From positions 186,001-250,000 of the forward strand of contig NZ_LXKN01000001.1 in the NCBI RefSeq assembly GCF_001692325.1: DNA of 64,000 nt, read 5' to 3'. Below are positions 1-64,000 of this stretch, in pieces. A model generated the notes under the pieces. That model had not been told where the DNA came from. It was given only the letters and a program-made list of their open reading frames with translations, and did no database searches. Numbering within the stretch: the first letter of the stretch is position 1; the number at the start of each line of letters is the position of its first letter. The position numbers and the translations under genes are program-made. Origin of the DNA: Rhizobium sp. AC27/96. Its GTDB lineage: Bacteria > Pseudomonadota > Alphaproteobacteria > Rhizobiales > Rhizobiaceae.

Positions 1-1315
1 CGGCAGAGACGTGTTCGCCCGCCGAGGTCCCGAGACGGGACTGGATGAAGGCGGAGAGAATGGCGCTGACGACGGCAAGGGCAACACCTTCGCCCGCGAC
101 ACGCGTGGTGCTGAAGATGCCAGTCGCCATGCCGGCGCGCTCCTTGGGAACGACGCTGACGGCGAGACCGTCCATCAAGCCCCACGGCAAACTGATGCCG
201 ATGCCGATCGTCAGCAACGGGCCGATGAGGGAGGACGGCACGGAGCCGGCTGCGAAATGGCTGAGCCAGAAGAGGCCCGCCGCCGAAATGAGAAGGCCGG
301 TGCCGCAGATCGTCGCCGCGCTGAACCAGCGGGTCAGAAGGCCGGCCACGATCGGCAGGATGAGCAGCGGTGCCGACAGGGCGACCATCATCCGCCCGGC
401 GGTGATCTCGCTCATGCCTTCGATGCCGACAAAGCGCACGGGCAGCAGGATAAGCAGCACCACGAAGGCATAGGCGGGCGCCGCCGCCAGCAACTGCACG
501 CCGACGAAGCGCGGATAGCGAAACAGCGTGAGATCGAGCATCGGCCGTTTCGCGCGGCGTTCGATGATCCCGAAGGCGAGAAGCAGCAAGGCTGCACCAG
601 CCAATAGGGCAATGACGAGCAGGTCGCTCCAGCCGGTCTCCGGCGCGCGCAATACGCCATAGGTGAAGAGCGTCAGGGCAAGCGTGAAGCTCAGCGCTCC
701 CGGCCAATCGAGGCCGGTCGCCGCGGGATCACGGGATTCACGCAGGAAATAGCCACCAAGACCGAGAGCGAGCAGCGCCAGGGCAACGACGAGCAGGAAA
801 ATCGAGGGCCAGCCGAAGGCATCGATCATCAGGCCGGAGGTGATCGGGCCGAAGGCGAGGCCAACGCCAAAACTCGAGCCGACGATGCTGAAGGCCCGCA
901 TGCGCGCCGTACCATCGAACTCCTGGGCGAGCGACGCCATGCCGCCGGAAAACGCGGCCGCTGCGCCAAGACCCTGCAAGGCTCGCAATATATCGAACCA
1001 GACGATATCGCCGGCAAAAGCCAGTCCGGCCGAGAACAGTGCGAAACAACCGACGCCGGTGAGGAAGATGCGGCGGCGGCCGAAGCTGTCGGCAAGCGCG
1101 CCGGCGGCCATCAGGCTGCTGCCGAAGGTCAGCATGAAGGCGTTGGTGACCCAGTTGAGCGCAATAGGGCTGCCACCGAGCGTTCGGCTGATGGCGGGCA
1201 ACGCCACCGCCGGGCCGGTGAAAGTCAGCGGCATTGCCGCCGCCGCGCAGCAGACCGCGACAAGGACGAAGAATTTTTCGGTCGGACTTGCGACCTTTGG
1301 CTTGGATGAGGTCAT
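1..1315 (-). CDS. MFS drug/metabolite exporter (DHA2/EmrB-like), 3' end cut by window edge
   Basis: Reading the minus strand from an ATG at 1315 gives 438 codons with no stop before the left edge, so the C-terminus lies outside the window. The protein is very hydrophobic and starts MTSSKPKVASPTEKFFVLVA, followed by a first membrane segment. The MFS motif A region GALADSFGRRR follows the second segment. The pattern of a long N-terminal half with many further helices fits the 14-helix DHA2 (EmrB/QacA) group of proton-driven exporters; the substrate cannot be told. It is transcribed away from a LysR-type gene 178 bp upstream, a common arrangement in which the regulator controls the pump. The shorter frames that cross this interval on both strands are shadows. 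Confidence 0.85.
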   Translation of the reverse strand, partial: MTSSKPKVASPTEKFFVLVAVCCAAAAMPLTFTGPAVALPAISRTLGGSPIALNWVTNAFMLTFGSSLMAAGALADSFGRRRIFLTGVGCFALFSAGLAFAGDIVWFDILRALQGLGAAAAFSGGMASLAQEFDGTARMRAFSIVGSSFGVGLAFGPITSGLMIDAFGWPSIFLLVVALALLALGLGGYFLRESRDPAATGLDWPGALSFTLALTLFTYGVLRAPETGWSDLLVIALLAGAALLLLAFGIIERRAKRPMLDLTLFRYPRFVGVQLLAAAPAYAFVVLLILLPVRFVGIEGMSEITAGRMMVALSAPLLILPIVAGLLTRWFSAATICGTGLLISAAGLFWLSHFAAGSVPSSLIGPLLTIGIGISLPWGLMDGLAVSVVPKERAGMATGIFSTTRVAGEGVALAVVSAILSAFIQSRLGTSAGEHVSA

Positions 1316-1493
1316 CGGGTTTTCCGTTGGGTTCGAGCAAGGAGAACCGTGGGCATTCCTGGGAGTGATGCGGGTGACGCGCCGCTGCCCACGGGGCTTC
1401 AAATGACCCTTGGAAGATAGTTTTGCTGTAATGCCATGATAATGAGGCTATAACTCCATATATACCGGAAAAAAACGCTCGAATGAGGTGCCC

Positions 1494-2417
1494 ATGGATC
1501 GCTTGAGTGGCCTGAATGCTTTCGTCCGCACAGCGGATCTCGGCAGCTTTGCCGCCGCCGGTCGCGTGCTTGGTCTATCCGCCTCCGCGATCGGCAAGGC
1601 GGTGACCAATCTGGAGCGACAGCTTGGCGTCCGGCTATTGCAGCGCTCCACCCGCAGCATCCGGCTGACGGAGGAGGGGCGCCTCTTTCACGAGCGCTGC
1701 CGGCGCGTGCTCGACGATCTCGACGATGCCCAGGCCTCATTGGCGCAGGCGGTTGCGGTGCCGCGCGGGCGGCTGCGCGTCAGCGTGCCGATCGTCAGCT
1801 ATCATTTCCTGCTGCCGGTGGTGCCGGAATTCGTGGCGCGCTATCCCGATGTCGAACTCGACATCGATTTCAACGACCGCATCGTCGATATGATCGAGGA
1901 GGGCGTCGATGTCGCCATCCGCAGCGGCGACCTGCCGGATTCACGCCTGATGTCGCGCACCCTGCGGCCATTCCAGATGCTGATCTGCGCAGCCCCCGGC
2001 TATCTGGAGCGCCACGGCGTTCCCGACAGCCCGCGCGCGCTCAACGAGCATCTGGCGGTGCGTTTCCGTTTCCCCAACAGCGGCAAGCTGCAGGATTGGC
2101 CGCTGACCTTGTCGGAGGAGGAGCCTGACTTGCGCATGCGAACCGCCTTTTCCTGCAATAATATGGAGGCCGTGCGCGGCGCTACAGTCGCGGGCCTCGG
2201 CATCGGATGCATGCCGGATTTCCTGGTGCGCAGCTCGCTTGCCGAAGGCAGGCTGCAAACCGTTCTCGATGATTTCATCGATGAGCCCGGCCATTTCCAC
2301 GTGCTCTGGCCATCGAGCCGGCACCTGTCGCCGAAGGTCCGGGTATTTGTCGATTTTCTGAGCGAAAGGCTCTTTGCGAAAAGCTGCGATGTGCTGCCCG
2401 TTGCTCCCAGGGCCTGA
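1494..2417 (+). CDS. LysR-family transcriptional regulator
   Basis: This 307-residue protein has the classic LysR layout: a winged helix-turn-helix in residues 1-60 (LGSFAAAGRVLGLSASAIGKAVTNLE), then a two-lobed effector-binding domain. I chose the ATG at 1494 (MDRLSGLNAF) because it is the usual family start and has GAGG at 1485-1488; a GTG at 1488 would add only two residues. It probably controls the divergent MFS gene, which is inference from layout. The helix-turn-helix and co-inducer domain resemble the large CrgA/DmlR-like LysR group. The ligand is unknown. Confidence 0.92.
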   Translation: MDRLSGLNAFVRTADLGSFAAAGRVLGLSASAIGKAVTNLERQLGVRLLQRSTRSIRLTEEGRLFHERCRRVLDDLDDAQASLAQAVAVPRGRLRVSVPIVSYHFLLPVVPEFVARYPDVELDIDFNDRIVDMIEEGVDVAIRSGDLPDSRLMSRTLRPFQMLICAAPGYLERHGVPDSPRALNEHLAVRFRFPNSGKLQDWPLTLSEEEPDLRMRTAFSCNNMEAVRGATVAGLGIGCMPDFLVRSSLAEGRLQTVLDDFIDEPGHFHVLWPSSRHLSPKVRVFVDFLSERLFAKSCDVLPVAPRA

Positions 2418-2685
2418 CCTAGGGCCTGTGTCGGCCAGTCTTCAACTGTTATGCAAAATTGCGGATTGAAGTTGCTACTGCCACCACATTTTCTGGCGGT
2501 AGCTTTGCGTCGCAAGCGGACATTCAGTGCCACGCGAGACGCAGGGCCAACACTTTGGCGTACATCGTTTCCGGCGAACGCATTCCTCTTAAAACTTTAA
2601 AAATTCAATTTAAGGACTTCTAATCGGTCGTAGCTAAAAGGTATGGACACGCGATAGTTGCGAAGCGTTTTGGGGAGGTAATATA

Positions 2686-3174
2686 TTGGCAAATAGCGGA
2701 AGGTCATACGGGTTGGGGCCACATGCTCTCATGGTGCTAATTTTATGTGGCACATTTATGAGCTCCTGCTCTGAAAGCGACGAGAGCCCTGTTGTCCGAA
2801 AGTTCACTTCAAGCGAGCTTCACGCTTTGGGAGATTCTTGTAAGGGTGAATATTGGGCGTTCATAGAAGGCGACTTTGTCCTTATCTCAGGCTCCCGCCA
2901 TGAAATCCTTCAAAAGGCGGTGAAGGTGACTGATACCGGTTCGCACCGCCTGCAAGTGACTGCTAACTTTGGAAGCCTGAATTGGATCACCACATTCCGA
3001 CTGGAGAGTGAAGATAACATAGCTGTACTAGAGAAAGTTCACTTGGAACCAGAACCGACCGCCGAACAATGGGCGTTAATTCCGGGAGGCGAGGCAAAAA
3101 TGAGGGGCATCTTCAAGAAGCTCGAGGGCACGCCGCACATGGTTCTATGCCCCGCCTCAACTCGGAACGGGTAA
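2686..3174 (+). CDS. Putative small lipoprotein of unknown function
   Basis: A 162-residue protein that I do not recognise. It starts at TTG, supported by a strong GGGGAGGT Shine-Dalgarno at 2673-2680 and no better ATG nearby. Residues 13-28 form a signal peptide with a likely lipobox (MSSC, Cys28), so the mature protein should be lipid-anchored and periplasmic. The rest is mostly beta-rich and polar. The region is visibly more AT-rich and uses different codons from its neighbours, which suggests recent acquisition. A second unknown gene with a TTG start follows 53 bp downstream on the same strand and is probably co-transcribed. Confidence 0.7.
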   Translation: MANSGRSYGLGPHALMVLILCGTFMSSCSESDESPVVRKFTSSELHALGDSCKGEYWAFIEGDFVLISGSRHEILQKAVKVTDTGSHRLQVTANFGSLNWITTFRLESEDNIAVLEKVHLEPEPTAEQWALIPGGEAKMRGIFKKLEGTPHMVLCPASTRNG

Positions 3175-3227
3175 GTGTATATAAGATCGCCGAGGGCGGT
3201 AGGCGGACGCTTACAAAGGAGGCATCA

Positions 3228-3626
3228 TTGATAAAATTAAACTTGAAGGACGATCTTTCTTTCCTTTCCGATCATGTCTCAATCCATGTTCACAAACAAA
3301 ATCTCTCGAAGGTTTTGGCCGCATTTGCAATAATTCTTGCGAACAAAGATGAACTGATCCAGATCGTCGGATGTGCTCATCTGGTCTCTATAAGCCAGGG
3401 TGGGAAAAAATATTCGAGCGCCGATATGGATGGTACCGCCTTTCAATATCATCCTGACGAACAGATGCTCAAAACTATTGTTTGTATCCTCAGCGACATG
3501 GTGTTGGAAAAAAAGTTCGACGCCAACCACATTGACTTCGATCTCCGAACGAAGACGGGTACGCTGGGTCTCACCTTTCAGTTTGCCGATTGCTTCTATG
3601 AAGCTCTGCTTCCATGGCAAAGATGA
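3228..3626 (+). CDS. Unknown small cytoplasmic protein, partner of upstream lipoprotein gene
   Basis: I place the start at TTG 3228 (L-I-K-L-N-L-K-D-D) because a perfect AAAGGAGG lies at 3215-3222, five bases upstream. The longer reading of this frame would overlap the previous gene and has no ribosome binding site. The 132-residue product has no signal peptide or membrane helix. It is acidic, with mixed alpha/beta character and a few cysteines. I recognise no family. It shares the low-GC codon use of the lipoprotein gene upstream, so the two probably entered together. A role as an immunity or accessory protein is possible but not shown. Confidence 0.65.
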   Translation: MIKLNLKDDLSFLSDHVSIHVHKQNLSKVLAAFAIILANKDELIQIVGCAHLVSISQGGKKYSSADMDGTAFQYHPDEQMLKTIVCILSDMVLEKKFDANHIDFDLRTKTGTLGLTFQFADCFYEALLPWQR

Positions 3627-3736
3627 CCGGTTCGGGTTCAACTTTGTCGTTCGATGACGGCATTCGCTACATAAGACCGTAAAATCGAACCACGCCATAC
3701 CAACCCGCCTGCAACCGCCAAAACTTGGAAATTACC

Positions 3737-4795
3737 ATGAGCCGTTTCTGGAGCCCGATTGTTCACTCCTTGATCCCCTATGTCGCCGGCGAACAGCCCG
3801 CCATCAGCGATATCGTCAAGCTGAACACCAACGAAAACCCTTACGGCCCGTCTCCCCATGCCTTGGAGGCGATTTCGCGGGCCGTGAACGATACGCTTCG
3901 GCTGTATCCGGATCCGACGGCGCAGGGGCTGCGCGCCGCAATTGCCGCCAGCCATGGCCTCGACAAGAACGAGGTCTTTATCGGCAATGGCTCGGACGAG
4001 GTTCTGGCGCATACGTTCCAGGCGCTCCTCAATCATGAAGAGCCGCTGCTTTTCCCCGACATCACCTACAGCTTCTATCCGACCTACTGCCGTCTCTATG
4101 GGATCAGCTTCCATGAAGTTCCGCTCGATGCGCAGATGCGTGTTCGGGTCGACGATTATCGCCAGCCCTGCGGCGCGATCATTCTGCCCAATCCCAACGC
4201 ACCAACAGGCATCGGCCTGCCTCTGTCGGAGATTGAGGCGCTTGTACGGGAGCACCCGGAGCAGGTGGTCGTCATCGACGAAGCCTATGTGGATTTCGGC
4301 GGCGACAGCGCCATTCCGCTGGTCCGCAAATACCCCAATCTCTTGGTGGTCCAGACCTTCTCGAAGTCCCGCGGCCTTGCCGGGCTTCGCGTCGGCTTTG
4401 CTGTCGGGCAGAGGCCGCTGATAGAGGCTCTGGAGCGCGTCAAGGACAGCTTCAATTCCTATCCCATCGACAGGCTGACCTTGGCGGGTGCGATTGCCGC
4501 CTGGGAAGACCGGGACTGGTTTGAGCGTCAGCGCGCTCTGGTCATTGCCAGCCGGCAACGCCTCGCCGTCGGGCTGAAAGAGCTGGGCTTCCAGGTGCTT
4601 CCGTCATCCGCCAATTTTGTATTTGCAAGACATCCGGACAGGCTGGGCGCGGATTTGGCAGTGGAGCTCAGGAGCAGGTCGGTTCTGGTCAGGCGCTTTG
4701 CAGCTCCGCGTATCAGCGACTTCCTGCGTATCTCCATCGGCACGGATGCCGAATGTGATCGACTGTTGGCAGCGCTCGGCGAAATATTGGGCTGA
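3737..4795 (+). CDS. hisC: Histidinol-phosphate aminotransferase
   Basis: A 352-residue fold-type I PLP aminotransferase that converts imidazole-acetol phosphate and glutamate to histidinol phosphate in histidine synthesis. Family marks are [11 protein letters not shown] near residue 35, GNGSDEVL near residue 85, LPNPNAPTG, the VIDEAYVDF aspartate that contacts the PLP ring, and [11 protein letters not shown], whose lysine should form the Schiff base. I use ATG 3737 rather than TTG 3725. There are no other his genes beside it, so it may be a second HisC copy or act on tyrosine or phenylalanine, as some rhizobial HisC paralogues do. It ends 113 bp before the convergent cysN. Confidence 0.9.
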
Positions 4796-4860
4796 TTCAA
4801 CGAAGCCTCAGGCAGCATGCTTGCGCGACTTGGCGCTTGAAATGCGCCACCACTCAAGAC

Positions 4861-4884
4861 TGAGGCCGACCTAGGTCGGCCTCA
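4861..4884. terminator. Perfect 24-bp palindrome between convergent hisC and cysN
   Basis: The half-site TGAGGCCGACCT is followed directly by its exact reverse complement, with no loop. It lies in the 113-bp gap between two convergent genes, where a bidirectional terminator is expected. There is no T-run on either side, so intrinsic termination would be atypical. A dimeric protein-binding site is the alternative. Confidence 0.55.
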
Positions 4885-4908
4885 TTGCCATTGGTGATTA
4901 TGCAGCCA

Positions 4909-6399
4909 TCAGATATCGCTGGCTGCATTTGCCCAGATTTCCGCTGCCTGCGCTGCGGTAACGCGGCGGACTTCCGTTTCGTCGCGGCGGCTGGCGAAGA
5001 GTTCGCTTGCCATGATCTGCTCGGCAAGATCAGCCGGCAGGGACAGGAGAACGCGCTGGCCTTCCTTGTGGATGCCGCCGACATCGGTGCGCTTGCCGGT
5101 GATCATGCCGCCGGCGACCGTGTTGTTGGTCTCGGGGTCGATCAGGATGAAGGAGCCAGTCGAACGGTTCTGGTCGTAGGGGTCGAAGACAGCGGCTTCA
5201 TCGAAGGAAAGACGAACCTTGCCGATGGCGTTCATCCACAGCGCCTGCGCCGGTGCCCAGGCGCCGGTCTTCAGCTCGAGCTGGGCGATCGGCTGCACCT
5301 GCACGCGCTGGCGGCGGCTGCCGCTCTTCAGCCAGTAACGCTTGCCGGCCTCGATGCCCTCAGGCTGCAGCGCAACGATCTGCGCGTCGAAGGAAAGGCC
5401 CGATTGCGGCTGGCTGTCGATGGCAACGATCATGTCACCGCGCGAGACGTCGACCTGGCGATCGAGAACAAGCGTGATGGCATCGCCGGCAACGGCGGCA
5501 TTGCGCACGAGATCGAAGGTGACGATCTTGGAGACATTGGCGACCATGCCCGACGGCAGGATCATGACGCTGTCACCCGGCTTCACCGAACCGCCGGCAA
5601 CCGTGCCCTGATAGCCGCGGAAGCTTTCGCCGGGGCGCGAGACGCGCTGCACCGAAAGGCGGAAACCGACCGCCTGCGCCGAGCGCACAGTTGCCAGTTC
5701 CAGCGCTTCGACCAGCGTCGGGCCGCTGTACCAGGGCATGACGGCCTGGCCGGAATAGACGACATTCTCGCCTTTCAGCGCCGACATCGGGATGGCCGTA
5801 ATCTGCTTGACGCCAAGCGACAGCGCGAACTCGCGGAAATCATGCGAGATCTTCTCGAAGCCGGCGCGGTCGTAATTTGTCAGGTCGATCTTGTTGACGG
5901 CCAGCACGAACTGCTTGATGCCGAGCAGCGAAGCGATCGTCGCGTGGCGGCGCGTCTGCTCCAGAATGCCCATGCGCGCGTCGATCAGCAGCACGGCGAG
6001 ATCGGCGGTGGAGGCGCCGGTCGCCATGTTGCGGGTATACTGCTCGTGGCCGGGCGTGTCGGCGACGATGAACGAGCGGTTGTCGGTCGAGAAATAGCGA
6101 TAGGCGACGTCGATAGTGATGCCCTGTTCGCGCTCGGCCTGCAGGCCGTCGAGCAGCAGTGCGAAGTCGGGCAGGCCGAGGTCGTTCTGCTTGCCGGTGG
6201 AATCGCGCCGCAGCGTGGCGGCCTGATCTTCCTTGACCGCCTTGGTATCCCAGAGCAGGCGGCCGATCAGCGTGGACTTGCCGTCATCGACGCTGCCGCA
6301 GGTGATGAGGCGAAGCGGGCGCGAGTCGCGGATCGCCTTGGCGGGCTCGGCGGCGGACCCAACAGCGGGTAGGGTGACGACGTTGGCGTTTGCGGTCAT
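4909..6399 (-). CDS. cysN: Sulfate adenylyltransferase subunit 1 (CysN GTPase)
   Basis: This 496-residue GTPase drives ATP sulfurylase (CysDN), which makes adenosine 5'-phosphosulfate from sulfate and ATP. The N-terminal G domain carries the P-loop GSVDDGKST near residue 30, ADTPGHEQY (G3) and NKIDL (G4), followed by EF-Tu-like beta-barrel domains. It is the CysN length only: the C-terminal APS kinase domain found in NodQ/CysNC fusions is absent. The start is MTANANV at 6399; the longer frame upstream reads back into cysD. cysD ends at 6401, so the two genes are separated by one base and are surely translationally coupled. Confidence 0.96.
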   Translation of the reverse strand: MTANANVVTLPAVGSAAEPAKAIRDSRPLRLITCGSVDDGKSTLIGRLLWDTKAVKEDQAATLRRDSTGKQNDLGLPDFALLLDGLQAEREQGITIDVAYRYFSTDNRSFIVADTPGHEQYTRNMATGASTADLAVLLIDARMGILEQTRRHATIASLLGIKQFVLAVNKIDLTNYDRAGFEKISHDFREFALSLGVKQITAIPMSALKGENVVYSGQAVMPWYSGPTLVEALELATVRSAQAVGFRLSVQRVSRPGESFRGYQGTVAGGSVKPGDSVMILPSGMVANVSKIVTFDLVRNAAVAGDAITLVLDRQVDVSRGDMIVAIDSQPQSGLSFDAQIVALQPEGIEAGKRYWLKSGSRRQRVQVQPIAQLELKTGAWAPAQALWMNAIGKVRLSFDEAAVFDPYDQNRSTGSFILIDPETNNTVAGGMITGKRTDVGGIHKEGQRVLLSLPADLAEQIMASELFASRRDETEVRRVTAAQAAEIWANAASDI

Positions 6400-6400
6400 C

Positions 6401-7354
6401 TCAGAAATATCCTTCACGCTTCTTTTTTTCCATGGAGCCGGACTGGTCGCGGTCGATGGCGCGGCCCTGGCGTTCGGAAACCGTGGCGATCTCCAGCTCT
6501 GCAATGATCTCTTCAAGGGTCGTGGCGGTGGACCGAATGGCGCCGGTCAGCGGGAAGCAGCCGAGCGTACGGAAGCGGATCAGTTCCTCGCGCTTGACTT
6601 CATCCGGCAGCAACTCCAGTCGCGGATCGGCCGCCATGATCATCATGCCGTCCCGTTCGACCACCGGGCGCTTCGCGGCGAAATAGAGCGGCACGATCGG
6701 AATATCCTCGGCCTGGATGTAGCGCCAGATGTCGACTTCGGTCCAGTTGGAGAGCGGGAAGACGCGCACGCTCTCGCCCTTGCGGATCTGCCCGTTATAG
6801 ACGTTCCAGAGTTCCGGGCGCTGGTTGCGCGGATCCCAGCGATGGTCCGGCGTGCGGAAGGAATAGATGCGCTCCTTGGCGCGCGAAGCCTCTTCGTCGC
6901 GGCGGGCACCGCCGAAAGCCGCGTCGAACTGGCCGGCATCGAGCGCATGACGCAGGGCTTCCGTCTTCATGATGTCGGTATAGGCGGCCGAACCATGGGT
7001 GAAGGGCGTGATGTTCTCCGCCTTGCCGCGCGGATTAATATGCTCGATCAGGTCGAGATCGTACTTCTTCACGATCTCGTCGCGGAAGGTGATCATCTCG
7101 GCGAATTTCCAGCCGGTGTTCACATGCAGGAGCGGGAAGGGGACGCGGCCGGGATAGAAGGCCTTGCGCGCCAGATGCAGCAGCACCGAGGAATCCTTGC
7201 CGATCGAATAGAGCATGACGGGACGCTCGAATTCGGCCGCGACTTCACGGAATATATGGATCGCCTCGTTTTCCAGCGCCTTCAGGTGCGGATCGAGCGG
7301 CGGCTTGATGCTTTGCGGATTGGAAAGTTCCGTATCCGGACGGCTATCGGGCAT
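6401..7354 (-). CDS. cysD: Sulfate adenylyltransferase subunit 2 (CysD)
   Basis: A 317-residue member of the PP-loop pyrophosphatase superfamily, the catalytic ATP sulfurylase subunit that pairs with CysN. The PP-loop appears as [18 protein letters not shown] near residue 50. Other family blocks are [26 protein letters not shown] and [15 protein letters not shown]. The C-terminus ends in the usual KKREGYF. I chose the start [10 protein letters not shown] at 7354, which has a CTGGAG ribosome binding site. It is the middle gene of cysH-cysD-cysN, 126 bp downstream of cysH. No kinase (cysC) is present, which fits reduction of APS directly. Confidence 0.96.
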
Positions 7355-7480
7355 GTGTAACTCCAGAACTTCAATTGTCTCGGCCGGAAATTGGGCCGGA
7401 AAGAAAAGATGCGTTGGTTCCCTAGACATCGGCGGCGGTGAAACGCGCTTCGGGTCGGAGCCGGGAGCCGGCGGGGTATG

Positions 7481-8218
7481 CTATTGAGCGGCGCCTGCCA
7501 CCTCTTCGTGAACATGCAGGCCGCATTCGCGCTTCTCGTCGTTCTCCCACCACCAGCGGCCGGCGCGCTCTGGCTCGCCGGGTTTGATGGCGCGGGTGCA
7601 AGGCTCGCAGCCGATCGAGGGATAGCCGCGGGCATGCAGCGGATTTACCGGGACGCTGTTGTCGGCGACGTAGGCGCGGATGACATCGATATCCCAATCC
7701 GCCAACGGGTTGATCTTGATCAGGTTGCGCTCGGGGTCGAATTCGGCGAAGGGCGTGTCCGAGCGATTGGCGGACTGGCCGCGGCGAAGGCCGGTGATCC
7801 AGATCGTAGCGCCGGAAAGTGCGCGCGCGAGCGGCTTCAGCTTGCGCGCGCCACAACAGGCATGCCTGGCTTCGACGCTTTCGTAAAAGCCGTTAAGACC
7901 ATATTTCTCTGCATAGGCGTCGATATCGGCCTGTTCCGGCTCGTAGCGGATGATATGGATGTCGTACTGGCTTTCCGTCTCGTCGATCAGGGCAAGCGTT
8001 TCCGGAAAGAGTCGGCCGGTCTGCAGCGTTGCCACTTCGATCGGCAGGCGATGGTTGCCGATCTCCGCCGTGATGACCTGATCCTCTATCCCAAGCGAAG
8101 TCGTGAAGACGGCGCGGCCGCCAAGGCCGGCGACCAGAGACAGGCGGCCCGCAAGATCGAGCGCTGCCAGCTGACTGTTGAGCGTGGCGGCATCTTTAAT
8201 TGATGTGATGGCAGTCAT
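7481..8218 (-). CDS. cysH: Adenylyl-sulfate (APS) reductase, thioredoxin-dependent
   Basis: This 245-residue enzyme reduces APS to sulfite and AMP with thioredoxin. It has the PAPS/APS reductase fold with TTSLGIEDQVI near residue 45. Two cysteine pairs, ARHACCGARK and GCEPCTRAI, would bind a 4Fe-4S cluster; this marks APS reductases and is absent from PAPS reductases such as E. coli CysH. The catalytic cysteine is in the C-terminal ECGLHV motif. The start is MTAITSIKD at 8218. As the first gene of the operon, it faces the divergent Rrf2 regulator across a 489-bp spacer. Confidence 0.95.
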   Translation of the reverse strand: MTAITSIKDAATLNSQLAALDLAGRLSLVAGLGGRAVFTTSLGIEDQVITAEIGNHRLPIEVATLQTGRLFPETLALIDETESQYDIHIIRYEPEQADIDAYAEKYGLNGFYESVEARHACCGARKLKPLARALSGATIWITGLRRGQSANRSDTPFAEFDPERNLIKINPLADWDIDVIRAYVADNSVPVNPLHARGYPSIGCEPCTRAIKPGEPERAGRWWWENDEKRECGLHVHEEVAGAAQ

Positions 8219-8707
8219 GGGGGATCCTGTCCTGATACTGGCGCAAGTATCGCAGTTCATGGGGGCAGCGGACAGAAAAATAGATTTCGAAAGCAAGCGG
8301 ATGGAGAGTAAATATCTCCATGAAGCCGCGCCAATAAGGAAAAGCGACCGCCTCGGCTGTTAACCAAGGCAATTTGCCGCCTGAAGCGGCCGATCGGAAG
8401 CACTTGAAATGGCTGGCCATCTTTAAGCGCTTGCTTTAATGTCTATAGAAATAGTAGAGTTACACATAGCTTGTCAAATGGAAATCGGAAGTGATGGCTA
8501 AAATGATGCGCATCCGCGGATTTTGAGCTAAACTATGAGAATAGCAACAAAAGAATGAAAACAAGGCTGGGTTGCCATCGTTTTCCCGACGTTGCCCCAT
8601 TGGTGTGTCCCCTCCGAAGCTAGCCGGGGAGGAAGTCTGCGGAATTCACGAATACCCGGCTGAACAGATCGGCCGAACCTATCGCATGTGTGTGTAAGCG
8701 GTTCGAA
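8219..8707. other. 489-bp intergenic region between cysH and the Rrf2 gene
   Basis: No convincing gene lies here. The half nearer cysH continues the coding-like base composition, while 8430-8560 is clearly AT-richer, as expected for a divergent promoter region. Short frames on both strands lack ribosome binding sites. Sites for the Rrf2 protein would be expected here, but I could not identify a clear palindrome. Confidence 0.5.
8451..8477 (-). promoter_or_regulatory. Possible promoter of cysHDN
   Basis: On the minus strand, TTGACA (8477-8472) is followed after 15 bases by TACTAT (8456-8451). The -35 is perfect, but the spacing is short and the -10 matches only four of six bases. It lies about 230 bp upstream of cysH within the AT-rich block. 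Confidence 0.35.
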
Positions 8708-9154
8708 ATGATTACTCAGAAAGCGAAATATGCGCTGCGCGCGCTATCGGCACTTGCCCAGTCCGGGGCAGGCGAACCGATGATGATTTCAGACATTGCG
8801 ACGCAGCAGAGGATCCCGAAGAAGTTTCTGGAGCAGATCCTTCTTGACCTGAAACATCAGGGCATCGTCATCAGCCGCCGCGGCAAGCAGGGCGGCTATC
8901 TGCTGCGCAAGCCGGCCAACGAGATTACCTTTGGCGAGATCCTGCGGGTGATCGACGGCCCACTGGCGCCACTGCCCTGTCTTTCGCTCACTGCCTATCG
9001 TCGCTGCGACGATTGCGATGGTGAGCAGACCTGTGAAATCCGGCATGTCTTCGCCCGGGTTGCCGACGCGACCCGCAAGGTTCTCTTCTCGACCACCATC
9101 GCCGACGCGGTGGCCCAGCCTGACGGCCCGGAAGTCACCAGGCTGATGGCCTGA
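8708..9154 (+). CDS. Rrf2-family transcriptional regulator, probable Fe-S sensor of cysteine/Fe-S status
   Basis: A 148-residue Rrf2 protein starting MITQKAKYALRALSALAQ. The winged helix (residues 1-65) contains ISDIATQQRIPKKFLEQIL and the RRGKQGGYLLRKP wing. Residues about 100-115 hold three cysteines (RRCDDCDGEQTCEIRH), the region that binds a Fe-S cluster in IscR, NsrR and RsrR. Relatives include IscR (Fe-S biogenesis), CymR (cysteine metabolism) and NsrR (nitric oxide). Its divergent position to cysHDN favours control of sulfate assimilation, which is inference. The start GTG 8690 would add six residues; ATG 8708 matches the usual family start. Confidence 0.9.
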   Translation: MITQKAKYALRALSALAQSGAGEPMMISDIATQQRIPKKFLEQILLDLKHQGIVISRRGKQGGYLLRKPANEITFGEILRVIDGPLAPLPCLSLTAYRRCDDCDGEQTCEIRHVFARVADATRKVLFSTTIADAVAQPDGPEVTRLMA

Positions 9155-9157
9155 TCC

Positions 9158-10519
9158 TTAGTGAGCGGCGGTCTCCTCGCCGGCTTCCTTCTCCATCGTA
9201 CGTCGCGCGCGGATTGCCGCCGCGATAAAGACGCGCGACAGACCGTGATAGAGCGGCTCGCGCGATAGCAGCCGCGACGTTACGTAACCGATCATCGAGA
9301 CCGCCATGATCGGGATGACGGCCTGATGGTCGCCCGTCATCTCCAGAATGATGACGAAGGCGGTCATCGGCGCCTGCACGACGCCGGCGAAATAGCCGGC
9401 CATGCCGAGGATCGCCGCAAGCGCTATGCTGCCACCAACCAGCGTGCCGACCGTGCTGCCGAAACCAGCGCCGACGGCAAGCGACGGCGCGAATATGCCG
9501 CCGGGAATACCTGAAATCATCGACAGGAAGCTTGCGAGCAGCTTTTCCACGAAGAAAAGCACGGGCAGGGCATGTCCCTCCACTGCACCGCGCGCCTGCT
9601 CATAGCCAGTGCCGAAGGTCTGGCCGCCCGAGAAGACGCCGATCGCGGCAACGACCAGGCCGCATAGGCCGGCAAGGATGAGCATGCGCTTGAGCGGCTG
9701 CGGCTGCGCCCAGCGGCGGATGCGGATGCCCGTATAGAGAGCCAATCCGCTGAAGGTGGCGCCGAGCGCGCCGCCGCCGACACCGCAGATCAGCATGACG
9801 ATCCAGTCGCGAAACATCGTCGGCGCGGCATCGGCGGTGCCGAAATAATTGTAGCTGCCGGAAAGGCCGAGTGCGGCAAGGCCGGAAAGAATAACGGCCG
9901 TCAGCACGAGGCCGTTGGCGCGCGATTCATAGGTGCGGCTCATCTCCTCAATGGCAAAGACGATCCCGGCAAGTGGCGTGTTGAAGGCGGCGGCGATGCC
10001 CGCTGCCGAGCCGGCAAGGATCAAGCCCTTCGCCTGCGCCATGCCGCCGAAGCGGGCGACCGCCAGCATGAAGGAGGCACCGACCTGCACCGTCGGTCCC
10101 TCGCGGCCGATCGAGGCGCCGCTCAAAAGCCCGAGAATGGTCAGCACGATCTTGCCAAAGGCAAGCCGCAGCGACAGTAATTTTGTACGATCCTCGGGGT
10201 GGTGCAGATGTCGCGCGGCGATCGCCTGCGGAATACCGCTCCCCTGCGCGTTGGGAAACAAGGTCGTGGCCAGATAGGCCGACAGTAAGAAGCCGAGTGG
10301 CGTCAGCACCAGCGGCAAGAGCCAGGTCCATTCTCCGGAATGCGTAACACCAGTAAAGGCGCGCTGCGCCAGATCGGCAAGCTTGGCAAAGCCGACGCTG
10401 ATCACCCCGATCGCCAGAGCTCCGGTCCAGAACACCAGTCGCGGCCGCCAGAGATTGAAAGACCCCCAGATGACACGGGAACGGCGGAGCAGCTTGGACT
10501 TGCGGTAGATGGGGGGCAT
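9158..10519 (-). CDS. ClC-family chloride channel/transporter
   Basis: A 453-residue membrane protein of the voltage-gated chloride channel family. The three selectivity-filter signatures are visible: GSGIPQ (near residue 105), GREGPTVQ (near 150) and GIFAPSLAVGAGFG (near 350), with about ten to twelve hydrophobic segments between them. The glutamate of GREGP is the gating/proton glutamate, so Cl-/H+ antiport is likely. There is no C-terminal CBS pair. I chose the start MPPIYRKSK at 10519; the longer frame adds a basic, unlikely N-terminus. It ends three bases after the convergent Rrf2 gene. A role in acid or osmotic stress is plausible from the family. Confidence 0.93.
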   Translation of the reverse strand: MPPIYRKSKLLRRSRVIWGSFNLWRPRLVFWTGALAIGVISVGFAKLADLAQRAFTGVTHSGEWTWLLPLVLTPLGFLLSAYLATTLFPNAQGSGIPQAIAARHLHHPEDRTKLLSLRLAFGKIVLTILGLLSGASIGREGPTVQVGASFMLAVARFGGMAQAKGLILAGSAAGIAAAFNTPLAGIVFAIEEMSRTYESRANGLVLTAVILSGLAALGLSGSYNYFGTADAAPTMFRDWIVMLICGVGGGALGATFSGLALYTGIRIRRWAQPQPLKRMLILAGLCGLVVAAIGVFSGGQTFGTGYEQARGAVEGHALPVLFFVEKLLASFLSMISGIPGGIFAPSLAVGAGFGSTVGTLVGGSIALAAILGMAGYFAGVVQAPMTAFVIILEMTGDHQAVIPIMAVSMIGYVTSRLLSREPLYHGLSRVFIAAAIRARRTMEKEAGEETAAH

Positions 10520-10651
10520 TGACGTGTGACCATTAGGCTGGCCCGCATGCCCTCTGGCGGCATTTTTCCGGGCGGCCCGCTTCAAGGGGCAAATTGCGAC
10601 ATCGATCTTTCTTGCAGAATTTCCCTTTGCGGCCAAGGCTTAATCCATGTG

Positions 10652-10698
10652 TTGACGGTTTCGAGCGATCGAATAGAATGCATCGCAATTGCAATGCA
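10652..10698 (+). promoter_or_regulatory. Promoter and overlapping operator of the toxin-antitoxin pair
   Basis: TTGACG (10652-10657) and TAGAAT (10674-10679) are spaced by 16 bases. The -10 element touches a 20-bp near-perfect inverted repeat at 10679-10698 (TGCATCGCAATTGCAATGCA, one mismatched pair). This is the expected layout for autorepression by an antitoxin. AAAAGGAG of the antitoxin gene follows directly. Confidence 0.6.
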
Positions 10699-10712
10699 AA
10701 AGGAGCCGATAA

Positions 10713-10985
10713 ATGAAATCCGCTTCCATCCCCCCCTTGCGGGTCGATCCTGCCTTGCGCGCGGCTGCCGAAAGCGTACTGCAAGAGGGCGAGACCCTGT
10801 CCGCATTTGTGGAAAGCTCGCTGCGCGCGCAGATCGAACATCGCCGAACGAAGGCGGAATTCATCGCTCGTGGCCTTGCTGCCAGAGAAGATGCAAAAAG
10901 CACCGGCGTGTATCACAGCGCTGACGATGTGCTTGATATGTTGAAAGGCAAACTTCAAGCTGCAAAAGCATCCAGGCGAAAATGA
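10713..10985 (+). CDS. Antitoxin of a ParDE/RelBE-type pair
   Basis: A 90-residue protein beginning MKSASIPPLRVDPALRAAAE, with a short DNA-binding segment compatible with a ribbon-helix-helix (IPPLRVDPALRAAAESVLQEGETLSAFVESSL). A charged C-terminal tail would wrap around the toxin. It overlaps the toxin gene by four bases (ATGA) and has a good AAAAGGAG site. It should neutralise the toxin and, with it, repress the promoter through the palindrome just upstream. The exact family is uncertain: this type is sometimes named YlcI/YnfO-like or 'prevent-host-death' in annotations. Confidence 0.8.
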   Translation: MKSASIPPLRVDPALRAAAESVLQEGETLSAFVESSLRAQIEHRRTKAEFIARGLAAREDAKSTGVYHSADDVLDMLKGKLQAAKASRRK

Positions 10986-11281
10986 CCTTTGCTGTTCGCT
11001 ATTCCCAAGGCGCATTGGAAGACCTTGAGCGGCTCTATGATTATCTTCTTCTGAGAGACATCGAGCTTGCGGAAAAGGCCTATCAGGCGATCGCCAAAGC
11101 AACGGAATTTCTGGAGAATTTTCCCTTCAGTTGCCGCAAGGCATCGGCGGACAACGCATTCCTCCGTGAACTCGTCATTCCTTTCGGCTCATCCGGTTGT
11201 GTCGCTCTATTCGAGATCGAGGACAGCGAGACGGTGACGATATTGGCGGTCAGGCATCAGCGCGAGGAAGACTATCACTAA
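10982..11281 (+). CDS. ParE/RelE-superfamily toxin
   Basis: A 99-residue protein with the ParE/RelE plan: MTFAVRYSQGALEDLERLYDYL (strand then two helices), IAKATEFLENFP, then the beta-sheet core RELVIPFGSSGCVALFEIED and the terminal VTILAVRHQREEDYH. The conserved R/H residues near the C-terminus fit a ParE-like fold. ParE toxins inhibit gyrase and RelE toxins cleave mRNA on the ribosome; sequence alone does not decide between them. It is translationally coupled to the antitoxin (overlap ATGA) and ends 12 bases before the convergent betA. Confidence 0.85.
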   Translation: MTFAVRYSQGALEDLERLYDYLLLRDIELAEKAYQAIAKATEFLENFPFSCRKASADNAFLRELVIPFGSSGCVALFEIEDSETVTILAVRHQREEDYH

Positions 11282-11293
11282 TGCCCGCCTATC

Positions 11294-12943
11294 CTACCGA
11301 TCACTCGTCTCCCAGCGCGGATTGACCCACGGTTCCTGGTTCGAGCGCGCCAGCCGCTGCTTGCCGAGAATATGGTCGGCGGCTTTTTCTCCGGTCATGA
11401 TCGAGGGGCCGTTCAGGTTACCGTAGGTGACATGCGGGAAGATCGAGCTGTCGGCGACGCGCAGGCCATCGACGCCGATGACGCGGGTGTCGGGATCGAC
11501 TACCGCCATCGGATCGTCCTTCGCGCCCATCCGGCAGGTGCCGCAGGGATGATAGGCGCTTTCCAGATGCTCGCGCAGGAAGGCGTCGATCTGATCGTCG
11601 GTCTGAACGCTCTCTCCAGGCTGGATCTCCGCGCCACGATAGTCGTCAAAGGCCTTCTGCCCGAAGATTTCGCGGGTGAGGCGCACGCAGTGGCGGAATT
11701 TTTCCCAGTCTTCCGGATGGCTCATATAGTTGAAGCGGATCACCGGATCGGCCTTCGGATCGGAGGAGCGCAGGGTGACCGCGCCGCGTGACTTCGACAG
11801 GTTATACCCGACATGCACCTGGAAGCCATGGCTCTTGGCCGCGGCCTTGCCGTCATAGCTGATGGCGACAGGCAGGAAGTGATACTGGATGTCGGGCTGC
11901 TTGACGCCGGGTGCGGAGCGCAGGAAGGCGCAGGCTTCGAACTGGTTGGATGTGCCAAGGCCGGATTTGAAGAACATCCATTGCGCACCGACGATCCCCT
12001 GCATGTACCAGGGCAGCCAGGAATAGAGCGATACCGGTTTCAGGCTGGTCTGCTGGAAATAGAACTCCATATGGTCCTGCAGGTTGGCGCCGACGCCCGG
12101 CCGGTCAACCTTCACCTCGATGCCCATATCGCGCAGATGCTGCGCCGGGCCAATGCCGGAAAGCATCAGAAGCTTCGGCGAGTTGAATGAAGACGCCGAA
12201 ATGATCACCTCGCGGTTCGCCTTGATGACTTCGATCTTGCCGCCGCGCTCTACTTCGACACCGATGGCGCGGCCGTTTTCGATGACGACCTTGCGGGCGA
12301 AACAACGGATAAGCTCGACATTCGGCCGCTTGAGGGCCGGCTTGAGATAGGCTGTGGCCGCAGACCAGCGTCGGCCCTTCCAGGTCGTCTGCTCCATCAG
12401 GCCGAAGCCTTCCTGCTTGCTGCCATTATAGTCTTCGGTCGCCTCGAAGCCCGCCTGCTTGCCGGCCTCGATGAAGGCGTGGAACAGCGGGTTGCGGGCG
12501 TCGCCGCGACGCACATGCAGCGGGCCGTCCGTGCCGCGCCAGCCCTCTTCGCCGCCATGCGAATGCTCCATCCGCTTGAAATAGGGCAGCACGTCGGCAT
12601 AGGCCCAGCCCTGGGCGCCAAGCTCTTCCCAGCGATTGAAGTCCTCGGCATGGCCACGGACATAGACCATGCCGTTGATCGAGGAGGAGCCGCCGATCAC
12701 CTTGCCGCGCGGCGCGGTGATGCGCCGATTGTTGAGCTGCGGCTCGGGCTCGGAGAGATAGCCCCAATTGTAGCGATCCATGCTCATCGGCCAGGCAAGG
12801 GCTGCCGGCATCTGGATGAATGGACCGAAGTCGCTGCCGCCGAATTCCAGCACGATGACCGAATACTTGCCATCCTCCGACAGGCGGTAGGCCATGGCGG
12901 AACCGGCCGAACCCGAGCCGACGATAACGAAATCTGCTTGCAT
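11294..12943 (-). CDS. betA: Choline dehydrogenase
   Basis: A 549-residue FAD-dependent GMC oxidoreductase, the first step of glycine betaine synthesis (choline to betaine aldehyde), membrane-associated in known cases. The dinucleotide motif [16 protein letters not shown] is at the N-terminus. GMC signatures are [15 protein letters not shown] near residue 85 and [16 protein letters not shown] near residue 255. The active-site His region is [12 protein letters not shown] near the C-terminus. I chose MQADFVIVG at 12943, with GGAG nine bases upstream; an ATG two codons earlier is too close to the site. It is the last gene of the bet operon, separated from betB by a mosaic repeat. Confidence 0.96.
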
Positions 12944-12989
12944 GACCATGTGCTCCAGGTGGGTAGCGGCGAAAATCCAGGCGGTTCTA

Positions 12990-13111
12990 CACCCTCCCCT
13001 TGAGGGGGAGGGTCGGCCGAAGGCCGGGGAGGGGTGATCGTTGGTATGCGAATAGCGGCTGGTCACCCCCACCCGCCGCTATGCGGCGACCTCCCCCCTC
13101 AAGGGGGAGGT
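12990..13111. repeat. Palindromic mosaic repeat, copy 1 (between betB and betA)
   Basis: The ends are inverted copies of a C/G-rich hairpin: ACCCTCCCCTTGAGGGGGAG on the left and, on the right, CCTCCCCCCTCAAGGGGGAG. Each is flanked inward by a second small hairpin (CGGCCGAAGGCCG; CGCCGCTATGCGGCG). A short unrelated core lies between. A second copy with the same arms is at 56363-56480. It resembles the intergenic mosaic elements known from rhizobia. In the bet mRNA it would fold strongly between betB and betA. Confidence 0.85.
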
Positions 13112-13114
13112 TGA

Positions 13115-14578
13115 TCAGTAAGGTGCCTGCACCGGCCCCATGCCGACATAGACGGTCTTCAGTTCCGAATAGTGCTCCAGCGCGGCCAAGGAATTCTCGC
13201 GGCCGAAGCCGGATTGTTTCGAACCGCCGAAGGGAATTTCCACCGGCGCGAGATTGTAGGCGTTGATCCAGAGCGTTCCGGCCTCGAGCTGGTCGACGAC
13301 GCGGTGGGCGCGGGTGAGATCGGCGGTGAAGACGCCGCCGGAAAGGCCGAATTCGGTGGCATTGGCCCGGGCGATGACCTCGGCCTCATCATCGAAATCG
13401 AGAACGCACATGACCGGCCCGAAGATCTCCTCGCGGGCGATGGTCATGTCGTCGGTGACGTCAGCGAAGACGGTCGGCTGAATGTAATAGCCTTCGCCGG
13501 AGACATTGTTCGGGATGCCGCCGCCGGTCAAAAGCGTCGCGCCCTCGGCCTTGCCCTTTTCGATATAGGCAAGCACCTTCTCGCGCTGCGCCCAGGAGAC
13601 CATCGGGCCGATCTGCGTTGCCTCGTCCATCGGGTCGCCGATGAGCATCGCGTCGGTACGGGCCTTCAGGCGCTTCAGGAATTCGGACTTGATCTTGCTG
13701 GAGACGAAGACGCGCGTGCCGTTCGAGCAGACCTGTCCTGTGGAATAGAAATTGCCGAGCATCGCGCCGCCGATGGCGCTGTCGATATCGGCATCGTCGA
13801 AGACGATGAGCGGCGACTTGCCGCCAAGCTCCATGGTGACGTGCTTGAGGTTGCCCGCAGCGGAGGCCGCGACCTTGCGACCGGTTGGCACGGAGCCGGT
13901 GAGCGAAACTTTGGCAACGTCGGGATGGTTGATGAGAAGCGGCCCGGTTTCGCGGTCGCCCTGGATGACATTGTATAGGCCTTTGGGCAGGCCGGCCTCG
14001 ATGAGGATCTCGGCGATCTTCAGCGCGCCGAGCGGCGTGTTTTCCGAGGGCTTGAAGACCATGGCATTGCCGGCGACGAGAGCGGGCGCACCCTTCCAGC
14101 AGGCGATCTGCTGCGGGTAGTTCCAGGCGCCGATGCCGACGCAGACGCCGAGCGGCACGCGCTTGGTATAGGCAAAATCTCCGCCGAGCGGGATATAGGA
14201 GCCGTTGAGGGCAGCCGCTGCGACGCCGCCGAAGAATTCGAAGGCGTCGGCGCCAGAGGTCGGATCGGCAACGATGGTTTCCTGGATCGGCTTACCGGTA
14301 TCCAGCGTCTCCAGTTCGGAAAGCTCGCGGTTACGCTCGCGCATGATATCGGCCGCCCGCTTCAGGATGCGGCCGCGCGCCGTCGGGCTCATGGCGGCCC
14401 ATTCCGGCTGTGCCCGCTTGGCGGCGGCGATCGCCTTTTCGACGATCGCGGGCGTTGCCGCATGAAGGCGGGCGATCACCTCGCCGGTGGCAGGATAGAT
14501 GCTTTCGATGACGGTGCCGTCGGTGTCCTCGACATATTCCCCGTCGATGAAATGCGAGGCTTTCGGTTGTGCGCGCAT
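13115..14578 (-). CDS. betB: Betaine aldehyde dehydrogenase
   Basis: A 487-residue NAD(P)-dependent aldehyde dehydrogenase that oxidises betaine aldehyde to glycine betaine. Family marks include the Rossmann region with [13 protein letters not shown], the general-base glutamate in [10 protein letters not shown] (near residue 250), and the catalytic cysteine in [14 protein letters not shown] (near 285), the Cys context typical of Bet[12 protein letters not shown] and the C-terminal [14 protein letters not shown] complete the family. Its start overlaps the GST stop by one base (TAATG), giving tight translational coupling. The operon order betI-GST-betB-betA makes the substrate assignment strong. 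Confidence 0.96.
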
Positions 14579-15219
14579 TATAGAACCCTCAATTCTTCGT
14601 AGGACACCATGACATGCTCTTGGAAAGCAGGCCGCTCGGTCAGGTTTTCGTAGTAGCGCTCCAGCCGCGGATGGGCGGGACGCTGGATGTCGATGTCGAA
14701 ATAGCGATAGAGCAGATGGCCGAATTGCACGTCGGCGAGCGTCAGATTATCGCCGGCAAGGAAGCGATGCCGTCCGAACTGCGACTCGGCGATGTCTAGC
14801 TTCGCAGCGAGCGCGGCGACGGCCGCAATGATTGCCGTCTCATCCTTGAGAGCAGGGGCTGTGCGCACCACGCGCCAGAATATCGGGCCGGTGAAACTCT
14901 GGGCGATATTGATCTTGGCCCATTCCGCCCATTTGTCGATCTGGGCACGATGCCGGGCATCCTTCGGCCAGAAGACATCCTCGCCATATTGCGTGGCGAG
15001 GTAGCGCAGGATGGCGCCCGTTTCCCACAATGGCTCGTCATCGCCGTCACGCAGCACCGGAACCGTGCCGTTCGGGTTCATCGCCAGGAATTCCGGGGTA
15101 TCGTTGACGCCGTATGTGAAGCCGGCATCGATGCGCTTATAGGCAAGCCCAAGCTCGCCGATGCACCACATGAGTGCCTGCACGTTGGATGACGATTTGC
15201 GGCCCCAGACTGTCAGCAT
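14578..15219 (-). CDS. Glutathione S-transferase family protein inside the bet operon
   Basis: A 213-residue protein with the GST plan: an N-terminal thioredoxin fold ([19 protein letters not shown], with the glutathione-site serines after Gly-Arg-Lys), the cis-proline loop NPNGTVPVL and the [11 protein letters not shown] motif (GSH gamma-glutamyl contact). A helical C-terminal domain contains [15 protein letters not shown]. It lies between betI (3-bp gap) and betB (overlap TAATG), so it is part of the same transcript. S. meliloti has choline sulfatase betC in this position. The role is unknown; it may detoxify betaine aldehyde-derived or other electrophiles. Confidence 0.9.
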
Positions 15220-15222
15220 GCC

Positions 15223-15810
15223 CTAGCCCTTCAGCGCGTTGAGATGGGTCGTCAGATAGTCGTCGGTCAGCGCAATCGATGCCTCGATGCTGATCGGGGC
15301 GGATCGCAGGCTCTGACGGATGTAAAGCCCGTCGATCATCGCCGCTGCACCTTCCGCGATGCGCTCGGCGTCCTCGGCCGGGCACAGCGTCTTGAGATTG
15401 GCCACAAGGTTGGAACGCAGCCGGCGGGCATAGATGACGAGAAAGCGACGCGTCTCTTCGGAGCGCTGCGCTTCGGCATAGAATGCAAGCCAGGCAGCGA
15501 TCGTCTCCGGCGCAAACTGGTCGGCCTGGAAGCTGACGCGGATGACGGCCGAAAGCTTCTCGCGCGGCGTCGGTGCCGCGCGCAGTGCCGTCACGACGCT
15601 GTCGCGCAGGCGCTGTAGATGAACGCGGACGGTCTCGATCAGCAATTGTTCCTTGCTGCCGAAATAATGATGCGCAAGAGCAGGGGAAACGCCCGCTTGC
15701 TTGGCGATTTCGGACATGGTGACGGTCAGCGAGCCGTGATCGCCGATCACGCGCATTGCAGCGTCCACAAGCGCCTTGCGGCGCACCGGTTCCATTCCGA
15801 CTTTCGGCAT
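15223..15810 (-). CDS. betI: BetI, TetR-family repressor of the bet operon
   Basis: A 195-residue TetR/AcrR-type repressor. The N-terminal helix-turn-helix reads TVTMSEIAKQAGVSPALAHHYFGSKEQLL (residues 28-56). The preceding MEPVRRKALVDAAMRVIGDHG is a typical BetI start. The C-terminal domain would bind choline, releasing the operator. It is the first gene of the operon. A BetI-box-like palindrome lies 33 bp upstream of its ATG, so it probably represses its own promoter. Similar in length to E. coli BetI (195 residues). Confidence 0.95.
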   Translation of the reverse strand: MPKVGMEPVRRKALVDAAMRVIGDHGSLTVTMSEIAKQAGVSPALAHHYFGSKEQLLIETVRVHLQRLRDSVVTALRAAPTPREKLSAVIRVSFQADQFAPETIAAWLAFYAEAQRSEETRRFLVIYARRLRSNLVANLKTLCPAEDAERIAEGAAAMIDGLYIRQSLRSAPISIEASIALTDDYLTTHLNALKG

Positions 15811-15843
15811 GCATCAATCCTCAAGGCTGGCAGGACTGTATTT

Positions 15844-15863
15844 TTGATTGACTGATCAATCAA
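15844..15863. promoter_or_regulatory. BetI operator (perfect inverted repeat)
   Basis: TTGATTGACTGATCAATCAA consists of TTGATTGA and its exact reverse complement TCAATCAA around four central bases. It resembles the E. coli BetI box (ATTGATTGGACGTTCAATAT as I remember it). It lies just upstream of betI on the side where the operon promoter should be. Confidence 0.75.
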
Positions 15864-15962
15864 TAAAAAAATCACGCGAGCGCCGGGCAACCGCGAAAAA
15901 TCCGCAACCTCTTTTCGAGTTGCATTTCTGTGCCATACTTCCCTTCAGGAGGAGGTACGGTC

Positions 15963-16511
15963 ATGGTTGATATTCCTGATGAAGTTCCACCATCTGCAAT
16001 GGGCGACAAATGGGGATGGTTTGTTGGCCTCGGTGTCCTGCTGCTGGTCTGCGGCGGCATTGCTCTCGGCACTCTGTTTATCGCTACCGTCGCCTCGGTC
16101 TACTATGTCGGCATGTTCATGCTGATCGGCGGCATCGTGCATCTGGCGCATGCCTTTCAGGTGCGGGGATGGGAGCATATCGTATTCTGGGTGCTGAGCG
16201 GCCTGCTCTATACGCTTGCCGGTATCCTTGCCTTCGCCAACCCGCTGTTAGCCTCCGAGGCGCTGACCCTGTTCCTCGCCATCGCATTGCTGATTGCGGG
16301 CACGTTTCGCGTCTGGGTCGGCCGTAAGGTGATGCCGGAGCGCGGATGGATCTGGATCGTCATCAGCGGCCTTGCGACCGCCGTTGCCGGCATCGCCATT
16401 GCGCTTGGCTGGCCTGTCAACAGCCTCTGGATTCTTGGTCTTTTCTTAGGCTTCGATCTGATTTTCCAGGGCTGGACGCTGGTGGTCTTCGGCCTCATCC
16501 TCAGGCGATAA
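15963..16511 (+). CDS. HdeD-family membrane protein
   Basis: A 182-residue integral membrane protein with six hydrophobic segments in three repeated pairs, the HdeD/DUF308 layout (W-x-LxLGxxxxxxGxxxL type repeats such as GWFVGLGVLLLVCGGIALG). HdeD supports acid resistance in E. coli; the mechanism in rhizobia is unknown. I place the start at MVDIPDEVPP (15963), which has AGGAGGAGG at 15947-15955; the longer frame lacks a site. It is transcribed divergently from betI. Confidence 0.85.
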   Translation: MVDIPDEVPPSAMGDKWGWFVGLGVLLLVCGGIALGTLFIATVASVYYVGMFMLIGGIVHLAHAFQVRGWEHIVFWVLSGLLYTLAGILAFANPLLASEALTLFLAIALLIAGTFRVWVGRKVMPERGWIWIVISGLATAVAGIAIALGWPVNSLWILGLFLGFDLIFQGWTLVVFGLILRR

Positions 16512-16735
16512 GCCGCCATTGAAGGGGATAACGAAGTGCTACTTTTTGACAAGGACCGTGAGCGGCGTTACTCTTGGGGTGTCATGTTGTAGAGCGTGCG
16601 GTGCCGAACTGATGTTGTGACGGCACCATGATCTGGAGTTTGCGTGTCGAAGGCACGCCTCGAAAGCACTGCTCAAGGCTGCGGAATATGGCTCCAGCGA
16701 AAATTCCGCCTAACGACGGTCAAGGGAGGAATATC

Positions 16736-16987
16736 ATGCCGATGGTAACGGTTTCCATCTCTCCGCTTCAGGCTGCCGGCATTCGCGCCGCGGTCGACAC
16801 TGGCACCTATGCCTCAAGCAGCGAAGTCGTGCGGGAAGCGCTTCGCATGTGGGACGCAGCCCGCAAGCGCGGCGATATTTGCGATGTGCCGCAGGCTGCG
16901 AATGATCGCGAAGAGACGGTAAGAGGCAGTCGTTGCGTCGCCGACATGTTCGCCGACTACGAGGCCGAAAAGCACCCGCATAACTGA
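16736..16987 (+). CDS. ParD-like antitoxin without an adjacent toxin
   Basis: An 83-residue ribbon-helix-helix protein: MPMVTVSISPLQAAGIRAAV forms the DNA-binding strand and helix A, and TYASSSEVVREALRMWD is the ParD helix B signature. Its C-terminal tail (SRCVADMFADYEAEKHPHN) is acidic. The start is ATG 16736 with GGGAGG upstream. No ParE-like frame follows: the next 200 bp are non-coding. It may be an orphan left after loss of the toxin, or it may act on a toxin elsewhere. Confidence 0.8.
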   Translation: MPMVTVSISPLQAAGIRAAVDTGTYASSSEVVREALRMWDAARKRGDICDVPQAANDREETVRGSRCVADMFADYEAEKHPHN

Positions 16988-17001
16988 GCCGGAAAACCGG
17001 C
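16988..17001. terminator. Small hairpin after the ParD-like gene
   Basis: GCCGG-AAAA-CCGGC begins at the stop codon of the ParD-like gene. There is no T-run after it, so function as a terminator is uncertain. Confidence 0.35.
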
Positions 17002-17197
17002 CTTCAGGCCATGACACATCTCGCCGCGCCTGACTTTGTTCGGCCGGAGAAATGGTTAATATTGCTTTACCATTCACGAAACTTTCACACGAGGGAAAGG
17101 TTTCGTTGACGCTTTATGGCGCATGTTCGGCCGAAAACGCGGTAAATCCAAAGTTTTACTTAAATAAATTAGATCAAGAATTCCAAGGGAGATGGGC

Positions 17198-19003
17198 ATG
17201 TCTTTGACTGCCGCAGTCGAACCGGGCGTATTGCGCCGGTATGCCAGCGACCAGATTGTCACTCTCGCCAAACTCGTGATCGAAAATGCATTTCAGCCGA
17301 TCGTGGAGGCCGGCACCGGCGCCGTTTTCGGCTATGAATCCCTGATGCGCGGCCAGCAGCGCATCGGCTTCGACAGTCCGATCGATATTCTCGATGAAGC
17401 CGAGCGCATGGGCCAGCTTCTGGGGCTGGAACAAATGGTCACCAGCCGCGCGCTGGCAAAATTCGCCACCCTTCCCAATGCAGCCTCGGCAACCCTGTTT
17501 CTCAATCTGGATGTTCGCCTGATCCCGCAGGGTGCCGCGCTGGTCGATAGCCTGTTGCAGCACATGAAGAAGGCGGGGATCGCGCCTTCGTCTATCTGCT
17601 TTGAATTCTCCGAGCGGTTCGACAACACCATCGTGCCCGAGTTCTGCGATCTGGTTGCCAAAATGCGCAATGCGGGCTTCAAGCTGGCCATCGACGATTT
17701 TGGCGTCGGTCACGGCGAGATGAAGCTCCTGTCGGACTATCCGGTCGATTACCTGAAGATCGATCGTCACTTCATTGTCGATATCGATCGTAGCGCCCGC
17801 AAGCGCCATATTCTGAGGAATCTCGTCAATATCGCCCATGTCCTCGGCACGCGCGTCATCGCCGAGGGTATCGAGACCGAGGCGGAGTTCCTGACCTGCC
17901 GTGAATTCGGCGTCGATCTCGTCCAGGGCTGGTTCATCGCCCGCCCGACGGTGCTGGTCAATGAGCTCAAGCCGAGCTTTCCGCACTTGCAGGATCTCGG
18001 CAAGACCGTGCGCAACAGCCAGTCGCTGGATGAAATCCTCATCCGCAAGCAGATCGAAGTGCTGCCGACCATCCGCGAAAACGACAGCATCGACAGCGTC
18101 TTCGAACTCTTCCGCCGCAATCCGCGCCGGGCCTATTTCCCGGTCGTGAACGCCAATCAGGAGCCGCGCGGCATCATCCATGAGTACCAGCTCAAGGAAT
18201 ATATCTATCAGCCCTTCGGCCGCGATCTCCTGAAGAACAAGGTCTACAAGCGGTCGATCTCGCATTTTGTCGAGATGGCGCCGATCGTCGGGCTTGATTC
18301 CGATGCGGATACTTTGATGGCGATCTTCGCCAATATGGAAAGCAGCGATTGCCTGATCGTCACCGAGGGCACGCATTATGCCGGCATCGTTTCGGCCGCG
18401 TCGCTGATCAAGGTTATCAACGAAAAGCAGCTCAAGATCGCTCAGGATCAGAACCCGCTGACCGGTCTGCCGGGCAACAGGGCGATCCACGATTTCATGC
18501 AGAGCACTGGCCGCGATGGTGATGAGATCAGGCATTTTTGCTATTGCGACTTCGATAATTTCAAGCCGTTCAACGACGCCTACGGCTTCCATCTCGGCGA
18601 CCACGCCATTTCGCTGTTTGCCGCGCTGATGCGCCGCTATTTCTTCGCCGAACGCAATTTTCTCGGTCATGTCGGCGGCGATGATTTCTTCATCGGCGTC
18701 ACGGATTGGAGCATGGAGCAGCTCCGCGAGGTCCTGGACCGGCTGCTCGCCGATTTCCACGCGGATGTCCTTGATTTCTATTCGGCTGAAGACCGCGCTG
18801 CCGGCCGCATTCGCGGCCACGACCGCAGCGGTGCGGAGGCGGACTTCCCGCTGATGCGCTGCTCGATCGGCATCCTGCAGCTGCCCGAGGGATTGGTGAT
18901 CGACAATATCAACCGCGTCAGCACATCGATTGCGGGCATCAAGGCCAAGGCGAAGGAAAGCAGTGGCGGCGTTGCATTCCTCGGTCTGACCGAGACGAAT
19001 TGA
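17198..19003 (+). CDS. Cyclic-di-GMP signalling protein, EAL-CBS-GGDEF order
   Basis: A 601-residue cytoplasmic protein. Residues about 25-265 form an EAL phosphodiesterase domain with ESL in place of [45 protein letters not shown] and QGWFIARP; all acidic metal ligands and the catalytic Lys appear present. A CBS pair lies at about 290-410. The C-terminal GGDEF domain (about 425-600) has [10 protein letters not shown] as active loop and lacks an obvious RxxD inhibitory site. It could both make and degrade c-di-GMP, with CBS ligands such as nucleotides tuning the balance. ATG 17198 has AAGGGAG at proper distance. Confidence 0.93.
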
Positions 19004-19082
19004 CGCCCTTCGACAGTCCCTCCTTTTCAAGCGGCTCGCGCTAAACTATCTCCATTGCTTCGTTGGGAGAGGAGATTGGCCC

Positions 19083-20081
19083 ATGCCCTTGCCGTCTGAA
19101 ATGCGTTTCGTGGACTTGCCGTCCTTTGGTGGCCCCGAGGCCATGACCATTGCCCGCAAACCTCTGCCCGTTCTGAAGCCCGGCGAGATCCTCGTTCGCG
19201 TCGAGGCGGCGGGTGTCAATCGGCCTGACGTGGCGCAACGGCAAGGCATCTATCCGCCTCCGAAGGAAGCAAGCCCCATCCTGGGTCTCGAAATTGCCGG
19301 CGAGGTTGTCGACGTCGCTCCGGGCGTCAAGGAATTCGCTATCGGCAACAAGGTCTGTGGCCTCGCCAATGGCGGCGGCTATGCCGAATATTGCGTGTTG
19401 CCCGCCGGTCAGGCGCTGAGATTTCCGAATGGCTATGATGCCATACGCGCCGGCGCTGTGCCTGAAACCTTCTTCACCGTCTGGGCCAATCTCTTTCAGA
19501 TGGCCGGCCTCACCGAAGGCGAAAGCGTGCTGATCCATGGCGGTTCCAGTGGCATCGGCACGACGGCGATCCAGCTTGCCCATGCCTTCGGCGCGACCGT
19601 CTATACGACAGCCGGATCGAAGGAGAAGTGCGAGGCTTGCGAAAGGCTCGGCGCCAAGCGGGCCATCAATTACAGGCAAGAGGATTTCGCCGAGGTCATC
19701 AAGGCCGAAACGGATCACGGCGTCGATATCATCCTCGACATGATCGGTGCAGCCTATCTTGAGAAGAACCTCGCTTCGCTTGCCCGCGACGGGTGCCTCT
19801 CGATCATCGCCTTCCTCGGCGGTGCGGTGGCGGAAAAAGCCAACCTGCAGCCGATCATGGTGAAGCGCCTGACGGTGACGGGCTCGACCATGCGGCCGCG
19901 TACGGCGGAAGAAAAGCGCGCCATTCGCGACGATCTTCTCTCCCAGGTCTGGCCGCTGCTCGACGAGGGCACGGTTGCCCCCGTCATTCACAAGGTATTT
20001 TCCTTTGACGACGTGGTCGAGGCGCACCGGTTGATGGAAACCAGCGACCATATCGGCAAGATCATGCTGAAGCTGGCCTGA
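19083..20081 (+). CDS. NAD(P)H:quinone oxidoreductase, zinc-independent MDR family
   Basis: A 332-residue medium-chain dehydrogenase/reductase of the quinone oxidoreductase/PIG3 type. It has the GroES-like N-terminus ([21 protein letters not shown]), no catalytic zinc ligands, and the Rossmann motif [22 protein letters not shown] near residue 150. It probably reduces quinones or other enones using NADPH. It follows the EAL-GGDEF gene on the same strand by 79 bp. Its last 20 bases overlap the convergent MFS gene. Substrate not determined by sequence. Confidence 0.9.
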
Positions 20082-21486
20082 TCGTGAAGGACAGGATGAT
20101 AGCGACGACGCCGGGCACGGCCATCAGGGCATAGAGCCAGGTGGCGGCCGAGATGCCGCCGGCAATACCGCCGGGATGGGTCAGGCCTGCGCTGTTGACG
20201 ATGACGCCGGTAAGCGCCGCGCCGAACGCGCCGCCCAGCGACTGGACCATCGAGATGGCGGCCGATGCCTTGTCCTGCTCGGTCTTTCTGGCGATGCTGA
20301 TGATCCTGGTTATCAGATGTGCCCATCCCAAGCCGACGCCGAAGCCCATCAGGAACATGGCGATAACGGCCGGTGCAAAGTGCAGGAGATCGGCGGAGGA
20401 GGTGGTTGTCGCGAGAAGCGGGACCAGCGACGCCGTGGCGGCAGTTTCCAGAATACAGCCTGTTATGATCGCAATGGCCGCCTGCCGTCCTGAAAACGAG
20501 GCGCTGAAGAAAGCCCCGATCGTCCAGCCCAGCGCCACCAGCGCGACGAGATAGCCCGAGACGAGAGGCGTGACGCCATGAAGCGTCTGCAGGAAGTACG
20601 GGATGTAGATATCGCTCGTCAGCACCAGCATCAGCGTGAACATCGTCAGATAGAGCCGCGAGAGCGGGTTGGCGAGCATGACGGTGCCGTGTGGAAACAG
20701 CCTGATGCCGTCCTTCCGCTCGATCACCACCATCGCCACGACAAGCGCGATGGAAATTGCGATCAACGCGATCTTGTAGGATCCGTGCTCGATCGTGCCG
20801 GCAATGCTGACGAACAGGACCGCCGTCAGCAAAAGCACGATCTGGACGAGGGGCGTTCTGGTATCGATCCGATCGTCGGCGACATTAGGCAGCAACCAGC
20901 GTGCTGAAAGTGCCATCAGCACGGCGAGCGGCACCAGGACGATGAAGGCCTCGCGCCAGGCGCCGCCGGCAGCGAAGAGGCCACCGAGCGTCGGCCCGAG
21001 CACCGTCGCCACACCCCATATGGCGGCATAAAGGGTGGAGGCTCTGCGCCACAAGGGTTCGGGATAGGCGAAGCGGATGAAGGCATAGGCAAGGCCTGAC
21101 AGCATGCCGGCGCCATAGCCCTGAACAGCTCGGCCGACCAGCAACACGGGCATGGTCGGGGCGATGGCGCAGGCAAGGCTGCCACCGCCAAAGACGAGTG
21201 CCGCTGTAATATAGACGGTGCGCAGACCCATGCCCTTCGGCCGGGTGGCGACCGTGATCGAGCCGAGCACGCCGGCGGCGACGAACAGCGTCGTCATCCA
21301 TGAGAACAATTCAAGGCCACCAATGTCCCGGACGATCGAGGGGGCGATCGTGGCGGTGATGTAGGATTCGACGGCATAAAGCGTGACGCCGCCGCCGAGC
21401 ATCAGCGTTGCAGGCAGGAGCTTCGGCGAAAACAGCGTGAAGAGACTGGCGGATTTGAGAGGGGCGGTATTTTCGATGCTTGACAT
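20062..21486 (-). CDS. MFS transporter (14-helix DHA2 type)
   Basis: A 474-residue membrane protein with about fourteen hydrophobic segments. DHA2 marks are [24 protein letters not shown] at helix 1 and [21 protein letters not shown] at helix 4. Unusually, the motif A region is replaced by [13 protein letters not shown]. It probably exports a toxic compound using the proton gradient. Start ATG 21486 has GAGG eight bases upstream. Divergent to the Cys-rich regulator 100 bp away; a TTTTCCAA palindrome lies in that gap and probably controls both genes. It overlaps the quinone oxidoreductase 3' end tail to tail by 20 bases. Confidence 0.9.
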
Positions 21487-21522
21487 CGGATGATCCTCGG
21501 CATTTTCCCTAGCGGTTGATTA

Positions 21523-21587
21523 TTTTCCAAGTTATATGTTGGAAAATTGCACGACCATGGGATTAAAACAAGAGATAACTTGGAAAA
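21523..21587. promoter_or_regulatory. Operator with TTTTCCAA/TTGGAAAA half-sites
   Basis: TTTTCCAA at 21523-21530 and TTGGAAAA at 21539-21546 form a perfect 8+8 inverted repeat with an 8-base spacer. A further TTGGAAAA lies at 21580-21587 and a partial TTTTCC at 21503-21508. They sit in the gap between the MFS gene and its divergent regulator, where autoregulation is expected. Confidence 0.65.
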
Positions 21588-22213
21588 TGCGTCAATCATC
21601 GATCAATCGAATTCTGATCCTGTTGAAAACCGAGGGGCCGCAGCTGGCATCGGCCCTCGGCGATGCGCTCGGCATATCCTCGGAGGCGGCTCGCCAGCAG
21701 CTGACGAAGATGGCGGAGGAGGGGTTGGTCGAGCCCGTGACATCAGCCGCATCGGGCAGGGGGAGGCCCAAGCAGCTCTGGCATTTGACCGCCGCCGGCA
21801 ACGGGCAGTTTCCGGATGATCATGCGGACCTGACCGCAACGCTGCTGTCGACAATGGTCAGCCAATTGGGGCAAGGCGCTGTCGATGCCGTCATCTCTGC
21901 TCGCGAAACGGACATGCTGCGGCGCTACCGCAGCGAGATCGATGTTGCGGCCGATCTGCCGTCGCGCGTCGCAGGCCTCGCAGCCATCCGCACGCAGGAA
22001 GGCTATATGGCCGATCACTGGCAGGAGGAGGATGGCTCGCTCATGCTGGTGGAAAACCATTGCCCCATTTGCTCCGCTGCCTGCGCCTGCTCCGGTTTCT
22101 GCCGGTCGGAACTCGAGACGTTTCGCGTGGTCCTCGGTGCGCAGGTCGAGCGTGAAGAACACATCCTGCTTGGGGCAAGACGCTGCGCTTACAGGATCCG
22201 GACAGTCGCCTGA
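21587..22213 (+). CDS. SufR/DeoR-like regulator with C-terminal cysteine cluster
   Basis: About 208 residues. The N-terminus carries a winged helix (SINRILILLKTEGPQLASALGDALGISSEAARQQLTKM) followed by GRGRPKQLWHLTAAG. The C-terminal part holds NHCPICSAACACSGFC, five cysteines in 14 residues, as in the SufR group that binds a 4Fe-4S cluster. SufR-type proteins sense iron or oxidative stress; here the divergent gene is an MFS pump, so the signal may be a redox-active compound. The start is uncertain: ATG 21587 or ATG 21557, neither with a good ribosome site. I use 21587 because it leaves the palindrome outside the gene. Confidence 0.8.
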   Translation: MRQSSINRILILLKTEGPQLASALGDALGISSEAARQQLTKMAEEGLVEPVTSAASGRGRPKQLWHLTAAGNGQFPDDHADLTATLLSTMVSQLGQGAVDAVISARETDMLRRYRSEIDVAADLPSRVAGLAAIRTQEGYMADHWQEEDGSLMLVENHCPICSAACACSGFCRSELETFRVVLGAQVEREEHILLGARRCAYRIRTVA

Positions 22214-22315
22214 ATGGTCGTGCTTTTACGGTTGCTGGGCGCTGATCGGAGATTGGCAATTCCGGGGGTAGCCGCTATCACTGGCCATCCAGCAAATCAA
22301 AGGCCGCAACCCATC

Positions 22316-23323
22316 ATGTCCAATCCCGTCTGCGTCGAAGTCACCCGTGGTGCCCTGGTCGAAAGCCGCCATCGCGGTTCTGTCGTTGCGGCAGACGGCG
22401 ATGGAAAGCTGGTCTTTTCCGTCGGCGATATCGAACGGGCAGTGTTCCCGCGTTCTGCGTGCAAGGCGATGCAGGCGCTGCCGCTGGTCGAAAGCGGCGC
22501 TGCGGACGCTTATGGCTTCGGCAACAGGGAGTTGGCGCTCGCCTGTTCGTCCCATAATGGCGAGGATGAGCATGTGGCGCTGGCCGCTTCGATGCTGGCC
22601 CGCGCCGGCCGCGATGTTGGCACGCTCGAATGCGGCGCGCACTGGTCGTCGGATCTGAAAACAGTCATTCATCAGGCGCGCACGATCGAAAAGCCCACGG
22701 CGCTGCACAATAATTGCTCGGGCAAACATGCGGGCTTCGTCTGCGCCTGCAGCCATCAGGACATCGATCCCAAGGGCTATGTCGGCTACGACCATCCGCT
22801 GCAGCAGCAGATCCGCGACACGATGCAAAGCCTGACCGGTGCCGTTCTCGGCCACGATAATTGCGGCACGGACGGCTGTTCGATCCCGACCTATGCCGTG
22901 CCGCTCAAGGGATTGGCGCATGGTTTTGCCAGGATGGCGACTGGTGTCGGTCTTGAGCCTCTGCGCGCCAAAGCGTCACGCCGGCTATTCGAGGCCTGCA
23001 TGGCGGAGCCGTTTTATGTCGCCGGCACCGATCGTGCCTGCACCAAGCTGATGCAGATCGCCCCCGGCCGCATCTTCGCCAAGACAGGTGCCGAAGGCGT
23101 GTTTTGCGCCGCGATCCCTGAGCAAGGCATCGCCATCTCGGTCAAATGCGATGACGGCAATAGCCGCGCCGCCGAAGTCATGGTGGCGACGGCGCTTGCC
23201 CGTTTCTTTGAAAAGGACGGCGAGGTTCATGCCGGTCTGATGGCCATGGCCAACCGAGCGTTCAAGAACTGGAACGGCATCCATGTCGGCGATATCAGGC
23301 CGACAGCTGCGTTGACGGCTTAG
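22316..23323 (+). CDS. Class 3 (rhizobial) L-asparaginase
   Basis: A 335-residue asparaginase II-family protein of the Rhizobium etli type (AnsA), distinct from the E. coli and plant types. Key blocks are RSACKAMQALPLVESGAA near residue 48, ACSSHNGEDEHV near residue 80 with the active-site serine, HNNCSGKHAGF near residue 130 with the zinc-ligand cysteine and the lysine, and GTDGCSIPTYAVPL near residue 185 with the second cysteine. It hydrolyses asparagine to aspartate and ammonia. The start is MSNPVCVEVTRG at 22316; the longer frame adds a non-homologous tail. It follows the regulator on the same strand by 102 bp, possibly independently. Confidence 0.9.
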   Translation: MSNPVCVEVTRGALVESRHRGSVVAADGDGKLVFSVGDIERAVFPRSACKAMQALPLVESGAADAYGFGNRELALACSSHNGEDEHVALAASMLARAGRDVGTLECGAHWSSDLKTVIHQARTIEKPTALHNNCSGKHAGFVCACSHQDIDPKGYVGYDHPLQQQIRDTMQSLTGAVLGHDNCGTDGCSIPTYAVPLKGLAHGFARMATGVGLEPLRAKASRRLFEACMAEPFYVAGTDRACTKLMQIAPGRIFAKTGAEGVFCAAIPEQGIAISVKCDDGNSRAAEVMVATALARFFEKDGEVHAGLMAMANRAFKNWNGIHVGDIRPTAALTA

Positions 23324-23332
23324 AGCTTCGCT

Positions 23333-23812
23333 TCAACGTTTGGCCGGCATATGTTGCCGGACAACCTTGTATTCCTGCCAGATGAGGATCATCACCACCA
23401 GGTCGAAGACAGTGAGGATGATCAGGCCAATGCCGTGCGTGTCGGTGAAACGGTAGAGCTGGTAGGCGATGAAAAGCGCTAAGGCCACCAGCGATGCCGG
23501 GTAGGCCCACATCTTACCCCTGAGCAGGCCGATGACGAGCAACACCTTCACCAGCCCGTGGCTCAACAGATAATAGGCATAGAAATTCTTGGTACCTACG
23601 GAGAAATCCTGCGCCCAGGCAAGCAGGTGCGTCGCGATGAAATCATTGGGATCGTTGAGGAGTTCAGGCTGCGTGATCCTGTTTGCCAGCTGGAGGATCG
23701 ATTCGGTGCTGACAAGGGCGAGAATGATGCCGCCGATGCATTCGATCAGGGCATGGGCCCCTTTCAACAGGACGCTGATTTCGAAGAACTGGTGAATTCG
23801 ACGCTCGTTCAT
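23333..23812 (-). CDS. DUF2127-type small membrane protein
   Basis: A 159-residue protein with four membrane segments, starting MNERRIHQFFEISVLLKGAHALIE, a signature of DUF2127. The function is unknown. The long frame upstream of 23812 is not conserved-looking, so I use this ATG. It ends 9 bases from the convergent asparaginase gene. Confidence 0.8.
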   Translation of the reverse strand: MNERRIHQFFEISVLLKGAHALIECIGGIILALVSTESILQLANRITQPELLNDPNDFIATHLLAWAQDFSVGTKNFYAYYLLSHGLVKVLLVIGLLRGKMWAYPASLVALALFIAYQLYRFTDTHGIGLIILTVFDLVVMILIWQEYKVVRQHMPAKR

Positions 23813-23980
23813 TTGTGATCGTAACCTTGCATAACGCCTCAAGCCGGCTTGATCGGCGATCACCATTGAACAGACCGATAGCAGCCCGTCATAAGATCTC
23901 TCTTCGACCGGAGCATGGTCATAGCTCAATGTAAATCCCGATGTGGCATCTTGTTCCAGCCGTGAACGACGGGCCCGATG

Positions 23981-24736
23981 TCAGGCGAGGAGGATCGGCA
24001 CCTCGATTGCCTGATAGGGCACAAGGCTATCCTCGGAGATATCGGCGGGCACGATCAGGCCGGAAATGCCAGCCATCGGCAGGATTTGGCAGGGAGAGGC
24101 CGCATCCAGCTTTTCACCCGTCGCCAGCACATAGGTTTCCGCCGAGCATTGCGCGATGTGCCGCTTGATGGCCGCTTCCTCGAAATCGCCAGTCGAAACG
24201 CCGCGGGCAGGATGGATGGCGGTGACGCCGAGAAAGAACATATCCGGCCTTATCGATGAGATAGCCGCCGTGGCCGCAGCACCCGTTGCCACCATCGAAT
24301 GCTTGTAGAGCTTGCCGCCGATCAGGATGACCTCAGCGGCCGAATGATGTTCCAGTTCGCCAGCGATCGTCGGGCTATGGGTGACGATGGTGACGGGCAG
24401 ATCCTTGGGCAGATGCCGGATAATCTCGGCATTGGTGGTGCCGCCATCGAGAAACACGGTCTGGCCGGGCCGAACCATCTTGGCCGCATATGCGCCGAGC
24501 CGGCGCTTCTCGTCGGAGGAAACGCCCTGCCGGGTCGAAAAATCCGGAAGTTCCGGCGAGAGCGGCAGAGCGCCGCCATGTACCCTCTTCAGCAGCTTCT
24601 CCCCCGCCATTTCCCGCAAATCTCGACGGATCGTGTCTTCGGAGAGCGCGAGCTCGTCGGCCAATGCCTTGGCAATCACCTGGCCGTCCCGGCGCAACCT
24701 GTCGAGGATGAGGGCTTTTCGTTGACTGGTGAGCAT
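23981..24736 (-). CDS. DeoR-family transcriptional repressor
   Basis: A 251-residue protein with the DeoR winged helix (SQRKALILDRLRRDGQVIAKALADELALSEDTIRRDLREM, residues 4-43), the RVHGGALPL linker and a DeoR sensor domain (FLDGGTTNAEIIRHLP, GVTAIHPARGVST) of the phosphosugar-binding fold. Such regulators usually respond to sugar phosphates. The nearest divergent gene encodes a DUF4406 protein, and operator-like repeats lie between them, so this pair may form a self-regulated unit. Confidence 0.93.
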   Translation of the reverse strand: MLTSQRKALILDRLRRDGQVIAKALADELALSEDTIRRDLREMAGEKLLKRVHGGALPLSPELPDFSTRQGVSSDEKRRLGAYAAKMVRPGQTVFLDGGTTNAEIIRHLPKDLPVTIVTHSPTIAGELEHHSAAEVILIGGKLYKHSMVATGAAATAAISSIRPDMFFLGVTAIHPARGVSTGDFEEAAIKRHIAQCSAETYVLATGEKLDAASPCQILPMAGISGLIVPADISEDSLVPYQAIEVPILLA

Positions 24737-24755
24737 GCCGATCTCTGCACGTTAT

Positions 24756-24832
24756 TTCGTGAATAATCATGAATATATCAAAATCGATTCGACATTCAAG
24801 AAAATATGCGCATATTCGTGCAAATTCCTGCA
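24756..24832. promoter_or_regulatory. Candidate DeoR operator repeats
   Basis: TTCGTGA (24756-24762) and TCATGAA (24767-24773) form an inverted repeat with one mismatch. TTCGTGCA (24815-24822) and TTCCTGCA (24825-24832) form a direct repeat with 10-bp spacing. The AT-rich spacer between DeoR and the divergent gene is the expected place for both. Confidence 0.45.
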
Positions 24833-24861
24833 GAAAGCAGGAGGATAAATGGAGACATGAT

Positions 24862-25218
24862 ATGTTGATCTTGATCGCCGGGCCCTATCGCTCCGGCACC
24901 GGGGATGATCCCGCGAAAATGGCCGAGAACCTCAAGCGGCTGGAGGCGCCGTCTTATGCCCTGTTCAAGGCGGGGCATTTGCCGATGATCGGCGAATGGG
25001 TTGCCCTGCCGGTCTGGCACGCCGCTGGCGGCAAGAGCATCGGCGACGATCTCTACGAGGAGATTTTTCATCCAACCGCTGGCCGTCTGCTGCAGCTTTG
25101 CGAAGGCGTTCTGAGGTTGCCGGGCGATTCCAAGGGGGCGGACAATGATGTCCGCATCGCCCGCGAGCGCGGCATTCCCGTCTGGCACAGACTGGAAGAC
25201 GTGCCCGGCTGCGCGTAA
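24862..25218 (+). CDS. DUF4406 nucleoside 2-deoxyribosyltransferase-like protein
   Basis: A 118-residue protein starting MLILIAGPYRSGTGDDPAKM; the AGPYRSG motif is typical of DUF4406, distantly related to nucleoside 2-deoxyribosyltransferases. It also has ADNDVRIARERGIPVW near the C-terminus, where such enzymes have conserved acidic residues. No substrate can be named. The ATG 24862 has AGGAGG further upstream; a longer frame would cover the operator repeats. Divergent from the DeoR gene. Confidence 0.8.
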   Translation: MLILIAGPYRSGTGDDPAKMAENLKRLEAPSYALFKAGHLPMIGEWVALPVWHAAGGKSIGDDLYEEIFHPTAGRLLQLCEGVLRLPGDSKGADNDVRIARERGIPVWHRLEDVPGCA

Positions 25219-25370
25219 GCACCGCCGCCCATCCTCGTGATCGGATGTCACGGGGATGGGCGTTGCAGCCCGATCGATCAAAACCTTTTGTAGCGGCCAT
25301 CAACGCCAGCCACTTCCGTATTTGCCTCGTTGCCTTTAGCTTTCCGCGGAGTCGAACCGAGGAAATGAAC

Positions 25371-26000
25371 ATGCTGAAGCTCTACTTCGCGCCCGGAAGC
25401 TGCGCGCTCGCCAGTTTGATCGCCCTGGAAGAGTCGGGTCTTGCCTATGAGCCCGGACGCCTGAACCTTGCCAACGGAGATCAGCGTCAGCCGGACTATC
25501 TGGCCATCAACCCCAAGGGGCGGGTGCCGGCACTGGTGACCGACAAGGGTGTCATCACCGAGAATATCGCGATCATGACCTATATCGCCCAGATCGCGCC
25601 CGCCGCCAGGCTGGCGCCGCTCGACGATCCCTTCGAATTCGCGCAGTTGCAGTCCTTCAACAGCTACATCGCCTCGACGGTTCATATCAACCATTCCCAC
25701 AAGGGGCGTGGCTATCGCTGGACCGACGATGCGGCGGCCATCGAGACGATGAAGGCCAAGGTGCCTCAGACCATGGGCGAAAGCTTTGCCTTGATCGAAG
25801 AGAGGATGCTGAAGGGGCCGTGGGTGATGGGCGACCAATATACTATTGCCGACGGCTATCTCTTCACCATGGAAAGCTGGCTGCCGGGGGACGGCGTCGA
25901 TCGCGATCGTTTTGAAAAGGTCAGTGCTCACCATGCCCGTATGCTTGAGCGCCCGGCAGTTCAGAAGGCGCTTGCTGTCGAGAAAGGTAATCCCGCCTGA
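25371..26000 (+). CDS. Glutathione S-transferase (beta-like)
   Basis: A 209-residue GST starting MLKLYFAPGSCALASLIALEESG, whose FAPGSC with Cys near residue 10 marks bacterial beta-class enzymes. It has NPKGRVPALV (cis-Pro), TENIAIMTYIAQ and a helical C-terminal domain with VMGDQYTIADGYLF. ATG 25371 has GAGG eight bases upstream. It stands alone, following the DUF4406 gene by 152 bp. Confidence 0.93.
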   Translation: MLKLYFAPGSCALASLIALEESGLAYEPGRLNLANGDQRQPDYLAINPKGRVPALVTDKGVITENIAIMTYIAQIAPAARLAPLDDPFEFAQLQSFNSYIASTVHINHSHKGRGYRWTDDAAAIETMKAKVPQTMGESFALIEERMLKGPWVMGDQYTIADGYLFTMESWLPGDGVDRDRFEKVSAHHARMLERPAVQKALAVEKGNPA

Positions 26001-26031
26001 GTGATAGAGCCGAGATCAGGGTTGGCAGGCC

Positions 26032-26487
26032 ATGAGTGACACAACATATCCGGCAACCATAGACTGCATGTGGCTGGCAACTGATCAAAATAGTCAGTTG
26101 GCAGCATTCCTGACGGCAGGCTTCGGTCCGATTCCGATGGACGCCCTGATGCAGGTTAATTCTGAGTCCGGACGCGTCGAGCGGTTGGTTCAGGATATGG
26201 TGGCAACGGGCGAGGCGCATTTGTTGGTGACGGTTCCTCGCCCGGATGACTTTATTGATCTTGCTCGACGCGGCTTCTTCGTCTTCGATTGGACCGACAT
26301 TCACAAGACTGACCTCCAGAAAGTTGACGGATATGAGGTTGTTGCGGTGCCGAGTGAGCCAAAAAAATTGGGAGCGCTCCCGCACGAATTAGCGCTGCTG
26401 GTGCAGCCTGTGAAGTTTGCAGGAGTTACGTTTTCGACCAGCTCGCGACTGGATGTGCGCGAGTATTTCAATAGTGTCGAAGCGTGA
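26032..26487 (+). CDS. Unknown 151-residue cytoplasmic protein
   Basis: MSDTTYPATIDCMWLATDQN begins a soluble acidic protein with no signal peptide, membrane segment or motif I recognise. Length and composition are like those of small immunity or accessory proteins, but this is only an impression. It follows the GST by 31 bp on the same strand and has codon use slightly poorer in GC than the neighbours. It ends 18 bases before the convergent MmcQ/YjbR gene. Confidence 0.65.
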   Translation: MSDTTYPATIDCMWLATDQNSQLAAFLTAGFGPIPMDALMQVNSESGRVERLVQDMVATGEAHLLVTVPRPDDFIDLARRGFFVFDWTDIHKTDLQKVDGYEVVAVPSEPKKLGALPHELALLVQPVKFAGVTFSTSSRLDVREYFNSVEA

Positions 26488-26505
26488 TCGGCGAGAGCAG
26501 ATACG

Positions 26506-26868
26506 TCATGCTTCGTTAAAGGCTGCCTGCAGCTTCTTTGGGGCACGGTATCGCCACGCCTCGATCAGGCGCTGCTGCAGTTCTTCATCGCCGATAGCAG
26601 TGATGCGCAGGGGTAGGGAAGGCCAGCCAATATAGTGATCTGTCTGGAAGTAGATCTCCGGCGCCATCTCCATCAACTGCTCCTTGCGGTTGATGGGGAT
26701 CGCCAGCACGATGGTCTCGTTGTTCTTGACCGTGACGAATGCCTTGCCGCCAACTTTCAGTGCCGGCAGGCCATAATGTGTACCATGCTCGACGCCCGGC
26801 AGATTGGCTTGTGCGGCAAGCTGCTGCAACCGTTCAAATATGGCGTCCATGGTGCTGTGTGGATCCAT
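26506..26868 (-). CDS. MmcQ/YjbR-family protein
   Basis: A 120-residue protein with the CyaY-like DNA-binding fold of the MmcQ/YjbR family: VEHGTHYGLPALKVGGKAFVTV, VLAIPINRKEQLMEMAPEIYFQTDHY and GWPSLPLRITAIGDEEL are characteristic. I place the start at MDPHSTMDAIFERL (26868). The exact role is unknown. Confidence 0.88.
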   Translation of the reverse strand: MDPHSTMDAIFERLQQLAAQANLPGVEHGTHYGLPALKVGGKAFVTVKNNETIVLAIPINRKEQLMEMAPEIYFQTDHYIGWPSLPLRITAIGDEELQQRLIEAWRYRAPKKLQAAFNEA

Positions 26869-26950
26869 TTTATGCGCGCGCTGATTGTTGATGCGCGCAC
26901 AAGAATATAGCGTCCCCTGGAAATCGCCAACCAAGATGTCGGAAAGCAAT

Positions 26951-27295
26951 ATGTCGATTGGTCGGAAAGCTCGAATGGTGCTTGCAACCGCTATCGTCCT
27001 GATGGCGTTCCTGTCGATTGTTGTCACTCGTGCTTATCACGACAGTATGTGGCGGGCTGCTTTTGAAACTGTGGCGATGGGAGACGCCGAGGAAGCGCTC
27101 ATAGCCAAGCTAGGACCTCCGACCGCGCGTGAAAAGCCTGATAAACTCTACCCGGGTTACGCCACGGAGAATTGTGTAGCTCCGTGTGTCGAAAGATTGT
27201 GGTACGAAAGCCTCATCCCTGGCGTTGAGGCTTGGTCCATCTCTCTCGGAAGCGACAGGAGAGTCTTGGAAAGGTATCACTGGTCATCGCCGTGA
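26951..27295 (+). CDS. Small membrane-anchored protein, possibly BamE/SmpA-like
   Basis: A 114-residue protein: residues 8-28 are a single membrane segment (VLATAIVLMAFLSIVVTRAY), then a periplasmic domain. AMGDAEEALIAKLGPPTAREK resembles the 'I..G.t..eV...lG.P' start of the BamE/SmpA fold, but the match is weak. Two cysteines (ENCVAPCVE) may form a disulfide. Start ATG 26951 is the most likely; ATG 26936 is an alternative. Ends at the stop of the small gene on the other strand. Confidence 0.55.
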   Translation: MSIGRKARMVLATAIVLMAFLSIVVTRAYHDSMWRAAFETVAMGDAEEALIAKLGPPTAREKPDKLYPGYATENCVAPCVERLWYESLIPGVEAWSISLGSDRRVLERYHWSSP

Positions 27296-27481
27296 TCAGG
27301 CGCACTCTTCCGGCTGAGCGGCGCGTTTGTCCATAGGGCGCCCCAGATTTTCCGGCATCAGCGGCAGATCGGCCAGTTCTTCGAGCGTCATGGCGGCAAG
27401 CGCCGGGTGCCGCAGCGGGTCGCTGTCGGCCTCGCGCTCGTCTTCCATTAGGTGGCTAAAGAAAAGCTTCAGTATCGACAT
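27296..27481 (-). CDS. Small unknown protein (61 residues)
   Basis: MSILKLFFSHLMEDEREADS starts a 61-residue protein with an amphipathic N-terminus and an acidic middle. AAGGAGG lies eight bases upstream of the ATG at 27481, one of the best ribosome sites in the region, which is the main support. No family recognised. It abuts the preceding convergent gene with no gap. Confidence 0.6.
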   Translation of the reverse strand: MSILKLFFSHLMEDEREADSDPLRHPALAAMTLEELADLPLMPENLGRPMDKRAAQPEECA

Positions 27482-27568
27482 GGCATGCCTCCTTGTATCT
27501 CCGCATCGATGCAACCATGAGGGCATCAGTCGGCTGGCGGTGGCAGGTTTTAATTCCACGCTGCAATA

Positions 27569-27590
27569 ATCGCGCGAATTATCGCGCGAT
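27569..27590. promoter_or_regulatory. Tandem ATCGCGCGA repeat upstream of LysR gene
   Basis: ATCGCGCGA (27569-27577) and ATCGCGCGAT (27581-27590) lie in tandem; the second is itself a perfect 10-bp palindrome. It is 40 bp upstream of the LysR ATG, in the gap to the divergent small gene. A regulatory role is inferred. Confidence 0.45.
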
Positions 27591-27629
27591 GCAATTGAGA
27601 ATGATGAGATGCTGATATAGATATTCTAT

Positions 27630-28526
27630 ATGAAGAATCTCAACAGCGTTCATCTCAATGGCCTTCGCGCTGTCGAGGCGGTCGGCAGGCTCGGCTCCTT
27701 GCAGGCCGCTGCCGATGAACTCGGCGTCACGATCGGCGCGGTCAGCCAGCAGGTCATCAAGGCGGAGGCACAGCTTGGCCGACCGCTGTTCGAGCGTACG
27801 CCCAAGGGCATGATTGTCACGGAGACGGGCATTGCCGTACTGGCGCGCCTCGGCGAAGCCTTCCAGGCCATGTCGGCCGCCGTCGCGCTCGCACAGCATC
27901 GGGACGACAATATTCTCACCATTTCGGTGGCGCCCGTATTGGCAGCTCGCTGGCTCGTCCACCGGCTCGATCGTTTCGCCAGCCGACATCCGGATATTCG
28001 CCTTCGCATCGACGCGACGACGCAGCTGGTCAATCCGGCAACATCGGACGTCGATATTGGTATCCGCGTCGGCACCGGGCGCTGGCCGGGCGTCAAATCC
28101 GAGCTGCTGCTGGCACAGGAAATCTTCCCCGTGGTCACGCCGCAGATCGCGGCAACGCTTCGCGAGCCGGCCGATCTATTGAAGGTGCCCGCCGTCATCG
28201 ACGGGCATGCGATGTTCACCTGGGATGTCTGGCTCCGCGCGGCCGGCCTGCCCGGACGCTGCATGGAGGAGCGGCATGTTTTCAATGACGCGTCGCTCTG
28301 TCTCGACGCTGCCATGTCCGGTCAGGGCGTAATGCTCGCCTGGCAGACGCTGGCCGCCTATGCCCTGCAGCAGAAATGCCTCGTCGATCCCTTCGGCATT
28401 CGCGCCAAGACGGGCTTCGGCCATTATTTCATCACGGCCGAAGGTGTGCGCGAGGCCAAGAAGGTGACGGCCTTCAAGGCCTGGATTCGCGAGGAGATGG
28501 AAGAGAGCATGCGTCTCTTCCAATAA
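27630..28526 (+). CDS. LysR-family regulator (GcvA-like)
   Basis: A 298-residue LysR protein: MKNLNSVHLNGLRAVEAVGR leads into the helix-turn-helix (SLQAAADELGVTIGAVSQQVIKAEAQLG), followed by FERTPKGMIVTETG. GcvA-type marks are VSQQV and the effector domain with VDIGIRVGTGRWPG. GcvA-like proteins often regulate neighbouring genes, here perhaps the small divergent gene. It is convergent with the next GST by 7 bases. Confidence 0.92.
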   Translation: MKNLNSVHLNGLRAVEAVGRLGSLQAAADELGVTIGAVSQQVIKAEAQLGRPLFERTPKGMIVTETGIAVLARLGEAFQAMSAAVALAQHRDDNILTISVAPVLAARWLVHRLDRFASRHPDIRLRIDATTQLVNPATSDVDIGIRVGTGRWPGVKSELLLAQEIFPVVTPQIAATLREPADLLKVPAVIDGHAMFTWDVWLRAAGLPGRCMEERHVFNDASLCLDAAMSGQGVMLAWQTLAAYALQQKCLVDPFGIRAKTGFGHYFITAEGVREAKKVTAFKAWIREEMEESMRLFQ

Positions 28527-28533
28527 CGGGGGA

Positions 28534-29193
28534 TCAGACCGGCTCCTTGCCGCGCGTCGCCTGCATCGCCTTGTAGGCGTCACGCGCCTGGCAGCGCCCG
28601 ATCCAGGCTTTCACCTGCGGATGGCTGTCGAAAAGGTCCTGTTCCGTCTGTGCGTAGCGCAGCACTTCCGCGAGATTGAGATCGGCAGCGGTGAAGCGGC
28701 CGCCGATGAGATAATCCTGCCCTTGCAGGTGCTTTTCCAACACATCCAGCGGCCTCTTCAACGAACGGCAGGCAACTGCGATCCCGGCCTTTCCAGGCTC
28801 GCTCTTCTCCTTGGCATTGTCATAGATGCGGACGATTGCGACGCTGTGCGGCTCGACCTCGGTCGCGGCCCACATGGACCACATCGCCATCAGCCCTTCT
28901 TCCTCGACCGTCTGGCCGGCGAGCGGCCCGCCATATTTGCGGGCAAGATAGAGGTTGATGGCAAGCGATTCATGCATGATGAGATCGCCGTCCTTGATGC
29001 ATGGGATCATGCCCATCGGGTTGATGGCCAGAAACTCCGGCGACAGCGTGTTGATCGGCGCATCGGCGGCCAGCGGATTGGCGAGCCGGCTTCCCTGCAT
29101 GACCGGCACGGACTTGAATTCGATGCCGAGCTCCTCTGCCATCCAGTAGTTGCGTGAGGCGCGCGAGCGATAGACGCCATAGATCGTCAGCAT
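28534..29193 (-). CDS. Glutathione S-transferase family protein
   Basis: A 219-residue GST: thioredoxin fold beginning [52 protein letters not shown] for the glutathione site, and the C-terminal helical domain with [18 protein letters not shown]. The Ser/Arg residues in YRSRASRN are consistent with a serine-type GST. No linked substrate pathway. A low-coding gap of 472 bp separates it from the oxidoreductase gene. Confidence 0.92.
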
Positions 29194-29309
29194 GTCAGTC
29201 TCCGAAGTTTGTGAGTCGGCAGGACGTTATGCGTGCGGCCGGTCAAACGGAAGAGACTTCCGTTGATATCTGCGATCAAAGCTTTTGATGCGCGGTGAGC
29301 CGCGGGGGC

Positions 29310-29478
29310 CGCCCCGTCCTTCGAGGCATTTCTCCGCTGTGCTCCGAAATGCGCCTTAGGATGAGGCGGGGCTGGCTTGCCGGTCTGAGGTGAGATGCAG
29401 CGGGACATGGCGGTAAGCCGCAAGAGATCAGCCCTCACCCTGAGGAGGCCCGCAGGGCCGTCTCGAAGGGCGAGGGCG
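29310..29478. repeat. Pair of rhizobial-type hairpin repeats
   Basis: Two imperfect hairpins lie in the gap between a GST gene and the oxidoreductase gene. The first is bounded by GCCCCGTCCTTCGAGGC and GCCTTAGGATGAGGCGGGGC (about 29310-29372). The second is GCCCTCACCCTGAGGAGGCC with its complementary arm ending AAGGGCGAGGGC (about 29431-29478). The CCTCA..CCTGAGG/TCGAAGG words are those of a common dispersed rhizobial repeat. The remainder of 29194-29665 shows no gene. Confidence 0.65.
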
Positions 29479-29665
29479 GGTAGCGGCGAGCACGAAATAT
29501 CCGCAGGCCGCCCGAAATCTTTGCAAATCATGCGGCCGATGCCACGCCTTCGTTCGGAAATTAGTGTCGTCGCATGTTACCGTTTAATCTAGGGTTTGTC
29601 GGATGCGGTAGGAGGTATCCGGCGAAACAGCGCAATTGGTGACTGCGATCTCGGGAGGAGAGCAG

Positions 29666-32600
29666 ATGCTGGCAACCAGCGTTTCGCTAGATGATAAATA
29701 TACCGCAGAAGAAGGCCGTGTTTTCATGACCGGCTTGCAGACGCTGGTGCGGCTGCCCATGACCCAGATGCGGCGCGACCGCGCCGCCGGTCTCAATACC
29801 GCAGCCTTCATTTCGGGTTACCGCGGCTCACCTCTCGGCGGATACGACCAGCAGCTCCTGAAAGCCCAGACATATCTCGACGCGCACGACGTCACCTTTC
29901 AGCCCGGCATCAACGAAGACCTGGCGGCCACCGCCGTCTGGGGCACACAGCAGGTCGGCCTTTCCCCCGGCGTCCGCAAGGATGGGGTGCTCGGCATCTG
30001 GTATGGCAAAGGTCCCGGCGTCGATCGCTCTGGCGACGTGTTGAAACACGCCAACGCCGCTGGAACCTCAAGGCATGGCGGCGTCCTCTGTTTTGCCGGC
30101 GACGATCATTCCGCCAAATCCTCGACCATTCCGCACCAGACCGATCACGAGTTCATGTCGGCGGTCATGCCGGTTATCTATCCCTCGTCCATCCACGAAT
30201 TCCTCGAATACGGACTGCTCGGCATCGCCATGTCGCGCTATTCCGGCTGCTGGGTCGGCATGAAATTCATCGCCGACACGGTCGAGACGACGGCGGCCGT
30301 CGATCTCTCGGGCGAAAAGCGGCAATTCATCTTGCCAACTGATTTCGAGCTGCCGCCCGGCGGCCTCAACCTGCGCTGGCCCGATCCGCCACTGATGCAG
30401 GATGATCGCCTGCAGAATTACAAGGCCTATGCCGCCATCGCCTTTGCCCGCGCCAATCGTGTCGACGAAATCACGCATGACGTCCCCAAAGCCCGCTTCG
30501 GCATCATCTCCTCGGGCAAGGCCTATGAGGACGTACTGCAGGCACTGCGCGAACTGGAAATCGGCCCGCAGGAAATGGCTGCGATCGGCTTGCGCATCCT
30601 GAAAATCCGCATGCCCTGGCCGCTGGAGCCGGAGATTGTGCGGCATTTCTCCGAAGGGTTGGACGAGGTTCTTGTCGTTGAGGAGCGGCGCGAGATCATC
30701 GAGAACCAGATCAAGCAGCAGCTGTTCAACTGGCGCGCCGATGTCCGCCCACGCATCGTCGGCAAGTTCGATGAGCACGACAAGCCCTATCTCAGCCTCT
30801 CCTCGGCGCTGACGGTCGGTGCCGTCGCCAGAGCCATTGCCGGGCGCATCATCAAGCTCGATCTCGATCGTGGCCTGCATGATCGGATTGCCACCAAGCT
30901 TGCCTATCTTGCCGAGCGCGGCCAGATCAGCCGCAGCCATGTCGCGCCGCTGAACCGCACGCCGTTCTTCTGTTCCGGCTGTCCGCATAATACGTCCACC
31001 CGCGTTCCCGAAGGCAGCCGCGCCGCCGCAGGAATCGGCTGCCATTACATGGTCACCTGGATGGATCGGAACACCGAGACCTTCACCCAGATGGGCGGCG
31101 AGGGCGTACCGTGGACGGCGATTGCGCGCTACACCGACGAGAAGCACATGTTCGTCAATCTCGGCGACGGCACCTATTTCCACTCAGGCATTCTCGCAGT
31201 CCGCCAATCCGTCGCCGCCAAGGTCAACGTCACCTACAAGCTGCTCTACAATGACGCCGTCGCCATGACTGGAGGCCAGCAGATCGATGGCCATCTGACG
31301 CCGCAACTGGTGACGAAGCAGCTGCACGGCGAAGGCGTCAAGCCGATCTACCTGCTATCGGATAATCCCAACGCCTATCGCGCCTCCGAGCTGGCGCCAG
31401 GCGTCAAGGTTCTGCATCGCGACCATATCGATCAGGTGATGCTGACGCTGCGCGACACTGAAGGCTGTTCGGTGATCGTTTACGTCCAGACCTGTGCGGC
31501 CGAGAAGCGACGTCGACGCAGCCGTGGCCTGATGGAAGACCCGGCCAAGCGCGTCTTCATCAACAAGGCCGTCTGCGAAGGCTGCGGCGATTGCTCGGTG
31601 CAATCCAATTGCATTTCCATCGAACCGCTGGAGACGGAGTTCGGCCGCAAGCGCCAGATCAACCAGTCGAACTGCAACAAGGATTTCTCCTGCGTCAAAG
31701 GCTTTTGCCCGTCCTTCGTGACGGTGCATGGCGGCCAGCGTCGCAAGCGCAAGGCGCGGGATCATGCTGACATCACAGTGCCTTTGCCGGAAATCCCCGT
31801 CATCGCCGATCGCCCTTGGAATATCGCCATTGCCGGCGTCGGCGGCACGGGCATTCTGACTGTCGGCGCCATTCTCGGTATGGCGGCGCATCTCGATGGC
31901 AAGGTACCGATGATCCTCGATATGGCCGGCCTCGCGCAAAAGGGCGGTGCCGTCATGAGCCATCTGCGCATCGGCCTCAACCAGGCCGATGTCACCTCGT
32001 CGCGCATCGTCAATGGCGGCGCTGACCTGCTGCTGTCGGCAGATGACGTGGTAGGGGCGTCCAAGGATGCGATCACGCTCTGCTCGTCGGTGCGCACCAC
32101 GGCCATCGTCAATACCGGCCTGATGCCGGTCGCCGATTTTGTCCGCAATCGCGATTTCGATTTCAAGGCCGGCTCGGTGCAGCACGCGATCGCCAGGACC
32201 GTGAGCGACAAATCCGTATTCCTCGATTTCAACCATGTCGCTACCGAAGTCACCGGCGATGCCATCTCGACCAATATTTTGCTCACCGGCTTTGCCTGGC
32301 AGCGTGGCTTGCTGCCGCTGTCGCTCGAGGCGATTGAGAAGGCGATCGAGCTCAATGGCGTTGCCGTCAAGGCCAGCCTCTCCGCCTTTCATTGGGGCAG
32401 GCTTCTGGCGCATGATCCACAAGCCGTGCATGGCATGTTGGTCAAGCCGGATGTCGGCAAGACGCTGGCGGACATGAGCCTCGATGAGCTTATCAGGCAT
32501 CGCAAGGCGCATCTGACCGCGTATCAGGACGCAGCCCTTGCCGATCGCTATGCTGCCTTCGTTGCCCATGCCAACGCCTTGGCCATCAAGGAACGTCTTT

Positions 32601-33139
32601 CCGACAAGGTGCCGTTTGCCGTTGCCGTCACCTATGCGCGCCTGCTCGCCTACAAGGACGAATACGAAGTCGCCCGCCTTTTGACCGATCCGGCCTTCCA
32701 GGCGCATCTGCACGAGGAGATGGACGGCGATTTCAGGATTGCCTTCAATCTTGCGCCGCCCATGATTGGCGGCAAGGATCCAAACGGCCGGTCGAAGAAG
32801 CGAGAATTCGGCGCGTGGATCCTGCCGCTTCTACGCATGCTGGCACCGATGAAGCGCCTGCGCGGCACGGCGCTCGATCCCTTCGGCTATATGGCCGAGC
32901 GACGCGGCGAGCGCCGGCTGATTACCGAATATGAGGCGGTCGCCGGGCGTGTGCTTGCCGGCCTGCGTCACGACAACGAGGCGGAAGCCCTTGCCATCCT
33001 CTCAATGTTCGATGAGATAAGAGGCTTCGGTCCGGTCAAGGAGGAGGCTGCCCGAAAGGTCATGGCCGGCATTGCCGAAAAGCTGCAGGCCTATGAGGCG
33101 CCACGGGAGCAAAAGCATATTCCGGCCGATGCGGCCTGA
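29666..33139 (+). CDS. Fused indolepyruvate-type 2-oxoacid:ferredoxin oxidoreductase
   Basis: A 1157-residue single-chain enzyme combining the IorA- and IorB-like parts. It decarboxylates 2-oxo acids to acyl-CoA using thiamine diphosphate and passes electrons to ferredoxin. Residues about 20-430 hold the pyrimidine-binding region; CSGCPHNTS (about 435) and the region ending GDGTYFHSG (about 500) belong to the TPP part. CEGCGDC..CNKDFSC..GFCPSF (about 637-690) binds Fe-S clusters, and GVGGTGILTVGAI (about 724) opens the gamma domain. ATG 29666 has GGGAGGAG. It lies 88 bp before ivd on the same strand, so branched 2-oxo acids are plausible substrates. Confidence 0.92.
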   Translation: MLATSVSLDDKYTAEEGRVFMTGLQTLVRLPMTQMRRDRAAGLNTAAFISGYRGSPLGGYDQQLLKAQTYLDAHDVTFQPGINEDLAATAVWGTQQVGLSPGVRKDGVLGIWYGKGPGVDRSGDVLKHANAAGTSRHGGVLCFAGDDHSAKSSTIPHQTDHEFMSAVMPVIYPSSIHEFLEYGLLGIAMSRYSGCWVGMKFIADTVETTAAVDLSGEKRQFILPTDFELPPGGLNLRWPDPPLMQDDRLQNYKAYAAIAFARANRVDEITHDVPKARFGIISSGKAYEDVLQALRELEIGPQEMAAIGLRILKIRMPWPLEPEIVRHFSEGLDEVLVVEERREIIENQIKQQLFNWRADVRPRIVGKFDEHDKPYLSLSSALTVGAVARAIAGRIIKLDLDRGLHDRIATKLAYLAERGQISRSHVAPLNRTPFFCSGCPHNTSTRVPEGSRAAAGIGCHYMVTWMDRNTETFTQMGGEGVPWTAIARYTDEKHMFVNLGDGTYFHSGILAVRQSVAAKVNVTYKLLYNDAVAMTGGQQIDGHLTPQLVTKQLHGEGVKPIYLLSDNPNAYRASELAPGVKVLHRDHIDQVMLTLRDTEGCSVIVYVQTCAAEKRRRRSRGLMEDPAKRVFINKAVCEGCGDCSVQSNCISIEPLETEFGRKRQINQSNCNKDFSCVKGFCPSFVTVHGGQRRKRKARDHADITVPLPEIPVIADRPWNIAIAGVGGTGILTVGAILGMAAHLDGKVPMILDMAGLAQKGGAVMSHLRIGLNQADVTSSRIVNGGADLLLSADDVVGASKDAITLCSSVRTTAIVNTGLMPVADFVRNRDFDFKAGSVQHAIARTVSDKSVFLDFNHVATEVTGDAISTNILLTGFAWQRGLLPLSLEAIEKAIELNGVAVKASLSAFHWGRLLAHDPQAVHGMLVKPDVGKTLADMSLDELIRHRKAHLTAYQDAALADRYAAFVAHANALAIKERLSDKVPFAVAVTYARLLAYKDEYEVARLLTDPAFQAHLHEEMDGDFRIAFNLAPPMIGGKDPNGRSKKREFGAWILPLLRMLAPMKRLRGTALDPFGYMAERRGERRLITEYEAVAGRVLAGLRHDNEAEALAILSMFDEIRGFGPVKEEAARKVMAGIAEKLQAYEAPREQKHIPADAA

Positions 33140-33226
33140 GGAACTGCAGCAGAAACTTGAAGCGGATACAACGAGACATACGTTCTGAAAGATGGGACGT
33201 TCGAGGAAGTCGGGAGGAGACACCGG

Positions 33227-34390
33227 ATGTTTGAAGGGGGACTGAACTTCGCGTTGGGTGAGGAGATCGACGCGCTGCGCGAGCAGGTACGCCGCTTTGC
33301 CGACCGCCGTATCGCGCCGTTTGCCGACGAGATCGATCGCAACAACAGTTTCCCGATGCATTTATGGCGGGAGATGGGGGATCTCGGCCTGCTCGGCATC
33401 ACCGCCGGTGACGCCTATGGCGGCGCGGGCCTTGGCTATCTCGCCCATACCGTCGCGATGGAAGAGATCAGCCGTGCCTCTGCCTCCGTCGGCCTGAGCT
33501 ATGGCGCCCATTCCAATCTCTGCGTCAATCAGATCAACCGCAACGGCACGACAGCGCAGAAGGAGCGCTATCTGCCAAAGCTGATTTCGGGCGAACATGT
33601 CGGCGCGCTGGCCATGTCCGAGCCGGGCTCGGGGTCCGACGTGGTGTCGATGAAGCTGCATGCGGAAAAGCGCGGGCATCGCTACGTGCTGAACGGCAGC
33701 AAGATGTGGATCACCAACGGCCCGGATGCCGATGTCCTTGTCGTCTATGCCAAGACCTCGCCGGATGCCGGGCCGCGAGGGATCACCGCCTTCCTCGTCG
33801 AGAAGGGGTTCCCCGGCTTTTCCGTCGGCCAGAAGCTCGACAAGCTCGGCATGCGCGGCTCGAATACTTCGGAGCTGATCTTCGTCGATTGCGAAGTGCC
33901 CGAGGAAAATGTGCTCGGCCAGGTCGATGGTGGCGTCAGGGTGCTGATGTCCGGCCTCGATTATGAGCGCGTCGTGCTGTCGGGCGGTCCCGTTGGCATC
34001 ATGGCGGCCTGCATGGATGTGGTGCTGCCCTATCTGCATGAGCGCAAGCAGTTCGGCCAGTCGATCGGCGAGTTCCAGCTGATGCAAGGCAAGCTCGCCG
34101 ATATGTACGTGACCATGAATGCCTCGCGCGCCTATGTCTACGCGGTCGCCGCTGCCTGCGATCGCGGCGAGACGACCCGCAAGGATGCGGCCGGCTGCAT
34201 TCTCTATTCGGCCGAAAAGGCGACGGCGCTGGCGCTCGAATGCATCCAGGCGCTCGGTGGCAACGGCTATACCAATGATTATCCCGCCGGACGGCTGCTG
34301 CGTGACGCCAAGCTCTACGAGATCGGCGCCGGCACCTCGGAAATCCGGCGTATGCTGATCGGCCGTGAGTTGTTCGCCGAAACTGCCTGA
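33227..34390 (+). CDS. ivd: Isovaleryl-CoA dehydrogenase
   Basis: A 387-residue acyl-CoA dehydrogenase with FAD that oxidises isovaleryl-CoA to 3-methylcrotonyl-CoA, the first committed step of leucine breakdown. Signatures are [23 protein letters not shown] and [14 protein letters not shown]. The catalytic base should be the Glu in [13 protein letters not shown] (IVD type: Glu in helix G rather than the usual later Glu). The C-terminal [35 protein letters not shown] block is intact. It starts the ivd-mcc-hmgL-ech series with a GGGAGGAG ribosome site. Confidence 0.95.
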
Positions 34391-34426
34391 CATCGAAATG
34401 CCATCCCCATCAATCGGTGAAGCCGC

Positions 34427-36034
34427 ATGACCGTCCTGAAATCAGAAATATCGACGCATACGGATCGCTTCCGCGATAATCGTGCCGCCATGCTGGAGGC
34501 GATCGGCGTCGCGCAAGCTGCGGCCCTGCAGGCGGCGGAAGGCGGCGGCGCGCAGTCGCGCGAGCGCCATGTCAGCCGCGGCAAGATGCTGCCGCGTGAT
34601 CGGGTGATGGGGCTGATCGATCCGGCGACTCCGTTTCTGGAGATTGGTACGACGGCCGCCCATGGCTTGTACGGCGGCGATGCACCAGGTGCCGGCCTGA
34701 TCGCCGGCGTGGGCCGGGTTTCCGGCCGCGATTGCATGATCGTCTGTAACGATGCCACCGTCAAAGGCGGCACCTATTATCCCATCACAGTGAAGAAGCA
34801 TCTGCGGGCGCAAGAGATTGCGGCGGAAAACAATCTGCCTTGCATCTATCTCGTCGATTCCGGTGGCGCCAACCTGCCGAACCAGGACGAGGTCTTTCCG
34901 GACCGAGATCATTTCGGCCGGATCTTCTACAATCAGGCCAATATGTCGGCGGCCGGCATTCCGCAGATCGCTGTCGTCATGGGCTCCTGCACGGCGGGCG
35001 GGGCCTATGTGCCCGCGATGTCCGACGAGACCATCATTGTCGAAGGGCAGGGGACGATCTTTCTCGCCGGGCCGCCGCTGGTCAAGGCCGCAACCGGCGA
35101 AGTGGTTTCGGCCGAAGATCTCGGCGGCGGCGATGTCCATACACGCCTTTCCGGCGTTGCCGACCATCTGGCCCGCGACGATGCCCATGCACTCGCTTTG
35201 GCCCGGCAGGCCGTCGCCAATCTCAATCGCCGCAAGCCTGAGAGTGTCGAGCTGCGCGCGCCCGAGCCGCCGCTTTACGATCCGGAAGAAATCCTCGGCA
35301 TCATCCCCTCCGATCCGCGTACGCCCTATGACGTGCGTGAGGTGATCGCCCGCACAGTCGACGGCTCGCGCTTCGACGAGTTCAAGGCGCGTTATGGCAC
35401 GACGCTGGTCTGTGGCTTTGCCCATATCCACGGTATTCCCGTGGGGATCATCGCCAATAATGGCGTGCTCTTCTCGGAATCGGCGCTGAAGGGCGCGCAT
35501 TTCGTCGAGCTCTGCTCGCAGCGCAAGATCCCGCTGCTCTTCCTGCAGAATATCACCGGCTTCATGGTCGGCCGCAAATACGAGACCGAGGGTATCGCCA
35601 AGAACGGCGCCAAGCTGGTGACGGCGGTTGCCACCACCAAGGTGCCGAAGATCACCATGTTGATCGGCGGCTCCTTCGGCGCCGGCAACTACGGCATGGC
35701 CGGCCGCGCCTATTCGCCCCGTTTCCTCTGGACCTGGCCCAACAGCCGCATCTCCGTCATGGGCGGGGAGCAGGCGGCAGGTGTTCTTGCGACAGTGCGC
35801 GGCGAGGCGCTGGCGCGCGCCGGCAAACCATGGACGGCTGAGGAAGAGGCCGCCTTCAAGGCGCCGACGCTCAAAATGTTCGAAACCCAGAGCCACCCGC
35901 TCTACGCCTCGGCCCGGCTTTGGGACGATGGTATCATCGACCCGCGCAAGAGCCGCGATGTGTTGGCGTTGTCGCTCTCTGCTGCGCTCAATGCGCCGAT
36001 CGAAGACACGCGCTTTGGCCTGTTCAGAATGTGA
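34427..36034 (+). CDS. mccB: Methylcrotonyl-CoA carboxylase, carboxyltransferase (beta) subunit
   Basis: A 535-residue carboxyltransferase of the biotin-dependent acyl-CoA carboxylase family. It transfers CO2 from carboxybiotin to 3-methylcrotonyl-CoA to give 3-methylglutaconyl-CoA. Marks are [51 protein letters not shown] and [24 protein letters not shown], whose wording is MCC- rather than propionyl-CoA-type. [34 protein letters not shown] ends the domain. It is 36 bp after ivd, and ridA starts 10 bp after its stop. Confidence 0.95.
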
Positions 36035-36044
36035 GGAGATCGAG

Positions 36045-36428
36045 ATGAAACGCGATGCCATCAATGCCAAGAATGCGCCTCAGCCGCGCGGGGGCTACGC
36101 TCAGGCGGTGAAGCTCGAGAATTTCGAGAAACTGCTGTTTGTCAGCGGCCAGATCCCGATGACATCGGACGATAAGCTTCCCGAGGGCTTCCAGGCACAA
36201 GCCCGCCAGGCCTGGCTCAATGTCGACGCGCAATTGAAGGCCGCGGGCATGAGCAAGGCCGATATCGTCAAGGTGACGGTCTTTCTTGCCGACCGTCAGC
36301 ACACCATGGAGAACCGCGAGATCCGCGCGGAATATCTGGGCACGCTCACACCGGCCATGACTGTCGTGATTGCGGGCATTTTCGACACTGCCTGGCTGCT
36401 CGAGGTCGAGGTTATCGCCGCGCAATAG
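36045..36428 (+). CDS. RidA-family imine/enamine deaminase
   Basis: A 127-residue YjgF/YER057c/UK114 protein. PQPRGGYAQAVKLENFEKLLFVSGQIP and MTVVIAGIFDTAWLLEVEVIAA are the family ends. The usual arginine (R105 in S. enterica RidA, in 'PARxxV') is replaced here by a TPAMTVVI motif, so it is not a canonical RidA; other Rid subgroups lack that Arg. It sits between mccB and mccA on one transcript, with GAGGAGATCGAG before its ATG. Its task in leucine catabolism is unclear. Confidence 0.87.
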   Translation: MKRDAINAKNAPQPRGGYAQAVKLENFEKLLFVSGQIPMTSDDKLPEGFQAQARQAWLNVDAQLKAAGMSKADIVKVTVFLADRQHTMENREIRAEYLGTLTPAMTVVIAGIFDTAWLLEVEVIAAQ

Positions 36429-36437
36429 GATTCCTAG

Positions 36438-38426
36438 ATGTTTTCGAAGATACTGATCGCCAATCGCGGAGAAATTGCCTGCCGGATCATCCGGACGGCA
36501 AGGCGGCTGGGTGTCCGCACGGTCGCCGTCTATTCGGATGCCGATATCGATGCGATGCATGTGGCGCTCGCCGACGAGGCCATCCATATCGGCGCGGCGG
36601 CGGCCAGCGAAAGCTATCTTTCAAAAGATAAGATCATCGCGGCGGCTCAGAGGGCCGGCGCGCAAGCTATCCACCCTGGCTATGGCTTCCTGTCGGAAAA
36701 TGCCGGTTTTGCCGAGGCGGTCGAGAAGGCCGGGCTGGTCTTCATCGGCCCGTCGCCGGCTTCGATCCGGGCCATGGGCTTGAAGGATGCGGCCAAGGCG
36801 CTGATGGAGCGTGCCGGCGTGCCGGTCGTTCCCGGCTATCATGGTGAGGGACAAGAGCCGGGCTTTCTGGCCGAGCAGGCTGATGGCATCGGCTTTCCAG
36901 TCCTGATCAAGGCGCGGGCGGGCGGTGGCGGCAAGGGCATGCGCCGCGTCGACCGGCCTGGGGATTTTCCGGCGGCGCTGGAGGCGGCGCAGCGCGAAGC
37001 CAAATCGGCCTTCGGTGACGAGACTGTGCTGATCGAGAAATATCTGGTCCAACCCCGCCACATCGAAATCCAGGTTTTTGGCGATAGCCAGGGCAATGTC
37101 GTGCATCTCTTCGAGCGCGATTGTTCGCTGCAGCGCCGGCACCAGAAGGTGATCGAAGAAGCGCCGGCGCCTGGCATGACGCAGGAAATGCGCAGCGCGA
37201 TGGGCGAGGCGGCCGTGCGGGCTGCTCGCGCCATAGACTATTGCGGCGCAGGTACGGTCGAGTTCATCGCCGATGTCTCAGGCGGCCTGTCACCGGATCG
37301 TTTCTTCTTTATGGAAATGAACACCCGACTGCAGGTCGAGCATCCCGTCACCGAGGCGATCGCTGGCGTCGATCTGGTCGAATGGCAATTGCGTGTTGCC
37401 AGCGGCGAGCCATTGCCGAAGACGCAGCACGAACTCACCATAAACGGCTGGGCTTTCGAAGCCCGTATCTATGCCGAAGACCCGTCGCGCGGCTTCCTGC
37501 CGGCAACGGGCACGCTCTCGCACCTTCGCTTTCCCGAAGGCGATGTCCGTGTCGATGCCGGCGTGCGCGAGGGAGACAGCATTACCCCGCATTATGATCC
37601 GTTGATCGCCAAGCTGACGGTCCATGCCGCGGACCGTCCGGCTGCGCTTGCCAGACTGACGCAGGCGCTGCAGCAGACGCAGGTGGCCGGCACCACCACA
37701 AACCTCGATTTCCTCACCCGCCTCAGCCAGCAGCCGGATTTCGTCGCGGGCCGTCCGGATACGGGGCTGCTCGACCGGGAGGCGGAGGCTCTGACGTCTG
37801 TGCAACCGCCCGACGATGCAGCGCTGGCGATCGCCGCCATTGTCGAGGCCGGAGGCTTTGCTCGGTCCAACAGCGCCGACCCGGGATTCGCGTTGGGCGC
37901 CTGGCAGATCTGGGGTGAAATGAGCCGGCCCGTGACGCTGCATTTCGGCGGCGGCCAGGCAAATTGCCGTGTTACTGCAAAGGGCCGGGAGCTTTTCAGT
38001 GTTGCTTTCGAGGGTCGCACCATTCCCGTGCGTCTCCTGATGCAGGGCGATGGCACCCATCGCGTCGAGATCGATGGCCGGCAGTCGAGCGTCGATATTT
38101 TTGAGGCATCGCATGGTATGACGCTGTTCCTCGACGGGCGCACGCATCACTTCCATCGTCTCGATCCGCTGGATGGCGGAGAAGAGGCGGCTGCCGGCGG
38201 TGACCGGCTGATCGCCCCGATGCCGGGCCTCGTCAAGATTGTCCGCGTCCGTGCAGGCGACACGGTGGCCAAAGGGCAGGCGCTGATCGTCATGGAAGCG
38301 ATGAAGATGGAGCTGACGCTGACGGCAATGCGCGACGGCATCGTCGAGAGCCTGCATGTCGGCGAGGGCGATCAGACCAGCGAGAGCGCCGTGCTTCTGT
38401 CGCTCCGGCCGGAGGATGCGGCATGA
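36438..38426 (+). CDS. mccA: Methylcrotonyl-CoA carboxylase, biotin (alpha) subunit
   Basis: A 662-residue subunit with three parts. The biotin carboxylase domain runs over residues 1-445: FSKILIANRGEIACRIIRTA, the glycine loop ARAGGGGKGMRRV and the FFMEMNTRLQVEHPVTE block. A middle domain binds the beta subunit. The C-terminal biotinyl domain has VMEAMKMELTL, with the lysine near residue 620 receiving biotin. It makes carboxybiotin from bicarbonate and ATP. It overlaps hmgL by four bases (ATGA). Confidence 0.96.
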   Translation: MFSKILIANRGEIACRIIRTARRLGVRTVAVYSDADIDAMHVALADEAIHIGAAAASESYLSKDKIIAAAQRAGAQAIHPGYGFLSENAGFAEAVEKAGLVFIGPSPASIRAMGLKDAAKALMERAGVPVVPGYHGEGQEPGFLAEQADGIGFPVLIKARAGGGGKGMRRVDRPGDFPAALEAAQREAKSAFGDETVLIEKYLVQPRHIEIQVFGDSQGNVVHLFERDCSLQRRHQKVIEEAPAPGMTQEMRSAMGEAAVRAARAIDYCGAGTVEFIADVSGGLSPDRFFFMEMNTRLQVEHPVTEAIAGVDLVEWQLRVASGEPLPKTQHELTINGWAFEARIYAEDPSRGFLPATGTLSHLRFPEGDVRVDAGVREGDSITPHYDPLIAKLTVHAADRPAALARLTQALQQTQVAGTTTNLDFLTRLSQQPDFVAGRPDTGLLDREAEALTSVQPPDDAALAIAAIVEAGGFARSNSADPGFALGAWQIWGEMSRPVTLHFGGGQANCRVTAKGRELFSVAFEGRTIPVRLLMQGDGTHRVEIDGRQSSVDIFEASHGMTLFLDGRTHHFHRLDPLDGGEEAAAGGDRLIAPMPGLVKIVRVRAGDTVAKGQALIVMEAMKMELTLTAMRDGIVESLHVGEGDQTSESAVLLSLRPEDAA

Positions 38427-39292
38427 TGGAAGATCTGCCCAACCATGTCACGATCGTTGAAATGGCTCCGCGCGACGGCCTGCAGAACGAAAAGCAGCCG
38501 ATCGATACCGCGAGAAAGATCGAGCTGGTCGATCTGCTCTCCGATTGCGGCTTCGGCCGCATCGAAGTCACCAGCTTTGTCAGCCCGAAATGGGTGCCGC
38601 AGCTTGCTGACGCCGCTGCCGTCATGGCGGGCATCGCGCGCAGGCCAGGTATCCGCTATGCGGCGTTGACACCCAATATGCAGGGCTTCGAGGCGGCAAT
38701 TGCTGCGGGTGCCGATGAGATAGCGATCTTCGCGTCTGCGTCCGAAACATTTTCCATGTGCAATATCAATTGCTCGATAGCCGAGAGTATCGAGCGCTTC
38801 CGGCCGGTGGCCGCCGCGAGCCGTGATCGTGGCATTCCCTTGCGCGGCTATGTCAGTTGCGTCGTCGAATGCCCCTATGAAGGCGCCATCCCGCCGGAGA
38901 ATGTGGTCAGTGTTGCCTGGCAGCTTCGTGCCCTTGGTTGTTACGAAGTCAGCCTTGGCGACACGATCGGCAAGGGCACGCCGGAAGCTGTCGACCGGAT
39001 GCTTGCTGCTGTTCTGGGGGAGCTTCCGGCTACTGCGTTTGCCGGCCATTTTCATGACACGTCGGGGCGGGCGCTCGACAATATTGCCGTCGCGCTCGAG
39101 CGCGGTTTGCGGGTGTTCGACGCCTCAGCCGGCGGCCTTGGCGGCTGCCCTTTTGCGCCCGGAGCAAAGGGCAATGTCGATACCGTCGCGGTCCATGATT
39201 ATCTGACGACACGCGGCTACGAGACCGGCCTTGACGAGGAGAAACTCGCCCGCGCCGCCGCCTTTGCCCGCAGCCTCAGGAGTGCCTCATGA
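38423..39292 (+). CDS. hmgL: Hydroxymethylglutaryl-CoA lyase
   Basis: A 289-residue TIM-barrel lyase that splits HMG-CoA into acetoacetate and acetyl-CoA, the last leucine step. EMAPRDGLQNE (residues 13-23) holds the catalytic Arg and metal Asp. FASASETFSMCNINCS, GYVSCVVECPYEG, SLGDTIGKGTPE and HFHDTSGRALDN (metal His residues) are all present. The signature loop cysteine lies in GGLGGCPFAPGAKGNVDT. It overlaps mccA by four bases at its start and ech by four at its end, showing coupled translation. Confidence 0.95.
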   Translation: MMEDLPNHVTIVEMAPRDGLQNEKQPIDTARKIELVDLLSDCGFGRIEVTSFVSPKWVPQLADAAAVMAGIARRPGIRYAALTPNMQGFEAAIAAGADEIAIFASASETFSMCNINCSIAESIERFRPVAAASRDRGIPLRGYVSCVVECPYEGAIPPENVVSVAWQLRALGCYEVSLGDTIGKGTPEAVDRMLAAVLGELPATAFAGHFHDTSGRALDNIAVALERGLRVFDASAGGLGGCPFAPGAKGNVDTVAVHDYLTTRGYETGLDEEKLARAAAFARSLRSAS

Positions 39293-40077
39293 CATCGCAA
39301 ACGATCCATATCGCCACCGATGAACGCGGTGTCGCTCGCCTCACTCTGGCACGTCCGGAAAAGCACAATGCCCTCTCGGCCGATATGATCGACGAGTTGA
39401 CGGCTGCAGCCCGCGATCTTGGCGATGACAAGGCTGTCCGGGTCGTGGTCCTTGCCGGCGAGGGCGCCAGTTTCTGCGCCGGCGGCGATCTCGGCTGGAT
39501 GCGCGCCCAGTTCGACGCCACGCGCGACGGGCGCATGGCCGAGGCCCGCCGGCTCGCCATGCTGTTCAAGGCGCTGAACGAATTGCCCAAGCCGCTTGTC
39601 GCGCATGTCCATGGCAATGCCTTCGGCGGCGGCATTGGCATCTTGAGTGTCTGCGACATGGTGATATCAGCCACCACGGCACGCTTCGGCCTGACGGAGG
39701 TACGCCTCGGCATCATCCCCGCCACCATCAGCCCTTACGTCGTTGCCCGCATAGGCGAGGCCAATGCCCGGCCGCTCTTTCTTTCGGGCAAGATCATCGA
39801 TGCCTGGCAGGCGCATGCTGCAGGGCTGCTTTCAAGGGTCGTACCCGAAGAGGCGCTGGATGAGGCCGTGGAAGCGGAAGTCCGCCATTTTCTTGCTGCT
39901 TCCCCACAGGCCGCGGCACGTGCCAAGGCGCTCGCCCGCTCGGTCGGCCGGCCGATCACCGATGGCATGATCGATCACGTCGTCGAGCAATTGGCGGATG
40001 CCTGGGAAACCGAAGAGGCGAAAGAGGGGGTGACCGCCTTCTTCGAAAAACGGCGACCGAACTGGCAACAGGCTTAG
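39289..40077 (+). CDS. Enoyl-CoA hydratase, probable methylglutaconyl-CoA hydratase
   Basis: A 262-residue crotonase-fold enzyme. The oxyanion-hole motifs are ARPEKHNALSADMI and AGEGASFCAGGDLGWM. VHGNAFGGGIGILSVCDMVIS and TEVRLGIIPATISPYVV carry the two positions of the catalytic acid/base; the Glu of TEVRLGI is present. Its position after mccA and hmgL supports the reaction 3-methylglutaconyl-CoA to HMG-CoA. Its stop overlaps the convergent Tat protein gene by four bases. Confidence 0.93.
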   Translation: MTSQTIHIATDERGVARLTLARPEKHNALSADMIDELTAAARDLGDDKAVRVVVLAGEGASFCAGGDLGWMRAQFDATRDGRMAEARRLAMLFKALNELPKPLVAHVHGNAFGGGIGILSVCDMVISATTARFGLTEVRLGIIPATISPYVVARIGEANARPLFLSGKIIDAWQAHAAGLLSRVVPEEALDEAVEAEVRHFLAASPQAAARAKALARSVGRPITDGMIDHVVEQLADAWETEEAKEGVTAFFEKRRPNWQQA

Positions 40078-41444
40078 ACCAGCCTGTTGTTCTCGATGCT
40101 CAATTGCGGGAACTGCGTGTTTCCCTTGGCGAGTTCATCGGATGCCGGCTTGTCCCAGCGAAAGCCCATGATCGCGCCTTTTTCCATCTCCTGGAAGAGA
40201 TTGCCCGATATCACGGCCGAGCCGGCGCCATCGGCCACCGAGACGACGCAGCCGATGCCGGCATGGCGGACGATGTTACCTTTGGCGACCACATTGCGGA
40301 GATAAGGCCCCCAGCCGAGTTTCAGTCCCCAGAGCGGCGCGTTCTCGATGACATTATCGGCAATCAGCGTGTCGGCTTCGGCCGATATGCCGATGCCGAA
40401 CCCGCCGTCCTGAGCGTATGGGGCCGTGAGCGACAGGTTGCGGACGATGTTGCCCGTCACGGTGGCGAGCCGGCCGCCCTTGTCGAAATTGGCGACGGCA
40501 ATGCCATTGGCCGCGCCATCGATCAGATTATTGTTGATGGTGGCGCCCACGAATTCGAACTCGCAGAAGATCGCCGTCTCGCCGGAGCGCAGGCATTGAT
40601 TGCCCGAGATCTGCACGTTCGATGCCGAATTGGCGCGGATCGCGGTGAGGGCGCAATCGGCAATGCGGTTACCGGAAACCAGCACGCCGTCGGCGCGAAA
40701 AACATTGATGCCGTTGCCGTTCTGGCCAGTGCCGCCACCATTGGCGCCGATGCGGGCGATGCGGTTGTCGGTGACGCTGCTGCCATCCTCAGCCTTGTCC
40801 CAGCGATGGATGAGAATGCCGCCATTGCCGCAATCTTCAACGCTATTGCCTGTAACCGTGAGGCCGGTCGACTGTACGGAATAGATGCCGGCCTCGGCAG
40901 CGCCGGAGATGCGGCTGCGCTCGATCCGGCCGCCGCAGCGTTCCAGCTGCAGCGCATGCTTGCGGCTGCCGGCAATCAGGCAGTTGTCGATCAGCACTTC
41001 ATCGACGCCGGTAAATTGCAGAAGACCGCCGGCGTAATCCGCGAGCCAGCGATTGCCGCCATCCAGAACCAGGCCGGAAAGCTCGATGCGCTTGGCCTTG
41101 TCGGCATTCATCAGATGGCCGTTGCCGCCATAGACAAGGCGTGTTGCGCCGGGAACGCCGGTGATGCGCGTATTGTCGGGCAGCGTCAGGTTCGAGATCG
41201 TGAAATTGCCGGGCGGCAGAAGCAGAGGCACGTTGTTGCGCGCAGCGGTGTCGATCATCGCCTGCAGCTTGCCGCTCTTGAGGTCGCTCGTGCCCGGCGT
41301 TGCCTTGTAGGCGATGGCATCGATCGGGCCGCGCAGCTCGGCGCCATTCATCTTCGCAAGCGGGGCGGCAAAAATGCGGGGCGCAAACAGACCAGCCGCC
41401 GCCGAAGCGGCGACAGAGGCGATGAAGGCGCGGCGCTGGATCAT
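40074..41444 (-). CDS. Tat-exported right-handed beta-helix protein (TIGR03808-like)
   Basis: A 456-residue protein with a twin-arginine signal (MIQRRAFIASVAASAAAGLF, cleavage near APRIFA-A). The rest is a chain of short repeats of the type 'I.gN.i..c...gi' (TVTGNSVEDCGNGGILIH, VLVSGNRIADCALTAIRA, NVQISGNQCLRSGETAIF), a right-handed parallel beta-helix as in pectate lyases. It resembles TIGR03808, a rhizobial family of unknown function. No catalytic triad is clear. It is likely a periplasmic polysaccharide-binding or degrading protein. I use ATG 41444; the frame extends to 41462. Confidence 0.85.
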   Translation of the reverse strand: MIQRRAFIASVAASAAAGLFAPRIFAAPLAKMNGAELRGPIDAIAYKATPGTSDLKSGKLQAMIDTAARNNVPLLLPPGNFTISNLTLPDNTRITGVPGATRLVYGGNGHLMNADKAKRIELSGLVLDGGNRWLADYAGGLLQFTGVDEVLIDNCLIAGSRKHALQLERCGGRIERSRISGAAEAGIYSVQSTGLTVTGNSVEDCGNGGILIHRWDKAEDGSSVTDNRIARIGANGGGTGQNGNGINVFRADGVLVSGNRIADCALTAIRANSASNVQISGNQCLRSGETAIFCEFEFVGATINNNLIDGAANGIAVANFDKGGRLATVTGNIVRNLSLTAPYAQDGGFGIGISAEADTLIADNVIENAPLWGLKLGWGPYLRNVVAKGNIVRHAGIGCVVSVADGAGSAVISGNLFQEMEKGAIMGFRWDKPASDELAKGNTQFPQLSIENNRLV

Positions 41445-41662
41445 GGCGAACTCCCGAAACATCGGTGAACAGGCAGAAATCGTGCCAGGTAAATCTGTCC
41501 CGTTTTGGCACGCCTGCGGCCCGCAGCCGGGGCTTGGGCATGTTCTTGCCGCCCGCAGAGGCCATATCCTTCACATCTCCTTAACCAATACGGGACAGAC
41601 GGCGATGGGGATTCGATCGGTTCGGCCTATGGGCGACTCGCCACCCATGCTAGCTCTGCCGC

Positions 41663-42433
41663 ATGCGCATCGCAGCCTTTCAACGCATGGCACTTTTCGA
41701 CGCCGTCGATCAGGCGGCGGACGTGTTGGCGCGCGATCTTGCATGGGCGGAAACCCAAGGCATCGATCTCGCTCTTTTCCCCGAATGCTACCTTCAAGGT
41801 CACAGCTACGACGAGACCATCGCCAGACGGCGCGCTCTTTCCCTCGATGATCCCCATTTGAATGCTCTCGTTGGCCGCTTTGCCGTGGGGAAAACGACTG
41901 CGATCCTCGGTCTTTTCGAGCAAAGGGGCGAGGCGCTTTACAACAGCGCCATCGTTACCAGGGCAGGCCAGATAATCGGCGTCTATGCCAAGGCGCATCC
42001 TCTGGAAAGCGGTTGTTCGCCCGGAAAGGATTTCCCTGTCTGGGAAGAGGGCAGCTGGCGCTTCGGCATCAATATCTGCGCCGACCTCCGATACCCTTAC
42101 ACATCGCGTCGCCTGGTTCGAAACGGCGCCGGCCTCATCTGCAACCCAATCAACCTGATGCTGCGGCCCCACAAGGCCGAAAGGTGGCACAAGCCCGGCA
42201 TATCGAGCCTGCAAACCTGCGCCAAGCACACGAAATGCTGGGTCATGGCGTCCGATGTCGTCGGTAGTAGCGACGATGGCTGGGTCAGCTATGGCAGTAC
42301 CGCTATCGTCGATCCCAATGGCGTCGTCGTCGCCAAGGCCAAGCCACATAGCGAGGATGTCCTTGTTTTCGATCTGCCCGATCGACAGCCGGTACGCGAA
42401 TTCGATCAAAAAGCAGAGCTCATCGCTACCTAA
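41663..42433 (+). CDS. Carbon-nitrogen hydrolase (nitrilase superfamily)
   Basis: A 256-residue amidohydrolase of the nitrilase superfamily. The Glu-Lys-Cys triad is visible: FPECYLQG (Glu), YAKAHPL (Lys) and INICADLRYP (Cys). It probably hydrolyses an amide or N-carbamoyl compound. Downstream, the exonuclease gene starts 29 bp after its stop, though the two functions seem unrelated. The substrate is not determined by sequence. Confidence 0.9.
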   Translation: MRIAAFQRMALFDAVDQAADVLARDLAWAETQGIDLALFPECYLQGHSYDETIARRRALSLDDPHLNALVGRFAVGKTTAILGLFEQRGEALYNSAIVTRAGQIIGVYAKAHPLESGCSPGKDFPVWEEGSWRFGINICADLRYPYTSRRLVRNGAGLICNPINLMLRPHKAERWHKPGISSLQTCAKHTKCWVMASDVVGSSDDGWVSYGSTAIVDPNGVVVAKAKPHSEDVLVFDLPDRQPVREFDQKAELIAT

Positions 42434-42462
42434 TCGTGCAAATCGCGCTATCCTCTTGAATC

Positions 42463-43473
42463 ATGAGACCGGAGCAACTGCTTTATCCCGCGCCTGAAGG
42501 ATTGTTCTGTCCGATCGGCGGCTTCTATATCGACCCCGTGCAGCCGGTCGAGCGTGCGCTGATAACGCATGGCCATTCCGACCATGCCCGCTCGGGCCAT
42601 GCCCGTGTGCTCGCCACACGCCAGACCCTGGATATCATGCGCATTCGCTATGGCGCTGATTTTGCAGGATCGGAGCAGGCAGCCGACTTCGGCGAGGAGG
42701 TGACGATCAACGGGGTGAAAGTGTCCTTCCATCCGGCGGGCCATGTTCTCGGCTCGGCGCAGATCGCGGTGGAGAAGGACGGACTGCGGATCGTCGTGTC
42801 AGGCGATTACAAGCGCCGGCCCGATCCGACCTGTGCGGCCTATGTGCCTGTTCCCTGCGACGTCTTCATCACCGAGGCTACCTTCGGGTTGCCGGTGTTC
42901 CATCATCCCGATCCGATGGCCGAGACACGGAAGCTTCTGGCGTCCCTTCGCCAGTTCCCCGAGCGGACCCATATGATTGGCGCCTATGCACTCGGCAAGG
43001 CGCAGCGCGTCATCCGGCTGCTGCGCGATGCCGGCTATGACAAGCCGATCTATATTCACGGCGCGCTCGAGACCTTGTGCGACTACTATATCAGCCAGGG
43101 TATCGCGCTTGGCGAATTGCGGCCGGCAACGGTGGAAAGCCGCGATCAGTCGATCTTCCAGGGCGCCGTCGTCGTCGGCCCGCCGTCTGCTTTCCAGGAC
43201 CGCTGGGCGAGGCGGTTTCACGATCCGTTGCCGGCCTTCGCCTCCGGCTGGATGATGGTGCGCCAGCGCGCCAAACAGCTCGGCGTCGAGCTGCCGCTGG
43301 TCATATCGGACCATTGCGACTGGCCGGAGCTGACCGAGACGATTTCCGAGTTGAAGCCGGCCGAGGTCTGGGTCACCCACGGCCGCGAGGAAGCGCTGGT
43401 GCGCTGGTGCGAGCTGCAGGGCATCGCGGCCAAGCCCTTGCATCTCATCGGCTATGAAGACGAGGGCGATTGA
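42463..43473 (+). CDS. Ligase-associated DNA exonuclease (MBL/beta-CASP type)
   Basis: A 336-residue metallo-beta-lactamase-fold nuclease. ALITHGHSDHARSGH holds the HxHxDH zinc motif near residue 37. SFHPAGHVLGSAQI and VVSGDYKRRPDP follow, and LVISDHCDW completes the beta-CASP part. The family (TIGR04122 type) is coupled to ATP-dependent DNA ligases. Its stop overlaps the ligase start (TGATG). In other bacteria this pair is joined by an Lhr-like helicase and a phosphoesterase, absent here. Confidence 0.9.
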   Translation: MRPEQLLYPAPEGLFCPIGGFYIDPVQPVERALITHGHSDHARSGHARVLATRQTLDIMRIRYGADFAGSEQAADFGEEVTINGVKVSFHPAGHVLGSAQIAVEKDGLRIVVSGDYKRRPDPTCAAYVPVPCDVFITEATFGLPVFHHPDPMAETRKLLASLRQFPERTHMIGAYALGKAQRVIRLLRDAGYDKPIYIHGALETLCDYYISQGIALGELRPATVESRDQSIFQGAVVVGPPSAFQDRWARRFHDPLPAFASGWMMVRQRAKQLGVELPLVISDHCDWPELTETISELKPAEVWVTHGREEALVRWCELQGIAAKPLHLIGYEDEGD

Positions 43474-45110
43474 TGAAAGCCTTTGCCGATCTCCTCGACC
43501 GCCTGGTGCTGACGCCGAGCCGTAACGGTAAGCTGAAGCTGCTGACCGACTATTTCCGCGACACGCCCGATCCCGATCGTGGTTATGGCCTTGCCGCCAT
43601 CGCCGGCACGCTGGAGGTGCGCAACGTCAAGCCCGCCTTGCTGCGCGAGCTTGTGCTGGAGCGCATGGACGATGTGCTGTTCCGCTATTCCTATGACTAT
43701 GTCGGCGATCTCGCCGAGACCATCTCGCTGGTCTGGGACAAGGAAAGCGATATCGAGCGTTCTCCTGCCGAACAGCCGCGGCTCGGCGAGGTTATCGGCC
43801 GCATGAATGCGCTGGGGCGCACTGAAGTCCGCGGTTTCGTCCGCGATTTGCTCGACCAACTGGATACGTCGGGTCGCTTCGCCTTCCTCAAGCTCGCGAC
43901 CGGCGCCCTGCGCATCGGCGTATCGGCCCGGCTCGCCAAGCAGGCGCTGGCCGAGCTCAGCGGCAAGGATGTGACCGAAATCGAAACGCTGTGGCATGGC
44001 TTGCAGCCACCTTATGAAAGCCTGTTCCAATGGCTTGAGGGGCGGGGAGAGCGACCGGTGCTGGCGACGCCGGCGATCTTCCATTCCGTCATGCTCGCCA
44101 ATCCGGTCGAGCCTGGTGATCTCGATGGGCTGGAACCGCAAGACTTCGTGGCCGAATGGAAATGGGACGGCATCCGCGTCCAGCTTTCGCGCTCCGGTTC
44201 CACGAGCAAGCTCTATTCCCGCTCCGGCGACGATATCTCCGGCGCCTTTCCCGATATCGTCGATGCGATGAGCTTCGAAGGCGTCATGGATGGCGAGCTG
44301 CTGGTCGGTGGCACCGTGCGCTCCAACAGCGCGACGCGCAGCTTCTCGGATCTGCAGCAGCGCCTCAACCGCAAGACGGTCACAGCGAAGATGCTGGAGG
44401 AGTTTCCTGCCTTCATCCGAGCCTACGATCTTCTGTTCGACCGCGAGGAGGATGTGCGCGGCCGGGGCTTTCTCGACCGACGCCAGCGGCTGACTGAGAT
44501 CGTCGAGACAGCGCCCCACGACCGCTTCGATCTGTCGCCCCTTGTCGATTTCACGTCCTGGGATGAACTCGACCGGCTGCGCTCCTCGCCGCCCGATCCG
44601 GTGATCGAGGGCGTGATGATCAAGCGGCGTGACAGCGCCTATCTCGCCGGCCGGGCCAAGGGGCCATGGTTCAAATGGAAGCGCGACCCCTACAATGTCG
44701 ATGCGGTGCTGATGTATGCACAGCGTGGTCACGGCAAGCGCTCCAGCTATTATTCCGATTTCACCTTTGGCGTCTGGTCGGTGACGCCGGAAGGCGAACA
44801 GCTGGTGCCCGTCGGCAAGGCCTATTTCGGTTTCACCGATGCCGAGCTCGAAGTGCTCGACAAGTTCGTGCGTAACAACACGGTCGACCGCTTTGGTCCG
44901 GTGCGGGCGGTGCGCGCCGATCGCGATTTCGGCTTCGTCCTCGAAGTTGCCTTCGAGGGCATCAATCGCTCGACCCGCCATAAATCCGGTGTTGCGATGC
45001 GTTTTCCCCGTATCGCCCGGCTGCGGCCGGATAAGCCGCCCTATGAGGCGGATAGGCTGGAAACTTTGATCGCGCTGATTGACGCGAAGGCTCCCGCTGT
45101 TGATGAATAG
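43473..45110 (+). CDS. ATP-dependent DNA ligase (cisplatin damage response type)
   Basis: A 545-residue ATP-dependent ligase. The nucleotidyltransferase motif I is EWKWDGIRVQ near residue 227, its lysine receiving AMP; SRSGDDISGAFP (motif Ia), FEGVMDGELLV (motif III), IEGVMIKRRDSAYLAGRA (IV) and PWFKWKRDP (V) follow. The N-terminal alpha-helical domain and C-terminal OB fold are both present. Family TIGR04120-like. It works with the exonuclease in repair of double-strand or cross-link damage, by family knowledge. ATG 43473 preferred to TTG 43470. Confidence 0.93.
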   Translation: MKAFADLLDRLVLTPSRNGKLKLLTDYFRDTPDPDRGYGLAAIAGTLEVRNVKPALLRELVLERMDDVLFRYSYDYVGDLAETISLVWDKESDIERSPAEQPRLGEVIGRMNALGRTEVRGFVRDLLDQLDTSGRFAFLKLATGALRIGVSARLAKQALAELSGKDVTEIETLWHGLQPPYESLFQWLEGRGERPVLATPAIFHSVMLANPVEPGDLDGLEPQDFVAEWKWDGIRVQLSRSGSTSKLYSRSGDDISGAFPDIVDAMSFEGVMDGELLVGGTVRSNSATRSFSDLQQRLNRKTVTAKMLEEFPAFIRAYDLLFDREEDVRGRGFLDRRQRLTEIVETAPHDRFDLSPLVDFTSWDELDRLRSSPPDPVIEGVMIKRRDSAYLAGRAKGPWFKWKRDPYNVDAVLMYAQRGHGKRSSYYSDFTFGVWSVTPEGEQLVPVGKAYFGFTDAELEVLDKFVRNNTVDRFGPVRAVRADRDFGFVLEVAFEGINRSTRHKSGVAMRFPRIARLRPDKPPYEADRLETLIALIDAKAPAVDE

Positions 45111-45199
45111 GCGCGGGCGATTCCTCACTAGAATGTGAGTTGGCCTTGCCTTTCAATCCATGCAGATTTGAGCTGCGCCGGGATATTTGGACAAAGCCT

Positions 45200-46186
45200 A
45201 TGACCATGTCTGACGACAATATATTCCGTCCCAATCGACGCCGCGTTCTGGCCGGTCTGGCGGCCACGCTTTTCGCGCCCAACATTGTGAGAGCGGCTGA
45301 TGACAGCACCGTTGGCAGCAAGCCGGCCGATAGCAAGCCGGTCGTTCCGAGGGGCGATGAAAAGGCTTCGGATGCGCCGCCGCTGATGTCGGGCGACTAC
45401 CGCAAGGAGCGCTATCTCTTCAAGACGGATCTGCTTAGCAAGGGCCCCGCGCCGGATATCTACGAACAGTTGGTGACGCCACCGACCGCGGATCAGCTTT
45501 TCTATCGCAGCGGTCTTGGCGCACAATTGGAGCTTGTCGCCTGGGTTTCCCGCTACGAGCGCACGCGCACGCCGAAGCCGGCGGTGCTTTTCCTGCATGG
45601 CGGCAACGCCATCGGTCAAGGTCATTGGCAACTGATGAAGCCCTATGTCGAAGCAGGCTATGTCGTCATGATCCCCTCCATGCGGGGTGAAAATGGCCAG
45701 AAGGGCAACTTCTCGGGTTTTTACGATGAAGTGGCCGACGTGCTGGCTGCCTCCAACCGCCTGCGGCATCTGCCCGGTGTCGATCCGCATCGCATGTTTC
45801 TCGCCGGACATAGCATCGGGGGCACGCTGGCCATGTTGGCGGCCATGTCGACCAAGCGTTTCCGGGCGGTTGCTCCGATCTCGGGCAATCCCGATGCCTA
45901 TGCCTTCTTCAGCCGCTATCCGGAGGACATCCGGTTCAACACCAAGAACCCGCGCGAGTTCCAGATGCGTTCGCCGCTCTGCTATGCGCACAGTTTCAGA
46001 AGCCCGATGAAGCTGTTCCACGGTACCGAGGAAGCCCACTTCGACTCGCGGCTGGCTCTGCTTGCCAAGCGGGCGACGGCGAGCGGAGTGAAGATAGAGA
46101 TGGCGACGGTGCAGGGCAGCCATAATTCCGCTCTGCCGGGCGAGATCGAGCAAAGCATCCAGTTCTTCAAGAGCGTAGCCGCGTAA
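45200..46186 (+). CDS. Tat-exported alpha/beta hydrolase
   Basis: A 328-residue protein with a Tat signal (RPNRRRVLAGLAATLFAP followed by NIVRA). The catalytic nucleophile is in AGHSIGGTL (Ser near residue 212), and the oxyanion region is VLFLHGGN. It resembles dienelactone hydrolases and prolyl oligopeptidases, with a terminal QGSHNSALPGE His. It should act in the periplasm. Substrate unknown. The start is ATG 45200 or 45206. Confidence 0.83.
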   Translation: MTMSDDNIFRPNRRRVLAGLAATLFAPNIVRAADDSTVGSKPADSKPVVPRGDEKASDAPPLMSGDYRKERYLFKTDLLSKGPAPDIYEQLVTPPTADQLFYRSGLGAQLELVAWVSRYERTRTPKPAVLFLHGGNAIGQGHWQLMKPYVEAGYVVMIPSMRGENGQKGNFSGFYDEVADVLAASNRLRHLPGVDPHRMFLAGHSIGGTLAMLAAMSTKRFRAVAPISGNPDAYAFFSRYPEDIRFNTKNPREFQMRSPLCYAHSFRSPMKLFHGTEEAHFDSRLALLAKRATASGVKIEMATVQGSHNSALPGEIEQSIQFFKSVAA

Positions 46187-46203
46187 CGGCTGCCCGGCTG
46201 CTG

Positions 46204-48336
46204 CTATGCCATCAGCCTGTCGATCAATGCCGCCGCCGCTTGCGCGATCACGGTTCCCGGCGGGAAAATCGCGTCTGCGCCGGCTGCCTCCAGTGCTGCG
46301 AAATCCTGGGGCGGGATGACGCCGCCAACGGCGATCAGAACGTTGCCGGCATGGCGGCGCAACAGGGCTTCCTTCAATTCCGGTACCAATGTCAGATGCC
46401 CGGCCGCAAGCGAGGATGCACCGAGGATATCGACGCCTTCCCGGACGGCGACATCCGCCACTTCTTCCGGCGTCTGGAACATCGCGCCGACGATGACGTC
46501 GAAGCCGAGATCGGCGAATGCCGTTGCGATGACTTTCTGGCCGCGATCGTGCCCGTCCTGGCCCATCTTCGCGATGAGAATGCGGGGCTTTTCGCCGCGC
46601 GCCTTGCGGAAGGCTTCGACCTTGGCGACTGCCTTGTTGAAGACCGGGTCGGCATCGCCGACCTCCTGGCGATAGACGCCCGAAATGGTTCTGATGACAG
46701 CGACATGGCGGCCAAAGGCCTTTTCCATCGCCAGTGAGATTTCACCGACCGTTGCCCTTGCGCGTGCCGCCTTCACGGCGAAGTCGAGCAGATTGCCGGT
46801 GCCGTTGCGTGCGGCATCCGTCAGGGCATCGAGGGCAGCTTCCACCGCAGTGGTCTCGCGCGTGCCCTTCAATTGCTGCAGTTTCGAGAGCTGCCGGGCG
46901 CGCACCTCGGAATTGTCGACCTTCAGCACGTCGACTTCGATGTCCTTTTCCGGCTTGGAAAAGTTGATGCCGACGAGGATCTGATGGCCGCTGTCGATGC
47001 GCGCTTGCGTGCGTGCCGAGGCCTCTTCGATGCGAAGCTTCGGAATACCCTTCTCGATCGCCTTTGCCATGCCGCCGAGCGCCTCGACCTCCTCGATATG
47101 CGAAAGGGCGCGGGCAGCGAGGTCATGGGTCAGGCGCTCGACATAGGCCGAACCGCCCCAGGGGTCGATGATGCCTGTCGTGCCGGATTCCTTCTGCAGC
47201 AGGATCTGCGTGTTGCGGGCGATGCGGGCCGAATGGTCGGTCGGCAATGCCAAGGCTTCGTCGAAGGAATTGGTGTGGAGTGATTGTGTATGCCCCTGCG
47301 TCGCTGCCATGGCCTCGACCATGGTGCGGATGATGTTGTTCATCGGGTCCTGTGCCGTCAGCGACCAGCCGGAGGTCTGGCTGTGAGTCCTGAGCGCCAG
47401 GGACTTCTGGTCTTTCGGCGCGAAATTCTTCTGCATCAGCGCAGCCCAGATCAGCCGGCCCGCGCGCATCTTGGCGACTTCCATGAAGAAGTTCATGCCG
47501 ACTGCCCAGAAGAAGGAAAGGCGAGGCGCGAAACTATCGATATCCATCCCGGCCGCGACGCCGGCCCGCGCATATTCTATGCCGTCGGCGATCGTGTAGG
47601 CCAGCTCCAGATCGGCGCTCGCTCCGGCCTCCTGCATGTGATAGCCGGAAATCGAGATCGAGTTGAACTTCGGCATGCGCTGGCTGGTATAGCTGAAAAT
47701 GTCCGAAACGATCCGCATCGAAGGCTGTGGCGGATAGATGTAGGTGTTGCGGACCATGAACTCCTTGAGGATGTCGTTCTGGATCGTGCCCGACAGCTTG
47801 TCCTCGGAAACGCCCTGTTCCTCGCCCGCGACGATATAGAGCGCCATGACCGGCAGCACCGCGCCGTTCATGGTCATGGACACGCTCATCTCGTCGAGCG
47901 GTATGCCGTCGAAGAGCTGGCGCATGTCGAGAATGGAATCGATCGCCACGCCTGCCATGCCGACATCACCCGCCACGCGTGGGTGATCGCTGTCGTAACC
48001 GCGGTGGGTGGCAAGGTCGAAGGCGACGGAGAGACCCTTCTGCCCGGCCGCGAGGTTGCGGCGATAGAAGGCGTTGGACTCCTCGGCCGTGGAAAATCCG
48101 GCATACTGCCTAATGGTCCAGGGTTGCTGGACATACATTGTCGGGTAGGGGCCGCGCAGGAAAGGTGCGGCGCCTGGATGGGTATCAAGGAAATGCAGGC
48201 CGGCGAGATCGCGTTCGTCATAGCGACGCTTGACGGCGATGCCTTCCGGGGTGTCCCAGGCCAGCGCATCCGTCACCGCCGCCTTGGTTTGCGGCTTTGC
48301 CCAGGGGATATTGGCGAAGTCGGGAATCCTGGTCAT
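46204..48336 (-). CDS. scpA: Methylmalonyl-CoA mutase, large subunit
   Basis: A 710-residue coenzyme B12-dependent mutase that interconverts methylmalonyl-CoA and succinyl-CoA, used in propionate, valine and isoleucine breakdown. The TIM barrel opens with [24 protein letters not shown] near residue 72, with the Tyr that contacts substrate. The C-terminal domain has [15 protein letters not shown] (about residue 600), the DxHxxG lower-ligand motif, then [25 protein letters not shown]. Length and order match known catalytic subunits. The upstream gene is the small subunit, 253 bp away, with a mosaic repeat between. Confidence 0.96.
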
Positions 48337-48370
48337 GGAGCCGATACCTCCGTGAGTGCTGCTTGTGCGT

Positions 48371-48559
48371 TACCCCCCTCTGTCACTTCGTGACATCTCC
48401 CCCACAAGGGGGGAGATCGGTAACCTGTGGCGTGCATTTGCGCCAAATTGGTATTCAGCCAGCTGGAACGGCGTTGTATACTGTTGTGGAGAGAGCGACG
48501 TGCTCCCAACGATCTCCCCCCTTGTGGGGGAGATGTCGCGAAAGCGACAGAGGGGGGTA
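48371..48559. repeat. Palindromic mosaic repeat, larger type (between mutase genes)
   Basis: The outer arms are about 49 bp and mirror each other: TACCCCCCTCTGTC at 48371-48384 and GACAGAGGGGGGTA at 48546-48559. Each arm has two inner hairpins (CTGTCACTTCGTGAC or GTCGCGAAAGCGAC, and ATCTCCCCC-ACAA-GGGGGGAGAT). The core (about 90 bp) is not repeated elsewhere in this window. Frames that cross it on both strands should not be taken as genes. Confidence 0.85.
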
Positions 48560-48589
48560 CTGCGCGCACGGCAGATTCGACAAACAAGA

Positions 48590-49942
48590 TCATGCCCCCA
48601 CTCCCTCATCCAGCCGTAGTGGTGTCAGCCCCATGCCGCCCACAACTGGACCCGGCGGATCCAGGATCTCGACCGGCCGCTCCGTCTTCATCGCAAACAA
48701 GGTGGATCCAACAATGGGCTTGGTAATGCGGCTTGCACATGCCGCGGCAACCATCGCCGCCAGTTGGCCGCTGGCGATCACCTTTGCCAAGCCGCCATTG
48801 CGCTCGACGCCGGTAAAGATTTCCCACGCCCGTTCGGCCAGTGCATCGGTCAGCGCCTCGATGCCGCCAGCGCCGGCGGCGGGATCTATGACGTGATCAA
48901 GATGGCTTTCGGCGATGAGGATTGTCTGTGTGTTGCGCGCCAGCCGCCGGGCCAGCGGATCGGGAATGCCATGCGCCAGGCTGTGCGGCAGCACCGCGAT
49001 TTCATCTGCGCCGCTGGTGCCGGCGGCAAAGACCGCGATGGTGTTGCGCAGCGTGTTCGTCTCCGGATCGAGCCTCGTAAGCATGCGATAGCTGGTTTCG
49101 ACGAAGAGGTGCGCGGGCTTGGGATCGGAGACGCCACAGGCCTCGGCGATGCGGCCGAATATCAATCGTGCCGCGCGGATCTTGGCCATGGTGGTGAATT
49201 GATTCTGGTCAGCCGAAAGGCAAAGGCTCACCGCCGCCAGCGCTGCTTGCGGAGAAAGTCCCGCCGCATCCAGCAGGCGCAGATGGCCCGCAAGGCTCGC
49301 GGCCATGATGGCCAGTTCCTGCGCTTCGGTTCCGCCGGCATTGTGGACGGCGCGGCCGTCTGCGTTGACGATGGTGCCAGGCACCTTCTGCTCGGAGGAA
49401 CGGCGGATGCTTTCCACTACATCGGCTTGCACGTCACCCACTGAAAAAGCGTCGAGGCCAAGATGCATCGCCGTCGGCGGGTTGGCTTTCAGCGCAGTGC
49501 TCAAAGTCGCCGTCGCATCAGTGGTGAAGCCATCGAGGCGCAGCGAGATGGTCTTGCCGGATAGCGCGTCAGCGATTCTCTGGGCAAATGCCGGCGTGTC
49601 GATGCTGGTTCCCGTGCCAAAGCCAGAGGCGGATTGAGGGGAGACGATACAAATGCCGCTCGCACCGTTGGCAAGATCGTCGTCGAGCTGCCGCAGAGCG
49701 CGATCCCTGTCGGGATCGTCCATGCGCTGGGTAAGGGTCCAAGGGATATCGGTCCGCTTGCGCGATAAAGGCGGATAGTCTGGTCGGCGCTCGTAGAGCG
49801 GTTCGATCGCAATGCCGTCGTCGGTTTGCGATACCAGCGTTTCCTGGAAATCTTTGCCCTTCAGCGCCCGTTCCACCAACTTCAGCCAGGTCTTGCGATC
49901 GGTCTGGTCGAAGATGCTCGGGTCGAGACTGTCGATATTCAT
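48590..49942 (-). CDS. Methylmalonyl-CoA mutase, small (beta) subunit, lacking B12 domain
   Basis: A 450-residue homologue of MutA. It has the N-terminal linker and TIM barrel (ASGICIVSPQSASGFGTGTSID, ADGRAVHNAGGTEAQELAIMAASLAGHLRLL, FAAGTSGADEIAVLPHSLAHGIPDPLARRLARNTQTIL). It ends after VVGGMGLTPLRLDEGVGA and has no C-terminal cobalamin-like domain (MutA is about 620 residues in other bacteria). As in known heterodimers the subunit lacks catalytic cofactor ligands and probably stabilises ScpA. Translation starts at 49942 with GGAGG. A repeat begins 31 bases after its stop. Confidence 0.9.
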   Translation of the reverse strand: MNIDSLDPSIFDQTDRKTWLKLVERALKGKDFQETLVSQTDDGIAIEPLYERRPDYPPLSRKRTDIPWTLTQRMDDPDRDRALRQLDDDLANGASGICIVSPQSASGFGTGTSIDTPAFAQRIADALSGKTISLRLDGFTTDATATLSTALKANPPTAMHLGLDAFSVGDVQADVVESIRRSSEQKVPGTIVNADGRAVHNAGGTEAQELAIMAASLAGHLRLLDAAGLSPQAALAAVSLCLSADQNQFTTMAKIRAARLIFGRIAEACGVSDPKPAHLFVETSYRMLTRLDPETNTLRNTIAVFAAGTSGADEIAVLPHSLAHGIPDPLARRLARNTQTILIAESHLDHVIDPAAGAGGIEALTDALAERAWEIFTGVERNGGLAKVIASGQLAAMVAAACASRITKPIVGSTLFAMKTERPVEILDPPGPVVGGMGLTPLRLDEGVGA

Positions 49943-50098
49943 GCCATCCTCCGTCTCGCAATGGTCTAGCCCATGATGCCGCGAGGGAAAACAGAAGTTT
50001 GCTCAATCCGCGCAATATCTTCGCTGCCGACGCCAGCTTCGCTCCAGCCGCATCCGCCATGATGGCGCCGACCCGATCTGTGTTCCAAATGGTTTTCG

Positions 50099-50905
50099 AT
50101 GATGGCCGATCTGCTGCCCGTTTCCCGTCGCCTGCTTGCCGCGGCCGCCTTGGCTGGTTTGTCCGCCTGCAGCATCATTCCGGATACAGGTGCGACCGAT
50201 CCGGATCGCTTCGTGCAGGACACGACGCCGGTGTTTTACCGCCCGGAGGGCATCGATCCACAGAGAGTGCACCGCCTGCCGGTGCAGCCCGTGCCGCAAT
50301 CTCGTGATCTCTTCCGCACGCAATTCCACCAGACCTATGGTCTGCCGACCTTCAACCCGGTGCATCAGGCCATGTATGCGCAGCGAAGCGAAGACGACTT
50401 CACGCTGCCGGCCATTCCCTACAAGCGCATCGATCCGCGCTTCCTGCGTCAGGAAGTGGACTACACGAGCAGCGAGCGGCCCGGCACGATCGTCGTCGAT
50501 ACCAGAAACCACTACCTCTATCTTATAGAGCCGGGCGGCAAGGCCATGCGCTATGGCGTGGGCCTCGGTGCCGCAGGTTATGCCTGGCATGGCAAGGGCG
50601 TGATCCAGTGGAAGCAGAAATGGCCGCGCTGGACGCCGCCGGCCGAAATGGTTTCCCGCGAGCCGCAAATGAGACCACTGTCGGCCGAGCGCGGCGGCAT
50701 GAATCCGGGGCCGACCAATCCGCTCGGTGCGCGCGCTCTCTATATCTATCAGAATGGCAAGGACACGCTTTACCGTGTTCACGGGACGCCGGATTGGCAG
50801 TCGATCGGCAGGGCGGCTTCGTCCGGCTGCGTGCGCATGCTCAACCAGGACGTGATAGATCTCTACAACCGAGTGCCGGACAAAGCCGAAATTGTCGTTT
50901 TGTAG
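50099..50905 (+). CDS. L,D-transpeptidase (YkuD), lipoprotein form
   Basis: A 268-residue protein with a signal peptide and lipobox (LAGLSAC). The YkuD domain spans about residues 130-268, with HGTPDWQSIGRAASSGCVRM providing the catalytic His-Ser-Cys. It cross-links meso-DAP to meso-DAP in peptidoglycan or attaches proteins to it. A paralogue lies 161 bp downstream. The start could be either of two consecutive ATG codons (50099, 50102). Confidence 0.93.
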   Translation: MMADLLPVSRRLLAAAALAGLSACSIIPDTGATDPDRFVQDTTPVFYRPEGIDPQRVHRLPVQPVPQSRDLFRTQFHQTYGLPTFNPVHQAMYAQRSEDDFTLPAIPYKRIDPRFLRQEVDYTSSERPGTIVVDTRNHYLYLIEPGGKAMRYGVGLGAAGYAWHGKGVIQWKQKWPRWTPPAEMVSREPQMRPLSAERGGMNPGPTNPLGARALYIYQNGKDTLYRVHGTPDWQSIGRAASSGCVRMLNQDVIDLYNRVPDKAEIVVL

Positions 50906-51066
50906 TGCTAATTTACCACAAATTTTCGTGATGTTGCATAAGTGCGATAGCGGGACGCGGCTGCGCTCTTTAGTTTCGCTCCTGTCTCTGCGAACCTCCG
51001 GGGAGCCGAATCAGCCTGTTTGTCTCGGGTTCTTGCTTCCCCTTCAATAGGAACGATGCTGTCGAC

Positions 51067-51798
51067 ATGAGCGTGCCTCCATCACTATCCCGACGAAATT
51101 TCCTCACCCTTGCTAGCATCGGCGCCGTCACGACGCTCGCCGGCTGTGCCTCCACCGTCAATAGCGGTTCCGTCGTGAGCCCGGTGCAATACAGCGGCTC
51201 GCCCAGGCCGTTCCGTACCTGGTTCTCCAGCTATGACGGCGAGCAACCCGATCCGGCGGTGATCTATGCGGCCGTGGACGACGGCGGCTTCCATGTTCCA
51301 GCCGTTCCCTATCAGCAGATTGATCCGCGCTTCTATCGTCAGCGCGTTGTTGATCCGACAGGCGAAGCGCCGGGTAGCGTCATCGTCAACACCACGCAGC
51401 GCATGCTTTACGTCACCGAACAGGGTGGCACGGCGATGCGTTACGGCATCGGCGTCGGCCGCGAAGGCTTTGCCTGGCAGGGCCGCGGCGTCATTCAATG
51501 GCGCAAGAAGTGGCCGCGCTGGAACCCGCCGGATGAAATGGTCGCGCGCCAGCCGGAACTGGTCAAATACTCCATCGCCAATGGCGGCATGGATCCGGGC
51601 TTGAAGAACCCGCTCGGCGCTCGTGCGCTCTACATCTTCGAAGACAAGCAGGATTCGCTTTACCGCCTGCACGGCAATCCGGAATGGCGCTCCATCGGCA
51701 AGGCCGTTTCCTCCGGCTGCGTCCGTCTGCTCAACCAGGACGTCATCGATCTCTATGATCGCGTTCCCGAACGCGCGCCGATCCTCGTGACGACGTAA
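51067..51798 (+). CDS. L,D-transpeptidase (YkuD), Tat/lipoprotein form
   Basis: A 243-residue paralogue of the previous protein. The leader SRRNFLTLASIGAVTTLAGC holds both a twin-arginine motif and a lipobox with Cys about residue 27. The catalytic motif is HGNPEWRSIGKAVSSGCVRL. The proteins share about the same domain (e.g. VPYQQIDPRF or IPYKRIDPRF; GKGVIQWKQKWPRW or GRGVIQWRKKWPRW), so they arose by duplication. The terminator at 51822 follows. Confidence 0.93.
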   Translation: MSVPPSLSRRNFLTLASIGAVTTLAGCASTVNSGSVVSPVQYSGSPRPFRTWFSSYDGEQPDPAVIYAAVDDGGFHVPAVPYQQIDPRFYRQRVVDPTGEAPGSVIVNTTQRMLYVTEQGGTAMRYGIGVGREGFAWQGRGVIQWRKKWPRWNPPDEMVARQPELVKYSIANGGMDPGLKNPLGARALYIFEDKQDSLYRLHGNPEWRSIGKAVSSGCVRLLNQDVIDLYDRVPERAPILVTT

Positions 51799-51821
51799 GA
51801 TCGCGTCATTGCAATATGAAA

Positions 51822-51849
51822 GGGCGCCCGAATACGGCGCCCTTTTTGT
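51822..51849. terminator. Intrinsic terminator between L,D-transpeptidase and ohrR
   Basis: GGGCGCC (51822-51828) and GGCGCCC (51836-51842) enclose a 7-base loop and are followed by TTTTTGTT. Reading the other strand gives a shorter T-run, so weak bidirectional function for ohrR is possible. Confidence 0.85.
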
Positions 51850-51868
51850 TGTCCCGATTTTGCCAGCT

Positions 51869-52333
51869 TTATTCGGCGGCCAGATTGACCTTCAGCCGCC
51901 GCAACTGGTCGCGCAGATTGGCGATTTCGGCCATGTCGCAGCCGGTAGCCTGGCCGATGGCGCCCATGATCGTGTCGACCTGGCATTGCATGCCGCTGCC
52001 CTTTTCCGTGAGTGAGACAATCACCTGACGCTCATCCCTTGGATCGCGTGCGCGGCCGATCAGGCCTGCCTGCTCCAATCGCTTCAGAAGAGGCGAAAGC
52101 GTGCCGGAATCGAGATCGAGCTTTTCGCCGATGACCTTGACCGACAGGCTGCCTTTTTCCCATAGGACGAGCATCACGAGATATTGCGGATAGGTGAGGC
52201 CAACCCGATCGAGGATCGGCTTGTAGGCGCGGTTGAAAGCATGCGCAGCGCTGTAAACGGCAAAGCAAAGCTGCCTTTCGAGCCGCTTTTCCTCATCCGG
52301 GATGATGGTTTGCCCATTCACATTGTCTGTCAT
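51869..52333 (-). CDS. ohrR: OhrR, MarR-family organic peroxide sensor
   Basis: A 154-residue MarR-type repressor with RLERQLCFAVYSAAHAFNRAY near residue 18; the Cys in QLCFA is the reactive cysteine that senses organic hydroperoxides. The winged helix is KVIGEKLDLDSGTLSPLLKRLEQAGLI, and DPRDERQVIVSLT is the wing. A second Cys (MQCQVD) may form a disulfide as in the two-Cys type. Divergent from ohr across a spacer with two palindromes. Confidence 0.94.
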   Translation of the reverse strand: MTDNVNGQTIIPDEEKRLERQLCFAVYSAAHAFNRAYKPILDRVGLTYPQYLVMLVLWEKGSLSVKVIGEKLDLDSGTLSPLLKRLEQAGLIGRARDPRDERQVIVSLTEKGSGMQCQVDTIMGAIGQATGCDMAEIANLRDQLRRLKVNLAAE

Positions 52334-52375
52334 TGCTGCTCCGCCATTTTCTTGTTGCCGGCATTGTCACAAATT

Positions 52376-52428
52376 CAATTTGCAAAATCAAATTGCAAAA
52401 AATATATGTTGCGCACGATTAAATCGTG
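52376..52428. promoter_or_regulatory. OhrR operators in the ohrR-ohr gap
   Basis: CAATTTGCAAAATCAAATTG (52376-52395) is a perfect inverted repeat with a 6-base centre, of the kind bound by OhrR. A second palindrome, CACGATTAAATCGTG (52414-52428), lies 18 bp further on, next to ohr. Both should control the divergent promoters. Confidence 0.7.
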
Positions 52429-52467
52429 ATATATACAATAATCATCCAAACCGAAGGGAGACATGAC

Positions 52468-52890
52468 ATGCCTATTCTCTACACCACCAAAGCTTCTGCC
52501 ACGGGTGGCCGCGCCGGCCGCGCTGTTTCCGAAAATGGCGTTCTCGACGTCACGCTGACTGTTCCGAAGGAACTTGGCGGCGATGGCGCCACCGGCACCA
52601 ACCCTGAGCAGCTCTTTGCTGCCGGCTATTCCGCCTGCTTCCTCGGCGCTTTGAAATTTGTCGCAGGTCAGCAGAAGGTCAAGGTTCCGGAAGACACCAA
52701 GGTCACCGTAACGGTCGGCATCGGCCCGCGTGAAGACGGCGGCGGCTTCGGCATCGACGTGGCCCTCTCGGTTCACATTCCTGGTATGGACAAGGCCGAA
52801 GCTGAAAAGCTTGCCGCCGCTGCTCACATCGTGTGCCCCTACAGCCACGCCATGCGCACCTCGACCGAAGTGCCTGTTACCGTCGCCTAA
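52468..52890 (+). CDS. ohr: Organic hydroperoxide resistance protein Ohr
   Basis: A 140-residue OsmC-superfamily thiol peroxidase. The two catalytic cysteines are in AAGYSACFLGALK and HIVCPYSHAM. The EQLFAAGYS helix and GPRE region match Ohr rather than OsmC. It reduces organic hydroperoxides using lipoylated dihydrolipoamide in known cases. Start ATG 52468 (MPILYTTKA) has GGGAG. Confidence 0.96.
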   Translation: MPILYTTKASATGGRAGRAVSENGVLDVTLTVPKELGGDGATGTNPEQLFAAGYSACFLGALKFVAGQQKVKVPEDTKVTVTVGIGPREDGGGFGIDVALSVHIPGMDKAEAEKLAAAAHIVCPYSHAMRTSTEVPVTVA

Positions 52891-52936
52891 GACGGAACTT
52901 CGCCCTGCTGCCTGAAAAGGCGGCAAGAATAGATCG

Positions 52937-52969
52937 GGAGCGGTGAGCTTTTTACTCGCCGCTCCTTTT
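52937..52969 (+). terminator. Intrinsic terminator after ohr
   Basis: GGAGCGGTGAG (52937-52947) pairs with CTCGCCGCTCC (52955-52965) except one G-T pair, around the loop CTTTTTA. TTTT and CTTT follow. It ends ohr transcription 47 bp after the stop. Confidence 0.85.
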
Positions 52970-53010
52970 CCTTTGCAAGAAATATGCTATATGTTTTCCA
53001 AGGAAAGGAT

Positions 53011-53400
53011 ATGGCTATGGCGAAAACCCAAATATTGAGTCATGCAAATCCTGGTGAGGCTGTTGTCATCACCAAGGCGGTGGTCAATGCTGCCGAGCGG
53101 CTGGGATTGAATGCCCGCATACTGGCCGCCGTCATCGGCGTTTCGGAGGCTACGGTCTCGCGCATGAAGCGGCAGGATCATCTTCTGGAGCGCGACAGCA
53201 AGCCCTTTGAACTCGGCGTGCTCTTCGTTCGCCTGTTTCGCTCGCTCGACGCCATCGTTGGCGGCGACGAGGCCGTGGCGCGCCAGTGGCTGCGCAACAG
53301 CAATCTCGCCCTTGGCGCAGCACCCCAAGACAAGATCACCTCGATTTCCGGATTGACCGATGTCCTTGCCTATCTGGACGCCCGCCGCGCTCTCATCTGA
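53011..53400 (+). CDS. Xre/MbcA/ParS-type antitoxin (DUF2384)
   Basis: A 129-residue antitoxin. Residues about 25-70 form a helix-turn-helix (ERLGLNARILAAVIGVSEATVSRMKRQ), followed by the DUF2384 C-terminal domain, with WLRNSNLALGAAPQD as the toxin-binding strand and a final LTDVLAYLDARRAL helix. It should neutralise the downstream RES toxin. ATG 53011 is preferred; 53017 is possible. GGAAAGG lies just upstream. Confidence 0.9.
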   Translation: MAMAKTQILSHANPGEAVVITKAVVNAAERLGLNARILAAVIGVSEATVSRMKRQDHLLERDSKPFELGVLFVRLFRSLDAIVGGDEAVARQWLRNSNLALGAAPQDKITSISGLTDVLAYLDARRALI

Positions 53401-54109
53401 AACGAGGGTCATTTCCGGCCGCTATTGGCGGCTGGTGGAATCGCAGCATCAGGTCTCCACTCTGAAGCTGGTCGATACGCTGGAGGAGCAGGCGCTTCTC
53501 GAAACGCTTCTGGAGGAGAGCAAGCCGGTCTTGCCGCCGGAATGCGCCGGTCTCGACTATCTGCTGGCGACGCCCTTTCGCTATGGTGCAACCTATCCGC
53601 ACGGCTCCCGTTTTCGGCGTGCGGGCCGCACGCTCGGTGTTTTCTATGCCTCAGAGCAGGTGGAAACGGCGCTGGCCGAGATGAGCTTCTATCGGCTGCT
53701 GTTCTTCCGCGATTCCCCGGATACGCCCTTGCCCGGTAACGCGGCGGAATACACAGCCTTTGCCGTTGCCATCGCCACCAAACAGGCAATCGACCTGACG
53801 AGCCCCCCATTGGATCGTGACCGGCAGCAGTGGACCGATCCGATCAACTACGAAGCATGCCAGTCGCTTGCCGAGGCGGCGCGAGCGGGAGGGGGCGAGG
53901 CTATCCTCTATCGCTCCGTGCGGGATCCCCAGGGCGGCAGGAACATCGCCCTTTTGACCGCCAAGGCTTTTGCTGCGCGCGAACCTGTGGAACGCCAAAC
54001 TTGGCGCATCCGCCTGTCACGAGCCGGCGTTCAGGCACTCTGCGAATTTCCCAGGCGCCGCATCGGCTTCGAAAGGCAGGATTTCGGCAACGATCCCCGG
54101 CTGTCGTAA
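53360..54109 (+). CDS. RES-domain toxin (NAD+-consuming)
   Basis: A 249-residue RES toxin. The signature residues are in VISGRYWRLVESQH (Arg), GVFYASEQVETALAEMSFYR (Glu) and ILYRSVRDPQGGRNIALL (Ser). RES toxins deplete NAD+ by hydrolysis or phosphorolysis in the systems studied. It overlaps the antitoxin gene by 41 bases, longer than the usual few bases. Homologues I remember begin at the same MSLPxWTPAALSSE, which supports this start. Confidence 0.9.
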   Translation: MSLPIWTPAALSSETRVISGRYWRLVESQHQVSTLKLVDTLEEQALLETLLEESKPVLPPECAGLDYLLATPFRYGATYPHGSRFRRAGRTLGVFYASEQVETALAEMSFYRLLFFRDSPDTPLPGNAAEYTAFAVAIATKQAIDLTSPPLDRDRQQWTDPINYEACQSLAEAARAGGGEAILYRSVRDPQGGRNIALLTAKAFAAREPVERQTWRIRLSRAGVQALCEFPRRRIGFERQDFGNDPRLS

Positions 54110-54115
54110 CAGCCT

Positions 54116-54562
54116 TCAGAGCAGCATTGCCAGATCGCGGCGCAAGCGGTCGCCGTTGCCATCGGGCAGCCGCTCTTCCAGCGCCGCATGCGTCAGCTTC
54201 CACGTGGGTACGGCCGCGGCAAGAGCCGCTTGACCCGAAGGTGTGAGGCTGAGAAGGCGAGCGCGGCGATCCTTAGGATTGGGCACGATATTTACCCACC
54301 CGCGTCGCTCCAGCGGTTTCAGGGCGGCAGTCAGCGTCGTCTGGTCCATCGCAAGCAGCGCCGTAACCGAGCCCATGGATGCGGGCATTGGTCTATTCAG
54401 GGACATCATCAGGGAAAACTGGCCGTTGGTCAGTCCAAACGGTCTCAGCGCTTCATCGAAGCGACGAGCCAGGGCGCGTGCGGCACGCTGCACATGCAGG
54501 CATAGGCAGGTGTCGCGCACAAGCAGGGTGGTTTCAAAGGGGACTTGTACTGTGTTTGACAT
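54116..54562 (-). CDS. MarR-family regulator
   Basis: A 148-residue MarR protein: DEALRPFGLTNGQFSLMMSLNRP, winged-helix core MDQTTLTAALKPLERRGWVNIV and wing NPKDRRARLLSLTPSG. The N-terminal CLCLHVQRAARALARRFDEAL may include a redox-sensing Cys pair. It faces the DUF899 gene divergently and overlaps no neighbour. It presumably binds the palindrome at 54574-54585. Confidence 0.92.
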   Translation of the reverse strand: MSNTVQVPFETTLLVRDTCLCLHVQRAARALARRFDEALRPFGLTNGQFSLMMSLNRPMPASMGSVTALLAMDQTTLTAALKPLERRGWVNIVPNPKDRRARLLSLTPSGQAALAAAVPTWKLTHAALEERLPDGNGDRLRRDLAMLL

Positions 54563-54573
54563 GGTTAATTAAT

Positions 54574-54585
54574 ATTGATATCAAT
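54574..54585. promoter_or_regulatory. MarR operator candidate
   Basis: ATTGATATCAAT is a perfect 12-bp palindrome 12 bp upstream of the MarR ATG and 50 bp before the DUF899 gene. The neighbouring TTAATTAA is also palindromic. Confidence 0.55.
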
Positions 54586-54634
54586 GTATTTGTCAAGATT
54601 TTGGGAGTTGGTACGCCGGAGGAGGGCGCTGACA

Positions 54635-55360
54635 ATGAACCAGATCGTTTCCAGAGACGTATGGCTGGAGGCCCGTCGGCAATTGCTTGCCAGCGAAAAG
54701 GAGGCGACGCATCTGCGCGATCGCGTCAATGCCGAGCGCTTGGCTCTGCCATGGGTGAAGGTGGACAAGGACTATGCCTTCGATACGCCTGCGGGCAGGA
54801 AGTCGCTTGCGGAGCTCTTTGATGGCCGCCACCAACTGATCGTCTATCATTTCATGCTCGGCCCGGATTGGGATGCCGGCTGCACCGGCTGCTCTTTCCT
54901 TGCCGATCATCTCGATGGCGCACTTCCGCATCTCAATCATCATGACGTTACGCTGATAGCCGCATCCCGCGCCCCGCTCGACAAGGTGGAAGCCTACAAA
55001 AAGCGCATGGGCTGGCGTTTCCCCTGGGTCTCGTCCTTCGGCAGCGACTTCAACTTCGATTATCACGTCTCCTTCTCGAAGGAGCAGCTCGCCGGCGAGA
55101 CGGTCTTCTACAATTTCACGCCCATGGATTCGGCCGAAGGATTTGACGAGCTTCCCGGCCTCAGCGCCTTCTACAAGGACGATGCCGGCAATGTCTTCCA
55201 CACCTATTCGAGCTATGCCCGTGGCCCGGAAGAGTTGATCGGCACCTTGATGATCCTCGATCGCGCCCCGAAGGGACGCAACGAAAGCAGCACGATGAAT
55301 TTCGTCCGGCGCCATGACGAATATGAGGACGCGGCTAAGGCGGATTCCTGCTGCCATTGA
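54635..55360 (+). CDS. DUF899 thioredoxin-like protein
   Basis: A 241-residue DUF899 protein, beginning MNQIVSRDVWLEARRQLLASEKEATHLRD. The thioredoxin-like CxxC is in DAGCTGCSFLADH (near residue 87), in the usual DUF899 place. It ends with two cysteines (DSCCH). Function is unknown; related proteins are linked to redox or drug resistance. GGAGG at 54618-54622 precedes the ATG. It is regulated by the divergent MarR, by inference. Confidence 0.92.
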   Translation: MNQIVSRDVWLEARRQLLASEKEATHLRDRVNAERLALPWVKVDKDYAFDTPAGRKSLAELFDGRHQLIVYHFMLGPDWDAGCTGCSFLADHLDGALPHLNHHDVTLIAASRAPLDKVEAYKKRMGWRFPWVSSFGSDFNFDYHVSFSKEQLAGETVFYNFTPMDSAEGFDELPGLSAFYKDDAGNVFHTYSSYARGPEELIGTLMILDRAPKGRNESSTMNFVRRHDEYEDAAKADSCCH

Positions 55361-55581
55361 TCCCGGTGGGAACTACTGAATCCACGCCATGGGAGCCTAG
55401 GGGTCGAATTATCGCGCTTCGTGCCTAGTTATAGACTGGCGCCTGCTTGCCGGGTCACGGACGGATCGGTCGATTGACCATCGCTTGGCCGTCACTTTTA
55501 TCGGCGATGATGCGCCTGTGCCGATATCAGGCGCAGGCCGAGACAGACGACTGCCACAATCACAATAGGGAGAGAGATTCG

Positions 55582-56358
55582 ATGGCTGAGAAGGGATATT
55601 TTGTCTGGTACGAGCTGATGACGTCGGATATGGCGGCGGCAGAAGCTTTCTACCGCAAGGTTGTCGGCTGGGATGCAGCCGATGCGGGCATGCCGGAAGT
55701 CGGCATGGACTACACGCTGTTCAGCGCCGGCGCAGGTCCGGTCGCCGGGTTGATGATTTTGCCCGAGGAAGCGAAAGCCATGGGCACGCCACCCTGCTGG
55801 ACCGGCTATATCGGCGTTCCCAGCGTCGATGAGGCCGCAAAGACCGTTGTTGCCAAGGGCGGCAAGCTCTACCGCGAGCCGACCGATATTCCAGGTGTTG
55901 GCCGCTTCGCCGTGGTTGCCGATCCCTATGGCGCCGCCTTCTGCCTGTTCACGCCGTTGCCGGGTCAGGATTGGGAGCAGGCAGCACCTGCCACCCCCGG
56001 CTATTTCGGCTGGCACGAGCTCTATGCCGGCGACGGCCCGAAGGCTTTCGATTTCTATTGCGAGATGTTCGGCTGGGAATCGAGCTCCGATTTCGACATG
56101 GGCCCGATGGGCAAATACAAGATCTTCAAGATCGGCGACCGCGACTTCGGCGGCATCATGACCAAGCCGGCTGAAATGCCGGTGCCGGCCTGGAATTTCT
56201 ATATCAACGTGCCGGCCATCGATGCGGCGATCACGCGGATCACCGAAGGTGGTGGCACGATCGTCAATGGCCCCATGGAAGTTCCCGGCGGCAGCTGGAT
56301 CGTCCAGGCTACCGACCCGCAGGGTGCATTTTTCTCTCTGGTCGCGCCGGTGCGCTGA
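55582..56358 (+). CDS. Two-domain VOC (glyoxalase/bleomycin resistance) protein
   Basis: A 258-residue protein with two vicinal oxygen chelate domains. The first starts with KGYFVWYELMTSDMAAAEAFYRKVVGWD and the second with PGYFGWHELYAGDGPKAFDFYCEMFGW. Putative metal His/Glu positions are in both WYELM/WHELY strands. Role unknown; similar proteins in actinomycetes and rhizobia are described as hydroxylase-associated. A mosaic repeat follows its stop. Confidence 0.9.
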   Translation: MAEKGYFVWYELMTSDMAAAEAFYRKVVGWDAADAGMPEVGMDYTLFSAGAGPVAGLMILPEEAKAMGTPPCWTGYIGVPSVDEAAKTVVAKGGKLYREPTDIPGVGRFAVVADPYGAAFCLFTPLPGQDWEQAAPATPGYFGWHELYAGDGPKAFDFYCEMFGWESSSDFDMGPMGKYKIFKIGDRDFGGIMTKPAEMPVPAWNFYINVPAIDAAITRITEGGGTIVNGPMEVPGGSWIVQATDPQGAFFSLVAPVR

Positions 56359-56362
56359 TCTT

Positions 56363-56480
56363 CACCCTCCCCTTGAGGGGGAGGGTCGGCCCATAGGGCC
56401 GGGGTGGGGTGATCTCCAAATTCGCGGCGTGTCACCCCCACTCGCGGCTTTGCCGCGACCTCCCCCCTCAAGGGGGAGGT
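56363..56480. repeat. Palindromic mosaic repeat, copy 2
   Basis: Same layout as the copy at 12990-13111: ACCCTCCCCTTGAGGGGGAG, then CGGCCCATAGGGCCGGGG, a short core, CGCGGCTTTGCCGCG and CCTCCCCCCTCAAGGGGGAG at the right. The outer arms are nearly identical between the copies, while the core differs, as expected of a dispersed element. Confidence 0.88.
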
Positions 56481-56486
56481 GTCAAT

Positions 56487-58010
56487 TTACCGCTTCAGGC
56501 TGCCGAGAATTCCCCGCACCAGCGCACGACCAACCTGCGTGGCGACCGTACGCGCCATGCTCTTCATCGTTGCTTCCAGGATCGTCTCGCGCTGATAGCC
56601 CGAGCGGCCGCGGCCTGCCGGTTTGCTGTCGCCGCCGAAACCGGGGAGCGTCCAGCCGCCGGTGCTGGAGCCACCTTCCTTGGTTGCTGCCTCATCGGCC
56701 GCCTTGCTGGCGCGCGCCGCGAGGATCTCGTAGGCAGATTCGCGATCGATGGTCTGATCATAGAGGCCGGCGACCGGGCTGGCATTGATGACGGCCTGGC
56801 GTTCGGCATCGGTCAGGGGACCGATGCGCCCGGATGGCGGCCGGATCAAGGTGCGCTCGACGATCGAGGGCGCACCCTTGCCTTCGAGCATGGATACCAG
56901 CGCTTCGCCGGTGCCGAGCGTGGTGATGATATCGGCGGTCTTGAAAGCCGGGTTGGGGCGGAACGTGTCGGCGGCTGTCTGCACCGCCTTCTGCTCGCGC
57001 GGCGTATAGGCGCGCAGGGCATGCTGCACGCGGTTGCCGAGCTGCGCCAGCACGGTTTCCGGCACGTCGAGCGGATTTTGCGTGACGAAATAGACGCCGA
57101 CGCCCTTGGAGCGGATCAGGCGCACGACCTGCTCGACGCGCTCGATCAGCACCTTCGGCGCATCGTTGAAGAGCAGATGCGCCTCATCGAAGAAGAAAAC
57201 CAGCCTTGGCTTTTCAGGGTCACCGACTTCGGGCAGCTCCTCGAAGAGTTCGGAGAGCAGCCAGAGCAGGAAGGTGGCGTAGAGGCGCGGGTTCATCATC
57301 AGCTTGTCGGCGGCAAGCACCGACACCTGCCCGTAGCCGTTGTTGGTGACGCGCATGATGTCGGAGATTTTCAGCGCCGGCTCACCAAAGAAGTTTTCGG
57401 CTCCCTGCTGCTCCAGCACCAAGAGCGATCGCTGCAATGAGCCGACGGAGGTCTTGGAGATCAGGCCGTATTTGTTGGAAAGCTCGCTGGCATTCTCACC
57501 CATGTAGTTCAGCAGCGCCTGGAAGTCCTTGAAGTCGAGCAGCGCCAGGCCATTTTCATCGGCGATCTTGAAGGCGATGTTGAGCACGCCTTCCTGCGCC
57601 TCGGAGGCATCCATCAACCGCGAAAGCAGCAGCGGCCCCATCTCGGCGATGGTGGCGCGGACGCGATGGCCCTTTTCGCCGTAGATGTCCCAGAAGATCA
57701 CTGGAAATTGCTCGAACTCATAGGGCTTCAGGCCGATTTCCTCGGCACGCTTCAAGAGGAAATCCTTGGGCTCGCCCTTGGCGGCAATGCCCGAGAGGTC
57801 GCCCTTGATATCCGCGCAGAAGACGGGCACGCCGGCCTTGGAAAATCCCTCCGCCAGCACCTGCAGCGTCACGGTCTTGCCGGTGCCGGTCGCGCCGGTC
57901 ACGAGGCCGTGACGGTTGCCGAATTTCAGCGTCAGGAATTCCTCCTTGTTGATGCTTTCGTCCGGATTCCGGCTGGCGCCGACGAAAATCTGTCCGTCCT
58001 GCTGCGGCAT
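56487..58010 (-). CDS. HerA-like ATPase (DUF853)
   Basis: A 507-residue P-loop ATPase of the FtsK/HerA group, DUF853 family. The Walker A motif is GATGTGKTVT near residue 40, and Walker B is LVFFFDEAHLLF near residue 260. It has the RxxAQNP-like segment VYFVTQNPLDVPETVLAQLGNRVQHAL (sensor and arginine finger region). The C-terminal tail has glycine/serine-rich spacer sequence and a basic end. The cellular role is unknown. GGGAG precedes the ATG at 58010. Divergent from the gene at 58227. Confidence 0.92.
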   Translation of the reverse strand: MPQQDGQIFVGASRNPDESINKEEFLTLKFGNRHGLVTGATGTGKTVTLQVLAEGFSKAGVPVFCADIKGDLSGIAAKGEPKDFLLKRAEEIGLKPYEFEQFPVIFWDIYGEKGHRVRATIAEMGPLLLSRLMDASEAQEGVLNIAFKIADENGLALLDFKDFQALLNYMGENASELSNKYGLISKTSVGSLQRSLLVLEQQGAENFFGEPALKISDIMRVTNNGYGQVSVLAADKLMMNPRLYATFLLWLLSELFEELPEVGDPEKPRLVFFFDEAHLLFNDAPKVLIERVEQVVRLIRSKGVGVYFVTQNPLDVPETVLAQLGNRVQHALRAYTPREQKAVQTAADTFRPNPAFKTADIITTLGTGEALVSMLEGKGAPSIVERTLIRPPSGRIGPLTDAERQAVINASPVAGLYDQTIDRESAYEILAARASKAADEAATKEGGSSTGGWTLPGFGGDSKPAGRGRSGYQRETILEATMKSMARTVATQVGRALVRGILGSLKR

Positions 58011-58190
58011 GGTGTCGTCTCCCTCTGGGCGGCGGCACGGCAACCTTGAAGGTCGCCAGGGCCATTCATCGATTTGTCCTGACACTGTTATAAGAACTGA
58101 CTTGAACGGGGACAACCATTCGCGTGATGCTTATGCTTCTGGTAGTATAACGAGGTCCGGCACGGCTTGTGTCGGTTGCCCCGTTCAGTT

Positions 58191-58208
58191 ACGTTGACGT
58201 TAACGTTA
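58191..58208. repeat. Three tandem ACGTTR hexamers upstream of the divergent pair
   Basis: ACGTTG-ACGTTA-ACGTTA lie 19 bp before the GTG start at 58227 and between it and the HerA-like gene. The tandem hexamers with palindromic AACGTT steps suggest a regulator site; TTGACG inside them could be a -35 element. Confidence 0.4.
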
Positions 58209-58226
58209 TAAAGGCAGGAGGCCAAA

Positions 58227-58625
58227 GTGAACGAAGTTATTGACCAGATCGCAACCAAAGCCGGCATTGCTCCTGATCTCGCAGAGAAGGCCGTCGGCAT
58301 GATCCTTGGCTTTCTGCAACGCGAGGCACCCGATGGCCCCGTTACCAAGATGATCCAGGCGATTCCGGGCGCCACCGATCTCGTTGCCCAGTATAATGGC
58401 GAGGGCAGCACGGGCGGCGGTGGTCTGCTCGGCGGCCTTCTCAGCGCAGTTGGCGGTGGCGGCGGCCTCATGGCGCTTGGTCAGCAGCTGATGAGCAGCG
58501 GCCTCAGCATGGGCGAGATCACCTCGCTCGCCAAGGAAACGATCGCGACCGCCCGCCAGCATGCCGGCGACGAAGTGGTTGACCAGGTCGTCAACTCGGT
58601 CCCGGGCCTGCATCAGTTCCTCTGA
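58227..58625 (+). CDS. Unknown 132-residue protein with glycine-rich hinge
   Basis: Starts at GTG with GGAGG nine bases upstream. The N-terminus is helical (NEVIDQIATKAGIAPDLAEKAVGMILGFLQREAP), resembling DUF2267-like or DUF2780-type helical domains. A glycine-rich hinge (STGGGGLLGGLLSAVGGGGG) is followed by two more helices. No signal peptide or membrane segment. I am not sure of the family. Confidence 0.75.
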   Translation: MNEVIDQIATKAGIAPDLAEKAVGMILGFLQREAPDGPVTKMIQAIPGATDLVAQYNGEGSTGGGGLLGGLLSAVGGGGGLMALGQQLMSSGLSMGEITSLAKETIATARQHAGDEVVDQVVNSVPGLHQFL

Positions 58626-58783
58626 GGCGAATAAGGCCTTTCCGGAAAGTTCGGGGAGGCCAGCCGCCAGCGGCCCGTGGATTTAGCGAGGCACCGCCAG
58701 CGAGCGATAATTTAATCTTCATGTCTTCCGGCCTTCGCCATCCTCTGTGGAGCGAGGGCCGTTGCTTTTGGAGAGATTGCTAA

Positions 58784-60139
58784 GTGTCCGTCAATCCTAT
58801 TCCCTCCCTTTTGCCGAGAGGGCCGGGCCATCGTTTCGTGCTGTACGGCGATTCCTGTTCCGGTGTTTCGGGCGCCCTGCATGAAGGTACTTTCGCTGCC
58901 GTCAACTCTGTCCTGCGCCGGCTCGATCCGCCGCCTGAATTCATCCTGTTTCCGGGCGACGAGATCATTGGGCTGACGGCCGATCCGGAGGCGCTTCGGG
59001 CGCAATGGCGGCATTGGCTTGACCAGGAGATGGCATGGTTCGACCGGCAGGCGACACCGATCTGGCACACCACTGGCAATCACACGACCTATGACGAGAT
59101 GAGCGAGCAGGTTTTCCGCGAAGTCTTGCAACTGCCGGAAAACGGGCCGCCGGGGCAGGAGGGACTGTCCTACTGGGTCCGCCACGGCGGTCTTCTGCTG
59201 GTTTTCGTGAATACCCTATGGACCGGCCTTGGCGGCGAAGGGCATGTCGAGACGGAATGGCTGGAGGCGACGCTCAAAGCGCATGCCGACGTCAGGCACA
59301 AGATCGTCCTCGGCCATCATCCCGTCTTCCCGGTGAACGGTTTTTCCGGCGCCTATCAACGCGAAATCGGTCCCGAATATGCCGGGAAATTTTGGGATAT
59401 TCTGGTTGAGGCCGGTGTTCTTGCCTATGTCTGCAGCCATATCCTTGCCTTCGACGTTCAGGTGCATCGCGGCGTCCTCCAGCTTTGCACAGCGGGGGCG
59501 GGAACTGCGCATCGAATGCCCGAAGGGGTGGAATATCTCCATTGCATTCAGGCAGCACTCGATGCGGAGGGGCTTCGCTATCAGGTGCTCGATACCGAGG
59601 GTGCGGTCCGCGAGCAGCTGCAATGGCCTTTCAAATCAGCCGAGAACTGGAGGAGCCTGCCGCATGGGTCGCATGCTGCCGCCTTCTCCGGCTTCAAAGG
59701 CTCAAATAATATCGTCGAATTGCGGATTGCCGGGCTAGTGGCCGAAAAGGCGCATGCGCCGGCGCAAACGCTCTTTTCCGCCTTCGACCCCCAAATCATC
59801 GCCCCGCTCTGGCTGGGCCTGCGCGGTCCACGCCAGACCTTGACCTTGATCCTCGGCCGCAAGCCCGGACGCAGCCCACACTATTGGTTCGGACCCAATC
59901 TGCCCCCCGGCCAGCCTTTCGATATCGACATCGCCCTGCACGCCGGCATGGGACCCGGTGGCATGCTCTATCGCATGCATGGTGATGACAGATGGAATTC
60001 ATTCCGCGGAGCCTCCGCGACCGGCCTCGAAGAGATGATTTGGCCAGGCCAATGGAGCGTGGGACATGGTCAGGGCGGCCCGGCGGATCGGCCCTTCATG
60101 GGGAGTAGCTTGGCTGTCCAGATTGGATACGAAAGCTAG
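58784..60139 (+). CDS. Atypical metallophosphoesterase-fold protein
   Basis: A 451-residue protein starting at GTG with GGAGAG upstream. The calcineurin-like phosphoesterase order is seen in YGDSCSG (usual DxH), LFPGDEII (GD), TTGNHTT (GNH), LGHHPVFP (GHHP) and CSHI (usual GH). The first block lacks the canonical Asp-x-His and the last is CSH rather than GHxH, so metal binding may be altered. A C-terminal region of about 170 residues has no family I recognise. It is followed 87 bp downstream by a nitrilase-family gene. Confidence 0.78.
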   Translation: MSVNPIPSLLPRGPGHRFVLYGDSCSGVSGALHEGTFAAVNSVLRRLDPPPEFILFPGDEIIGLTADPEALRAQWRHWLDQEMAWFDRQATPIWHTTGNHTTYDEMSEQVFREVLQLPENGPPGQEGLSYWVRHGGLLLVFVNTLWTGLGGEGHVETEWLEATLKAHADVRHKIVLGHHPVFPVNGFSGAYQREIGPEYAGKFWDILVEAGVLAYVCSHILAFDVQVHRGVLQLCTAGAGTAHRMPEGVEYLHCIQAALDAEGLRYQVLDTEGAVREQLQWPFKSAENWRSLPHGSHAAAFSGFKGSNNIVELRIAGLVAEKAHAPAQTLFSAFDPQIIAPLWLGLRGPRQTLTLILGRKPGRSPHYWFGPNLPPGQPFDIDIALHAGMGPGGMLYRMHGDDRWNSFRGASATGLEEMIWPGQWSVGHGQGGPADRPFMGSSLAVQIGYES

Positions 60140-60226
60140 CGCCATCACATGCGTGCGCTTTCTGTCGCCGTTGCGGATTCTGCTAAACTCCCTGTGTGAT
60201 CGAGTCGCGGGCAGGAGATCGTTGGC

Positions 60227-61090
60227 ATGGCGAAATGGGATGGTGCCTATACTTGGCACAAGCGGCCGTCAGCTGTCGGGGCGCCGGAGCGGTTGCGCGT
60301 TGCGACCTGCCAGTTCCCTGTGGGCTATGACATTGCAGCGAATACGACGCACATCCTGTCGCTGATAGAAGCGGCGGCGAAGGCGGGCGCGGACGTCGCT
60401 CATTTCCCGGAATGTGCTCTATCCGGCTATGGTTCGGCCAATTGGCCTGATTGGAGCGGCTTCGATTGGGTGGCTCTCCAATCCGCGCTTGAAGCCGTAA
60501 AATCAGCCGCGCGGACGCACCGCCTCTGGGTCGTGATCGGCAGCGTTCATCCCGATGAGATCACCGGCAAAAAGTTCAACTCCGTCTATGTCCTGGATCG
60601 TGATGGTAACCTTGCCGGTCGCTACGACAAGCGTTGCTGCTCGGCCAATGATTTGCGTGCTTTCGAATTGGGCCGTCGTCAGCTTACCGTCGATATTGAG
60701 GGTGTTTCTTGCGGCTTTCTCATCTGCCGGGATTGGAGCTATCCCGAGCTCTGGCGAGACTATGAGGGACGCGTCGAGCTGGTGTTTCATTCCGCTTGTG
60801 CCGATGGACAGGGCCGCGACAAGAACGAGACCCACACCATCCCGGCAATGATGCAGGCTTATGGCAGGCAATATCTCTATGCGATAAGCTCTTCCAATTC
60901 CTGCCGGCAGAGCCAGGACTATCCAAGCCTCTGGATCGAGCGCGGCGGCTATATGGGCGGTCAAGCCACACGCCACGAAGCCGGCTTCACCAGCAATGCA
61001 CTTGCCGATGACCCGGAACAAGACCGCTTCTTCGCTGCTGTTCTGGAAGCGCATCGTGCAGAGCGGATCTTGTACGGGCTGGTCGATTAG
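60227..61090 (+). CDS. Carbon-nitrogen hydrolase (nitrilase superfamily)
   Basis: A 287-residue amidohydrolase. The triad is in HFPECALSGYG (Glu), GRYDKRCCSAND (Lys) and FLICRDWSYPELW (Cys). It is unlike the enzyme at 41663: similarity is limited to these motifs. The N-terminal MAKWDGAYTWHKRP extension is unusual. A terminator follows. Substrate unknown. Confidence 0.9.
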   Translation: MAKWDGAYTWHKRPSAVGAPERLRVATCQFPVGYDIAANTTHILSLIEAAAKAGADVAHFPECALSGYGSANWPDWSGFDWVALQSALEAVKSAARTHRLWVVIGSVHPDEITGKKFNSVYVLDRDGNLAGRYDKRCCSANDLRAFELGRRQLTVDIEGVSCGFLICRDWSYPELWRDYEGRVELVFHSACADGQGRDKNETHTIPAMMQAYGRQYLYAISSSNSCRQSQDYPSLWIERGGYMGGQATRHEAGFTSNALADDPEQDRFFAAVLEAHRAERILYGLVD

Positions 61091-61103
61091 AAACCAGATC
61101 GGC

Positions 61104-61133
61104 GGGCCGGCATCCATCGATACCGGCCCTTTT
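61104..61133 (+). terminator. Intrinsic terminator after nitrilase-family gene
   Basis: GGGCCGG (61104-61110) and CCGGCCC (61123-61129) enclose a 12-base loop and are followed by TTTT. It separates the gene from the convergent zwf, which ends at 61139. Confidence 0.8.
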
Positions 61134-61138
61134 CAGCT

Positions 61139-62665
61139 TCAAACCTTCTTGCCGCCCAGTTTCTCATCCGGCTGATGCCATTTGCGGCCGTCGCGTTCGA
61201 TGAGGTCGTCGGCGCAGGCCGGGCCCATGCTGCCGGGCGCGTAAGGATCGGGCTTGCCGCCCTCGGCCCAGAGGTCGAGGAAGGGCTGCACCGCTGCCCA
61301 GCCGGCCTCGATGCCGTCGGCGCGCTGGAACAGCGTCTGGTCGCCGACGAAAAGTTCGTAGAACAGGCTCTCGTAGCCCGTCTGCTTGCCGATGTCGAAA
61401 CGGTCGGCATAGCGGAAATCGAGCGACACCGGCGCCGTCTTCAGGACGAGCCCCGGTGATTTGATCGAGATTTCCATGTCGAGCCCTTCGTCGGGCTGCA
61501 CCTGGATGATGAGCCTGTTCGGCGGCAGCTCGGGGCTGGAGGCGTGGGCATTGCGGGGGAACTGTGCGAAGGGCACCTGCCGGAAGGTGATGACCACTTC
61601 CGTATCGCGCGCCTTCATTGCCTTGCCGGTGCGCAGGTAAAAGGGCACGCCGGCCCAGCGCCATGTATCGACAAACAGCTTCACTGCCACGAAAGTCTCG
61701 GTGCTGCTGTCAGGCGAAACGTCGGCGGTCTGGGTGAAGGCCGGCAGATCCCTGCCGGCGATCGGGCCGGCGGTATATGCACCGCGAACGCCATTCTTGA
61801 CCGCATCTTCGCGGGAATAATGGCGCAAAGCCTTCAGAACCTTGCCCTTCTCGTTGCGGATCGCTTCCGCATCGAAGCTGTTCGGCGGCTCCATTGCCAC
61901 CATCGCCAGCAGTTGGAAGAGATGGTTCGGCACCATATCGCGCAAAGCGCCGGTCGCGTCGTAGAATTTGCCGCGCGTGCCGACATCCACCAGTTCGGCG
62001 GCGGTGATCTGCACGTGGTCGATGTAATTATTGTTCCAGAGCGCCTCGATCATCATGTTGGCAAAGCGCGTCGTCATGATGTTCTGCACCGTTTCCTTGC
62101 CGAGGAAATGGTCGATGCGGTAGATCTGGCTTTCCGCCACATGGTTGAGCAGCCGCGCATTCAGCGCCTGTGCCGAGGCAAGATCGTGGCCGAAAGGCTT
62201 TTCGATCGCGATGCGGCGGAATGCGCCTGTGGCCTCGTTGGTCAATCCGTTTTCGGAAAGCTTCTCGGCGATGTCGCCAAAGAACTGCGGCGGCACCGCA
62301 AAATAGAAGGCCGCATTGGCGCTAGGCGCCTTCGAAAGGTGGTCGGCGATTTCCTTGTAGACGGCATTCTGGGTGAAGTCGCCGGAGATGTAGCTGATGC
62401 GCTTGCGCAGGCTCTGCCATGCCGCCTGCCGGTCCGGCTCTTCCATGTCGCCGGAGGTTTTCAGAAACGATTCCAGCCGCTCCAGCAGCATGTCGACGCC
62501 ACCGGGCTCGATACCGATGCCGAGGATATGGAGATCCTCTCCGACGAGACCACTGCGCGTCATGTTGATCAGCGTCGGGATCAGCAGACGCCGGGTCAGA
62601 TCGCCGGCGGCGCCGAAGATCACGAAAGTCAGCGGCGGTGCGGGTGCGACATCAGGGGTGGTCAT
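61139..62665 (-). CDS. zwf: Glucose-6-phosphate 1-dehydrogenase
   Basis: A 508-residue enzyme that oxidises glucose-6-phosphate to 6-phosphogluconolactone, feeding the Entner-Doudoroff and pentose phosphate routes. The cofactor motif is FVIFGAAGDLTRRLLIP near the start. The substrate/catalytic site is YRIDHFLGKETVQN near residue 185, and IAIEKPFGHD supplies another conserved block. Start MTTPDVAPAP (62665) has GGAG. In rhizobia zwf is usually followed by pgl and edd; here it stands alone, next to tam. Confidence 0.95.
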   Translation of the reverse strand: MTTPDVAPAPPLTFVIFGAAGDLTRRLLIPTLINMTRSGLVGEDLHILGIGIEPGGVDMLLERLESFLKTSGDMEEPDRQAAWQSLRKRISYISGDFTQNAVYKEIADHLSKAPSANAAFYFAVPPQFFGDIAEKLSENGLTNEATGAFRRIAIEKPFGHDLASAQALNARLLNHVAESQIYRIDHFLGKETVQNIMTTRFANMMIEALWNNNYIDHVQITAAELVDVGTRGKFYDATGALRDMVPNHLFQLLAMVAMEPPNSFDAEAIRNEKGKVLKALRHYSREDAVKNGVRGAYTAGPIAGRDLPAFTQTADVSPDSSTETFVAVKLFVDTWRWAGVPFYLRTGKAMKARDTEVVITFRQVPFAQFPRNAHASSPELPPNRLIIQVQPDEGLDMEISIKSPGLVLKTAPVSLDFRYADRFDIGKQTGYESLFYELFVGDQTLFQRADGIEAGWAAVQPFLDLWAEGGKPDPYAPGSMGPACADDLIERDGRKWHQPDEKLGGKKV

Positions 62666-62830
62666 GAGCGCTTCTCCATTGTGCGGGCACACATCGGGCT
62701 TCTGGTCGACATGGATATCTCCTCGGACCTGTTTCAGCTTTGGCTGTCGTTGTTCTAGCGCGGGCCGACGCCGGTTGTCGATGGGATCGACGTGCCGCCG
62801 TCAGCGTGATTTTAGTGATGGGTAGAGTGT

Positions 62831-63601
62831 CTATTTCTTCACGGCAATGAGGAAGAGCCGCGGGAAGCGCAGCAGCACTTTGCCATCCACGAGCGGCGGA
62901 TAGGCCTGTTCGATGCGCTTCAGATATTCGGCCGTGAAAGCGTCGCGATGCTCGGCTCCGGCGTGATCGAGATAGGGACGCAGGCCCGTGGCCTTCACCC
63001 ATTCGACGATGGCCGCCGCATTCTCCAGCGCGTGATTGTAGTTGGTGTGCCAGATATCGACACGCGCCGACTTGCCGATCAGCCTGTTGTAATAGACCGA
63101 GGGCGAGGGAAGGGGATTGCGGCGCACGCTCTTCCTGGCAAAGGCATCGCTCCAGGGGCCATTTTTTGCAGTCTCCTCCATCATCACATGGCTGAGCTCG
63201 GTCAGATTGTCAGGCATCTGGACGGCAAGCACGCCGCCGGGCTTGAGAGCGTCCATCAGATGATCGAAGATCTCCAGATGGCCGGGCAGCCATTGAAAGA
63301 CGGCATTGGCAAAAAGCAGGTCGACAGGTCCATCGGGACGCCACGTCGCAAGGTCGGCCTTTTCGAAACTCGTGCCGGGCATGCGTTTGCGGGCTGCTTC
63401 CAGCATGTTGTCGTCGCTGTCGAGACCGGAAACGCCGGCAGCGCCATAGCGCTCGGCGATCAGCTCGGTCGAGTTGCCGGGGCCGCAACCAAGGTCGATT
63501 GCTCGTTCGATACGTTCCAGCGGCACTTGCGCCAAGAGATCGCGCGCCGGGCGCGTGCGTTCATCCTCGAATTTCACATATTGGCCAGCAGACCATGCCA
63601 T
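62831..63601 (-). CDS. tam: Trans-aconitate 2-methyltransferase
   Basis: A 256-residue SAM-dependent methyltransferase of the Tam type. [23 protein letters not shown] is a typical start. Motif I is [15 protein letters not shown] near residue 36, followed by [14 protein letters not shown] and [15 protein letters not shown]. It methylates trans-aconitate, a spontaneous by-product of cis-aconitate. ATG 63601 has GAGGAT at suitable distance. Confidence 0.9.
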
Positions 63602-63616
63602 GAGCATATCCTCTTC

Positions 63617-64000
63617 CTAGATTGCGTATTCCATCGGTTGGATCCGAACCTTGTCGATATTTCGGCCGTTGAGTTTGACCACTTCGAAGGCGAGTCGGCC
63701 AGAGTTGAAGCTTTCGCCCTCATGCGGCAAATGGCCAAGGCCCCACAGAATGAAACCGGCCAGCGTCGAATAGCGATCGGCCTCGTCGACGAGATCGATA
63801 CCGACAAGCTTCGAGAGGTGGCGAATGTCGATCCAGCCGTCGACCGTCAGCGATCCGTCCTCGCCTTTGTCCATGGTCAGCGGCTCATTGTCCTCGTCGG
63901 GGAATTCACCGGCGATCGCCTCGAGCAGGTCCGTCGTCGTCACCAGCCCTTCGATTTCGCCATACTCGTCGAGAACCAGAGCCATGCCCTGGTTCGACTG
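63617..64000 (-). CDS. CorC/HlyC-type CBS protein, C-terminal part (cut by window edge)
   Basis: About 127 visible residues, with the start beyond the right edge. HQSNQGMALVLDEYGEIEGLVTTTDLLEAI is the end of a CBS domain. The CorC_HlyC domain follows, with DGSLTVDGWIDIRHLSKLVGIDL and AGFILWGLGHLPHEGESFNSGRLAFEVVKLNGRNIDKVRIQP. Full-length relatives have an N-terminal DUF21 membrane domain; whether it exists here is outside the window. Role in Mg2+/Co2+ efflux or LPS-related function is not certain. Confidence 0.88.
   Translation of the reverse strand, partial: QSNQGMALVLDEYGEIEGLVTTTDLLEAIAGEFPDEDNEPLTMDKGEDGSLTVDGWIDIRHLSKLVGIDLVDEADRYSTLAGFILWGLGHLPHEGESFNSGRLAFEVVKLNGRNIDKVRIQPMEYAI

Follow-up and report, generated by a model that had tools for sequence, protein, structure and literature searches.

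A probable old copy of a mosaic palindromic repeat at the mutA-mutB junction of a Rhizobium, with relatives in frame inside conserved genes

What kind of sequence occupies most of the gap between the two methylmalonyl-CoA mutase genes of Rhizobium sp. AC27/96? The element in question spans 48371-48559 (189 bp) of the window, by which the whole 64,000-nt stretch of DNA under analysis is meant, and lies between two genes of the minus strand: mutA (small subunit-like, 48590-49942; TIGR00642 is its best match, below the curated cut-off of that model), which ends 30 nt from it, and mutB (methylmalonyl-CoA mutase, 46204-48336; NF006944, above cut-off), which starts 34 nt from it. The initial annotation described a mosaic element with 49-bp mirrored arms, inner hairpins and a private core that could be cargo. 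The reading favoured here, with a probability of about 0.6, takes the feature for an old copy of a mosaic repeat that is non-autonomous and MITE- or BIME-like, comparable to the Rickettsia palindromic elements (RPE).

The mirrored arms are indeed present. Positions 48371-48419 and 48510-48559 form near-perfect inverted arms of 49 bp (the two blocks are 94% and 97% complementary), separated by a core of 90 nt (48420-48509). When the minus strand of the 189-nt element is folded, the predicted minimum-energy RNA structure is an arm-to-arm duplex of -124.1 kcal/mol (z -14.65), an energy reached by none of 200 dinucleotide shuffles. The inner hairpins were correctly seen as well: there are two per arm, and the left arm folded by itself yields both (z -3.47). 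Each arm is a full match to an arm covariance model, R1 (left, 48371-48417, plus strand, 77.0 bits; right, 48512-48559, minus strand, 75.9 bits), these scores being high by construction, as identical arms from another copy and from a relative are part of the model. In the left arm, hairpin 1 (48381-48395, plus strand) is of the TGTCAC/GTGACA type and, judged from the sequence and the pair counts given below, has a covarying stem, while hairpin 2 (TCTCCCCC/GGGGGAGA; 48396-48416, plus strand) is conserved in sequence and devoid of two-sided changes. In the right arm, read from the sequence and the arm model, hairpin 2 lies at 48513-48533 and hairpin 1 at 48534-48549 (both minus strand), the latter having a TGTCGC/GCGACA stem that is unlike that of the left arm and fully self-paired.

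The genome-wide search for the arms that had been suggested at the outset found 20 copies, at different sites of the genome (7.29 Mb in 75 contigs). A probe made of one arm and the first core bases matched 40 times, twice at every one of these 20 sites, and at the sensitivity of this probe the genome contains no solitary arm. Nineteen copies are 185-192 bp long and the remaining one, L019, measures 274 bp. Mean identity among these copies is 0.85 and 0.89 for the two arms, 0.33 and 0.36 for the outer 30 bp, whose conservation is weak, and 0.22 for a flank used as control; a longer element, with a conserved outer 20 bp (GAGTTTGC...), is conceivable. The core proved not to be private. With copies oriented by eye and L019 set aside for its longer core, the 19 other copies share a core of 93-98 nt at a mean pairwise identity of 0.56 (highest value 0.76), compared with 0.165 for one set of shuffled cores. 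Among the copies of this genome no consensus fold of the core was obtained on either strand, and no core reading frame is open in all 20, although open frames are more numerous (27 of 120; four of six in the window copy) than in single-base shuffles (11.2 ± 3.2 of 120). Since identity is 56%, length is nearly constant and a consensus fold is lacking, the core is best described as a shared drifting spacer; the same features, together with the absence of a frame open throughout, speak against cargo. As the most similar cores are only 0.76 identical, recent movement finds no support. Eight of the 20 copies have the motif GANTC in the core; its density in the cores is 4.2 per kb, compared with 1.0 per kb over the window, and the core of the window copy is without it. 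As for gene context, assigned by a codon-bias heuristic and my own reading, eight copies lie between convergent genes, seven between co-directional and one between divergent genes, two are in frame within genes and two were left unresolved, a distribution that fits tolerance at gene ends.

Which of the two predicted structures, the duplex between arms or the hairpins within them, is maintained? The question was addressed with 83 distinct arms retained by a filter on score and length, 79 of which were aligned. Two pairs of hairpin 1 vary on both sides: pair 15/23 (CG 43, AU 26, GC 8, UA 1, other 1) and pair 13/25 (UA 70, CG 6, UG 1, other 2). The alignment contains 41 cells in which both sides have changed, against 14.0 ± 2.5 in shuffles and at most 7 when the partner is slid by 1-3 columns. 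Of the five whole-structure measures, two do not rise above shuffles: how many pairs show two-sided change (2) and how many pair types occur. Hairpin 2 shows no two-sided change in the 79 arms, and pair 16/21 is non-standard in 26 of them, which have a shorter stem. Both hairpin 1 stems could be read in 66 of 77 distinct paired elements (11 were unreadable). The 5-bp stem is fully paired in 128 of the 132 arms thus read, with the proviso that the reading pattern fixes the outermost stem bases and leaves mainly the inner three pairs free to vary. The stems of the two arms differ in 35 of the 66 elements, which include orthologues and are hence not independent; both stems are nevertheless intact in 31 of those 35. 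The window copy belongs to this mismatched class, with TGTCAC...GTGACA in its left arm and TGTCGC...GCGACA in its right. Because mismatched arms still pair on their own, it is the local hairpin that is kept, and the arm-arm duplex is ruled out as the constrained structure. The compensation in hairpin 1 could stem from selection, template-switch repair or gene conversion.

The window contains two further elements, which the initial annotation regarded as sharing a plan with this one but not its sequence, and hence as pointing to two families of common design. When R1 was run without filters on the window, a procedure for which E-values are rough, it matched both arms of the element at 12991-13112 (E 4.2e-6 and 3.6e-8) and both arms of that at 56364-56480 (E 1.9e-7 and 1.3e-6); the next match, at E 0.0036, overlaps the latter element. 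The shared plan thus stands, the arms look related in sequence, and what differs is their order: one arm occurs in two ARRANGEMENTS, plus-minus at 48371 and minus-plus at 12991 and 56364. As R1 matches all four arms, the supposed two families share one arm and are better read as a single arm module in two arrangements. The reversed kind occupies about 12 places in the genome, and minus-plus pairs also occur in four genomes of f41, another family of the order (L105-L108). Strict pairing holds only in the genome under study, since some congeners have strong arms with no detected partner; partnerless arms were also seen in two genomes of g11, another genus of the family to which the genome under study belongs (L110, L111), and in f41 (L112, L114). 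In a g11 sample of 31 loci fetched from two genomes, G120 and G224 (L198-L228), the outer ends of the 27 paired copies come as short modules that can replace one another, and the two sides of a copy often have different ones. In g11 the elements are mosaics, perhaps produced by recombination within the conserved arms.

The idea of a mobilised element implied that copies should exist in other rhizobial genomes, and many relatives do match. In a first sample, a 250-nt consensus matched 13 of 15 other congeneric genomes and none of nine genomes of other genera. A survey with the arm model, which counts genomes and not copies (at most 20 candidates were scored per genome), gave matches at E <= 1e-4 in 92 of 297 genomes of the order; because weak matches are widespread, E <= 1e-10 was used for counting, which leaves 17 of the 297: 11 of the family's 13 genomes, plus six others. 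Outside the order, no match reached 1e-10 among those listed for a 299-genome sample of the phylum (best value 7.5e-7). Two individual loci may be mentioned: in Rhizobium etli p42e a family member (L180) lies between hutG and hutH, a co-directional pair of one pathway, and in G014 two copies stand about 350 bp apart in similar surroundings (L229, C12:83000-84250), which may reflect a local duplication.

Twenty copies at different sites and numerous relatives indicate a repeated and probably once mobile element. Like a MITE, the 189-bp element ends on each side in an inverted repeat and contains no transposase gene. No target-site duplication was readable at the mutA-mutB junction or at four other sites, the intergenic flanks being too diverged at those four. 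Mobilisation by a RAYT is unsupported: this genome has no gene for a Y1 transposase (PF01797); of 31 genomes in the genus, this one among them, eight have such a gene.

At the mutA-mutB junction itself, an element is found in the same place in three congeners (G003, whose contig ends within the right arm, G006 and G012), and G002 has the junction without the element; the other 11 relatives have only mutB matches of 70-76% identity and were not treated as offering orthologous junctions. The check for empty sites thus produced an element-free junction, yet one that looks more like the product of a later deletion. In a tree built from pieces of cobN and ftsY, G002 and the filled G012 are neighbours with an ultrafast bootstrap of 75 (adjacent nodes have 40 and 72), and both are near the filled G003, G006 and the genome under study, with weak support. 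Since G002 groups with a filled relative, loss is the simpler reading, and a site that was never filled is, by this weak tree, the less likely one. Shinella zoogloeoides also has a member of the family at this junction, with a different core, and in Shinella sp. PSBB067 (L179) apparently decayed arms surround another palindromic stretch there, possibly a nested insertion.

Two of the 20 copies lie inside genes, in frame and free of stops: L019 in ftsY and L018 in cobN. The flank of the cobN copy is most similar to R. miluonense (86.6% of nucleotides), which puts the genome with Rhizobium. Of 15 relatives, 11 have two arms in ftsY and four have no arm there. An unbroken frame leads from the N-terminal part of the gene across the element in these 11, with two exceptions: in G007 the frame is interrupted upstream and the left arm is in a different phase, and in G003 the contig ends and the frame cannot be read through. 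At the cobN site, examined in 16 genomes including this one, two arms are present in seven and remnants in two; two others carry a different palindromic sequence, NPSPTPP...GEG in translation (L071 in G015, L073 in G013), and five have no recognisable insert. The two anchors that flank the site share one frame in all 16; the cobN frame of G015 is interrupted further on, downstream of its insert. G014 has a second in-frame copy in cobN besides that at the first site, its CobN having inserts of 72 and 71 residues compared with 12 and 4 residues in the solved chain 9uk9_A. A further copy lies inside ribD of G296, where the TIGR00326 match comes as two stretches. Among the uninterrupted frames read here, the left arm gives PPSV... 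(or a decayed form of it) and the right arm ISP.xGEM..., in the same phase; as judged from these frames, the in-frame copies should be translated.

The CobN linker was surveyed more widely in the best 80 of at least 594 CobN relatives from named genomes. Among the 34 most similar loci, seven have a segment SLQRAIA...FDPLD of more than 40 residues, lengthened by palindromes, whereas it measures 18-21 residues in all 46 that are more distant. The long linkers belong to Rhizobium miluonense, R. sophorae, R. cremeum, Ciceribacter lividus, Hoeflea halophila, isolate AFS098815 and a metagenome-assembled genome labelled Arenimonas, whose CobN stands among rhizobial ones; R. lusitanum and Shinella sp. 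SUS2 have what appear to be shorter remnants. The inserts are of the family of 48371 in R. miluonense and R. sophorae and of the reversed-order form in the Arenimonas-labelled genome, and the NPSPTPP...GEG kind also occurs among the named loci. Named loci and the genomes compared above are not independent, as the two sets may overlap: the R. lusitanum remnant is that of G004.

Two quite different explanations may now be set against the mobile-repeat reading. One is that the element acts in the RNA of a mutA-mutB operon, its hairpins slowing decay or being cut by RNase III so as to set the ratio of the two subunits. Its position within 30-34 nt of both genes of a co-directional pair, its strong fold, its orthologous copies in three congeners and the member with another core in S. 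zoogloeoides would all suit such a role. It is nevertheless improbable, for eight of the 20 copies are, by the heuristic used above, flanked by convergent genes and two stand in coding frames, the junction of G002 does without the element, and nothing in the window matches an Rfam family at gathering score. The other explanation dispenses with selection: the hairpins would persist by the mechanics of mutation alone, the stems being rewritten block by block by template switching at quasi-palindromes and by gene conversion from arm to arm. That few stem types recur across copies and arms, and that arms are homogeneous while cores are not, speaks for it. Stem correction alone is insufficient, however, to account for the conserved C-run outside hairpin 1 and the conserved loop of hairpin 2; gene conversion could explain these, and the idea, unlikely as it is, deserves more weight than an operon-specific RNA role.

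It may also be asked whether the element is anything new, that is, whether it simply is RIME, the Rhizobium-specific intergenic mosaic element already published. RIME1 is about 109 bp long with two palindromes, a description that fits the elements at 12991 and 56364 better than that at 48371. In favour of the identity, the portions consulted of PMC2573895 and PMC2245857 present RIMEs as repeated intergenic elements of rhizobial genomes, conserved in sequence and structure, and RIME is also referred to in a part of PMC1273637. On balance this identification is conceivable but doubtful. In the literature searched, no report of in-frame coding copies under the name RIME was found.

If the feature is a mobile palindromic repeat, as favoured here, the following scheme can be proposed. 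The working unit would be the 47-nt arm with its two hairpins, two such arms facing each other across a spacer in the window copy. Spread would be due to machinery acting in trans that recognises the hairpins in single-stranded DNA or in a cruciform. Most copies would be tolerated at gene ends and in gaps, and the one studied here would be carried within a mutA-mutB transcript, while those that happened to enter a tolerant linker of a protein, with the phase open, would be translated and kept. An attractive extension, tentative and falling just short of probable, is that the Rhizobiaceae have protein-coding palindromes of their own: on the sequence evidence, a single arm family, in inverted and everted pairs, may have repeatedly entered FtsY, RibD and CobN (the last at two sites) in one phase and persisted there as translated segments, and the CobN linker would be a hot spot for several palindrome arrangements in several genera. 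If true, new protein sequence would have arisen repeatedly from selfish hairpin DNA in bacteria other than Rickettsia, the group from which in-frame palindromes in conserved genes are best known. A passage of one review goes no further than calling something similar to in-frame RPE conceivable in other prokaryotes (PMC10969869), and among the titles and opening lines of abstracts listed from the open-access literature no description of rhizobial palindromes inserted in frame came up, which is no proof of absence. Being culturable, and offering a hot spot, two arrangements and orthologous sites in filled, decayed and empty states, such a group would open both the movement of the element and its possible contribution to new protein segments to testing. 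Rhizobial proteins could also carry repeat-derived insets that mislead alignments.

How does the family compare with known systems? REP and BIME are paired inverted hairpin units located mostly outside genes, as is largely the case here within the genome under study; unlike REPs that go with a RAYT, the present element coexists with no Y1 transposase gene in its own genome, is built on a 47-nt unit of two hairpins and also lies inside genes. Small bacterial repeats are treated in parts of PMC2759123 and PMC3733652, and Bradyrhizobium REPs in part of PMC5082802. The CcrM-associated intergenic repeats (CIR) of Caulobacter and Brucella consist, according to a passage of PMC2229807, of two arms joined by a linker, an architecture found again here; CIR have GANTC at the hairpin loop, whereas the arms of all 20 copies lack it. 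CIR and RAYT-linked REPs each differ from this family in a feature that was tested. RIME, which was compared by description only, is like this family in being rhizobial, repeated and intergenic. The parallel drawn here is with RPE, described in the sections consulted of PMC10969869 and PMC2229807 as small palindromic repeats that are intergenic or fused in frame in conserved protein genes. Here too a palindrome in many copies (20, z -14.65) has stop-free in-frame insertions, in ftsY, cobN and ribD. The likeness lies in the way of working. In contrast to RPE, the present elements are made of GC-rich, paired two-hairpin arms with a spacer, belong to the Rhizobiaceae, and occupy one and the same cobN linker in several genera, in more than one arrangement.
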